Below, one piece after another: positions 1-48,850 of a DNA stretch of 48,850 nucleotides. The position numbers were made by a program, and so were the translations under genes. Numbering within the stretch: the first letter of the stretch is position 1; each line of letters opens with the position of its first letter. The DNA lies in contig JAUVCN010000005.1 in the NCBI GenBank assembly GCA_030595715.1, positions 1 to 48,850 of the forward strand. The letters are read 5' to 3'. The notes beneath the pieces were generated by a model. It saw only the letters and a program-made list of their open reading frames with translations. It was not told the DNA's origin and ran no database searches. This DNA comes from Thermoplasmatales archaeon. Lineage in GTDB: Archaea > Thermoplasmatota > Penumbrarchaeia > Penumbrarchaeales > Penumbrarchaeaceae.

Positions 1-540
1 GAACCTCCGTGAATTACCCTGATTGTCGAATGTGATGGATGCTGTCGCACCGGAGGCATGGATGAATCTACTGTTCGAGATCGTGAAACTATCACCGTTC
101 CTGATGTCAACTACATTCGTCTGTGTTGGGATCGAGGTGACATTGCAATCATCTATTGTGATACCTGAAGAGGAAGAAGAGTAGAGGAAACGTCCTCTAC
201 CTGTTGCATTTGCATCCCTTACCACTATGTTTCGGGCATTGTTGAAATAGAACGCCCATGAAGATGAGGATGTGAAAGTGATGTTCAAGAACAGAACATG
301 GGCCGCCGTATTATCCAAACGGATGTATCTTGACCCCATGTTCCAATCAGAGATCAGGTATGGGTTCGATCCGGTTCCGTTCCCGGACCTGACAAAGGCA
401 GAGGTACCCAGAGCTGAATCACTGGTAACATACAGGTTTGTAACCGCATCCTCTGAGGATCCTGTGAGGTTGATCACCGAAAGGCCACTGATGATCAAAA
501 CAGCCAGTATCAGCCAGGTTGGACACCTGACATTGAACAT
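1..540 (-). CDS. Secreted parallel beta-helix-like surface protein, N-terminal part (C-terminus beyond left edge)
   Basis: Manual reverse-strand translation from ATG at 540 stays open to base 1: MFNVRCPTWLILAVLIISGLSVINLTGSSEDAV... (signal peptide), then GNGTGSNPYLISDWNM, the 'GxGTxxNPYII' motif of NosD-like beta-helix proteins. Not in the ORF track because it runs off the window. Confidence 0.8.
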   Translation of the reverse strand, partial: MFNVRCPTWLILAVLIISGLSVINLTGSSEDAVTNLYVTSDSALGTSAFVRSGNGTGSNPYLISDWNMGSRYIRLDNTAAHVLFLNITFTSSSSWAFYFNNARNIVVRDANATGRGRFLYSSSSSGITIDDCNVTSIPTQTNVVDIRNGDSFTISNSRFIHASGATASITFDNQGNSRRF

Positions 541-611
541 ATTACTTTAACGGAAGGTCGAATTATTTAAATTTTTGGAAAGTATTGTTATTATTAATTA
601 TTATCAACATC

Positions 612-1571
612 TTAATGTTTTTTTCTGTTCCTGATCAATTCAAGAAGATCCCCGATACAATCAACTTTTTTAACATCATCAACTGTCAGAAGGGGAGTTC
701 CCCCTATGTTCCTTCCCTTTATACGTCCAGTGGCTACCAGGAATGATTCATTACCGGTAACCCGGGTGATCTCTGAAAGAGTTGATCCTAGCATTCTGAT
801 CTCCCGTTCGGATGGGTCGATGGAGGTCATCACAAGGTCCTCTCTGGACCTCGCCAGCGCATCGAATGGGCACCTTGCAGTTGGTATCACTTCCATTCCA
901 ATGGAGTTCAGATGATCGAGAACATCGTTGGGATGTACATCCAAACCCGATATGTTATCTCGTATCTCTTCAAGGGACCCGCTTCTGGAAAATGGATCAA
1001 GTGGGACGATCAGTTCCACACCCATTACTTCCTCTATCTTCAAGGCCATTTCCAGATCCACACCCATCCCCGATTCATACATCTGGATCGCCCTTCTGGA
1101 TACACCTATCTCATTTGCAAGGGCTCCGAGAGAGATGCCATGGCATTCCCGTAGATCACGGATCCTGTTTCCTTCCACGGTAACGAAATGACCACCCGAG
1201 CAGTAGTAGACAAATGGGGGAACCTCTTCCACAAAGTGATCGAACAGGGTGTTCAATGTCATCAAAGGAATTCCATGGGATACGTAGAGGACGCCATCGC
1301 GGAAGGTAGATGACCTTGAAGATGGCATCAGCAGGATCGGAGAGGCGGAAAGGACCCTGGCCAGGACCTTCATCTCTCCGGTGGACTGTGATCTCAGTTC
1401 CTCTTTGTCCTTGATGAGCTTGATGAGGATCAGATCATCATCTCTTCTTGCAACCAGGTCAAAGGACATCTCGGAAGGTCCCTTTATCTGGGAAAGAATG
1501 AAACCTGATCTTTCAAGGATCTCCACTGTTGACCTCATCATGGATTTGAGGTCCATCGAAGGACTCATCAA
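612..1571 (-). CDS. Archaeal HTH-type transcriptional regulator (Xre-like HTH in a larger conserved archaeal protein)
   Basis: HTH segment 'RECHGISLGALANEIGVSRRAIQMYESGMGVDLEMALKIEEVMG'; overall length and layout fit the archaeal 'putative HTH-type transcriptional regulatory protein' family. Confidence 0.75.
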   Translation of the reverse strand: MMSPSMDLKSMMRSTVEILERSGFILSQIKGPSEMSFDLVARRDDDLILIKLIKDKEELRSQSTGEMKVLARVLSASPILLMPSSRSSTFRDGVLYVSHGIPLMTLNTLFDHFVEEVPPFVYYCSGGHFVTVEGNRIRDLRECHGISLGALANEIGVSRRAIQMYESGMGVDLEMALKIEEVMGVELIVPLDPFSRSGSLEEIRDNISGLDVHPNDVLDHLNSIGMEVIPTARCPFDALARSREDLVMTSIDPSEREIRMLGSTLSEITRVTGNESFLVATGRIKGRNIGGTPLLTVDDVKKVDCIGDLLELIRNRKKH

Positions 1572-1682
1572 TACCTGTATGGAAGAACATATATTTCAGA
1601 TTTCAACCTTTAGCTCACTTTCGTCGATAGATCCGATAGGATCCTGTAACTTGCTTTCGTCATTGATATCACTCGTAAGTTG

Positions 1683-2009
1683 GTCCTTTTTCAAAGGATT
1701 TGAATACTATGGAATTACTTTGAAAAAGGGCATCAAATTATGTTGTACATACTCGTAACTTCCTCACGTCGATTCCATATCTTTTCGGAAGTTCGAGGTC
1801 CAGCTAAATTAGACCGTCGATAACGCAACTCATTCAGCGGACTTTTTTCAAAGATTATGATTAGATATTGAATCCTTTGAAAAAAGAGTGTTGCAGGGGT
1901 CTCGGAAGAGAGGATTGTTCAGCATATTGGAGTGATACACCTAAGAAACAGTTACTCCCCTGCAACGTAGTTCGTATAGCGAGTTGTATGGGGCGATGAT
2001 CCATACAAC
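1683..2009 (-). ncRNA. Candidate structured RNA / interspersed hairpin element, locus 1
   Basis: Minus-strand order: GTTGTATGG/CCATACAAC; GTTGCAGGGG/CCCCTGCAAC; CTTTTTTCAAAG/CTTTGAAAAAAG; GTCC...GGAC; CTCG-A-ACTTCC/GGAAGT-TA-CGAG; CCTTTTTCAAAG/CTTTGAAAAAGG. Same architecture as 5331-5709. Confidence 0.55.
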
Positions 2010-2119
2010 AACTAGTAAGTTACTTCAATCGATATAAACCTTATTGGAATAGGAACATATCCGTTCGGAAAGGTATATATCAGGGGTCTATTTAGAGGCA
2101 AAAAAATGGAGTTGAGAAC

Positions 2120-3043
2120 GTGAAAAGGAACCTTCTCAGTGTCCTTGACATCAGGGACGAACTTGGAGATATCATTGACCTTGCAATCATCATGAAAGGT
2201 GAGAGCAAGGATGGAATGGAGAATATTGCATTCAGAGGAAAGTCGCTGGCAATGATATTCGAGAAACCGAGTCTCAGGACAAGGGTGTCTTTCGAGGTCG
2301 GATTCACACAGATGGGAGGAACTGCGATCTATCTCTCTCCCAACGAGATACAGGTGGGAAAAAGGGAAAGCGTTTACGATGTTGCCAAGGTCATGTCCAG
2401 ATTCGTGGATATGATAATGTACAGGGCATTCGACCACAGGAATGTACACGAGCTTGCAAAGCATGCTGATATCCCTGTCATTAACGGATTGGACGACATG
2501 GAACACCCGTGCCAGGCAGTTGCAGATTTCATGACCATGACAGAGGTAAAGGGAAAGCTCAAGGGGAAGACACTCGCATGGATAGGGGATGGTAACAATG
2601 TCCTCCATTCGCTAGCACTGGGAGCTGCGATCCTTGGAATGAACCTCCGTGCTGCAGTACCCGATGGGTATGATCCTGATGCTGTGATAATGAAGAAGGC
2701 AAAGGACATTGCGGAGGAGAACGGGTGCACATCGGAAGTGTTCCGCACACCGGAGGAAGCGGTTACCGGAGCGGATGTCATCTACTCCGACACGTGGATA
2801 TCCATGGGTGATGAGGGTGAGAAGGAACAGAGGCTGAGGGACTTCGAGGGATACCAGATCAACTCTGACCTCATGAAAAAGGCCAATGACGGATGCATCT
2901 TCATGCATTGCTTACCTGCTCACAGGGGTGAAGAAGTGACCGATGAGGTCATGGACTCATCCGTATCTGTTGTATTCCAGGAAGCAGAGAACAGGATGCA
3001 TGCACAGAAAGCCATTATGATCAGGATCGCTGGCCTCAGGTGA
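2120..3043 (+). CDS. argF: Ornithine carbamoyltransferase
   Basis: FEKPSLRTRVSFE carbamoyl-phosphate motif, DDMEHPCQ, and MHCLPAHRGEEVTDEV signature; GTG start. Confidence 0.93.
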   Translation: MKRNLLSVLDIRDELGDIIDLAIIMKGESKDGMENIAFRGKSLAMIFEKPSLRTRVSFEVGFTQMGGTAIYLSPNEIQVGKRESVYDVAKVMSRFVDMIMYRAFDHRNVHELAKHADIPVINGLDDMEHPCQAVADFMTMTEVKGKLKGKTLAWIGDGNNVLHSLALGAAILGMNLRAAVPDGYDPDAVIMKKAKDIAEENGCTSEVFRTPEEAVTGADVIYSDTWISMGDEGEKEQRLRDFEGYQINSDLMKKANDGCIFMHCLPAHRGEEVTDEVMDSSVSVVFQEAENRMHAQKAIMIRIAGLR

Positions 3044-4712
3044 TCTCCCAGGTCCTCATATCATTGGGTTTTGATAGCTCCACGACACCCATCTTTGCAG
3101 GTTGAGGTTTGAGGTTCATCATCTTCTGGAACGTGGTCTGGGACTGCCAGGTGGAACCTTCGATGAGCTGTATACCCTTGTAATTGTCCAGACCATACCG
3201 ATGAACATGACCCGAAACGAAGATATCCGGAATATCCTCTATGACAAGAAGGTCCTGTTCCTCGGGTGCAAGTTGATTCCTCATGCCATATGTAGGAGCA
3301 TAATGCCTTGACCGGAGCATCTCTTTCAATCCTTCTATTGGTTTCTCATAGGTCACTTCCCTGAACAGGGTCACCATATCATCAATGGACTTACCATGAT
3401 ATCCTGCAATGTGAACCCCTGATACGGAAAATGAGGTTGGATTTGAAAGGAAATGAAGATTTGAATTGGAGAACAGGTCCTGGAATTCCTTTTGCAATGG
3501 GGGCTGAGGTTCTGCCAGTCTAACAGCATCATGATTTCCTGGCATAAGGATGATCTCGATATGGTCCGGGAGCATTGCAAGCGATTCGGCCAGGGCCTCA
3601 TACTGCCTGGTGATATCCTTGTAGACCAGGTCCTTGTCCTGATCTGGGTATATTCCGATACCGTCAACAAGGTCTCCGGCAACCACGAAATATTTCACAC
3701 GATGACCATCCTTTGCAGGCAATGAAGCATCTGTTTCACCACGCAGCCATCTAACCATCCGGTCCCATTCTTTCTCCAGGTACATCTTGGACCCGATATG
3801 TATGTCTGATGTGAATACTGCCAACAATCCCTTGTCTTCCGATATCCTGCGTCTATGAACCCCGGGAATGTCAGCTTTGAAGATCTTATCGATAAAAACG
3901 ATCGAACCGCCCCTTCCATCACCGGATTTGTATTTCCCGACTATCCCGATAACTTCATCCTCGACGATCTTGATCGACATCAGGTCCGGTTTCTTTTTTG
4001 AGATAAGGGTCCTTATCTTTCCCGATTGGTCCTCAAGGTCGATCATTATGTGCCCATTTTTCGTTGTCCGGGACGAGTTCACGATCCCCACGAAACTGAC
4101 ATGATCATCGGCTCCACCAAGGTTACCTATGTTTTCGCACTGGGAAAGGTCCCCATATTGTTGTGTAAGGATCTGTTTAATTTTTTTATACCTGGACTGG
4201 AACAACTTCCTGAAATCATCGATCTTTCCCTGGGTACCCATATGGTCCGAAGGGTCCTTGATGATCCTTACATCGCTGTCAAATTGTCTGGCCAGGGGGA
4301 TGCCATCTTTTCCTGCTCCGGGAAGATCTATGCCTGTGGTTCTTTGTTTCATCATTGTGGTGACCGATCTGGAAATGTTCTCCATCTGTCTTCGAGGTTG
4401 GACCCCGATCCCGGGTCTGACCTCTAGTATGATCGTCGAATCCATTGGAGAAGGTTCGGTGGGCGGGTCGATCTTCACGGTCCTTTCTATCTTGACCTGA
4501 TCGTCCACGTATGGTTTAGAAGTTACGATCTGCCCTTTGGTCAAAAGACCCTCCAGATCATCCGGCTTTATCACCATTGGAATGGTTCTTCCATTCCGTA
4601 TAGCTTCCTCTAATCTGTCCAGAAGTGATGGTTCCTCCTTCATCACTGCCACAGCTTCAGGGGAAGCCAACCTTGAGATCCTCATGAGCCGCTGGGCTAC
4701 CTCGACCATCAA
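3036..4712 (-). CDS. polB: DNA polymerase II small subunit (DP1), calcineurin-like phosphoesterase/exonuclease
   Basis: Metallophosphoesterase motifs FTSDIHIGSK, AGDLVDGIG, MPGNHDAV, SGHVHRYG preceded by an OB-fold-like region; length typical of DP1. Confidence 0.9.
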   Translation of the reverse strand: MMVEVAQRLMRISRLASPEAVAVMKEEPSLLDRLEEAIRNGRTIPMVIKPDDLEGLLTKGQIVTSKPYVDDQVKIERTVKIDPPTEPSPMDSTIILEVRPGIGVQPRRQMENISRSVTTMMKQRTTGIDLPGAGKDGIPLARQFDSDVRIIKDPSDHMGTQGKIDDFRKLFQSRYKKIKQILTQQYGDLSQCENIGNLGGADDHVSFVGIVNSSRTTKNGHIMIDLEDQSGKIRTLISKKKPDLMSIKIVEDEVIGIVGKYKSGDGRGGSIVFIDKIFKADIPGVHRRRISEDKGLLAVFTSDIHIGSKMYLEKEWDRMVRWLRGETDASLPAKDGHRVKYFVVAGDLVDGIGIYPDQDKDLVYKDITRQYEALAESLAMLPDHIEIILMPGNHDAVRLAEPQPPLQKEFQDLFSNSNLHFLSNPTSFSVSGVHIAGYHGKSIDDMVTLFREVTYEKPIEGLKEMLRSRHYAPTYGMRNQLAPEEQDLLVIEDIPDIFVSGHVHRYGLDNYKGIQLIEGSTWQSQTTFQKMMNLKPQPAKMGVVELSKPNDMRTWEIT

Positions 4713-4756
4713 TTGGGCATAACAGAGGTATTGTTTTTATATTTCCCGGGGGTTCA

Positions 4757-4828
4757 CTAAAAGTAATTACGAGTGATGATGTGATCGTTGATATTTGTCA
4801 GTCGATCACCCAACAATGCCCCCCATAT
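4757..4828 (+). other. Possible decayed relative of the multi-hairpin element
   Basis: 'AAGTAATTACGAGTG', hairpin GTGATCG/CGATCAC, then 'CAACAATGCCCCCCATA', resembling the 3' part of locus 2 (GAGTTACGAGTTC ... CAACTACAATGCCCCCATA). Confidence 0.3.
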
Positions 4829-4836
4829 AGATCGAT

Positions 4837-4867
4837 TTGCCCGACATTATTAAATACTTGTCCGACA
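4837..4867 (+). promoter_or_regulatory. Putative promoter/operator: direct repeats TTGCCCGACA and TTGTCCGACA flanking an AT-rich TATA-like box
   Basis: TTGCCCGACA (4837-4846), TTATTAAATAC, TTGTCCGACA(A) (4858-4867). Repeats are 21 bp start to start; the second lies in the palindrome TTGTC-C-GACAA. Located ~40 bp upstream of the RHH start at 4904. Confidence 0.5.
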
Positions 4868-4903
4868 AATTGGGATGAACGTCATACGATCAGAAGGGGT
4901 TTA

Positions 4904-5287
4904 ATGGGGAAAGTTGGCAAGGTGACCATCCGGCTCACGGAAGAGCAGGCATCCGCACTTGATTTCCTTGTTGGGAATGGGAATTTCAAGAACAGGTCTG
5001 AAGCTATCAGAGCGTCGATCGATCAATTGATAGCCATACCTGAAGAGGATGAAAGAATGGTCAGCCTGAGACTTTCCGATACCATGACCATGACGATCGA
5101 GGCCCTTGTTTCCATGGAACATTTCGTGAACAAGGAACTGGGCATCAGGGAATTGATAAGGAATGGCCTGGACCAGATAGATCTGAACAAGCTCAAGTCG
5201 AGACAGGAGATACTGACCGAACTTGGAGCAAATAGATCGACAAAGGACCTTCTGGATGCTCAATATCAGAACATGCTCAAAGAATAA
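4904..5287 (+). CDS. Ribbon-helix-helix (CopG/NikR N-terminal-like) transcriptional regulator
   Basis: MGKVGKVTIRLTEEQASALDFLVGNGNFKNRSEAIRASIDQLI is an RHH signature. Internal ATG at 4904 preferred over the ORF-track start at 4781. Confidence 0.75.
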   Translation: MGKVGKVTIRLTEEQASALDFLVGNGNFKNRSEAIRASIDQLIAIPEEDERMVSLRLSDTMTMTIEALVSMEHFVNKELGIRELIRNGLDQIDLNKLKSRQEILTELGANRSTKDLLDAQYQNMLKE

Positions 5288-5330
5288 TAGAGTTAGACCA
5301 AACGTGGGATCTAAAATGGGATGCACTCTG

Positions 5331-5709
5331 TAGGGGCCCCGGCTATTTTTCGGGGGAAAAATGGGGCCCCTATGCTCTTTTTTGAAAAATGAATTGTAAA
5401 CACTTCCAATCATTTTTCAAAAAAGCCCGTAAAACAGTTTTATTGAATCGACGCTCTGTTTTACTGGGCCTCGAACTTACGTATCTTTGTTGAATAGACG
5501 GAAGTAAGTTACGAGTTCATCGCAACTCTAAGGAATTTTTTTAAATAATCAGCATCTTAGAAAAAAGTCCCCACAATGAGTATAGGATTGACGGTTTAAT
5601 TACGCTGAGCCTCGAACTCACGTCATTTCAAAAATTAACAAGAGTGAGTTACGAGTTCAACAGAAATTCTAAGAACCCATTATGGAATATTATACTTAGA
5701 TAAAAGTCC
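5331..5709 (+). ncRNA. Candidate structured RNA / interspersed hairpin element, locus 2 (two tandem modules)
   Basis: TAGGGGCCCC/GGGGCCCCTA (5331-5372) with inner ATTTTTC-GGGG-GAAAAAT; CTTTTTTGAAAAATGA/TCATTTTTCAAAAAAG (5377-5425); GCCCGTAAAACAG/CTGTTTTAC-t-GGGC; CTCG-A-ACTTAC/GTAAGT-TA-CGAG (5470-5515); TCTAAG/CTTAGA; CTCG-A-ACTCAC/GTGAGT-TA-CGAG (5611-5655); TCTAAG/CTTAGA (5668-5700). Confidence 0.6.
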
Positions 5710-5751
5710 GCTGAATGAAATGTTCAACTACAATGCCCCCATAGACCATAC

Positions 5752-7050
5752 ATGGAGAACTCCCCCTCTGATCGAAAAAATGCGGTCCTGGTCTGGATCT
5801 CCGAAGATGATGATCTTGTTGATGAAACAAAGGAGCTCTGTTCCTCCGCAGGTTACACGATAATAGCAGAGGTTAGACAATCCAAGGACCAACCACATAC
5901 AAGATACTACATAGGCCCCGGCAAGATCATCGAGTTAAAGGACATTGAGGGGATCGACCATCTGATCACACCAGTTGATCTCACTCCATCCCAGATATTC
6001 AATATGGGAAAGATGTCCGGCCTCACTGTAGTTGACAGGATCAGGGTCGTGCTTGAACTGTTCAGGTCCAGGGCGACCAGCCCGGAAGCGAGACTCCAGG
6101 TGGAGATGGCCGACCTGAAATATCAGTTGCCCATACTCCGGGAATTCATTCATCAAGGGACCTTATCCGATCGACCGGGATTCCTTGCAGGAGGGGAGTA
6201 CAGGGTCGATTATTACTACGAGATGGCAAGGAAAAGAATGGCCCATATAAAGGACCAACTGAGGATCCTGAGAAAGAGGAGAGGAATGACCAGGACACTG
6301 AGGAAAAGAAGAGGATCACACCTCGTTGCTGTCGCGGGGTATACCAATTCAGGGAAATCGACCCTCTTGAATGCCATATCCGATGCGAGGATGCCCGAAA
6401 AATCAGTGGATACAGCCGACAGGATGTTCACAACGATAGCAACGTCGACAAGGAAAATGAAGGGGGACCGTGATTGTATCATTACCGATACGGTCGGCTT
6501 CATCAGGGACCTTCCCCCCTGGCTGGTGGAGGGATTCATGTCAACATTGGAAGAGGTCTTTGAATCGGATATCATCCTTCTTCTTGTCGATGCTTCGGAG
6601 GATAAGGAGAAGGCAACAAGGAAGACACTGGACTCCCTTGACATCCTCAGAAGGGGGAACTGCTCGGGAAAGATAATACTGGTCATGAACAAGATGGATG
6701 CCATCTTGGAGGGATCTGACCACATCATCCCGGAGAGGGACCTTCCTTTCGAATATTTCAACACGATAGATGCCCAGATAGAGATATCTGCCAGGAACGA
6801 AGAGGGATTGGAGGACCTGATCAAGAGTATAGAGGCACTTCTCCCTGACCTTTTCAGGGTCAGGATAGAACTCCCCCTTACATCAGGGAGTGAGCGGATC
6901 ATGAAGATCATCAGGGATCGATCCATCGACCTCAAAATAGACTACTCGGGAACCCTTGCTACCATTGAATGTAGGATGGAAGAGAGATGGGCCATGTCGC
7001 TGAAGAAGATGCTGAATGCCGAGGGAGGTTCCCTGGACATGGAAATATGA
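5752..7050 (+). CDS. hflX: GTPase HflX
   Basis: N-terminal HflX region (YYIGPGKIIELK, DRIRVVLELFRSRATSPEARLQVEMADLKYQLP), G1 GYTNSGKSTLLN, G3 DTVGFIRDLP, G4 NKMD. Confidence 0.93.
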   Translation: MENSPSDRKNAVLVWISEDDDLVDETKELCSSAGYTIIAEVRQSKDQPHTRYYIGPGKIIELKDIEGIDHLITPVDLTPSQIFNMGKMSGLTVVDRIRVVLELFRSRATSPEARLQVEMADLKYQLPILREFIHQGTLSDRPGFLAGGEYRVDYYYEMARKRMAHIKDQLRILRKRRGMTRTLRKRRGSHLVAVAGYTNSGKSTLLNAISDARMPEKSVDTADRMFTTIATSTRKMKGDRDCIITDTVGFIRDLPPWLVEGFMSTLEEVFESDIILLLVDASEDKEKATRKTLDSLDILRRGNCSGKIILVMNKMDAILEGSDHIIPERDLPFEYFNTIDAQIEISARNEEGLEDLIKSIEALLPDLFRVRIELPLTSGSERIMKIIRDRSIDLKIDYSGTLATIECRMEERWAMSLKKMLNAEGGSLDMEI

Positions 7051-7112
7051 AGATCCTTATAACAAATATATTTTTAATGATGTAATCGTTCGCTGGAAGA
7101 GGGGGAAAAAGT

Positions 7113-7982
7113 ATGAAAGCGGTCATTCCTGCAGCCGGGTTGGGTACAAGACTTCTACCGATCACAAAATCACAACCCAAAGAGATGATGCCGATCCTCA
7201 ATAAACCTGCCATACAATATGTTGTTGAAGAGGCTTCATATGGAGGATTCGATCAGATCCTGATCATCACGAACAGGAACAAGAAGGTGATGGAGGACCA
7301 TTTCGATCGGAACCTGGAGCTCAGGGAACTGTTGACAAAGAAGGGAGAGGAAGAGGCCCTCAAGAAATTGATCAAGATCGAGGAACTGGCAGACATATAC
7401 TACCTCAGACAGAAGGAGCAGAAAGGGCTGGGAGACGCAGTGCTCTGTTCGGAAGCATATGTAGGGAATGAGGCCTTCGCAGTCCTCCTGGGTGATGATA
7501 TCATAATATCGGACATTCCCGCAGTAAAACAACTCTGGGAAGCACACCTGAAGGTCAAGGCTCCGGTAATAGCTCTTGAGGAGGTCCCCGAGGACCATGT
7601 TGAGAGATACGGGATCGTTGAACTTGGCGAAGAAGTGGAAGCGGGGGTTTTCAAGATCACCAAGATCGTGGAAAAACCGAAGAAGGAAGATGCCCCCTCG
7701 AGAATGGCGGTCATGGGCCGGTATATTCTGGACCATGATATCTTCACATGGCTAAGGTCCGGAAAAACAGGACATGGCGGGGAGCTCCAATTGACCGATT
7801 CCCTTGCAAATTACATCGATACCAAGGGCCTGTATGGAATGCCAGTAAAGGGTCTCAGGGTTGACATAGGCTCAGTTGGCGACTGGTTGAAAGCCAACCT
7901 TCAAGTGGCATTGTTGAACCCTGAACTGAAAGAGAAGATCACCAGGTATCTGGATGAATTGAAAGCAGAAGGAAGGCTCTGA
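7113..7982 (+). CDS. galU: UTP--glucose-1-phosphate uridylyltransferase
   Basis: MKAVIPAAGLGTRLLPITKSQPKEMMPILNKPAIQYVVEEA nucleotidyltransferase signature; GKTGHGGELQLTDSL. Confidence 0.88.
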   Translation: MKAVIPAAGLGTRLLPITKSQPKEMMPILNKPAIQYVVEEASYGGFDQILIITNRNKKVMEDHFDRNLELRELLTKKGEEEALKKLIKIEELADIYYLRQKEQKGLGDAVLCSEAYVGNEAFAVLLGDDIIISDIPAVKQLWEAHLKVKAPVIALEEVPEDHVERYGIVELGEEVEAGVFKITKIVEKPKKEDAPSRMAVMGRYILDHDIFTWLRSGKTGHGGELQLTDSLANYIDTKGLYGMPVKGLRVDIGSVGDWLKANLQVALLNPELKEKITRYLDELKAEGRL

Positions 7983-8006
7983 AAGATCAAAGATGTTTGC
8001 AAGCAT

Positions 8007-8426
8007 TCAGATGGAAGACCTTGTTATCACCAGTTCTCCGTGTTTGACACCTTTGATCGCTTTGATATTGTCGGTCAGGTTCCTGATCTCTACCGAAGGC
8101 CCCTTGACGATGAGTATCTCAAGGCACATATCATGGTCCATATGAACATGTGTCGTGAACAGGATCTCTTGATGATGATCATGTTGAAGGTTGATCAGCC
8201 GATTGTTGACATCTCCTTCATGGTGATCGTAGATGAATGTCAGTGTTCCGATAACCTCACCGGAACCTTCCTCCACTTCACTTTCAATGATAGCTTTTCT
8301 GATCAGGTCCCTAATAGCTTCCGATCTGGATGGATATCCCTGTGATGACACAAGGGAATCGAAACGTTCAAGCAGTTCAGGTTCGAATGATACACCGACT
8401 CTCTCAACTGGCATAGTAGCACCCAT
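8007..8426 (-). CDS. nikR: Nickel-responsive regulator NikR-like protein
   Basis: RHH N-terminus (VGVSFEPELLERFDSLVSSQGYPSRSEAIRDLIR) plus ACT-like metal-binding C-domain with HDHHQEILFTTHVHMDHDMCLEI. Confidence 0.88.
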   Translation of the reverse strand: MGATMPVERVGVSFEPELLERFDSLVSSQGYPSRSEAIRDLIRKAIIESEVEEGSGEVIGTLTFIYDHHEGDVNNRLINLQHDHHQEILFTTHVHMDHDMCLEILIVKGPSVEIRNLTDNIKAIKGVKHGELVITRSSI

Positions 8427-8490
8427 TCACATTATTCACGGTACCAGATGAAACTCATTTCTTTTCTATTTTAGGTTAGAATTGAGATAT

Positions 8491-9294
8491 TCATAAAGAT
8501 CGAATACTCTTATCAAAGTGATCTCCCGACCTGAACAGCTCAAGGACCTCTTCTTCCATGAAATGAAGCTTACCCGGAATTATCAAACAATGAGGAGGAC
8601 CTCCAAGGTCCATTTCCTTCATCTCACCTATCGGTGCATACAGGACCTTACCATCTTCTCTTCCAGCTCTTACAATGGCAACTGCCATTGTAAGAGGTCC
8701 GATCTTTCCAATTCCTGCCTTTTCTTCCATCCTCAGGATGATGTCGCATCCCTCGGGGGCTGTCATGTATCTATCATTATGGGCCTGAATGTCAAGAAGT
8801 ACCAGTGAATGAAGTCCTCTCTCCATGTTATCACATATCATTTCATGCGGAGATGTCGGGAAATAATTCTCCTCAGGAAAACCAAGTGTCGTGGTCCTTC
8901 CAAATTTGTAATGCTGTAATCCTGACATACCTCCGGCGGCAGTGAAGATCGAACCTGAATTGATGATATCGACCTGACAACCTATTTTCAATGCATCTAT
9001 GCGGAGCTCCTGATGGGTCGTTGCCGTCAAGGGGTCTCCTGCAGTCAGGAAGCAGACGTTATCCTTCGACCCCAATGCTTCCATGATGAGTTCCTTTTCC
9101 TCGACATCCTCTCGATCCAGAACAGTGACCTCTTTCTCTATGATCTCTTTCAATCTCTGTATGGACCCTTCCCTTAGAATGGATGTGAAGAATTCAGCAA
9201 ATACCACATCAGCCTCTTTCATCCGGTCTATCCCCATAAGGGGAACCGACCTCTCATCGACTATTCCAAGCCCGATCAGGGACAGCCGCTTCAT
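8491..9294 (-). CDS. dphB: Diphthine synthase (Dph5 family)
   Basis: MKRLSLIGLGIVDERSVPLMGI, GDPLTATTHQELRIDA, GRTTTLGFPEENYFPTSPHEMI typical of tetrapyrrole-methylase-fold diphthine synthase. Confidence 0.92.
   Translation of the reverse strand: MKRLSLIGLGIVDERSVPLMGIDRMKEADVVFAEFFTSILREGSIQRLKEIIEKEVTVLDREDVEEKELIMEALGSKDNVCFLTAGDPLTATTHQELRIDALKIGCQVDIINSGSIFTAAGGMSGLQHYKFGRTTTLGFPEENYFPTSPHEMICDNMERGLHSLVLLDIQAHNDRYMTAPEGCDIILRMEEKAGIGKIGPLTMAVAIVRAGREDGKVLYAPIGEMKEMDLGGPPHCLIIPGKLHFMEEEVLELFRSGDHFDKSIRSL
8667..8696. repeat. Perfect 13-bp inverted repeat with 4-nt loop inside dphB
   Basis: CTCTTACAATGGC-AACT-GCCATTGTAAGAG read directly on the + strand. Confidence 0.9.
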
Positions 9295-9322
9295 GACAGG
9301 GTTAGTGCCCTCACCTATTTAT

Positions 9323-10441
9323 CTATATGATGTTTATTTCTTGAAGCTTCTCGGGAAGATATGTTTCGGTAACATAGTCCAGACCATACTTTGCAAGGGC
9401 CTGCTGTTCTGATTTCTTCTTTATCTTCAATTGAAGCTTGATCTCGGATTTCCAGGTGGACGACGAGAATCTCGGATCCGAAAGTTCCGATTTCAGGGCA
9501 TTGACATCCTGATCGGTCAATTTATCATTGGGCAGATCATAATTTATAATATCGGAAGGAGTGATGCCCAGGTAAATGGCTTCCGGAGTGGCCAGGTATT
9601 CGGATATATGTGCTGTCTTGATAGCACCGTATGCAACCGAAGCATAGATACGATATGACCATGGATCACCATCTGTGAAGAGCACGACAGGCAATTTCGA
9701 GTAATGATGGAGTCTTTTAATAAACCGTCTTGTGGACCTTGCTGGCTGACCCTTTAAATGCACAAGGATCGCATTATGGCCCTCATCGAAACCATTCTCG
9801 GCCAACCTGTCGAACATACCGCCTGTCTCTATTGCAATGATGAATTTTGCGTTAACATTTTTGAACTTCAGCTTCTCCTTCTCCACATTGTAAGGGATCC
9901 CGTATCCTGAATCACCCACATCATCCTTGCAGTTGATCTTCTTCTTCAGGCCCTTCCTGTTCATCTCCTCGATCGTGACATCACCGATGACCCTTGCACC
10001 ATCTTCTTCCGGTCTGAGCTTGAAATCCTCCCGCATGCATTTGGTGATGATCTCGAGGTCCTCTGCCAATCTGTTGGATTCATCCTGCGAGGGGAACTTG
10101 GCCTTTTCCCATCCTTCCGAGATATAATACATCTCCCTCAGTGTTGATGATTTTCCGGAATTGATCATCTCGTCGATGAAATTCACAGTATAAAGGGATC
10201 TTAGAATATTGGTTGCGCCGCCCAGGTCCTTGGCGGACCTTGTGACCTGGTCAGATCCATATACCCATACCTTGTGATCCTTGGAGAGGACGATATTGTT
10301 CTTGGTCCTGGAAGATACTTCTAAATGCGGGACCTCTTCGTTCCTGAGCTGCCCGTAAATGTATTCGGCGATCTTCTTGAGCCTGAACTGGGCCTCCTGG
10401 TTTTCTTTGAATTTCTGTTTCTTCGCCATCTTAACACCCAC
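9323..10441 (-). CDS. top6A: DNA topoisomerase VI subunit A
   Basis: Toprim region '[16 protein letters not shown]', '[45 protein letters not shown]'; adjacent to top6B. GTG at 10441 overlaps the top6B stop; alternative ATG at 10429. Confidence 0.95.
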
Positions 10442-12315
10442 TATAACGGATCAGCTCCTATGACCTCGCCCGGTAGCCTGGAGTAATAGATCTCCACATC
10501 GTCATAATCATCCTTATCCAGTCCAAGGATCGAGAATCCCAGTCTTTGCGACCTTGCAGGTTGAATGGGTCCCACATCCCACTCTATCAGGCCCTTTTTT
10601 CGAACATGCGTTTCCGGATAGATGCCCTGGATCAAAGCATCCGGAACCTTGACGTGGATCCTCATTTTCCTCTCCCTGTTGGTGTAGTTCTGATACTTGA
10701 TGGTGACCTCGGTGATCTTCTGCTTCTGATCCCCCTCACCTGATTCATGATAAACAACACCGCTGTCGAAGACGTGGACGTTCATTATCTTGGTAATGAT
10801 AGGGTCGAGCAGCGGCTCCGGTTTCCCCACCATAGAAGAGCTCTTCTTTGATATCTCAGGCAGGATCTCCCTTATGATATCATATTTTTCTGATACCTTC
10901 TTCAGCTTCTTCTTCTTGTTGATATGCGACCTGACCCTTCTTCCGCAATCCATAAGGGCTCTTCCGATCTCGTCCATTATCTCATCGACATCGGCAATAG
11001 CTTCCTTGGATTCCGATGTGAATGGAACATTGGTCGAAGCTATATGGACAAGGATCACTGCCGGACCAACCGGTATTCCCTTTCCCCCTCTCTGTTCCAA
11101 TCCGTATGGTCTCCAGTTGATCCTCTCGATCGCATGGGTTATTACACATCCTCCCTGTTGATACAACAGAGGAACACGATTTCCAAATCTCAGGATCTTC
11201 ACAGACTCTCCCGTGGGCAGATCACCCCCATACACGATCCCGGCTTCGACCTGGAAGGGGGTCCCCCTGAAGACCGAAGGATCCCTGGTCACTGTATATG
11301 CGAACTTGGAATCGATCTCTTTCCTCAGTCCCTTCCGTATCAGCATATCTCCGATGGGAGAAAGGCAATCCGTTGGAGGTGACATGAACTTCATTTCCTG
11401 AATCTTATCAAAGAGGGATTGGATATCTTCCAGCTGCAGTCTGTTCGGTTTCCTCTTTTCATCGATCCCAGCAGTGTCCAACAGTTCCCTGGCCCCCCTT
11501 GGGGATACCCTGACGAACTCGTTGATGAGGAATGATGACAATTTCCTTGCTTCAGTGTATTTCAACATGTTCTTCAGTACACCAAGTTCGATACCATGAG
11601 GATGTGGTTTACACTCATTTGCCGTCTCTGGCAGTAACTCAATAACTCGTTCGAACGTATGCACCTCATCATCCGGTCCCTTGAAGATTATCTCCACATG
11701 AGGGTTGACTATAGCTGTGGCTCTGAGATATTCCATAACGGATTGTTTCTTGTTCTTCTGATATCTCCCTTCCAGCTCCACGGAGATCTCGGTTCCATGT
11801 GGGTGATCCCATAGAACAACCTGTGGATTCTCTATCTGTGGCCTATTGGTCTTTGTGTTGATATGAACCTCCATCTGATGACATGGATAGTCCTCTCCTA
11901 TCTTGGAAGTGATAAGCGCTGCTTTTCCTGTGGTCAACTGTGAATAGAGGACAACAGATGATATTCCGATCCCCTGCTGGCCTCGTGACTGTCTGATAGC
12001 GTGGAACCTTGAACCGTAAAGGAGTCTGCCAAATACGTTGGGGATCTGCTTCTTGACGATCCCCGGACCGTTATCCCTCACGGTCATCCTGAATCTGTCC
12101 TTGTCTCCCACCTTCTCCAAACCAACGAAGATAGAGGGGAATATGCCTGCTTCCTCGCAGGCATCCAACGAATTATCGACCGCTTCTTTCACAGATACCA
12201 GAAGGGCTTTTGAAGGGTTGTCAAATCCAAGTATCTGTCTGTTCTTTGCAAAAAAGTCCGATATGGATATCTCCTTCTGGCTCTGAGCCATCTTTTCAGC
12301 ATAAGGAACCGCCAT
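10441..12315 (-). CDS. top6B: DNA topoisomerase VI subunit B
   Basis: GHKL ATPase motifs: [59 protein letters not shown]. Confidence 0.96.
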
Positions 12316-12390
12316 TACTTACCCCCGCTCAAGATTTATCAGTAATATCGCCCTGATTTAAACACGAAGGTAGGGGTGGGTGAAAGAAAC

Positions 12391-13881
12391 TCACTTCTTT
12401 TTGAAGAACAGATAGAGGAATATTGCCGCAATGAGCAAGGGTGATAATGTCATGATCATCCCCATGGAGCCATACTGGAATACCTCTGATACTGAAGGAT
12501 CATTTTGAAGATATCCGTATTGGATCACCATTATTACAAAATTTCCCAATGCGTCAGCGAGACCGATACAGGCAAAGACAAGGAAGAGCAGGTTCATCAA
12601 TCTGCTCATATCCTCCGATACTTCTCTCTGTCTCGTATCGATGAATGTCCTAAGGACCTCGATGGTAGCTGAAAGGATGTTTCTAGAGTGAGAGAGCTCA
12701 TCCATAAGTATTTTCAACTCCCTCTGTTTGGAGTGGATCTCCCTCAGGGATATGTCACCAAGTGAATACGACATACCTTCAAGGGCCATTTCCTCATCCT
12801 CGATCGAAAGGTTTTCCACAACATCAATAATACTCATCTCGATCTCCTGAAGAAAACCTGCTTGTCTCATGATCTTGTGTTCAACCTCTGAAACTAGTGA
12901 GAAGCGGACAGAAGCAGTGGTTAAAAGTTGCTTTTCCTCTTCGAAGGTCTTTCTCGCCAGAAAAGCCTTCTCTTTTTTCTTTCTCTTCTTGTCGGACTTC
13001 TTGGGAATGTAGTACTTCATGTGTTTGTTGATATCGTTCTGCAACTGGTAAATGTCTTCTTTCAGTTTATGTCCTTTATCACTGACATTGACAATGTCAT
13101 TGTTCTTGATATCAAGGAACAACGACTGCTGCATGAACAATTCTATCAACTTTGACTTGAATGCAACGAGGTTGATCAAATAGTTCTGTCTGGTCTGGTA
13201 TATTTTTTTTTCCGGTATGGAAGAAGTGTCATAAGGTGATGATCCGGAAACTGACATCGGAGGATCACCATATGAGGTCGTTGTCTTCACATCAGCGATG
13301 TTGATCTCGAGGACCATATCTCTTGGGAAAATACTTTCCCCCCCAAGATCTGTTCTGCCAAGAACATAGAGTGACCCTTCAACTTTTCCATGCTTCAGGG
13401 AATTAACATTGACCTCACCCCTCCCCGAGATCACCCTGTTCAGATACGAAATGTTCGTTTGAAGGATCTCCGATTGTTCAGATCTCTTATCCTTGTAAAG
13501 GAAGGTCATATCGGAATAGGTCTTGAGCCAGGCATTGTCCCTTGATCCGTTTATCATGATGGTATATCGATAAGGTTTGCATCCCTGATCTGTAAAAGGT
13601 TGAACCTTGTCCATGATCCTCTTCGAGAGCTTCAGGATCTCATCATATCTCATCTTCAAGAACTCGGGTGATACCTCAGTGAAATCCTCCTTTGAGGATG
13701 AGGCATCCATCATCAGTTCGATGACTGCCCATTCGGATTTGATGGAAATATCCACCTTTGCATCCTTGATAAGAGGGGTCTCCTTTCTCATTTTGGTCAG
13801 AAATTTCTTTTCCATATTGGGAGAGATCCTGACCAGGATCAATGAGTATATCTTCGAATCATATAGGAGAACCGACCTCAA
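12391..13881 (-). CDS. Uncharacterised membrane protein with coiled-coil region and two C-terminal TM helices
   Basis: Long open frame; KKSDKKRKKKEKAF basic stretch, helical region, TM segments LMNLLFLVFACIGLADALGNFVIMVI and GMIMTLSPLLIAAIFLYLFFKKK. Confidence 0.75.
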   Translation of the reverse strand: MRSVLLYDSKIYSLILVRISPNMEKKFLTKMRKETPLIKDAKVDISIKSEWAVIELMMDASSSKEDFTEVSPEFLKMRYDEILKLSKRIMDKVQPFTDQGCKPYRYTIMINGSRDNAWLKTYSDMTFLYKDKRSEQSEILQTNISYLNRVISGRGEVNVNSLKHGKVEGSLYVLGRTDLGGESIFPRDMVLEINIADVKTTTSYGDPPMSVSGSSPYDTSSIPEKKIYQTRQNYLINLVAFKSKLIELFMQQSLFLDIKNNDIVNVSDKGHKLKEDIYQLQNDINKHMKYYIPKKSDKKRKKKEKAFLARKTFEEEKQLLTTASVRFSLVSEVEHKIMRQAGFLQEIEMSIIDVVENLSIEDEEMALEGMSYSLGDISLREIHSKQRELKILMDELSHSRNILSATIEVLRTFIDTRQREVSEDMSRLMNLLFLVFACIGLADALGNFVIMVIQYGYLQNDPSVSEVFQYGSMGMIMTLSPLLIAAIFLYLFFKKK

Positions 13882-13982
13882 ATACCATCACCAAACTGCC
13901 CTTTTTATTCTAATTGAGCAAGTATTGAAGGGAAGATACTTAAAAGAATCTAATTGATTTGAAAGATCGTAGAATAATGGTA

Positions 13983-14840
13983 TCAAATAGCACAGCAGTG
14001 GTCGTATTCGACTGTCTCCCAACCTTTCTTTCGGATATGGCCATATGTTTTTTTCAATGGAAGGACGATACCATCCAATCCGATGTCAAGAAGAGAGGTC
14101 TCGACCTCGACCATACCTTTGGGTCGCATGCATCCAAGATATATCTTTCCGGATATCCTTTCCCTCATGTACCTTCCGATCGAGAGGGCATTCTCCAATG
14201 AGAGGGGGTCTATCAACTCCATCGGGGTCCCGGGTGTTGGGATCAAAATGATCAGTACCGTGGATCTTGGCTTAAAGGTCGAACAGATATCTATCGCTCT
14301 CATTTCGCCCTTGATCTCACCGAAATGGATTCCCCCCAATATGTGAGGGGTCACCTTAAGATCAGCATCCACCAGCGCCTCATATGAAGAGATATAATCA
14401 ACAACTTTCCTATCGAGATGGAGCACCTCTTTGATAGTGGAGTCATCACCGATAACATCAAAAGACACCACATCCACATCGGTTCTATGGATCGCTTCAG
14501 CTTCCTGTCGACCTACAAGCCCCACATGAACATTGATCGTCAATCCCGTTTCTCTCTTCAGCTCGGAGATCTGCTTTAGAATATCATCTGAAAAGGGCAC
14601 CCGTCCATCCGGATCACAACCACCTGAGACAAGAATGCCACTGCCACCCCGATCCCAGAGGTCCATTCCGAACTTTACAAGCTCTCCCTTCACTGAAACA
14701 TCGACCATTCCCTTGAGATACCTGCCATCACAATGCTCACAATGTCTGGAACAGGACGGCCCGGTGATCGATGCTGAAGGGAATGACACCCCAGGACGAA
14801 AGATCTCGATTCTCCGTGTCAACATACCGCCCATGATCAA
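13983..14840 (-). CDS. Radical SAM family protein
   Basis: CxxxCxxC cluster motif in 'ITGPSCSRHCEHCDGRYLKGM', followed by a TIM-barrel-like ILVSGGCDPDGRVPF / LTINVHVGLV pattern. Confidence 0.78.
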   Translation of the reverse strand: MIMGGMLTRRIEIFRPGVSFPSASITGPSCSRHCEHCDGRYLKGMVDVSVKGELVKFGMDLWDRGGSGILVSGGCDPDGRVPFSDDILKQISELKRETGLTINVHVGLVGRQEAEAIHRTDVDVVSFDVIGDDSTIKEVLHLDRKVVDYISSYEALVDADLKVTPHILGGIHFGEIKGEMRAIDICSTFKPRSTVLIILIPTPGTPMELIDPLSLENALSIGRYMRERISGKIYLGCMRPKGMVEVETSLLDIGLDGIVLPLKKTYGHIRKKGWETVEYDHCCAI

Positions 14841-14944
14841 TGTCTACTTATTGTTTTTGGGACCAGATTTGATATTATACTAATAATACTAAGAGCATGA
14901 GAGATTATTTATGTAACATTAGGAGTTCGAAGCTGGGGTTCGGT

Positions 14945-17900
14945 ATGTTGAAAGAAATAGAGCACCGATCAGAAAGATATTGGATCATATCCACTGCATT
15001 TATCACACTTCTCCTATTCATAACTTCAATGACCATCTTGTTCCAAACGGGAAATATTATGGTTACGGCCCAGGATGATGCCGATCCCATCGATATTCAT
15101 AGCAATTCGGATCTTTCGGGTCACCCGGAATTAGATTCGGGTTCCGGAACCTCAGCCAACCCCTATATCTTCGCAAATCTGGATATTGACTGCAGGTCAC
15201 TTGGTGTCAAGGGGATATCCCTTCAGAACACAACCAGATATGTCATTTTCAGAAATATTACCATCCATGCTGACAATTCTGCTCCTGGCATCTATATCAG
15301 ATCCCTCTATAGTGGTGGCAATTACCATTCCATATTTGTAACCCTGGACAACGTGACAGTGATCGGAGGGGGAACACATCTAGAAATGTATGTGCCCATC
15401 AGGGTGAACGTGAACAACTGCAATTTCTCTAATCCATCCGGGAGTGGAAACATCATTCACTCGTACTACGGTTATTATATTGCATTCGATAATAATACCA
15501 TCAACGCACCCGACATGGACATATTCTTCGAATACACGAGCTATACATATGTGAGAAGGAACAACTACACCATCAGGGATCTCGAACAGAGCAGGTTCCG
15601 ATATTCGGACATTTCCAATAATACATTCAACCTCAGGACAATGAAATTATTTTCTGGATATTTCTCATACATACAGGGAAATCACATATCAGGAAAGTCG
15701 ACCGGATACGATATTTGCTGGCTCTATGACTGCAACAGGATCTGGATCGCAAATAACAGTTTCATCGGGGGCAAAGATGGGATAGTTGTCCAACACCCTA
15801 ACTCGTACTCACCTGTGAGAAACAACTACGAATGGTGGTCTTCCCTTACTTTCGAGTATAACCATTTCAACAACACCGCTGAAAGAGGCATCTATTTTTA
15901 CTGGAGAACTGGCCACCCTTACATATCACATATGCAGGTCCATCACAATGAGTTCATAGGATGTGTCGGCTATGCTATTGAACTTGCATCCGGTGGTTCT
16001 AGCACATCCAAGGTCTTCAGGAATGTATTCGAGTACAATCATGGATCATCCCATTCATATTCAACAATTCTGGCTCAATGTCGGGATGGATGGTCACAGT
16101 TCAGATGGTATGATAATTCAGTTGGAAACTTCTGGAGGGATTGGGATAATACAGATCAGAACAATGATGGTTTCGCGGATACTGGCAACTATCCACTATA
16201 TTCCAACAACGGACAGGTCGACCCATTTCCTGTTTCAAATCCATTCTTTGATTTTGAAGAACCGACCTTCCAGGTCCTGAAACCTACAAATTGGCAGTTG
16301 ACGAACAGATATGTCAACTTCACATGGTCTGCATCTGACACTCAAACCGGCATCTCCATGATCCAGATCAAGAAAGGTATCTCACCCTGGATCAATGTTA
16401 CCAATCGGGACCATCATGGTCTATATCTGTCCCAGGGTCAGCATTTGATCGAATTAAGGGCAGTGGACGGAGCAGGTTTGAAGAATTCAACCAGTCTCAA
16501 CATAAGGATCCAAAACCCGACGGACCCCGTTGAGATCATATCCCCTTTGAATGATCATTATTATGATGTCAATGAGATCCAGATCCAATGGGATCTGATC
16601 AATGATTTCGTTCCTCTTTCACTTGATACTTCATTGGATGAAGGAGAATGGACCACCAAGGACCCGTTCGGTGATCACATCATTGTCCTTGGAGAGGGTA
16701 TGCACGAATACTCAATGAGGTTCGCAGATCACTATGGAAATGAGATAGATAAGAGTGTCTCCTTTACTATCGACACCATCGATCCCGATCTGGACATTCT
16801 CTATCCCAAACCCGGATCCGTTATCTCAAATGGACTTGTCAGGTTCAGGTGGGAACATCAGGATGCGTCAGAGATCTCAAGGACAACCCTGATCATCGAT
16901 GGCGAAGACCCTTTCGATATCGAAGGAACCACTCACTCATCTTTCCTGGAAAACGGAGGGCATTCGATCGAAGTTGAAGTGGAGGACATGGCGGGGAATA
17001 TTGCAACGAATTCAATGTTCTTTACGATCTCCAAGAACACATCGCTTCACATCACCTCACCACTTCTCGATCGACCGACAAGCATAAAGGATCATGATGT
17101 CAAATGGGAGTATCTTACAGAATTGGATATATTCAAGATCCAATTGATACTGGATGATCAGGACCCTATGGACCTTCCGATCGATGTAACCTCACATCTG
17201 GTTCGACTATCGGGCGATGGCTTACATGAAATCACTATCAAGGCCCAGGACCCTGCTGGAAATATCTTTTCAGATTCAATAGCCATCCATCTCGACAATA
17301 CGAGACCATCCGTTGGATTCTTGAGTCCAAAGAACGGGGATAGGGTCAATCGAACAGAGATCACTATCAGATGGAGTGCTTCTGAATTGGGTGGTATCTT
17401 CGGATATGATCTTTTGATCGATGATGAGGTCATAGCAAAGGGAACATCGGAGATGGAGATGAGCGTATCCCTTTCCGAAGGCGAACACACCATTTCGATC
17501 ATTGCGATAGACCTCGCGGGCAATGTCGATGAAGAAGAGATCACCATCACCATTGATACGACCCCCCCAATGTTGGAACTCCTGTATCCTGCCGATGATG
17601 TTGTCACAGATCCTTACATCTCGTTGAGATGGATCGGGACGGATGCCCTGGGCATTCTGAGATATAATTTCTCATTGGATGGGAAAAACACCATTGAACT
17701 TGGTAATATTGACAATCGAGAGATCCAGATCACGGAGGGAGATCACATTTTGATCCTCAGGGCCATTGATCTGGCGGGAAATGTCAGAATATTGGTCAAG
17801 GAATTCACCGCAGACATCAATGGGCCATTGGTGGATCTGGACAAAACCATATCGAACCACATCGATCATTGGTCAGGTCTGATCAGCTGGAACATCACAG

Positions 17901-18829
17901 AAATGGTAGGGCTCAGGTCCATTGACCTGACCTTGGATGGAGTGAACTTCTCACTTTCGACGGATTCAAGGTATTATATCGCCGATCTGGAAGACGGACC
18001 TCACAGCATTTCCATCCTGGTCACAGATATTGGTGGGTGGACCGATTCGGATCACATGACATTCATTTTGGACACAAAGGCTCCGGGTTTTGAAAGGTCA
18101 ACCGACCCTGTTGAAGTGATAAGCACCACTGCCAAGATCTTCTGGGAGATCACAGAGACCGAGAGCGGGATAACCATGACCGTGCGTGTGAACGGGAAAG
18201 TGGTTACAACGAATACAGATCCTCTTGACGGTGAAATGATCATGACAGAACTCTCTTCCGGGTCCTACAGTGTGAATATTACATTCACGGACCTTGCGGG
18301 GAATGAGAAGATACTTCACTATGATCTCTTGATCGAACCACAGAAGGATGGCGGCGGTTCGGATGGCCGTTCTTTCCTTCCATTGATCCTTGGAATATTA
18401 TTGGTTATTGCTATGATCGCACTCGTTATTTTCTTGGTATTTCGTAATAAAGGAGAGAAAAAGGAAGAAAAGAGAATAACGGAGTCAGCCAAGCGACCGG
18501 ACAAGATCTCTATTGGACCGCTACCATCAAGACCGGCAGCTCCTTTTACTCAATTGAACAGAAAAGGGATCCATCAACCGAAAACGGCGGTAAAACATAC
18601 TCAGACCGTGGGTCCATCCACAGCCGATGGTGGATACATCCGACCTGAAAGGAAGAAAAGAGCACCCAGCAGGCTCATCAAAGATATTCCAACCACATCT
18701 GGACCTGACAAGGAAATGCCATCACAAAAAAGATCAAAACCTGAAGATGACATCGAAGAATGGGGAAATGTTGACGACTGGTCAGATATGGAGGAAATGG
18801 AGGAATTTGAGGAGATGGAGGAGGTCTGA
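14945..18829 (+). CDS. Giant secreted surface protein: beta-helix N-terminal part, tandem Ig-like domains, C-terminal TM and charged tail
   Basis: N-terminal hydrophobic segment; GSGTSANPYIFANLDI motif; repeated '..DGxHxIxIxAxDxAGNxxxxxxxFxxDTxxP' modules; TM FLPLILGILLVIAMIALVIFLVFR. ORF track starts at 14897; ATG at 14945 (MLKEIEHRSERYW) preferred. Confidence 0.8.
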   Translation: MLKEIEHRSERYWIISTAFITLLLFITSMTILFQTGNIMVTAQDDADPIDIHSNSDLSGHPELDSGSGTSANPYIFANLDIDCRSLGVKGISLQNTTRYVIFRNITIHADNSAPGIYIRSLYSGGNYHSIFVTLDNVTVIGGGTHLEMYVPIRVNVNNCNFSNPSGSGNIIHSYYGYYIAFDNNTINAPDMDIFFEYTSYTYVRRNNYTIRDLEQSRFRYSDISNNTFNLRTMKLFSGYFSYIQGNHISGKSTGYDICWLYDCNRIWIANNSFIGGKDGIVVQHPNSYSPVRNNYEWWSSLTFEYNHFNNTAERGIYFYWRTGHPYISHMQVHHNEFIGCVGYAIELASGGSSTSKVFRNVFEYNHGSSHSYSTILAQCRDGWSQFRWYDNSVGNFWRDWDNTDQNNDGFADTGNYPLYSNNGQVDPFPVSNPFFDFEEPTFQVLKPTNWQLTNRYVNFTWSASDTQTGISMIQIKKGISPWINVTNRDHHGLYLSQGQHLIELRAVDGAGLKNSTSLNIRIQNPTDPVEIISPLNDHYYDVNEIQIQWDLINDFVPLSLDTSLDEGEWTTKDPFGDHIIVLGEGMHEYSMRFADHYGNEIDKSVSFTIDTIDPDLDILYPKPGSVISNGLVRFRWEHQDASEISRTTLIIDGEDPFDIEGTTHSSFLENGGHSIEVEVEDMAGNIATNSMFFTISKNTSLHITSPLLDRPTSIKDHDVKWEYLTELDIFKIQLILDDQDPMDLPIDVTSHLVRLSGDGLHEITIKAQDPAGNIFSDSIAIHLDNTRPSVGFLSPKNGDRVNRTEITIRWSASELGGIFGYDLLIDDEVIAKGTSEMEMSVSLSEGEHTISIIAIDLAGNVDEEEITITIDTTPPMLELLYPADDVVTDPYISLRWIGTDALGILRYNFSLDGKNTIELGNIDNREIQITEGDHILILRAIDLAGNVRILVKEFTADINGPLVDLDKTISNHIDHWSGLISWNITEMVGLRSIDLTLDGVNFSLSTDSRYYIADLEDGPHSISILVTDIGGWTDSDHMTFILDTKAPGFERSTDPVEVISTTAKIFWEITETESGITMTVRVNGKVVTTNTDPLDGEMIMTELSSGSYSVNITFTDLAGNEKILHYDLLIEPQKDGGGSDGRSFLPLILGILLVIAMIALVIFLVFRNKGEKKEEKRITESAKRPDKISIGPLPSRPAAPFTQLNRKGIHQPKTAVKHTQTVGPSTADGGYIRPERKKRAPSRLIKDIPTTSGPDKEMPSQKRSKPEDDIEEWGNVDDWSDMEEMEEFEEMEEV

Positions 18830-19299
18830 TGCCTCTTACATCAGATCAGGAGATCGAATTCTCAAGATATGATATGTATCCGTTCAATTGGATCGTGGAT
18901 GGGAAATTGCTGGCATCTGTTTATCCAAGTGAGACATATCTGAAATATCTCGGGAAAAATGAAGGTGTGACACTGGCCGTTAACCTGACCGGATCACCCT
19001 GGGATGAGGGATGGGTGGCCAATACAGGGATCGAATGCATACATTCACCTGTCGTTGACTTCACAGCTCCGAGGCCCGAAGACGTAAGAAAGATCATTGA
19101 AAGAATAGATGAGAACGAGGGTGCAACGATGATACACTGTGCGGCAGGTATTGGCAGGACAGGAACAGTCATGGGGATCTATCTTGTAGACAAGGGTATG
19201 GACCCTCTTGAAGCTATAAGAACCGTAAGAAAGAAAAGGCCTGGCTCCATCCAGACACGCTCACAGGAAATGATGGTTCTAAACTGGAATAGAAAATGA
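18829..19299 (+). CDS. Dual-specificity/tyrosine phosphatase family protein
   Basis: Catalytic CX5R motif in 'MIHCAAGIGRTGTVMGIYLV'; start overlaps the previous stop. Confidence 0.88.
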   Translation: MPLTSDQEIEFSRYDMYPFNWIVDGKLLASVYPSETYLKYLGKNEGVTLAVNLTGSPWDEGWVANTGIECIHSPVVDFTAPRPEDVRKIIERIDENEGATMIHCAAGIGRTGTVMGIYLVDKGMDPLEAIRTVRKKRPGSIQTRSQEMMVLNWNRK

Positions 19300-19309
19300 A
19301 GGTGTTCAA

Positions 19310-20047
19310 ATGGGAATTGATGTGATCGTACTGGCAGGAGGTTTTGCAAAGAGAATGTGGCCCCTTACGAAAAATACCCCAAAACACCTGCTGGATATTG
19401 CCGGAAGGCCAATGTTGAGCTATACACTCGATACCCTTGTTGAGATGGATGGGATAGATACGATCTATGTATCCACCAATGAGGCATTCGGAGAACAATT
19501 CTCGGTATTCGTTCTCGAATATCCACCTGATAAGGTGAAATTGATAATTGAGCCTTCACCAACCGAGGACAGGAAACTAGGGTCGATAGGTGGACTCGGT
19601 TATCTGATCGAAAAGGAGAAAATGTGCAAGGATACGATGATCATCGGAGGGGACAATCTTTTCGAGTTCCACCCATCGGAAGCTGTTGACATCTTTGAAA
19701 AAAGGGGAATGGATATTGTCGCAGTTTATGACGTTGGAACCCATGACAGAGCAAAGCTCTACGGGATAGTCGATTCAGGAGAGGACAGCATCATCACAAG
19801 GTTCCTGGAGAAACCCGAAGATCCGCCATCAACCCTTGCCGCAACTGCATTCTATATCTTCAAAGCGGAGACATTGGGACTTGTCCTGAAGTATCTTGAA
19901 GATGGCGGAAAACCGGATGCACTTGGATTCTTCATTACCTATCTTGTTCGGAACAGACCGGTGGTCGCATGGAAGTTCGATGGGAAATGGTTCGATATAG
20001 GTTCGCTTGAGGTTTACCACGAAGCGAATGACTACTTCGAAGCTTGA
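19310..20047 (+). CDS. Sugar-phosphate nucleotidyltransferase
   Basis: MGIDVIVLAGGFAKRMWPLTKNTPKHLLDIAGRPMLSYTLDTL; IIGGDNLFEF; KWFDIGSLEVYHEANDYF. Confidence 0.88.
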   Translation: MGIDVIVLAGGFAKRMWPLTKNTPKHLLDIAGRPMLSYTLDTLVEMDGIDTIYVSTNEAFGEQFSVFVLEYPPDKVKLIIEPSPTEDRKLGSIGGLGYLIEKEKMCKDTMIIGGDNLFEFHPSEAVDIFEKRGMDIVAVYDVGTHDRAKLYGIVDSGEDSIITRFLEKPEDPPSTLAATAFYIFKAETLGLVLKYLEDGGKPDALGFFITYLVRNRPVVAWKFDGKWFDIGSLEVYHEANDYFEA

Positions 20048-20119
20048 TGGATCGATTTATTGTGATGGTTCCCATTATTTGAAGAACTCATTTCGAGAGA
20101 TGGAAGATGGAATACTTTC

Positions 20120-20215
20120 CTATTTAGATTCGTTTTTCACATCCTTGATCATCTCATTGGTGACCTGCTTGATCGTTTGTCTGATCTCGGCACCGAAACG
20201 TTTCTGCTGGATCCT
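20120..20215 (-). pseudogene. Possible truncated gene 3' end abutting the left 193-bp repeat
   Basis: Minus-strand frame RIQQKRFGAEIRQTIKQVTNEMIKDVKNESK-stop runs up to the repeat boundary at 20214, where an in-frame stop interrupts it; no start codon in context. Confidence 0.3.
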
Positions 20216-20406
20216 CGGTCAATCCGGCAAAAGTAGTGTGGCGAGGCGTTATGTGTAGTTGGCGAATAAACATGAAAACACCTGGCCACGAAGAAGAATA
20301 GAGTACTCAAGACATATATGAAAAGCAAGAAAAAAGAACTGCTTGATCAAAAATCTCAGTTCTCATTCGCACAGTGATATTTCTTACAAATCTCAGATTT
20401 GGAGAT
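20214..20406 (+). repeat. 193-bp direct repeat, left copy
   Basis: CTCGGTCAATCCGGCAAAAGTAGTGTGGCGAGGCG...AAATCTCAGATTTGGAGAT; identical to 24585-24777 except ...ACATATATG... vs ...ACATATAAG.... Confidence 0.95.
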
Positions 20407-21179
20407 TATTTTATAGAGTATGACTCTAACTCTTCCATGGTCATAAGTTGACTACCTTCATATTCTACACTCTTTATGTTCATATTAAACTCTGGACAGT
20501 AATAATGAAGTGCATAAGTATCTTGTCCAACAGTATCAACCCTAATTTCATAACATTCAAACGTACCAGCGGGAACAGTTATTTCCTTTTTTCCGAGAAC
20601 TTCATAGTTCTTTGTATAAGTCCCATCACTACTATCTTCATCAACTAATTCCCCATTCAAGTATATTTTCATATCATCGTCACTTTTTTCTTCAATGGAA
20701 AAACTCAATCCTTCTTTAATTTCATATGGAATATTACCGGTAGTTGTATATGAGGTTCTACCCTCCATTCTCATATTAATCCAATCATCATCATTATCAT
20801 ATTTTACTTTAATATTCAATTCAAATTCAACATTGACTAACTCAAAATCACTTTTTCGAATAAACCCCGTTCCGGTTCCATCCCCCTTATCATAATAAAC
20901 CTCATTTACATCATCAGAGTATTCATCGAATTCGAATTCGATATCAACGACAGCCACTTCATCGCCATCATATAAATAACTCTCACTAGTCACAACCATG
21001 GTCATCGATCCAGATCCAAAATCATTATCGGTTATCTTATATATCCACACGTTCCCCATTTTTATAATATCATTATCACTTTCTTTATCATCTGATGAAC
21101 CTATACATCCTGTCATAATCACAGTTATTATCATAATTGACGATATAAAAGTCAATAATTGAAGTTTCTTCACACACAT
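20406..21179 (-). CDS. Predicted secreted lipoprotein of the AT-rich island
   Basis: Lipobox-like N-terminus from internal ATG at 21179: MCVKKLQLLTFISSIMIITVIMTGCIGSSDDKE; the ORF-track start at 21416 would give an implausible extension. Confidence 0.7.
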   Translation of the reverse strand: MCVKKLQLLTFISSIMIITVIMTGCIGSSDDKESDNDIIKMGNVWIYKITDNDFGSGSMTMVVTSESYLYDGDEVAVVDIEFEFDEYSDDVNEVYYDKGDGTGTGFIRKSDFELVNVEFELNIKVKYDNDDDWINMRMEGRTSYTTTGNIPYEIKEGLSFSIEEKSDDDMKIYLNGELVDEDSSDGTYTKNYEVLGKKEITVPAGTFECYEIRVDTVGQDTYALHYYCPEFNMNIKSVEYEGSQLMTMEELESYSIK

Positions 21180-21389
21180 CTCTCCCATAGCATTTAGATT
21201 ACTTATAAATACGAGAGAACGGAACATTTTATGTTGGTGCCTCAGTTGAATAATGTCGATTTTGAACGTGAACCTCATGACCTTACCACCTTTTATTAAA
21301 AACTCGCATATCCGTTTCATCTCAAAACAACGCGTATAATCTATGTAAGTCCACATGTCCATCTTGTGATCCAAACTGTTTTTAAAGTT

Positions 21390-21434
21390 GGATGCGAAGT
21401 TTTGGCGGGTTTGCATGATGCCCGCTCCGCATCC
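21390..21434. repeat. GC-rich hairpin within the AT-rich island
   Basis: GGATGCG(aagttttg)GCGGG(tttgcatgatg)CCCGC(tc)CGCATCC. Confidence 0.6.
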
Positions 21435-21522
21435 TTAAATATAGTTTTGATGAGAAATGATTATCCAAAAAAAAACCAAGATCTGAACAACACATTATGT
21501 TCCGCACTCTAATCCAATAAAT

Positions 21523-21565
21523 AAAATATAGTCATGATGTACAATATTCAACATGACTATATTTT
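21523..21565 (-). terminator. Putative hairpin terminator downstream of the propeptide-like gene
   Basis: 14-bp stem AAAATATAGTCATG/CATGACTATATTTT just 3' of the minus-strand stop at 21577. Confidence 0.5.
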
Positions 21566-21576
21566 CTAATAGAGAA

Positions 21577-22503
21577 TTACACATAATAGATTAATGATGT
21601 CCCCCTTGAGTTCGATTTAATTTTTAATTCCCATTTCAAATCTACCTCACTAAAACCATATACATCTGTAGTATGTAAAACCATATTCCAATCAATAACA
21701 GTGTAGGAATCTTCTCCTTTCATTATAGTTGTATTTGCTATTTTCGCCAAAGTTGTATTAATATCATCGATTCTATGGGTGAAATTATTAACATTTGAAA
21801 TAGAAAAAGTAGTATCTCGATAATATTCGATGCTTCCATCTTTTCCAAATTCAATCATAATCTCTCCCTTTGCCCCTGTTACCTTATAGCCATTCACATA
21901 TTGACGATAAACGACTCTCTGATAATCATAGCCAATTAGTTGTTCCTCTCCTGTTGTTGTATTTCCTTTATAAATATAACAAGTGGAAATTTCCTCAATT
22001 TCAACATCTGAATTTTTACCTCTAATATTTTTAATAAAGCTCTTAGCCTTAGATTCCAATGTACTATTTGACATCAGATTTTTCGTTGAGATGATTTCAA
22101 AGCTTGTGTTGTAATATTTTATAGTATTTCCTCTTCCAATAACAAGTCTCTCATTTGAGCCGTTATTTCCATATATATTTTTTACAGCAGTTGAAGTGTA
22201 AATATCCAATTGAGGGTTGGACAAATATTTCTTGGCTAAGTTTAATTCTTCAGTTGAATTATAGACATTTTCCATTTGTGACACAGTAAAGTAATAAGGT
22301 TGTTTGGAAGTGTTACTAGAGAGTTTTGATGTATTTACAAAAACAGAATTAACATTACCTTTAAATAAGGTTATTTCAGTGGTTAAATTCATCTGATTGT
22401 CAGTAGTTTCAATCTTTGGTTGTTCAAATAATACCAATACACCAATTGAAATTAAAGATATTATTAGAATCGTTGTACCCAATCCAATTATTATTTTTTT
22501 CAT
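21577..22503 (-). CDS. Secreted/membrane-anchored protein with a PepSY/FTP-propeptide-like region
   Basis: Signal anchor MKKIIIGLGTTILIISLISIGVLVLF; 'VVYRQYVNGYKVTGAKGEIMIEFGKDGSIEYYRDTTFSI' resembles FTP/PepSY prodomains. Follows the caspase-like gene by 12 bp, with GGAGGG between them. Confidence 0.65.
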   Translation of the reverse strand: MKKIIIGLGTTILIISLISIGVLVLFEQPKIETTDNQMNLTTEITLFKGNVNSVFVNTSKLSSNTSKQPYYFTVSQMENVYNSTEELNLAKKYLSNPQLDIYTSTAVKNIYGNNGSNERLVIGRGNTIKYYNTSFEIISTKNLMSNSTLESKAKSFIKNIRGKNSDVEIEEISTCYIYKGNTTTGEEQLIGYDYQRVVYRQYVNGYKVTGAKGEIMIEFGKDGSIEYYRDTTFSISNVNNFTHRIDDINTTLAKIANTTIMKGEDSYTVIDWNMVLHTTDVYGFSEVDLKWELKIKSNSRGTSLIYYV

Positions 22504-22515
22504 TTAGTTCCCTCC

Positions 22516-24393
22516 TTATTTCAACCTCACATAATAAGTGCTATCATTCGAGCTTTCATCGGATGACCAACTATTAGAATTAGTTTCTACATCCCATAGT
22601 TGATCACTATTTGCTTGCCAGCTCGTATCCCAAATTGAGGCCCAAGGTTGTGCTGAGAACGCTCTTTCGAATGCAAGAGCGAATGTTGTTCCAGATGTTA
22701 ACTCATCAATAAAATCCTGATATGTTGAGAAGTCGTCCCAACTCACGTCTGTAAACCCAAGTATTGCATGGTTTTTATATAAACCGCTTTTTGCCCATTC
22801 GGCTCTTTGTTGTCCGCCAATATCTGCGTTTCCTAAGATTTCACAAGCATATAGGAAGACAATTTCTGTCTCAGACCCCCAGTTCCCAATATCATCATCA
22901 TCAACATTTTGGTTTCTAGTCAATGATAAATAAGTATCCCATAAACCCTGTACTCCATGACCTGAATGAATGACAAAATCATTAGATCTAACGTCATCAT
23001 TGTTTGTTCCATCAAAATCTGATCTATCAACAGCATCATCAATTTCATCTCTAAAAAGGAAAAGTCGACTGTCATAGTTTTCTGTGAGTTCATAGTTCAT
23101 CAAATAATAATATGCGTCGGGAAGATCTGATGCGGAATCATAATCTGACTGATAATAAAAAAGTAATTCGATGTTATAACCACCACCACCAGCAATTTTC
23201 AAATTCGTGAATTCAATTCTAGCTCCATTTGATGAATGTAACCAACTCCCCGTCAATATTAATTCAATTTGAATATATTTTGCATTGAATTCTGATGGGT
23301 TCCCTATTGAAAGTGTTCCAGAAGATTGTGGAGCTACGTATTTATTAGGAGCAGTAACAGTATTGTAATCGATAAATTGGTTCGTATCAGTTCCAAGCAA
23401 TGACCTACTTGCATCATAATAATGAACTTTAAAATACCCCCTATATACCATACTTCCGGCGGTGTTCCAATATTCACGATTGTAGTCAATCTGAAAATTC
23501 CCCACATAGTTCTTCAATGTAGAATGTTCATTATTGAAATATAAAAATGGTGTTCTTGCCTTTACTGTCCCATAATCATTGCCATTTGCAGCTCCATTCC
23601 GAAGCTCGAGTTTGACTAATCCACCTGTAGGGCAATATTTTCCCAATGTGACTGCAGAATCACCTTTTGAATATTCAGTCCCAGCGAACAAATTGTATTT
23701 CAGGTCAATATTAGTATAAAGAATTTTCACACCATCAACTGAATAAAGCCATGAACCTTCTGTTACGAAAATAATTTTTATATATGATATACCGTCATTT
23801 GTAATTGAATAAGTGGTGCTTCCCGCGGAATGGAGATCCCCATCGTCATCTGGTGCGGTAGTATAGGAATTGAAAGTATCATATCTTACAACATAATTGA
23901 CACTAGATTGACTCACAACATTATTTGAGCTGTCATATCCAATAATTCTAAAATATGATCTACAAATCATCGAGGTACTAGTGCTCCAATAATCGCACCT
24001 ATAATCTGCACTTAAAGTAATGGTGTATGAGAATGGAGACTGTGTCTTAGGTATGAAAATCTTATGAGATGTGGCTTTCATCGATCCATAATCCTGACCA
24101 CTAACCATAACTCCATTTCCAATAACTTTTTCAATGATACCAATGTTTGAGGATTCATCGCCAACAACCCCATTTGCATCTTTATCACAATCATAAACCA
24201 CAGCTGTTCCTCGATCAGATTCATCGAAATTAAACGATGTTCCGTATCTTGATTCCCAAATTGGTTCATGATAATATTTATTCTCATATTCGATATGAGC
24301 TGCATCCTCTGTTTCTGCATTTCCAGAAATCGTAACAATGAAAATGGAGAAAACCATCGTCGTCACGACTAATAAATATTTCCAATGGCTCAT
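22516..24393 (-). CDS. Secreted protein with a duplicated beta-type domain and a caspase-like (DUF6345-like) C-terminal domain
   Basis: Signal peptide; tandem repeat (DYGSMKAT...YWSTSTSMICRSYFRIIGYDSS...EGSWLYSVDGVKILYTNI vs DYGTVKAR...YWNTAGSMVYRGYFKVHYYDAS...TGSWLHSSNGARIEFTNL); C-terminal SNDFVIHSGHGVQG and EIVFLYACEILG as putative His/Cys motifs. Confidence 0.7.
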   Translation of the reverse strand: MSHWKYLLVVTTMVFSIFIVTISGNAETEDAAHIEYENKYYHEPIWESRYGTSFNFDESDRGTAVVYDCDKDANGVVGDESSNIGIIEKVIGNGVMVSGQDYGSMKATSHKIFIPKTQSPFSYTITLSADYRCDYWSTSTSMICRSYFRIIGYDSSNNVVSQSSVNYVVRYDTFNSYTTAPDDDGDLHSAGSTTYSITNDGISYIKIIFVTEGSWLYSVDGVKILYTNIDLKYNLFAGTEYSKGDSAVTLGKYCPTGGLVKLELRNGAANGNDYGTVKARTPFLYFNNEHSTLKNYVGNFQIDYNREYWNTAGSMVYRGYFKVHYYDASRSLLGTDTNQFIDYNTVTAPNKYVAPQSSGTLSIGNPSEFNAKYIQIELILTGSWLHSSNGARIEFTNLKIAGGGGYNIELLFYYQSDYDSASDLPDAYYYLMNYELTENYDSRLFLFRDEIDDAVDRSDFDGTNNDDVRSNDFVIHSGHGVQGLWDTYLSLTRNQNVDDDDIGNWGSETEIVFLYACEILGNADIGGQQRAEWAKSGLYKNHAILGFTDVSWDDFSTYQDFIDELTSGTTFALAFERAFSAQPWASIWDTSWQANSDQLWDVETNSNSWSSDESSNDSTYYVRLK

Positions 24394-24584
24394 TTATTTC
24401 ACCTACTATATTATCTTTGTGCATTTATATATTCCATTAATTGACTATATAAACAAACTTATATTTTGCACCTCTGCGAATGGGGGTGTATTTATATTTT
24501 TCTGCTTCCTTTTTTAAAAATGTGTTATCACAACACATCTGCGACAATGAGTTCGAGATGATATCCAACTCCATCTTATCATAA

Positions 24585-24777
24585 CTCGGTCAATCCGGCA
24601 AAAGTAGTGTGGCGAGGCGTTATGTGTAGTTGGCGAATAAACATGAAAACACCTGGCCACGAAGAAGAATAGAGTACTCAAGACATATAAGAAAAGCAAG
24701 AAAAAAGAACTGCTTGATCAAAAATCTCAGTTCTCATTCGCACAGTGATATTTCTTACAAATCTCAGATTTGGAGAT
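24585..24777 (+). repeat. 193-bp direct repeat, right copy
   Basis: Same sequence and orientation as 20214-20406, with one substitution observed by eye. Confidence 0.95.
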
Positions 24778-25044
24778 CTTTCTATTGACCCCCAATTCCG
24801 GCAAAGGGCCATTAAATCTCATATGGCACATAATAGGAGAATAAATGACATAATATTGACATTATTAGATATATTGAATAAGATCCATTTCCACATGAGT
24901 ATTATCTTGCAATAGTATTTTACTTCCAAATCAATATGACATTGCGGAGATACCCTCATCATTTCCCTTCCTGGCATATTATTATGATGTCCTTTCACAC
25001 ATTTGGGGTCAATGGTTCAGATCCTCAATAAAAATGGAGATGGA

Positions 25045-26280
25045 TCACTTTAATATATTGAGGGATCCTTTTTTTGCTATTTTCAGAATGTCCCCTGCTC
25101 CAAGGATCTTGACCTCATCATCTTCAATATCCAATTTCTCCTTGGAAATAAAGATCTTGTTGCAATACAGATCACTGACCTTATCTTTGAAGACCTCTAG
25201 GTCCTTTCCATTGCTTTTTCCCCATTTGACCTCTCCAACGAGGAAAGGCTTGTTCCTCTTTGTTATAAAAATGTCGATCTCCCTATCAGGTTCCTTAACC
25301 AATTCCACCCTTCCTTCCACGATCTCGGCAATGAATTCACATAAAAATTCCTCAACTGCCAATTGATTGAGTTTGTCAATGGTTGGTTTTATCTCTCCGT
25401 GTTGGATCTCACGATCCTCAAGATTGTAACTTGACTCAAGATAATAATAGAGTTTCATCACGTGTGATGTCAATCTGTAAACGGACTTTCTGCTCTTGTA
25501 TTTTTTATATTTTTTCAGCAGACCCATCTTTTTAAGATTGCTCAGATATGGCAATATACTTGGAGAATAGGGTTGAGTTATTATCCCACGGTCATAAAGG
25601 ATCTTGGCGATCCGATTGTAATCATCCATTCCGGAACCTACCAGAGATATGATAGACTCATAGGTCCTTGTCAATTCCCTTTCCTCCTCAGAGAACACCT
25701 CTCCAACGAGTCCTGGTACCACATATTTGAGGGTTGGGATGATCAGAGAGAGATCCTTACATTTTTCAAGTAGAGGAATTGTCCACGGATCCATCATATA
25801 GGGAGATAAAGATATTGTCTCAACAGGGTCCATATGCTCTGATAAACCATTGATGATATCGATAGGTCCTATCAGGGGTATCCTTACAGGATAGAGAAGT
25901 CCAAGCAAAGGGGATCTGTTAGAGAGGACCTTATCAACAATTTTCAGACTTGACCCGGATAGGATCAAATTTCCATAAGGATGTGAGAGTGCGATCTCAT
26001 CCCACAGGTTCATTGAAAGCCTCTGGAATTCGTCGATAACGATCGTCTCTCCGTCCATGAGCATTTTTTTCAGGTCCTTGATGAAGCTGGAAAGATCATT
26101 ATATTCCCGAGATGTTTCACCCTCCATCAGGATGGAACCGCCCCTCTTGACAAGGAAGAATCGATCATGGTCCAGAAAATTATTCAGCAAGAAAGTCTTA
26201 CCAACCTTCCTCCTGCCAAAAACAAGTAACCAACCACCAAGGTTGGAGAGTTGGGCGACCTCGGATCTATGAACCAGCAT
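25045..26280 (-). CDS. Archaeal AAA ATPase with C-terminal DUF234-like nuclease-fold domain
   Basis: Walker A LVFGRRKVGKTFLL, Walker B-like TIVIDEFQRL, C-terminal 'REIDIFITKRNKPFLVGEVKWGKSNGKDLEVF' (PD-(D/E)xK-like). ATG at 26280 fits the GGAGG SD better than 26298. Confidence 0.85.
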   Translation of the reverse strand: MLVHRSEVAQLSNLGGWLLVFGRRKVGKTFLLNNFLDHDRFFLVKRGGSILMEGETSREYNDLSSFIKDLKKMLMDGETIVIDEFQRLSMNLWDEIALSHPYGNLILSGSSLKIVDKVLSNRSPLLGLLYPVRIPLIGPIDIINGLSEHMDPVETISLSPYMMDPWTIPLLEKCKDLSLIIPTLKYVVPGLVGEVFSEEERELTRTYESIISLVGSGMDDYNRIAKILYDRGIITQPYSPSILPYLSNLKKMGLLKKYKKYKSRKSVYRLTSHVMKLYYYLESSYNLEDREIQHGEIKPTIDKLNQLAVEEFLCEFIAEIVEGRVELVKEPDREIDIFITKRNKPFLVGEVKWGKSNGKDLEVFKDKVSDLYCNKIFISKEKLDIEDDEVKILGAGDILKIAKKGSLNILK

Positions 26281-26281
26281 T

Positions 26282-26313
26282 ATTGAACCTCCGTTCAATA
26301 ATCACGGTTCAAT
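26282..26313 (-). promoter_or_regulatory. Palindrome overlapping the Shine-Dalgarno of the AAA ATPase gene plus an extra half-site near the TATA box
   Basis: + strand ATTGAAC-CTCC-GTTCAAT (26282-26299) and GTTCAAT (26307-26313); on the mRNA, ATTGAAC-GGAG-GTTCAAT-A-ATG puts the SD in the loop. AT-rich box at ~26317-26325. Confidence 0.6.
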
Positions 26314-26331
26314 GAATATATAAATCTTTCC

Positions 26332-27027
26332 TTAGATGATCTTGCCAGTCGATGTGATCCTTATGATCGTCCCATCGATATGATATGTCAACTGGACATT
26401 CTTCTGCTGGACAGAGAACTTCTTCACCTGGATGGTGTGATAGATGCCCTCTATGATCCTGACCGTGTCAAGTTCCATCAGTCCATCGAACTTGTCGATG
26501 ATCGACTGCATATCCCTCTCCGGAAGTATATCTGCCATCAAGAACACTACAGCAATATTCTTCCTCATCGCGACCTCCCTGACCATGATCACAAAGTCAC
26601 CAGCATCCTTGTAACCGAACTTCTCAACGAAGAAGGTAAATGGATTGATAAGGACCCTGTTCACTTTATTCTCATCAAGACCTCTCATGTGTTCGATTAT
26701 TCTTGCGGGAGCCGCCTGGATGAAAAACTTGGAGTATTCCGGACAGGCATTGACGAATTGAAGGTTCTTCATTAGGTCGGAACTGACCTCTTCTTCCATC
26801 AGGTCGAGGATCTCATCCGAGGAAGCTTCCACATCATAAAATGCAACCTGTTCGCCTTTTTCCAGTCCCTCGAGAATATAGCGAAACCCGAACAGGTCCT
26901 TCCTTGAAGAAGGATCGCCAACGAAAAGGTTGATGGTCCCTTTCTTCAACCCGCCATAATGTAAAGCTTCATCAAGTCGGGGGATCCCGCTTGAGACGAC
27001 CTCTTTCTTTCGTCTAACCTTTGACAT
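26332..27027 (-). CDS. RecA/KaiC-superfamily ATPase-like protein with degenerate P-loop
   Basis: 'VSSGIPRLDEALHYGGLKKGTINLFVGDPSSRKDLFGFRYILEGLEKGEQVAFYDVEAS' has KaiC/Rad55-like layout, but the Walker A position reads GDPSSRKD. Confidence 0.75.
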   Translation of the reverse strand: MSKVRRKKEVVSSGIPRLDEALHYGGLKKGTINLFVGDPSSRKDLFGFRYILEGLEKGEQVAFYDVEASSDEILDLMEEEVSSDLMKNLQFVNACPEYSKFFIQAAPARIIEHMRGLDENKVNRVLINPFTFFVEKFGYKDAGDFVIMVREVAMRKNIAVVFLMADILPERDMQSIIDKFDGLMELDTVRIIEGIYHTIQVKKFSVQQKNVQLTYHIDGTIIRITSTGKII

Positions 27028-27118
27028 GCACCATACAATCGGGTATGGTTATTTAGGGATTCTTACGAAGTTCGACAAAAACTGAAAATAGAAGATATGG
27101 AATGGTAACCTGAGTGCG

Positions 27119-27949
27119 ATGGTATCAAATGATGTCGTGTTAAGAGGAGGTTTGATCCTCTCTGTAATGATCCTATCAGCAATTTTTGCAGGATATCTTT
27201 CAGGGTTCACTGAAAAAGCGGAGGATATTACCTTCGAGAAACTTGCATCCAATGTATCAATGGTGTTCAACGAGATCGGTCAAATGGAGGTGGGATCGTC
27301 ATTGATCATTTCCTTTGGGGATCCACCCGATGATATTGAACCATATATCAAGTTCAGGGATACCATTGGAGGGCAGAACCCTTCTTTGAAGGTCCTACCC
27401 GGATCCATCTATCTGGAATTGGATGGGAAACGGAAGTTGATCATTGAAAAAGATAATATAATCCCCACTCACACACCATTGAACGATCAACCGATATCGT
27501 CAACAGCACTCCGAACGATCTCAAGGTCTTCTGGTGGATATTCTACCACGCTTCCTGCCTGTATAAAAATAGAGATAGGAAGGTCCGTTCCGGATATTGG
27601 ATTGTTCATATATCCAATAGTAAACGAGGATAAGGATGCCGACATCCTGAGAGACATTCAACAGTTCGTGGAGGATAATTCGCTTCCGGTCGATGTAGAG
27701 AACAAGACCATGGAAGTTGCGATCGATAATGGATTGGTCCTTCATGAGGCAGGGTTCATAATGGGACCTGGGGATGGGACAGTATTGAAATGGGGAAAAT
27801 GCCCATCAATATTCGTTCTTCCCTACAGTATCGAATTCGAGATCCCCGGGGATGAACAGAGGTATATGGAAGGGTTCACGATCAAGAGGGATATCGAGAT
27901 CAATGATGATGGGTCGAACTCCTGTTCATGGTCGATCTCTTTTTCATAG
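27119..27949 (+). CDS. Membrane-anchored secreted protein, pilin-like N-terminus
   Basis: Short N-terminus then hydrophobic helix VLRGGLILSVMILSAIFAGYLSGF, then an extracellular-type domain. Confidence 0.6.
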   Translation: MVSNDVVLRGGLILSVMILSAIFAGYLSGFTEKAEDITFEKLASNVSMVFNEIGQMEVGSSLIISFGDPPDDIEPYIKFRDTIGGQNPSLKVLPGSIYLELDGKRKLIIEKDNIIPTHTPLNDQPISSTALRTISRSSGGYSTTLPACIKIEIGRSVPDIGLFIYPIVNEDKDADILRDIQQFVEDNSLPVDVENKTMEVAIDNGLVLHEAGFIMGPGDGTVLKWGKCPSIFVLPYSIEFEIPGDEQRYMEGFTIKRDIEINDDGSNSCSWSISFS

Positions 27950-27954
27950 AACAG

Positions 27955-30900
27955 TTATCCTTCCCATATCTCACCTTTGATCAGCCACAGATCAGTTGTG
28001 GATGAAAAGGAAGTTACATCATAAAAAATACTGACGATCGCTGATGGAGCTTCCATCACCAGTATCCCGAACGAAACATGCCAGGAGCCGATGTCTTTCC
28101 CGATCAATTCCATCGGCAATGCCAAATTCACCTCTGCATTGAAACCAAGTGTAAGGGAATCTGGGATCTGGACCCCTTCCGGCGCCATATCAGAAACCGA
28201 TATTGGGGTCTCAACCTCTGTGAAAAATAAGATCGATATATAACACATCTCCAGGATCTCATAAGGGAATGTGATCAGATTACCAGAACTATCGGGATCC
28301 TTTATGTTCTCGATCAGGATCAGAATATTTTCATATATCCATTCAAGGAACAATGCAACAGCTTCCCCATCCGCCCGGAGGGACAACTCAACTCCACCAC
28401 CTGCGCTCCCTGAGGCATCTTCAACTTCCATTGTAAGGAATACCCTGATATCAACAATAAGCTCTGATATCATTGCTATGAATCTCTCGAGGAATAGCTC
28501 GACAGACCGTTGAATAAAATGAACAACCGTTTCAAATGAAAGGCCGTATAGATGATAGGCTTCTTCCCAGGCCTCTTTGATCGATGAGAATGCAATTGAA
28601 AGGATCATACCTTTGATCGATATTCCCTGGGACCCACCGTTCGATGAACCCGGGGTTGGATCGCCCCACTTCCATATTCCGAAACCATCATTATCCCTCC
28701 CGATCGAATCACCCTGAACGCCATCGATCCAGACATCGTCGAGAACCACTCCGGAAGGGGACCTCAGTATGATATGGAACCTATCTTCGAGATCCGGTGT
28801 TGAATTCCATCGCCAGATCTCTTCTTCTCCAAGTTCGATTAAAGTGTAAGGATCAGGAGGATGTCGGAGGATCCAGGAACAGATGAATTCGTCATTTTCA
28901 TCGCAAACCTCGATGGTTGAACCGGAGAAAGGATGGGACCTCGGATCGAATACCTCTATCCATGAGAGATTCCCTTCAATAAAGCCCAATTCATTTAGGG
29001 TTGGCGGAAGCTCATCGGGCATTCTGTAACGTAACCTGAATCCAGCATCAAAAACCGCTTGTATCCCCAATGGCGGGATCGGGACCACTGGTTCCACTCC
29101 CAATGAAGATGAGATTGAAACTTCTGATACCCTGTACTCGACAAGTCCTGGAGCATAGAAGGATATTCTTGTCTTGGAGGAACCCTCTTCCCCGAATACA
29201 CCCTCAAGGGAGAAAAGATGTGGATGATCTTCCATGAAAGGGTCCAATTCAATTCTCAGATAAAGGGGCCCTTTCTCGATCGTGATGGTTCCATTGAACC
29301 TCATGGTCCCGTTCTCAACTCGTCTGATACCAAAGTATCCATGAAGGCCGATAGGAGCCATGTCTACTACCATTTCAAGAAGAGCCCCCTCATTACCGTT
29401 GAGTGCCTCCTTTTCGGAAGATAGAACCATATCTAGTGGGCCAAATGACAGACCTACCTCGAACCGATCGATCCCGATCAGTTCACATAGTGTTGAAAGG
29501 ATCTCGGAAAGACCCATCTCGATCAATTCCTTGATAAGATCCTTGATCCCTTCTCGCAATGTCGATGAAAGGTCCATGGTTACGTTTGTTGCCACCCTGC
29601 TGATCTCCGCAAGATCAAGATCACTGTTCTCCATCAGGTCCATGACAATTGGTGGTATTTCCTGAAGAGATGATAGTGAATTGGAAATAATTGGTTCGGA
29701 GGCGTTCAATAGTCTATTGGTGAATTCGACCACCGCTTCCTTTGCCTTATCCATGGCGATATCCATGAGTGTTTCTTCAAGAGTGTACTCAGATCCCTCC
29801 ATTGGCCATGAGGTGTAAGTTGTCAATTGTACCATAAGGTCCACGGCAACTTCCCTGGTTGCGTTTGAACCTCCCTGGGTCGAATGATCGAATTCATACG
29901 ACCGGAGAACGTGAAGTTCAAAATACGAGGTATAAGGAGAGCCATCCGTTGCTGGATCGGTGTCATGAGCTCCGCCAGCATTCATCAGTTCATAGTGAAG
30001 ATCATATCCCGGATCAACGTTCACGATCGTATCCAAATCCATTATTTGCGCTGATCCAAGATAGTCCAATCTCACGTTGGCACCCCTATTCCCCCCCAGA
30101 TCCGGCAGGAAATGCCTTGACCTTGAAAAGGATTCTGAACCGGTAGCATCGTTCATGATCCCCATTATCACCCCGTAGAGGATCTCTTGCAACCGATCAC
30201 TTATCGATGAATTGTTCCATTCCCATGGCAAAGGGAATGGAAGGTTAACATCTCCTCTGGTCGGTGTTAGCTGGAAGGTTCTTCTGATGATCCCTATATC
30301 ATGAACCCCATAACCTGTTCCGACCTCCCTTTCCTTCACTTCATCGAAAGAACTCTCAAGATCGGTCCGGATCATAGTATGAATGATCTGGTCCGGATCA
30401 TCTTTTTCTAACAGGGTGAAGGCGATTTTAAAGAGCAGAGACGGATCGGATAATGCTTCATCGACATCATCAGGAACCGGGATGCCATTTGGTTCATCAC
30501 CGCTTTCAATAACCACCGAACCTGAAAAGGAACAAGATAATACTTCAATGTCCACTTTTTCTGGTATTTCCCGGACCATCTCGTATTCTGCATGGTCCAA
30601 CTGTTCTTCCCGGTGAGTAACATTGTTATACTTATCAGCAAAGAACCCCACCATGGACCCTCCCATCGCTCCGATAGTGGTTTGAACGATGTCCGATAAC
30701 CCTGCCAGCTCTATACTGTTGATGACACACGGACCCAGTTCGGAAACGATGTCCGGAACCGATCCAAGTGAAAGACCAATAAGGAACGATGTCGGCTCCA
30801 TTCTATCATCAAGGGAAGGATAAGAAGCATGTCCCCATCCTTTCCATATTCGATCCCAAGAATCTGTTCCTTCAACTGATAAGCCGTCCATCAGGTCCTC

Positions 30901-32502
30901 GATAGCATTTCTCAGAGCGGATTCCATATGTTCTCTGAGCTGGATCTCAGTTGCGATATATCCTTCATCGACCCCCAGGACCGATGAGATCCCATCGATG
31001 ACAGATCCATTATCCAACAGGTCCACATTGTGAAAATCCGGCTCCACTGGTTCAGGGTCAAAGATAGCAGTGACATTATAAATGGAATATTCCTGCCATT
31101 CATGACCCGAGTTCCCATCCGGGACCATAAGTGAAAAATTCCGTTCCATCCGGCCAAGATCTACCTTTGGATATCCCTCCACTTCTTTCCCATCCCAAAC
31201 TTCTCCCGGGATGGTTTGCAGAAATAGCTTTCCATCATTGCCTTTCAGTGCGGGTTCCAGCCGATAAAATGATCTGATCATATTCCTGACAGCATCATCC
31301 CTATTATCGATCATTCTCCTCCCAAATATGGTTTCGCTCAGATCATCGAACGACTCCGTTGCTTTCACGAACATATTGAATGAACCACCAAATACCTTAA
31401 GCATTCCAGAATCGATCCCGAAATAGTTCACTAGATCAAGGACCATTCTCTCGAGAATGGACAGGAGGAATGGCCGGAGCAGGTCATCGACCGAAGGAGG
31501 ATATTCCTCGGAAAATAGTCCCTCGGAGATCAGAACAAGCATTGCCGGATCAACCGGTCCATCATTATCCTCCAACATCTCCACAATGGTCGGTGAACAT
31601 CCATAAGACCCCCTGACGGACCTCAAAGATGATTCGACATTCATCAAACCTTCAAGATCGAATGAACCCAAATAGGCCTTTGAGAGAAGATGGACCGATA
31701 GGTCCAAACAGCCCTGGATCTCATCATGTGTAAGAAGTTCTGGGATCGTCTCCTCATGTCCTGGAAGGACTGATCTTCCGGATCCGAGGAAGGCTTTGGT
31801 CCTGACAAGCGAAGATACGATATGCTGAAATAATTCGGAAAGTTCAGTTCCAGTCATTGCCATCTCCAGCCGAACCAACCGGTTGACCAGGATATCAGTT
31901 ACGGAAGTCCTCTCGATCTTCAATTCAATAGCTCGAGATGTTGAAAGAGAGGAATCTTCCGTATTCGCCTTGATGTTCATGGAGATGGTCGAATTCGTCC
32001 CCATGGAACCTGGCCTCCATCCATAGGTCCACGGACCCGTTCCATTCGGTTTGGAGCCTGAAATTCCAGATGTTGGCATCATTTGAGAGATCCTTAAAGG
32101 CGTGACCGATATGGAGATATCATCCATGTCAAATCGACATCCATATCCCGACCCATTCCTATCATGGAGCAGGCCCTGAACGATCGATCCCAACCTTTTG
32201 ATCAATCTACCCTCAAGCTCCGAATCCATCCTGGTTGAATTCCATGAACTGGTGTTCGAGACCATCTCTAAAAAGATGTCATCATGCAGGTCATGGATGG
32301 TGAGTTCGATATCACTTACGACCGATGTGAGTTCACCCATTATCCGATGCAGGTCCTCTGCATCTTCGATCTCCTCTTCTCCCTGTTTCTGGAGCCAGAT
32401 CAGATATGAAATGTAACCACTGGATATCACAACAATAATAATGGAAAGGTATGCAAATGCCTCCTTTCCGGAACGATCCTTTCCGATCCTCGAAGATCTC
32501 AC
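27955..32502 (-). CDS. 1515-aa membrane-anchored extracellular protein (possible large pilin-associated/adhesin protein)
   Basis: N-terminal 'RSGKEAFAYLSIIIVVISSGYISYLIWL' anchor; no C-terminal TM seen; start overlaps the 32499..32990 stop. Confidence 0.8.
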   Translation of the reverse strand: MRSSRIGKDRSGKEAFAYLSIIIVVISSGYISYLIWLQKQGEEEIEDAEDLHRIMGELTSVVSDIELTIHDLHDDIFLEMVSNTSSWNSTRMDSELEGRLIKRLGSIVQGLLHDRNGSGYGCRFDMDDISISVTPLRISQMMPTSGISGSKPNGTGPWTYGWRPGSMGTNSTISMNIKANTEDSSLSTSRAIELKIERTSVTDILVNRLVRLEMAMTGTELSELFQHIVSSLVRTKAFLGSGRSVLPGHEETIPELLTHDEIQGCLDLSVHLLSKAYLGSFDLEGLMNVESSLRSVRGSYGCSPTIVEMLEDNDGPVDPAMLVLISEGLFSEEYPPSVDDLLRPFLLSILERMVLDLVNYFGIDSGMLKVFGGSFNMFVKATESFDDLSETIFGRRMIDNRDDAVRNMIRSFYRLEPALKGNDGKLFLQTIPGEVWDGKEVEGYPKVDLGRMERNFSLMVPDGNSGHEWQEYSIYNVTAIFDPEPVEPDFHNVDLLDNGSVIDGISSVLGVDEGYIATEIQLREHMESALRNAIEDLMDGLSVEGTDSWDRIWKGWGHASYPSLDDRMEPTSFLIGLSLGSVPDIVSELGPCVINSIELAGLSDIVQTTIGAMGGSMVGFFADKYNNVTHREEQLDHAEYEMVREIPEKVDIEVLSCSFSGSVVIESGDEPNGIPVPDDVDEALSDPSLLFKIAFTLLEKDDPDQIIHTMIRTDLESSFDEVKEREVGTGYGVHDIGIIRRTFQLTPTRGDVNLPFPLPWEWNNSSISDRLQEILYGVIMGIMNDATGSESFSRSRHFLPDLGGNRGANVRLDYLGSAQIMDLDTIVNVDPGYDLHYELMNAGGAHDTDPATDGSPYTSYFELHVLRSYEFDHSTQGGSNATREVAVDLMVQLTTYTSWPMEGSEYTLEETLMDIAMDKAKEAVVEFTNRLLNASEPIISNSLSSLQEIPPIVMDLMENSDLDLAEISRVATNVTMDLSSTLREGIKDLIKELIEMGLSEILSTLCELIGIDRFEVGLSFGPLDMVLSSEKEALNGNEGALLEMVVDMAPIGLHGYFGIRRVENGTMRFNGTITIEKGPLYLRIELDPFMEDHPHLFSLEGVFGEEGSSKTRISFYAPGLVEYRVSEVSISSSLGVEPVVPIPPLGIQAVFDAGFRLRYRMPDELPPTLNELGFIEGNLSWIEVFDPRSHPFSGSTIEVCDENDEFICSWILRHPPDPYTLIELGEEEIWRWNSTPDLEDRFHIILRSPSGVVLDDVWIDGVQGDSIGRDNDGFGIWKWGDPTPGSSNGGSQGISIKGMILSIAFSSIKEAWEEAYHLYGLSFETVVHFIQRSVELFLERFIAMISELIVDIRVFLTMEVEDASGSAGGGVELSLRADGEAVALFLEWIYENILILIENIKDPDSSGNLITFPYEILEMCYISILFFTEVETPISVSDMAPEGVQIPDSLTLGFNAEVNLALPMELIGKDIGSWHVSFGILVMEAPSAIVSIFYDVTSFSSTTDLWLIKGEIWEG

Positions 32503-32990
32503 TGAAATGCCTCCGGATCAGGATATGGACATCTTGACATGGGCAAGTAGATCGTGAGATGGACACCATTCAGGAAATCCCAATCCCATGTGGTAACATC
32601 ATCGTGAAGATCGGGAGACCGGGATCTATTGATCCCGATCCAGATCATTGACCAGAGGCCATCTGGGGTAAAGAATAGAATCTCATTCAGCATTTCATCC
32701 ATTGGAGAGATATTTCCTGTTGAGATGATCCCCTGACCCGTCCATATGATCACCTTACTGCTATTTTCATAAAAGATGGGGGTGCCATCAAGAAGATGTT
32801 TCTCCTCGATCGATCTTACAGTTGAAATACCGATCTGTTCAACCTGGAATGACCGGAGATCCCCGCTATCTACCGTGGTATCCCCATTCAACAGATATGT
32901 GGCCCCAGCGGTGATCAAAGATACTGCAGATATCAACATTATCATTGAAATAGGAGTTTCAATACCAGCTAAAGCAACTTTGTTGATCAC
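32499..32990 (-). CDS. Pilin-like small membrane-anchored protein
   Basis: MINKVALAGIETPISMIMLISAVSLITAGATYLLNGD; 4-bp overlaps with both neighbours. Confidence 0.65.
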   Translation of the reverse strand: MINKVALAGIETPISMIMLISAVSLITAGATYLLNGDTTVDSGDLRSFQVEQIGISTVRSIEEKHLLDGTPIFYENSSKVIIWTGQGIISTGNISPMDEMLNEILFFTPDGLWSMIWIGINRSRSPDLHDDVTTWDWDFLNGVHLTIYLPMSRCPYPDPEAFQ

Positions 32991-33430
32991 GTAGACTCCC
33001 CCAATTCACAAATGGATAGACTCCCCGCTTGAACGACCCCATCCAACTCGATCAGGACAGAAGCGGAGTGTGTAACGGAAACCACTCTGAAACCTTCATT
33101 GATGGTTTGAGGTGACCCTTCAATTACAGAGAAAGAAAGGTCAGATCCTTCCGTCCTTATGCGGACAAGGAATGAGATGTCGGATCGAATGAACCTTGAA
33201 CTCTCCTTGAATGTAGTATTTGATGGCAGTTCCAGAAGTCCATCGTTATCGGGATCGAGAAATTCCCAATCCATGACAGACCTCAATATCTGTTCAAATG
33301 GAAACGGCCCTTCCTCTTTATGGATACTTGACGATAATGTTGATATCAGTCCAAAGGTAAGAATGATCGCCAACGAAAATGCTAACAGGTCACCTGCCGG
33401 TGACAAGGACCCAACGTCCTCAACCCTCAT
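32987..33430 (-). CDS. Pilin-like small membrane-anchored protein
   Basis: MRVEDVGSLSPAGDLLAFSLAIILTFGLISTLSSSIHKEE; first gene of the overlapping minus-strand operon. Confidence 0.65.
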   Translation of the reverse strand: MRVEDVGSLSPAGDLLAFSLAIILTFGLISTLSSSIHKEEGPFPFEQILRSVMDWEFLDPDNDGLLELPSNTTFKESSRFIRSDISFLVRIRTEGSDLSFSVIEGSPQTINEGFRVVSVTHSASVLIELDGVVQAGSLSICELGEST

Positions 33431-33628
33431 ATCCTCTTTATCTGCAACATGAGATAATAATTTATCCTACGAGGGAGCAAAATAATTCTTGACATCTAGG
33501 TTGTCGATAGGTTTAATACGAACTCGATTCATTCTGAAATGGGGTTAAGGTCCCGGGATTGTCGGGATTGATGTTCATTTACTGGCATCAACTCTACCTT
33601 GGAACCCTTGCAATAATGGAGGAATAAT

Positions 33629-34843
33629 ATGAAAATCGGACAGTTCACAGCACTATTGTTTGCATCTCTACTTGGATTCTCACTTTTCTTTGCCGGAGTC
33701 CAGGCTGAGGATACAATTTCATATGCCGATCCTGCGGGCGATGTGGAAAACGATGGACTTGATCCAGCCATCGGTTCGAACGTTGACATATTGGCAATAT
33801 CGATAGATACGTCATCTGATCCCATAGAATTAACATTGACCGTATCCGGATCAATAGACTATTCGGGAGAGGGCATGATATATGTGTTCATGTTCTTTTT
33901 GGATCAGGTAGGAGACGGGTCCGAAAGCACTGCCGTCACAGTATCATTGAATACTGGTACGTTCAGTTCAGACTACGGTTCCATGTTCGGTTTTGGACTT
34001 GAAATATCTGGGAATGGAACTGATACATTGACAGTAAGTGTTCCAAAGAATTCAATTGATGCGGAGACACATCCAGTCCAGGATATCTATGGGATGGTGG
34101 AAGTAACTGATTATGGAACGTACGGATATGCAATAGATACGATCAATGATGACTTCGGTAACATTGAACCTGTCGATGACGATCCCGATGACGACACAGA
34201 TGATGATGATTGGGATGACGATGACTGGGATGAGGATATGATCCCTGACCCGTTGAAGGAGACACCAACCGATACTTCCATCTCGGTAGACATCGAGAAT
34301 GCCGATATCTCCATAGATATTGGCGATGAGATGTTCGAGGTGGAACAGACGATCGATGGGACCACGACGGGAACGGTGGATCACTGTTCAATGACGATCG
34401 TGACCTATTACAAGGATGGAACCTATGATGCCGATGATTGGAACATCGGCCCCGAAGACAATCCAAAAGAATCGTTCATGGGGATCACCTTCGAGAACCA
34501 TTTTTACGGAACCGGTTCCGAGGGACAGGATGACTGGTTGAAATGGGAGCTCTACAACTATGCGAAGGCTCCAAGTGAAATGCTGGACGATGTGCTTGAG
34601 GAAAGCGAAGAACTCGAATCGGGGAACATAACTTCGATCCATATTGTCATCAGGGCATACTCGGATGAGAGTGAGACCATGTGGAACCAGGACTCATCGG
34701 ATGTGACCGATGATTTCATGAAGGCGATCCAGGGAGATGATGGAGATGATAATGGACTTCCTGCGCCTGGTGTGATGTTCATCATCGGAACCTTCGTCTT
34801 GATAGCAATGCTGGGTATCGCAACAAGTTACAGAAAGAGATAA
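33629..34843 (+). CDS. Secreted surface protein with Asp/Trp-rich linker and C-terminal TM/basic tail
   Basis: Signal peptide MKIGQFTALLFASLLGFSLFFAGVQA; linker DDDPDDDTDDDDWDDDDWDED; C-terminus GLPAPGVMFIIGTFVLIAMLGIATSYRKR. SD GGAGG precedes the ATG. Confidence 0.8.
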   Translation: MKIGQFTALLFASLLGFSLFFAGVQAEDTISYADPAGDVENDGLDPAIGSNVDILAISIDTSSDPIELTLTVSGSIDYSGEGMIYVFMFFLDQVGDGSESTAVTVSLNTGTFSSDYGSMFGFGLEISGNGTDTLTVSVPKNSIDAETHPVQDIYGMVEVTDYGTYGYAIDTINDDFGNIEPVDDDPDDDTDDDDWDDDDWDEDMIPDPLKETPTDTSISVDIENADISIDIGDEMFEVEQTIDGTTTGTVDHCSMTIVTYYKDGTYDADDWNIGPEDNPKESFMGITFENHFYGTGSEGQDDWLKWELYNYAKAPSEMLDDVLEESEELESGNITSIHIVIRAYSDESETMWNQDSSDVTDDFMKAIQGDDGDDNGLPAPGVMFIIGTFVLIAMLGIATSYRKR

Positions 34844-34854
34844 TAGAACAATGA

Positions 34855-34876
34855 ATGAGGGGCAAAAGCCCCTCAT
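34855..34876. terminator. Bidirectional hairpin terminator between convergent genes
   Basis: ATGAGGGGC-AAAA-GCCCCTCAT followed by a pyrimidine-rich CTCTTCTTTTAT. Confidence 0.65.
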
Positions 34877-34884
34877 CTCTTCTT

Positions 34885-35301
34885 TTATCTGAGATGGAGG
34901 ATCAGTTCATCATAGGCATTGCCCACGATAACTCTCATCTCCTTGTGAGTATCACAGCCATTCGGATCGTTCACGTCCACACGAACATCCCTGATCTCCG
35001 TTACTCCGGTGAACAGTCCCACATCACAGCCAGGACATGTGAAAAAATCCACATTCGGGGCATCCCGCCTCTCCAGAGTATCGGAACATCCCTTGCATTG
35101 GGCCCCATCAACGATCTCGACTACCCTGAATGAATCGATATCTATCCCGGCTCTTTTCAAATTGAAACCGAGGACATCGCACCCGGAACAAGTATAGAGG
35201 ACCTGACCCCCCCAGTTCCACGCCAGGAGTGGGGTCTCGCATTTCGGACAGTGAACATCCGGTCCATCGATCATCAGTTCATAACACTCGGCAGTCGTCA
35301 T
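34885..35301 (-). CDS. Double zinc-ribbon protein
   Basis: CxxC pairs CPKC, CSGC, CKGC, CPGC. Confidence 0.75.
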   Translation of the reverse strand: MTTAECYELMIDGPDVHCPKCETPLLAWNWGGQVLYTCSGCDVLGFNLKRAGIDIDSFRVVEIVDGAQCKGCSDTLERRDAPNVDFFTCPGCDVGLFTGVTEIRDVRVDVNDPNGCDTHKEMRVIVGNAYDELILHLR

Positions 35302-35409
35302 GGGAATTCATCTTCTTAATGCTCAATGAAACAGGATAGATATTGCCTTCTAGCCTGAATTGTTAGGAAGATTCACCAAACTCCCTTCGGATGTATTTAT
35401 ATCCGACCG

Positions 35410-37722
35410 TTGGAATGTAACCTTGTGAGTCCAGAAGAAGAGGTTTTTTTTGACCATCCGATGATAAGGAAAGAGACCATATCCAGAAGGAAATATCAGG
35501 TCGAGATCGCCACAAGAGCCCTCCAGAGACCGACGCTGGTTGTCCTTCCAACAGGTCTCGGGAAGACGATAATAGCCCTGATACTGATAGCCGAAAGGAA
35601 AAAACAAGGAAAGGGACCATTCCTGATGCTGGCCCCCACAAAACCTCTTGTTGAACAACACAGGGCATTCATGGAAAGACACCTCCTTGACACCAATATG
35701 ATCATGCTCACCGGAGAGATCCTTCCGGCAAAGAGAAAGGACCTCTACAAGGAAGGATATTTGATAATCTCCACCCCCCAGGTCATTAAGAATGACATCA
35801 TCTCGGGAGATCTTGATATTGGTATGTTCCAAACGATGATTATCGATGAGGCACACAGAGCTTCCGGAGATTATCCATATGTATTCATCTCCGAGATGTT
35901 CTATGAGAAAAGACCGGAAGGCCTCACACTGGGATTGACGGCATCTCCGGGTCATGAAGTATCCAGGATCTATGAGGTATGCAAGAACATCGGTGCTGAA
36001 TCGATCGAGGTCAGGGTTGATTCCGATCCCGATGTGAAACCCTATATCCAGGAAATGGAGATCACCCGTATCAAAGTGGACCTCTCGGAAGGAATGAGAT
36101 CTGTGATAGGAATACTCGAAAGAGCATTCCTCGATAGGATCGGGAAACTGCAGAGAATGGGTGTCATCAGAAGAGGGCCCAAAACATCGATTAAAGAGCT
36201 CCTTGGAGCTGCTGGAAGGATCCAGGAAATGATCAAGAGAGCAGGGAGCCGGGGTGGTGGGTCCTATTATCAGGCGATGTCCATTCAGGCCCAGGCAATG
36301 AAGATATCGCATGCAATGGAACTTGCAGAGACGCAGGGATCTGAAGCACTCTATCAGTACATAACCCGCCTGGTGAAAGATACCGGTAATCCTGACTGCT
36401 CCAAAGCCACGAGGAAGGTTGTATCGGATCCGCTGTTCTCAATGGCTCTGAACAAGGTTGAAGCTCTGAGAGAGGAGGTCCCAACCAAGATCATCGCATT
36501 GGAAAGAGCTGTCATTCAGAAGCTGCGTGAGGACCCGGAAGCGAGGATCATAGCATTCACCCATTTCAGGGATACTGCATCCTTTGTCTTTGAACGTCTG
36601 AACAAGCTCTATGAAAAGGGGGTCAAACCGGCAAGGTTCGTGGGCCAGGCTTCGAGGGGGAACGATACAGGCCTCTCCCAGAAGGAACAAAAGGAGATCC
36701 TCAATGCTTTCAGATCAGGAGAATTCAATGTTCTGATCGCAACATCAGTTGCCGAGGAAGGACTTGACATACCGGGAGCGGACCTTGTGATCTTCTATGA
36801 GCCGATCCCTTCAGAGATCCGGACCATTCAACGAAGAGGGAGAACCGGAAGACATTCGTCTGGAAAGGTAGTGGTCCTCATATCCCGGGAAACCAGGGAT
36901 GTTGCATATTCTTTCTCTGCCAGAGACAAGGAATTGAAGATGGAAAGACAGTTGATGGCCCTGAGAAGAATGCTATCGAACACACCCATCCCGAAGAGAG
37001 AAAGGAGACCGGAGAAGGCATCCCAACTATCTGATCCCACCAAACCGACACTGGATTCATTTTCCGAGGATCGGGGAATGAAAAAAGAAATGAGACCAGG
37101 GATCATAGTGGATCAGAGAGAGATGACATCCTCTGTTGCGGAGGAGCTGATCAGATCCGGTTTCAGGGTTATAGCAGCCCCATTAGGTGAAGGAGATTAT
37201 CAGATCTCGAATAGGGTAGGGATCGAGCGAAAGACCACACAGGACCTTTCTGATTCATTGATAGATGGAAGATTGTTCGACCAGGCAAAGAGACTGTCAG
37301 AGAGATTTGAAAGGCCGATGATCCTGATCGAGGGAGATGATATCTTCCACAAGAGGAACATCAACAAGAATGCTCTATATGGTGCCCTGGCTTCCATAAC
37401 GCTCAATTTCAACATACCTCTGATGTTCACGAGAGATCCCAAAGAAACAGCTGAATTCATGATGGTCGTCCACAGGAAGGAAGAACAGAAGAATGACAAA
37501 AAGAGATCTGACCATAGAAACAGGAGTGTAACAAAAGATGAGTTGGGGGTTAGAGTTATATCGGCCCTTCCGGGTGTATCTATCGTTATTGCAAAGAGGA
37601 TCAAGGATAGATTCAGGACCATAAGATCGCTTTCCAATGCAACGCTAGAAGAACTTATGGAAGTTGAAGGGATAGGAGAAAAAAAAGCAAGAGAGATCTT
37701 CAATGCATTGAACCAGGAATGA
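35410..37722 (+). CDS. hef: Hef helicase/nuclease (FANCM/XPF family)
   Basis: SF2 helicase LPTGLGKTIIA, IIDEAHRASGD, QRRGRTGR; ERCC4 nuclease GIERKTTQDLSDSLIDGRLFDQ; C-terminal HhH (LMEVEGIGEKKAREIFN). True start may be a GTG at ~35425. Confidence 0.94.
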   Translation: MECNLVSPEEEVFFDHPMIRKETISRRKYQVEIATRALQRPTLVVLPTGLGKTIIALILIAERKKQGKGPFLMLAPTKPLVEQHRAFMERHLLDTNMIMLTGEILPAKRKDLYKEGYLIISTPQVIKNDIISGDLDIGMFQTMIIDEAHRASGDYPYVFISEMFYEKRPEGLTLGLTASPGHEVSRIYEVCKNIGAESIEVRVDSDPDVKPYIQEMEITRIKVDLSEGMRSVIGILERAFLDRIGKLQRMGVIRRGPKTSIKELLGAAGRIQEMIKRAGSRGGGSYYQAMSIQAQAMKISHAMELAETQGSEALYQYITRLVKDTGNPDCSKATRKVVSDPLFSMALNKVEALREEVPTKIIALERAVIQKLREDPEARIIAFTHFRDTASFVFERLNKLYEKGVKPARFVGQASRGNDTGLSQKEQKEILNAFRSGEFNVLIATSVAEEGLDIPGADLVIFYEPIPSEIRTIQRRGRTGRHSSGKVVVLISRETRDVAYSFSARDKELKMERQLMALRRMLSNTPIPKRERRPEKASQLSDPTKPTLDSFSEDRGMKKEMRPGIIVDQREMTSSVAEELIRSGFRVIAAPLGEGDYQISNRVGIERKTTQDLSDSLIDGRLFDQAKRLSERFERPMILIEGDDIFHKRNINKNALYGALASITLNFNIPLMFTRDPKETAEFMMVVHRKEEQKNDKKRSDHRNRSVTKDELGVRVISALPGVSIVIAKRIKDRFRTIRSLSNATLEELMEVEGIGEKKAREIFNALNQE

Positions 37723-37787
37723 TGAACGTTCGAACTCCAATATCTGACCAAACGTAGGTGGTCTGGCGGATAAGATGATCTGACCGA

Positions 37788-38036
37788 TCAATGGTCAATT
37801 ACCTCGTAGTCCTCCTCATCAACGTTCTTGGTCTTTTTATCCCAGATGGGAGTGCCCGAGCTTTCCCAATTTGGCCCTTCCGAGTCTGTGAGATACTCCG
37901 GCTTCTTTTCGATCTTCTTTTCATCCGGTGATACCATGAAAGAGACCACCTCATCTGAACCGAAGGTCTCGGTCTTGGGCTCTGGTTCATGCGCTTTCTT
38001 CGGTGTTATTAGAAATGGATTTTCTTCTTCTGGCAT
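37788..38036 (-). CDS. Small acidic, probably disordered protein
   Basis: 82-aa ORF rich in E/K/D, not overlapped by a better-supported gene. Confidence 0.45.
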   Translation of the reverse strand: MPEEENPFLITPKKAHEPEPKTETFGSDEVVSFMVSPDEKKIEKKPEYLTDSEGPNWESSGTPIWDKKTKNVDEEDYEVIDH

Positions 38037-38172
38037 GTAATTTCCCCAATTGCATATATGGATTCGACTACTATATAATTATGACCACCGTGATATGAAA
38101 AAATGACCATTTTCGGATGGATATTCATGCAATAATTCAACAATGGCACCCTCAATGGAGGATTTGTTATTT

Positions 38173-38748
38173 TTATTGGTCAAGTTTCTTCATTAACCAT
38201 GCCATATTCTCACCAAGGTCCACCATTGTGGCCATACCTTCTTCATCCGAGGTAACATCCCCAATATCCAGCCCAACGCAAAGATTCCAGTATGTGGACC
38301 CGGGAACTATCATTTGCTCCACCAAGAAGAAATAGTTCATATCATTGAATGCAGGCAATGCTCCTGCCCTTCTGACCGCCACGATGGCAGCCCCCACTTT
38401 TTTCCTGAGCATGTAATTATTTGCCTTGACAACCCTGCCCGACCTGTCGATCAGTGCCTTCATCTCCGGAGTGATATTTGAAAAATATACAGGAGAGCCC
38501 AGTATTATGCCATCGGCTTCTTTCATCTTTTTCACAAGGCTGTTAACGATATCATCATCAATAACGCACTTCTCATCCATGTTCTTTGCACAATCGCCAC
38601 ATGCTCTACATCCATGGATCGTTTCTCCAGCAAGCTGTACCATCTCACATTCGATCCCTTCACCCTCAAGAACAGAGAATACCTTTCTCATCATGATCGC
38701 AGTGTTGCCATCCTTACGTGCACTCCCATTGATCCCAAGAACCTTCAT
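38173..38748 (-). CDS. NADPH-dependent FMN reductase / iron-sulfur flavoprotein-like protein
   Basis: MKVLGINGSARKDGNTAIMM flavodoxin-like start; CRACGDCAKNMDEKC cysteine cluster; GSPVYFSNITPEMKALIDR. Confidence 0.85.
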   Translation of the reverse strand: MKVLGINGSARKDGNTAIMMRKVFSVLEGEGIECEMVQLAGETIHGCRACGDCAKNMDEKCVIDDDIVNSLVKKMKEADGIILGSPVYFSNITPEMKALIDRSGRVVKANNYMLRKKVGAAIVAVRRAGALPAFNDMNYFFLVEQMIVPGSTYWNLCVGLDIGDVTSDEEGMATMVDLGENMAWLMKKLDQ

Positions 38749-38827
38749 GTGAATTTACCCCTCGACATATTGAAATGTCAATTATTTTATAAAAGCGGAA
38801 CGGTATAAGTTACAAGATAGGTGAATT

Positions 38828-39214
38828 TCACACGAGATCGAGCGATGATGAATTGACACAGTAACGGAGACCAGTTGGTTCAGGTCCATCATTGAACAGA
38901 TGGCCCAGATGTCCACCACATCTTGCACAGAGGATCTCGGTCCTGGTAGTTCCATTTCCTTTATCTTCCCTGGTATCGATATTCTCACTTCTTATCACAT
39001 TGAAAAATGAGGGCCATCCCGAACCTGAATCGAATTTTGCATTTGAAGAGAACAGCTCGAGACCACATCCACCGCAAACAAAGGTCCCTGCTTCTTTGTT
39101 GTGAAGGAGCTTTCCTGTAAATGGCATCTCTGTCCCACCTTTCCGAAGAACCTCGAATCGATCCCTTGACAACCGCTTCTTCCATTCATCCTCTGTCATG
39201 ATCAACTCTTCCAT
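38828..39214 (-). CDS. msrB: Peptide-methionine (R)-S-oxide reductase
   Basis: CGGCGLELFSSNAKFDSGSGWPSF, CARCGGHLGHLFNDGPEPTGLRYCVNSSSL. Confidence 0.95.
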   Translation of the reverse strand: MEELIMTEDEWKKRLSRDRFEVLRKGGTEMPFTGKLLHNKEAGTFVCGGCGLELFSSNAKFDSGSGWPSFFNVIRSENIDTREDKGNGTTRTEILCARCGGHLGHLFNDGPEPTGLRYCVNSSSLDLV

Positions 39215-39332
39215 GGTATCACATCAATGTATCTCAGGTCAATGAAATTATAATTCACCTTAAGAACTTAGACCTTCAAAAAGGTTTTTCATATAGTTGA
39301 ATGTAATACAGGCCCAGTATAGGAGTGACCGG

Positions 39333-40358
39333 ATGGATACCCTGATAGTGATCGGATTCCTGATCGTATTCATGATCGTACTGATCTTCCTTTCAGGATG
39401 GTTTTCCGGGTCTGAAACCGCCCTCACCAACCTCTCCTCTGCAGATATCGCAAGGATGAAGAGGCATAAGGTGAAGAACGTAGAATACATTATAAAATTG
39501 AAAAAGAGGATGGACAAGACCCTGATAACAATACTGATCGGGAACAATATTGTCAATATCGTTCTTTCCTCGATAACTGCACTCATTGCAAACCAATTAT
39601 TTGCGGAACTTGGCGTATCTTTGATGATAGGAATGATAACTTTTCTGGTGATCATCTTTGGAGAGATCACACCCAAGAATTCTGCTATCTTTGACTCTGC
39701 AAAGATCGCAAACAGGAATGCACGGGTCATCTACTTCCTCTCGATCTCCCTAACCCCCCTGATCCTCATGTTCAGATGGATCTCAAAGTCCATTATCCGA
39801 CTGACCCGGGGGAATGAAAAAAGTCAGAACCTGTTTGCATCCGATGATGAGATCAAGGACCTTGCCAGTCTCTCGGAGGAAGAGGGTATCATCAAACCCA
39901 TAGAACGTGAGATAATTCACCGTGTCTTCAAGTTCGGTGACAAGAAGGTGAAGGATGCAATGGTTCCCATGTCCAATGTATTCTGCCTGGATGATGATAT
40001 TTCTCTTGAAGGGGTCAAAGTATCAATAACATCCCGTGGGTTCACCAGAGTGCCAGTGATGGGAGATGACAACAGGATCATGGGATTGATATATTCAAAG
40101 GACCTGATAACAGCGAAAGAGGAAAATATCCCATCAATAATGAGAAAACCTTTCATTGTCCGGGAAACGGATGATGTCACAGACGTTTTCCACAGGATGA
40201 AAACCGAAAGGATACATCTGGCGGTAGTCATGAACAAGAAGGGAGATCATACAGGAATTATTACTCTTGAGGACCTCCTGGAGGAGCTTGTAGGCGAACT
40301 TCATGACGAGTATTTCGAGAAAAAATACTCCAGATACCGGACCAAGGACTATTCCTGA
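39333..40358 (+). CDS. CNNM/CorC-HlyC-type transporter (DUF21 + CBS pair)
   Basis: FLSGWFSGSETALTNLSSADIARMKR DUF21 region, FGEITPKN, CBS domains (MVPMSNVFCLDDD..., GIITLEDLLEELVGELHDEY). Confidence 0.92.
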   Translation: MDTLIVIGFLIVFMIVLIFLSGWFSGSETALTNLSSADIARMKRHKVKNVEYIIKLKKRMDKTLITILIGNNIVNIVLSSITALIANQLFAELGVSLMIGMITFLVIIFGEITPKNSAIFDSAKIANRNARVIYFLSISLTPLILMFRWISKSIIRLTRGNEKSQNLFASDDEIKDLASLSEEEGIIKPIEREIIHRVFKFGDKKVKDAMVPMSNVFCLDDDISLEGVKVSITSRGFTRVPVMGDDNRIMGLIYSKDLITAKEENIPSIMRKPFIVRETDDVTDVFHRMKTERIHLAVVMNKKGDHTGIITLEDLLEELVGELHDEYFEKKYSRYRTKDYS

Positions 40359-40477
40359 GATGATAATATGACCCATATCTTTTGAACCTTATTCCGCGGG
40401 AATTACCAGGATGTAGAAACCGAACTGAACCGATTATTATAAATCGAGACAGGCCCAATCCAGTAACCGGAGATAGG

Positions 40478-43400
40478 ATGAAGATCCGGGCTTTCGTTAT
40501 AATGATCCTAGTTATGTTCGGTCCATTTTTTTCATTGGTCCAAGTTGGATCTTCATCGATCGATCAAGAAATGACAGTTAATAATAACGAGATAATATTG
40601 ACATCAAGCTCCCCCATTCTTATCCTCAATGACACCACGTTCGATGAGCAGGCTTCTACGAATGGATGGCAGGGAAACGGTTCGACATCGGATCCATACA
40701 TCATTGAGGACCTCGATATTAATGCGAATGGTACAGGTTATGGCATTGGTGTTTCCACAACTTACAGCTTCATCATCAGGAACTGCACGATCACCAATGC
40801 TTCAGGTGGAGGTTCGCCTCTTGGTGGGATATCCATCATCAATGGGAATGCAACGATCCACAACAATACCATTTCAAAATGCGGCTATGGCATCAATGCC
40901 GGAGATGGATGCATTATATCGAACAACACATTGACATTCAATAATTTCGCCATCTGGGCAATTGGAGATGAAATGACAATTACAGGGAACAACTGCTCTC
41001 ACAATCCAAATACGGGCATCCACTACCAAGGCATTCTTTCCCTACTGAAGGATAATATGATCAACGACAATGATTTCGGGATCCATTTGGTTGGAGCAAG
41101 CCGGAATTGGCTTGAATCCAATACCATGATCTTCAATGATGATCATGGGATCAAGCTTGATTATGGAAGCAACAATAATACCGTTATTGCCAATGTTGCT
41201 TACAAGAATGATGACGGGATCATGATCGATAGAGGTTCTTCTGGCAATATCATTGTAAATAATTCGATCAAAATGTGCGAGGAAGGGCTATATGTTCTCA
41301 GTGGGTCCGAGAACGAATTCTACGGGAACAGGATGGAAGGATGTTCATTCTACTTTGGCACTTCGTTGGGTTCACTTCTACCAACCATCTATTACCAGAA
41401 AATAACATTGAATAATACCGTCCTTGGACCGATGGGATGGGAACCAGTCCTCTATATTGGCGGACATGGCATGAATAACGCATCGATAACCGACCATGCA
41501 CTGGGTCAGATAATCATGTGGGATGTTGATAACGTTTCAATTTCCAATGTAAATATATTTGGAGGGACAGCTGGTATATTTGCTTTCAATTGCATGAACA
41601 TCACGGTTCAGAATTGCATGATCGAAGAGCATGTGTATGATGGGGTGATCGCATTACATTGTGATCGGATGAATATAACCTCCACCACGGTCACTCGGTC
41701 AAATGTCGGTCTTAACCTCCTTGATTGTGATGACATTCATGTTTTGTCCAATTCGCTTGGATCGAACGAACTGGGATTGGGATCTGATCACGTATCCGGA
41801 ATTCTAGTTGAATCAAATTTATTTGAGTATGGAAGGGGTGGGATCTGGATCCGATCTCAATGCAGTTTTTCAAGAGTGATCAACAACAGATTCTATGATC
41901 AGACATCTTTCAGTCTACAATGTGAATCGGGGAGCAATATTTCAGAAAACCGGATAGGCAAATATCCTTCAACCGCAATGGGACCTGATGATGGTATCAT
42001 CATTAGAGACGGTGCACCTTCACTTTCATCCAACATCATTCAATACTGTAAAAATGGTATCTCTATTGAATATACAGATTCTGTAAGAATAATTAGAAAC
42101 ACCATCCAGTACTGTGATACGGGCATATATGCAATATGGACACGGATGGAATGGATCCACGATAATATCATTAAGGGTTTTAGCAAATCTGGCATACATC
42201 TAGATCATTCAACATTTTCTGATGTACGGGGAAACAAGATCGAGAACAACGGGACATCCGGAACTGGAATTTTTATTTCTCAATCCTACTCACCTGGTCT
42301 TAACAAGAACATACTTCTGAATACATCTATTGACCTTTACTATATTGAAGGTACAGAACCCCCGAAGATAGCAATTTCAAAAGACAATACGGTCAATGGT
42401 GAACCTGTCCATTATTATGGATTCGAGGATCTGAAGGATAGGACCCTTCCAACGAAAGGAGGGCAGTTTATTTTCTTTGGTACCCAGGGCGGAACATTGA
42501 AAGACGTTGAGATGAAAGGAGGATATATCAGGGTTTTGGTGTATGATTCCGTTGATCTGAAGTTGGAGGATCTGAGTTTTCGTGATCCCGAAGATAAAGG
42601 GTTTGGTATTGGGGTAAAGACCGTGTTTTCTGAAAATATTGAGATCAATGATTGTAGATTTGATAATATCAAAGATTTCATTGTGATAAATAACTGTCTA
42701 AATATCGTGATCCTGAATTCAACTTTTACTCAATGTACGGGATCTGCCATAGATTCATATTTTTCAACGTTCGAGGTTAACAAATGCCTGTTTTTTGAAT
42801 GCAACATCGGAGTGGATGCCAAAAGCGACAAGGGATCAAAGATACTCAATTCCCTTTTTGAGGAAGGCGTGGAGGGGATCGTTATCGATCACGTTTCAAA
42901 ATCCACCTCCGTTCAGTACTGCGGATTCATCGAGAACCATGGTTATGGTGTCTGGATAAAAGAGGGAGCCTTTGTCAAGGTCTATGACAACTCCTTCATT
43001 TACAATGGCAGAGAGCTTCCAGAAGGAGGAGACCTGAGGATCGATACGAAGCACAATCAGGTCTTCGGGAACTACTTCTGGGACCATCTGATGCCCGATA
43101 TAAATGGCGATGGATTCGTTGATATCCCATACGAGGGATACATTGGTGAGAATATAACAGAGGGGAATGAGAGATCATATCTCCCTCTCGAGATCCTTGG
43201 AATGCCCCTCGATGTCCGGATATCTCAATTCCTGGGAGACTGCATCCTGAACTGGACGGAACCTGAAATGGGTTGTTATGTCAATTTGACAGGATTTACA
43301 GTTAGAAGAATAGGAACCGGTGACATGATCCCGTTGAGTTGGGATGTTGGCAATGACATGGGGAAGTTCGTTGATGCAGGAGTGGAAGCTTCGGGGGAGA

Positions 43401-44770
43401 TATTCTATTCGATCCATGCCAGATCTCAACTGGGAGATGGAAAACCAATGATCGTTTCCATTAACAGGACCACAACATCACCTGCCCTTTCTTTCGACCA
43501 GATGAATGGGTCCATATTCGCGAAAGACAATATCACATTATCATGGAATATCGAAGGACCTTGGGAAGAGATCGTTTCGGTCGAGTTCTCATTGAACGAG
43601 AGTGACCCATATTTCAGTTTACAGGGGGCCCCCATGTTCTTTGTCCTTGAAAATGTCCCGAACGGTTGGCACGAAGCAAAGGTCAGGGTCAGGGACATCA
43701 GGGGTTTTTCTACATTCGCTTCCATCTCATTCCTTGTAGATTGGGAGGCCCCAAAGGTCCATTTATTGGAACCCGGGAAATGGATCTCGGATGAAGTACT
43801 GTTCGAATGGAACATCTCCGATAACATCGAGATATCAAGGATCTATTATGAACTCTCTCTCCACCAGAACACCTCATCATACGAGATAGAGGGTCATAAT
43901 CTCACATCTGACTTACCTGTGACCACAAGGTCGGGTGATACTCCACCCTCTGATGAAAGGCGGTTGATATCATGTGGGAACCTGTCTCTCCATGAAACCA
44001 TGAAAAAGTTCAACCTTACCGATGGTAACTATTCTTTCATCTTGACAGTGACTGATATTGCGGGAAATATGGCTATGGATGGGAAATCGATCGGAGTTGA
44101 CAGGACCTCACCGATCGTCATGGGTTACGGCCCGTCAGGAGAGAACGCCGCCATCAACGGAACCATCTGGATCGAGGTATCGGAGATACTGGTCCCACAT
44201 TCGATCAAATTCGATCTCTATGGAGTTTCCGGTAACTGGTACAAGAGGTCCAATACAACATATGAGCTGATACCAACAGATCGGTTGGATCATTATGTTG
44301 AATACCTTGCAAGATTTGGTGGAAGGGACCTTGCAGGGAATGAGATCGGGATATCATGGACGTTCAGGACTTTGAAGGATCTCGCGAGGAAAACAACCAT
44401 TACAGGTAAAATAGTAGACATGGATGGCAAACCACTCGAAAATGCCGAGATAATGATCATCTCCTTAACTGAATCGAGGATGATCCTTTCTGAAACCAAT
44501 GGTGATTTCCATCTGGATCTATCGGAGGGAAACTATTCGATCCACATATCATTGAAGGGATATTACAACCAAACGAAGGACGTCACGGTCCCTTATTTTG
44601 GCGGACCCGTGGACATTGGAACTTTTTCCCTTGAAAAAATTGATGAAGTGGAAACGGAGAAGAAGTTTCCCTGTTTGATGATCTTGGTCGGGATCTTCTT
44701 GATAACGATCACGATCTACTTCGCAATATCTGCGTTCACACGGAAAAAGGGTCCGTTCGATGAGGAATGA
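40478..44770 (+). CDS. Giant secreted beta-helix (NosD-like) protein with Ig-like and carboxypeptidase-regulatory-like C-terminal domains
   Basis: GNGSTSDPYIIEDLDINANG motif, many N/G-rich beta-helix rungs, 'TTITGKIVDMDGKPLENAEIMIISLTES...YSIHISLKGYYNQTKDV', C-terminal TM. ATG at 40478 (MKIRAFVIMILVMFG) with upstream GGAGATAG preferred over 40382. Confidence 0.85.
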   Translation: MKIRAFVIMILVMFGPFFSLVQVGSSSIDQEMTVNNNEIILTSSSPILILNDTTFDEQASTNGWQGNGSTSDPYIIEDLDINANGTGYGIGVSTTYSFIIRNCTITNASGGGSPLGGISIINGNATIHNNTISKCGYGINAGDGCIISNNTLTFNNFAIWAIGDEMTITGNNCSHNPNTGIHYQGILSLLKDNMINDNDFGIHLVGASRNWLESNTMIFNDDHGIKLDYGSNNNTVIANVAYKNDDGIMIDRGSSGNIIVNNSIKMCEEGLYVLSGSENEFYGNRMEGCSFYFGTSLGSLLPTIYYQKITLNNTVLGPMGWEPVLYIGGHGMNNASITDHALGQIIMWDVDNVSISNVNIFGGTAGIFAFNCMNITVQNCMIEEHVYDGVIALHCDRMNITSTTVTRSNVGLNLLDCDDIHVLSNSLGSNELGLGSDHVSGILVESNLFEYGRGGIWIRSQCSFSRVINNRFYDQTSFSLQCESGSNISENRIGKYPSTAMGPDDGIIIRDGAPSLSSNIIQYCKNGISIEYTDSVRIIRNTIQYCDTGIYAIWTRMEWIHDNIIKGFSKSGIHLDHSTFSDVRGNKIENNGTSGTGIFISQSYSPGLNKNILLNTSIDLYYIEGTEPPKIAISKDNTVNGEPVHYYGFEDLKDRTLPTKGGQFIFFGTQGGTLKDVEMKGGYIRVLVYDSVDLKLEDLSFRDPEDKGFGIGVKTVFSENIEINDCRFDNIKDFIVINNCLNIVILNSTFTQCTGSAIDSYFSTFEVNKCLFFECNIGVDAKSDKGSKILNSLFEEGVEGIVIDHVSKSTSVQYCGFIENHGYGVWIKEGAFVKVYDNSFIYNGRELPEGGDLRIDTKHNQVFGNYFWDHLMPDINGDGFVDIPYEGYIGENITEGNERSYLPLEILGMPLDVRISQFLGDCILNWTEPEMGCYVNLTGFTVRRIGTGDMIPLSWDVGNDMGKFVDAGVEASGEIFYSIHARSQLGDGKPMIVSINRTTTSPALSFDQMNGSIFAKDNITLSWNIEGPWEEIVSVEFSLNESDPYFSLQGAPMFFVLENVPNGWHEAKVRVRDIRGFSTFASISFLVDWEAPKVHLLEPGKWISDEVLFEWNISDNIEISRIYYELSLHQNTSSYEIEGHNLTSDLPVTTRSGDTPPSDERRLISCGNLSLHETMKKFNLTDGNYSFILTVTDIAGNMAMDGKSIGVDRTSPIVMGYGPSGENAAINGTIWIEVSEILVPHSIKFDLYGVSGNWYKRSNTTYELIPTDRLDHYVEYLARFGGRDLAGNEIGISWTFRTLKDLARKTTITGKIVDMDGKPLENAEIMIISLTESRMILSETNGDFHLDLSEGNYSIHISLKGYYNQTKDVTVPYFGGPVDIGTFSLEKIDEVETEKKFPCLMILVGIFLITITIYFAISAFTRKKGPFDEE

Positions 44771-44918
44771 AGTTATTCTACAGGACACATCATCAACAGG
44801 ATCATCAAATATTATTGAATAACCCACATTCCCGGAACTACACGAATTTTGTAAATAGTTGTTCTATTTTTAATGCAAATATGCTCATTATTCCATTTCA
44901 AAAACCTGCGTGAGATAG

Positions 44919-46376
<1,458 letters not shown>

Positions 46377-46397
46377 AATTTTTACTACCTGTATTTC

Positions 46398-46430
46398 GAA
46401 AGGTCCTTTCCGGGACCTTTCTTTTTTTTC
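46398..46430 (+). terminator. Intrinsic-type terminator after gdhA
   Basis: GAAAGGTCC-tttccg-GGACCTTTC followed by a T-run (TTTTTTTC). Confidence 0.75.
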
Positions 46431-46471
46431 ATAATTAAATAGTAGTGTTGACTTCAAGAACCGGGAAATAA

Positions 46472-47275
46472 ATGAGATTCTGGTGGGTCCTGATAATCGT
46501 AGCTGTTATAATGATACTTCCAGGTTTACTTTTTTTTGCAGTTGGTGTCAGTCTTTGGACAGATGAACCGGAAAAAGATGATCCGCTAACGGATGAAGAT
46601 GAAAGCGATGACCCCCAAGGTACAGCATGTATGACATTTGTGTTCTGTGTTCCAATGTTCTGGCTTCCGGCACTCGTTCTATTGATCCTCGCGTATGTAG
46701 GTTATCGGGATAACAGCGGGATCGGTGAGATGGCAGATCTTATGCAAGCTCATGATACGCTGCAAGTAAAGGAAGTTGCAAGTACCATGGGTATCAGTCA
46801 AGCCACGGCAAAGAAGAGAATGTCCAAATGCATCAATAAGAGGAAGGTCGAAGGAAGAATGAGGAATGATACATACTTCTCACCTCGATATCTTGATATG
46901 GCGCAGAAGAACCTTAGAAGAAGGGAATATCTCATTGATATGGCTGACATTCTGAAAGCTTACAGGAGGGTTCGATTGGAGGATTTCGGTGAGAGGATCG
47001 ATATGGACCCATGGGATGCGGAAAAGGTCATCCTTGAATGTCTGGAGGATGGATTGGTCCACGGATATATATCACATAGATCAAAGACCTTCTTCACCAA
47101 GGAATATCTTGACCAGCTGGAAAATGTCCAGTTCGGATGGACCTGCAGAGGATGCGGTGGAAGGAACTCGGAACTGCTCCTTCCGGGTGAAGTGGATACA
47201 TGTTCATATTGTGGATCCCTGTCAAAGGCAAAAGGAACCGAGGCAAAGTATGTTGCCTTCGAGTTGGTCGATTGA
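46472..47275 (+). CDS. Membrane-anchored protein with winged-helix-like domains and C-terminal zinc ribbon
   Basis: Two N-terminal TM segments; 'LQVKEVASTMGISQATAKKRMSKCINKRKVEGRM' HTH; CRGCGG...CSYCGS zinc ribbon. Confidence 0.7.
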   Translation: MRFWWVLIIVAVIMILPGLLFFAVGVSLWTDEPEKDDPLTDEDESDDPQGTACMTFVFCVPMFWLPALVLLILAYVGYRDNSGIGEMADLMQAHDTLQVKEVASTMGISQATAKKRMSKCINKRKVEGRMRNDTYFSPRYLDMAQKNLRRREYLIDMADILKAYRRVRLEDFGERIDMDPWDAEKVILECLEDGLVHGYISHRSKTFFTKEYLDQLENVQFGWTCRGCGGRNSELLLPGEVDTCSYCGSLSKAKGTEAKYVAFELVD

Positions 47276-47445
47276 TAAGAGGATGTTACAATCGAACTGG
47301 AACGATTAATTTATCCAGGGGCATTCACCACATGGAGCGAGGATAAAACCGCGATGGAGTGATATGGTAATAATTACCATGAATTTCTGATTCGTTCGGA
47401 TATTATTTTTATATTATTAAAGCCGTTTATATCCGAGGGAAGAGT

Positions 47446-48850
47446 ATGAAGCTGTTATCTGTTCTATCTGTTGTTTTGATGGTGACAATATGTTTTTTCA
47501 CAACTTTGAATGGTGAGGGATCAGCGGAGGAAACTGTGAGATCCATTGGGATGCCACAGATCAATGAGAAAATTGTCGGTAATATCGTGTCCAATCCAAA
47601 CTTTATCAGGAACGAGGGGCAATGGGAAGAAGATGTATCCTACAGGACAGATACTCGATTTGGATTCATGACCTTTGGTCAAGGGTTTTTCAATTTCGAC
47701 TGTTATGATATCTTCGAAGGGGATCACAACTTGGATATTATGAAAGTTGAAATGGAAGGAATACCCATGGGAGAACCTATTGGGCAGGATGCTGCAGAAA
47801 CGAGGTCAAATTATTTCATAGGAGAGGATGAAGAGAAATGGGCCTCGAATGTGACCAATTTCAGAAGCATAGAGTTCATCCCCCAAGGAAAGGAAATGAA
47901 CATGGCCTTCACCCGTGAGGATGGTCAGATGCAAATGGACCTTTATGGGGACATAGATAACATTTACGACATCGTGTTCAGGATCAAGGGCCATAGTTAT
48001 CTGACCGTGGTTGATGATATGATAGAGATCGGAACAACCTCGGATGGTGTTATCCTGATAGAACTCCAGGAAACAGACGGTCTTTCTTTCAGCTCCGCTG
48101 GAAAGGACGGCTGGAAGTTCAGTAAATTTACATCGAGGGCTTCCGATCCCAATGCAACGATGATATCATGTGTCATCTATTCGACATTCTTCAATAGTGG
48201 GCCGTCTACCAATCCGAACGATATGTGGGTTGATGATTCAGGTTGCGCATATGTCGTTGGTCAGACGAAATCCTCCAATCTTCCCACCACACCCGGGTGC
48301 TATCAATCAACAGGGAATTTCAGATTCTCCTATTTTGTCAACTGGATCGATGCGTACCTTTTCAAGATGGACCAGAGCGGAACCGACCTGGATTACTGCA
48401 CTTATATAGGATCGATATACAAAGAAGATGGTAGAGGCGTGACCGTCAATTCCACTGGATGCGCCACGATCGTAGGAAAAACCGAATCAGGCATGTATCC
48501 TACAACACCAGGAGCACTCTGCAGTTCGGGCGGAGGATACTGTGCGGGCTTTGCAACTAAATTCGATCCGTGGGGTGCCTCCCTTGTTTATTCCACGACA
48601 CTAGATGGAAGTGAGGAGGATTACGCCGTAGATGTCCTGAACGATAAGGATGACAACGCCTACATAATCGGATATACCTGGTCTTCGAATTTCTACCTCA
48701 CATCGAATGCATTCGACAAATCCAAGGGTTACCCCTATTACAACGATGCTTTCCTGATGCAGTTGAATGCCTCGGGGGACAAGGTTCTGTTCGCCTCTTT
48801 CATTGGAACTGACCAGGCTAATGAACTCCCCTGGGAAATGGCAATGGATG
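47446..48850 (+). CDS. Secreted SBBP-repeat beta-propeller protein, N-terminal part (continues past right edge)
   Basis: Manual translation: MKLLSVLSVVLMVTICFFTTLNGEGSA..., 'FIRNEGQWEEDVSYRT', then repeats such as 'DLDYCTYIGSIYKEDGRGVTVNSTGCATIVGKTESGMYPTTPGA'. Absent from the ORF track because it runs off the end. Confidence 0.85.
   Translation, partial: MKLLSVLSVVLMVTICFFTTLNGEGSAEETVRSIGMPQINEKIVGNIVSNPNFIRNEGQWEEDVSYRTDTRFGFMTFGQGFFNFDCYDIFEGDHNLDIMKVEMEGIPMGEPIGQDAAETRSNYFIGEDEEKWASNVTNFRSIEFIPQGKEMNMAFTREDGQMQMDLYGDIDNIYDIVFRIKGHSYLTVVDDMIEIGTTSDGVILIELQETDGLSFSSAGKDGWKFSKFTSRASDPNATMISCVIYSTFFNSGPSTNPNDMWVDDSGCAYVVGQTKSSNLPTTPGCYQSTGNFRFSYFVNWIDAYLFKMDQSGTDLDYCTYIGSIYKEDGRGVTVNSTGCATIVGKTESGMYPTTPGALCSSGGGYCAGFATKFDPWGASLVYSTTLDGSEEDYAVDVLNDKDDNAYIIGYTWSSNFYLTSNAFDKSKGYPYYNDAFLMQLNASGDKVLFASFIGTDQANELPWEMAMD

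Follow-up and report, generated by a model that had tools for sequence, protein, structure and literature searches.

The window, the whole stretch of 48,850 nucleotides that was analysed, is contig C62 of a Thermoplasmatales archaeon genome of 3.07 Mb in 197 contigs. It carries two hairpin arrays. One, at 5377-5718, lies between a gene for a ribbon-helix-helix (CopG-type) protein and a gene for an HflX-type GTPase; the other, locus 1, lies between a gene of the ornithine/aspartate carbamoyltransferase type and a helix-turn-helix gene. The parts of the two loci are as follows.

5331-5372, plus strand: P0, the terminator-like hairpin of the CopG-hflX interval, whose T-run is the apparent insertion point of the array and which is kept without an array in G002, G003, G005, and G007
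5377-5425, plus strand: P1 hairpin of unit 1, its 3' arm AAAAAAG complementary to the CTTTTTT behind P0 (from sequence and fold)
5425-5469, plus strand: P3 hairpin of unit 1, with an extrahelical T and a loop containing ATCGACG (match to covariance model R1 at 5425-5516, 87.1 bits)
5470-5515, plus strand: P2 hairpin of unit 1, 11 bp with a bulged A (pattern and R1 match)
5525-5568, plus strand: P1 hairpin of unit 2 (from sequence)
5568-5610, plus strand: P3 of unit 2, its outer stem degraded (R1 match at 5567-5656, 72.7 bits)
5611-5655, plus strand: P2 hairpin of unit 2 (exact pattern match)
5667-5718, plus strand: closing P1 followed by the beginning of one more P3, which is truncated (GTCCGCTGAATGA); inverted match to 1830-1881
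1842-1886, minus strand: P1 hairpin of locus 1, directly behind a terminator-like hairpin at 1890-1966
1752-1842, minus strand: P3 (1798-1842) and P2 (1752-1797) of locus 1 (R1 match, 95.1 bits)
1640-1730, minus strand: second P1 of locus 1 (1685-1730) and a degraded P2-like hairpin (1640-1685), recognized by eye (R1, 18.9 bits, E of 0.13)

The hairpins described in an initial annotation, made from the sequence alone, are all in place: P0 at 5331-5372, the first P1 at 5377-5425, P2 at 5470-5515 and 5611-5655, and the last P1 from 5667 onward. The fold predicted for 5374-5709 is 3.7 standard deviations better than those of shuffled sequences, and that of the opposite strand is 4.2 standard deviations better. 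By eye, no promoter is seen before the array at 5377. On the minus strand at 1890-2037, two strong hairpins (1983-2009 and 1890-1966) precede locus 1 behind a TATA-like TTTATATC; this segment is perhaps a small RNA gene ending in a terminator where locus 1 starts.

Aligning 15 units with MAFFT and folding the alignment with RNAalifold gave two hairpins, P3 and P2. Both have a foot of 4 bp and an upper stem, and in each the 3' strand carries a single extrahelical nucleotide, T in P3 and A in P2. With P1 these make up the repeating unit, in the order P1-P3-P2. The initial annotation had correctly seen two modules and a closing P1 but had described the unit as P1, a linker, and P2. The ATYGACG motif that it assigned to the linker is there, although in the RNAalifold consensus the linker is hairpin P3 with its one extrahelical T. 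The P2 hairpin likewise stands, while its proposed A/TA internal loop is better described as a single A bulged from the 3' strand between stem segments of 4 bp and 7 bp. Relatives carry a fuller form of about 195 nt, P1-P3-P2-P4, in which P1 (GGTATGAAAAT..ATTTTCATACC) and P3 (CCCGCACAAC..GTTGTGC-T-GGG) are followed by an optional insert of 50 to 70 nt of more hairpins, by P2 (TTTCG-AAGTCCC..GACGARAGGGACTT-A-CGAAA), and by the terminator-like hairpin P4 (AAACCC..GGGTTTTTT), with which the element ends; a few copies in the archaeon's own genome keep this form (L090, 177.9 bits, and L081). Inspection of the alignment of full-length copies (A2) found no terminal inverted repeats, the ends TTTGGTATG.. 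and ..GGGTTTTTT not being inverted repeats of each other, and no target duplication was demonstrable. In the same alignment the 5' arm of P1 (ATGAAGAT) is also able to pair with ATCTTCAT in P4 (L041, L042, L045, and L052), so that P1 and P4 could be alternative folds.

Further copies, which the initial annotation had proposed to seek with a covariance model, are abundant, far more so than chance would give. An exact search for the P2 pattern CTCGAACTNNC..GTTACGAG gives 10 matches in the 3.07-Mb genome, against 0 for a reversed control, and with model R1 this genome yields 50 units in about 27 arrays. R1 also has matches in all seven other genomes of the family and in 0 of 29 genomes outside it. 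A second model, R2, built from the ~195-nt full form, matches 8 of 8 family genomes in four genera (45 matches in the own genome and 1 to 11 in each of the seven relatives, which represent three other genera) and, in a larger search with stricter filters, 0 of 186 other sampled genomes of the phylum Thermoplasmatota. Matches to the P2 pattern in named genomes fall in Candidatus Thermoplasmatota metagenome assemblies; the sole one beyond them, in a proteobacterial MAG (L064), has no element around it and was taken as a chance match. The viral contigs searched gave no match. Rfam returned nothing at the gathering thresholds in the window and nothing at an E value of 1 or below on four loci, in keeping with the earlier remark that no named RNA family was recognizable; inspection by eye revealed no H/ACA or C/D box motif and no group II domain V, and no described match to the repeat was found in the literature. 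The repeat is real, family specific, structured, and noncoding, and it is apparently undescribed. Beside the elements of one genus, g2, stands another repeated hairpin, whose loop, GCTTAAACATTGCTTAGCTCTTAA, is conserved (L155, L159, L150, and L198).

The compensatory stem changes noticed between the first few copies extend to the whole set. Among 74 distinct units, 94.4% of cells pair, versus 74.1% after shuffling; 17 of 18 pairs show double changes, as do 41 of 44 pairs among 60 distinct longer matches; and the covariation score of the 74 units is 0.515, versus 0.179 +/- 0.010 for shuffled alignments and less than 0.09 for all slid controls, values that are biased upward in that both alignments were fitted to the model. 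In the first MAFFT alignment, before model fitting, 10 of 18 pairs already had double changes. The initial annotation had named a lack of further copies, a lack of covariation, and copies too divergent to align as findings that would speak against a structured element; copies are numerous and alignable, and they covary by pair counts with controls. G-U pairs outnumber A-C mismatches (35:17 and 65:38), which favors the strand as read, toward which the model-fitted alignment itself leans. Overall there are few G-U pairs, and in many stems one Watson-Crick pair directly replaces another (G-C to C-G, A-U to U-A), a pattern that would fit a hairpin of single-stranded DNA as well. Covariation does not discriminate RNA from single-stranded DNA.

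An upstream feature is identifiable for 23 arrays of the own genome; 20 of these are oriented in its sense by hand count, with genes taken from a simple caller, so that single upstream assignments may be wrong. The upstream features include long genes for secreted proteins, the 3' end of a 16S rRNA (L074, recognized by eye), a tRNA-Asn (L086), and a noncoding RNA of no named family (L068); in G004, a 5S rRNA, also recognized by eye, precedes L104. Orientation is mixed in the other genera, where gene 3' ends are still the usual neighbor. A strong hairpin (-12 kcal/mol or better) lies just upstream of 40% of elements, versus 12% of gene 3' ends, an enrichment for which the difference in medians is not significant within the own genome alone. 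At both window loci and at L073, L075, and L082, the 3' arm of P1 is complementary to the T-run in front of it (AAAAAAG to CTTTTTT; AAAATTAAAA to TTTTAATTTT). Judged from the sequence, this complementarity could represent guide-like pairing or a by-product of palindrome correction.

Comparison with relatives revealed empty sites. When HflX was used to locate the CopG-hflX interval in the seven relatives, an array was found in 0 of 7, while P0 with its GGGATGCACTCTG flank is kept in G002, G003, G005, and G007, members of two other genera; in the third genus the interval has diverged. P0 is thus a separate and older hairpin, at whose T-run the array starts, and the initial view of P0 as part of the module had to be abandoned. 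As far as the orthologous sequences indicate, the array arrived behind the T-run of P0. In a second interval, in which a Zn-ribbon/TRAM-like protein faces a secreted protein, an array of ~670 nt lies directly at the T-run in the own genome; G001, G002, G003, G004, and G007 have no array there, and G006 has element matches. A third synteny probe, the ferredoxin-like gene beside L071, has different neighbors in different genomes. At three positions the own genome and other genera both carry an element facing the same way (L068 and L153, L082 and L105, L075 and L101); in two intervals the elements of different genera face opposite ways. Empty sites and shared positions together imply either that old residents coexist with later arrivals or that some terminators are hot spots.

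The flank of P0 (ATGGGATGCACTCTGTAG, window 5316-5333) is a perfect 18-nt complement to a segment of a conserved, noncoding-RNA-like region elsewhere in the genome (..GGAAAGGGTTAG..CAGAGTGCATCCCATCCCCTCTG..CCCTTTCACA), represented by L180 (G000, contig C47, about 6617-6629), L173, L176, L177, L178, and L182 in three of the four genera and without a match in Rfam. The 13-mer GGGATGCACTCTG occurs exactly twice in each of G000, G003, and G005, once at P0 and once in this region. The flank and the region are a possible small RNA/target pair.

Elements also lie within one another. At L075, L081, and L074, each within a single contig, a unit lies between the two arms of a host P2 hairpin, and those arms have kept their pairing at 11 of 11 positions, with host spans of 185, 184 (itself inside an outer P2), and 338, respectively; at L072, L073, L076, L068, and L075, the nested unit occupies the 3' side of a host P3 stem. 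The same kinds of insert are found in hosts whose stems differ, and arrays vary in length and composition between loci. As an alternative to insertion, the nests could stem from duplication of composites with later change of the stems.

The start of the array at the T-run of an older terminator, the dispersed and nested copies, and the sharing of only three positions between genera point to a dispersed repeat of the mobile type. We put at a little better than even (roughly 55%) the model that the array at 5377-5718 and locus 1 are copies of a family-specific, nonautonomous hairpin repeat spread behind stem-loops by a trans-acting factor. Such a factor would recognize the folded single strand by its bulged A and T and by the ATYGACGR in its loops, and it would place new copies directly 3' of a stem-loop, either behind intrinsic terminators or in the repeat's own hairpins. 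P1 may take part, given how often the complement of the preceding terminator's T-run appears in its 3' arm. The searches for a mobilizing enzyme gave no partner in the own genome, where a Y1 transposase, a reverse transcriptase, and a tyrosine recombinase were each rejected or unsupported: the Y1 (HUH) transposase PF01797 is found in 0 of 8 family genomes, with control genomes positive; reverse transcriptase RVT_1 is found once each in G001 and G003 and not in the own genome, G000; and the tyrosine recombinase PF00589, present in 6 of 8 family genomes, is represented in the own genome only by a fragment match of 57 positions. The assembly is about 96% complete, and so a mobilizer gene could have been missed. 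The failure to find a known mobilizing enzyme argues against mobility, as do the three cross-genus positions, which argue for long residence or hot spots, the lack of terminal inverted repeats and of a demonstrable target duplication, and the hairpin enrichment that falls short of significance in the own genome. If the repeat moves, its mobilizer lies outside the enzyme families searched. It is conceivable, though we are inclined to doubt it, that the repeat belongs to a new class of hairpin-only archaeal mobile element, in which an enzyme would read the folded strand through the bulged A and T and the ATYGACGR loops, the 3' arm of P1 would pair with the target T-run, and insertion behind stem-loops and inside the repeat's own copies would proceed without Y1 transposase, reverse transcriptase, or integron integrase.

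Other explanations account for parts of these observations. The very strong covariation with its conserved loops, the sense orientation behind genes for secreted proteins, 16S rRNA, and tRNA, the excess of G-U over A-C (35:17 and 65:38), the terminator-like P4, and the three positions common to genera would all suit a resident 3'-end RNA element whose hairpins work in read-through transcripts, where they would provide protection, a second chance at termination, or a protein-binding site, and which selection on RNA at transcript ends would maintain. We consider this rather unlikely as a general account, since the orthologous terminators of relatives lack arrays, arrays behind a terminator should yield little transcript, orientation is mixed in other genera, G-U pairs are rare while stems swap directly, and units are nested; for some copies, the three shared positions make a resident RNA function possible. 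The initial proposal of a stand-alone structured RNA of ~350 to 400 nt is in line with the same covariation and with the fold z score of -3.7, but the length and composition of arrays differ between loci, the array begins at the terminator of another transcript, an older hairpin with its T-run, and copies are dispersed and nested, those of the own genome and of other genera coinciding in place and orientation at three positions only; we set this proposal aside as very improbable.

Passive growth, by replication slippage, template switching at palindromes, and gene conversion, would need no insertion enzyme, and palindrome correction would keep the stems paired. The tandem 135-bp units in L103, the P1 hairpins duplicated around units in L091 and L097, the direct Watson-Crick swaps with few G-U pairs, and the failure to find a mobilizer speak for it, yet it does not readily explain why the repeat is scattered over many loci and four genera, why arrays were gained at orthologous terminators, or why the same insert types turn up in hosts whose stems differ, and we judge it unlikely. 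Membership in a known hairpin-based mobile class (REP/RAYT, an integron attC array, or a group II intron remnant) would be suggested by the extrahelical bases of the hairpins and by a placement behind terminators that recalls group IIC introns (PMC7161350). It is the least probable of these alternatives: the own genome gave no match to Y1 transposase or reverse transcriptase and only a fragment match to an integrase, Rfam gives no match, and no gene cassettes lie between the hairpins.

By the features tested, the repeat is a member of none of the BOX elements, the CGTC-type REPs, or the group IIC introns. We know of no sequence relation between it and the pneumococcal BOX, which comes from another domain of life. 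BOX is its nearest analogue by organization, as are CGTC-type REPs by the missing transposase and group IIC introns by target (PMC3049150, PMC3733652, PMC7161350). BOX elements, built as boxA-boxB(n)-boxC, share with the repeat a variable number of structured modules, the lack of an open reading frame, an excess of copies at gene 3' ends, insertion of one copy into another, and a predicted RNA fold (PMC3049150). They differ in having terminal inverted repeats, of which none were seen here, whereas the archaeal repeat nests whole units inside hairpins and starts its arrays at terminator T-runs. REPs are single palindromes of 20 to 40 bp with an unpaired tag at one foot, and the CGTC type has been reported in five bacterial phyla (PMC3733652). 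Like the archaeal repeat, REPs are dispersed and mostly downstream of genes, and the CGTC type has no dedicated transposase; the GACG of the repeat is CGTC on the other strand (PMC3733652). The archaeal unit, in contrast, has three hairpins of ~45 nt with GACG inside a loop, and nothing in it corresponds to a CGTC tag left unpaired at the base of one 20- to 40-bp palindrome; nor do the 8 family genomes contain the Y1 transposase of REP/RAYT (IS200-IS605-type) systems. The R boxes of attC sites follow the consensus RYYYAAC / GTTRRRY, and these boxes are absent from the archaeal repeat, in which the arms of the full-form P2 are TTTCGAAGTCCC / GGGACTTACGAAA. Integron attC arrays, which are also known in archaea, resemble it in their single-strand hairpins with extrahelical bases and can occur as arrays without an integrase (PMC9668308); for the repeat, the own genome gave only the 57-position fragment match to PF00589. 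The repeat has no cassettes and has three different hairpins per unit. Group IIC introns insert in sense downstream of terminator stem-loops, beside a T-rich stretch (PMC7161350), and the repeat too lies behind such stem-loops, in sense, at a T-run; it is only ~195 nt long, matches no intron family in Rfam, and has no reverse transcriptase in the own genome.

With empty sites, placement at terminators, self-nesting at several levels, and more than 60 covarying sequences, this archaeal family of structured dispersed repeats offers a direct way to test how REP- and BOX-like repeats spread when they have no transposase of their own. Elsewhere in the window, two copies of a 204-nt direct repeat, 98% identical (20214-20417 and 24585-24788), flank three minus-strand open reading frames that have no Pfam match above the curated cutoff, and the segment that they bound is possibly mobile or duplicated.
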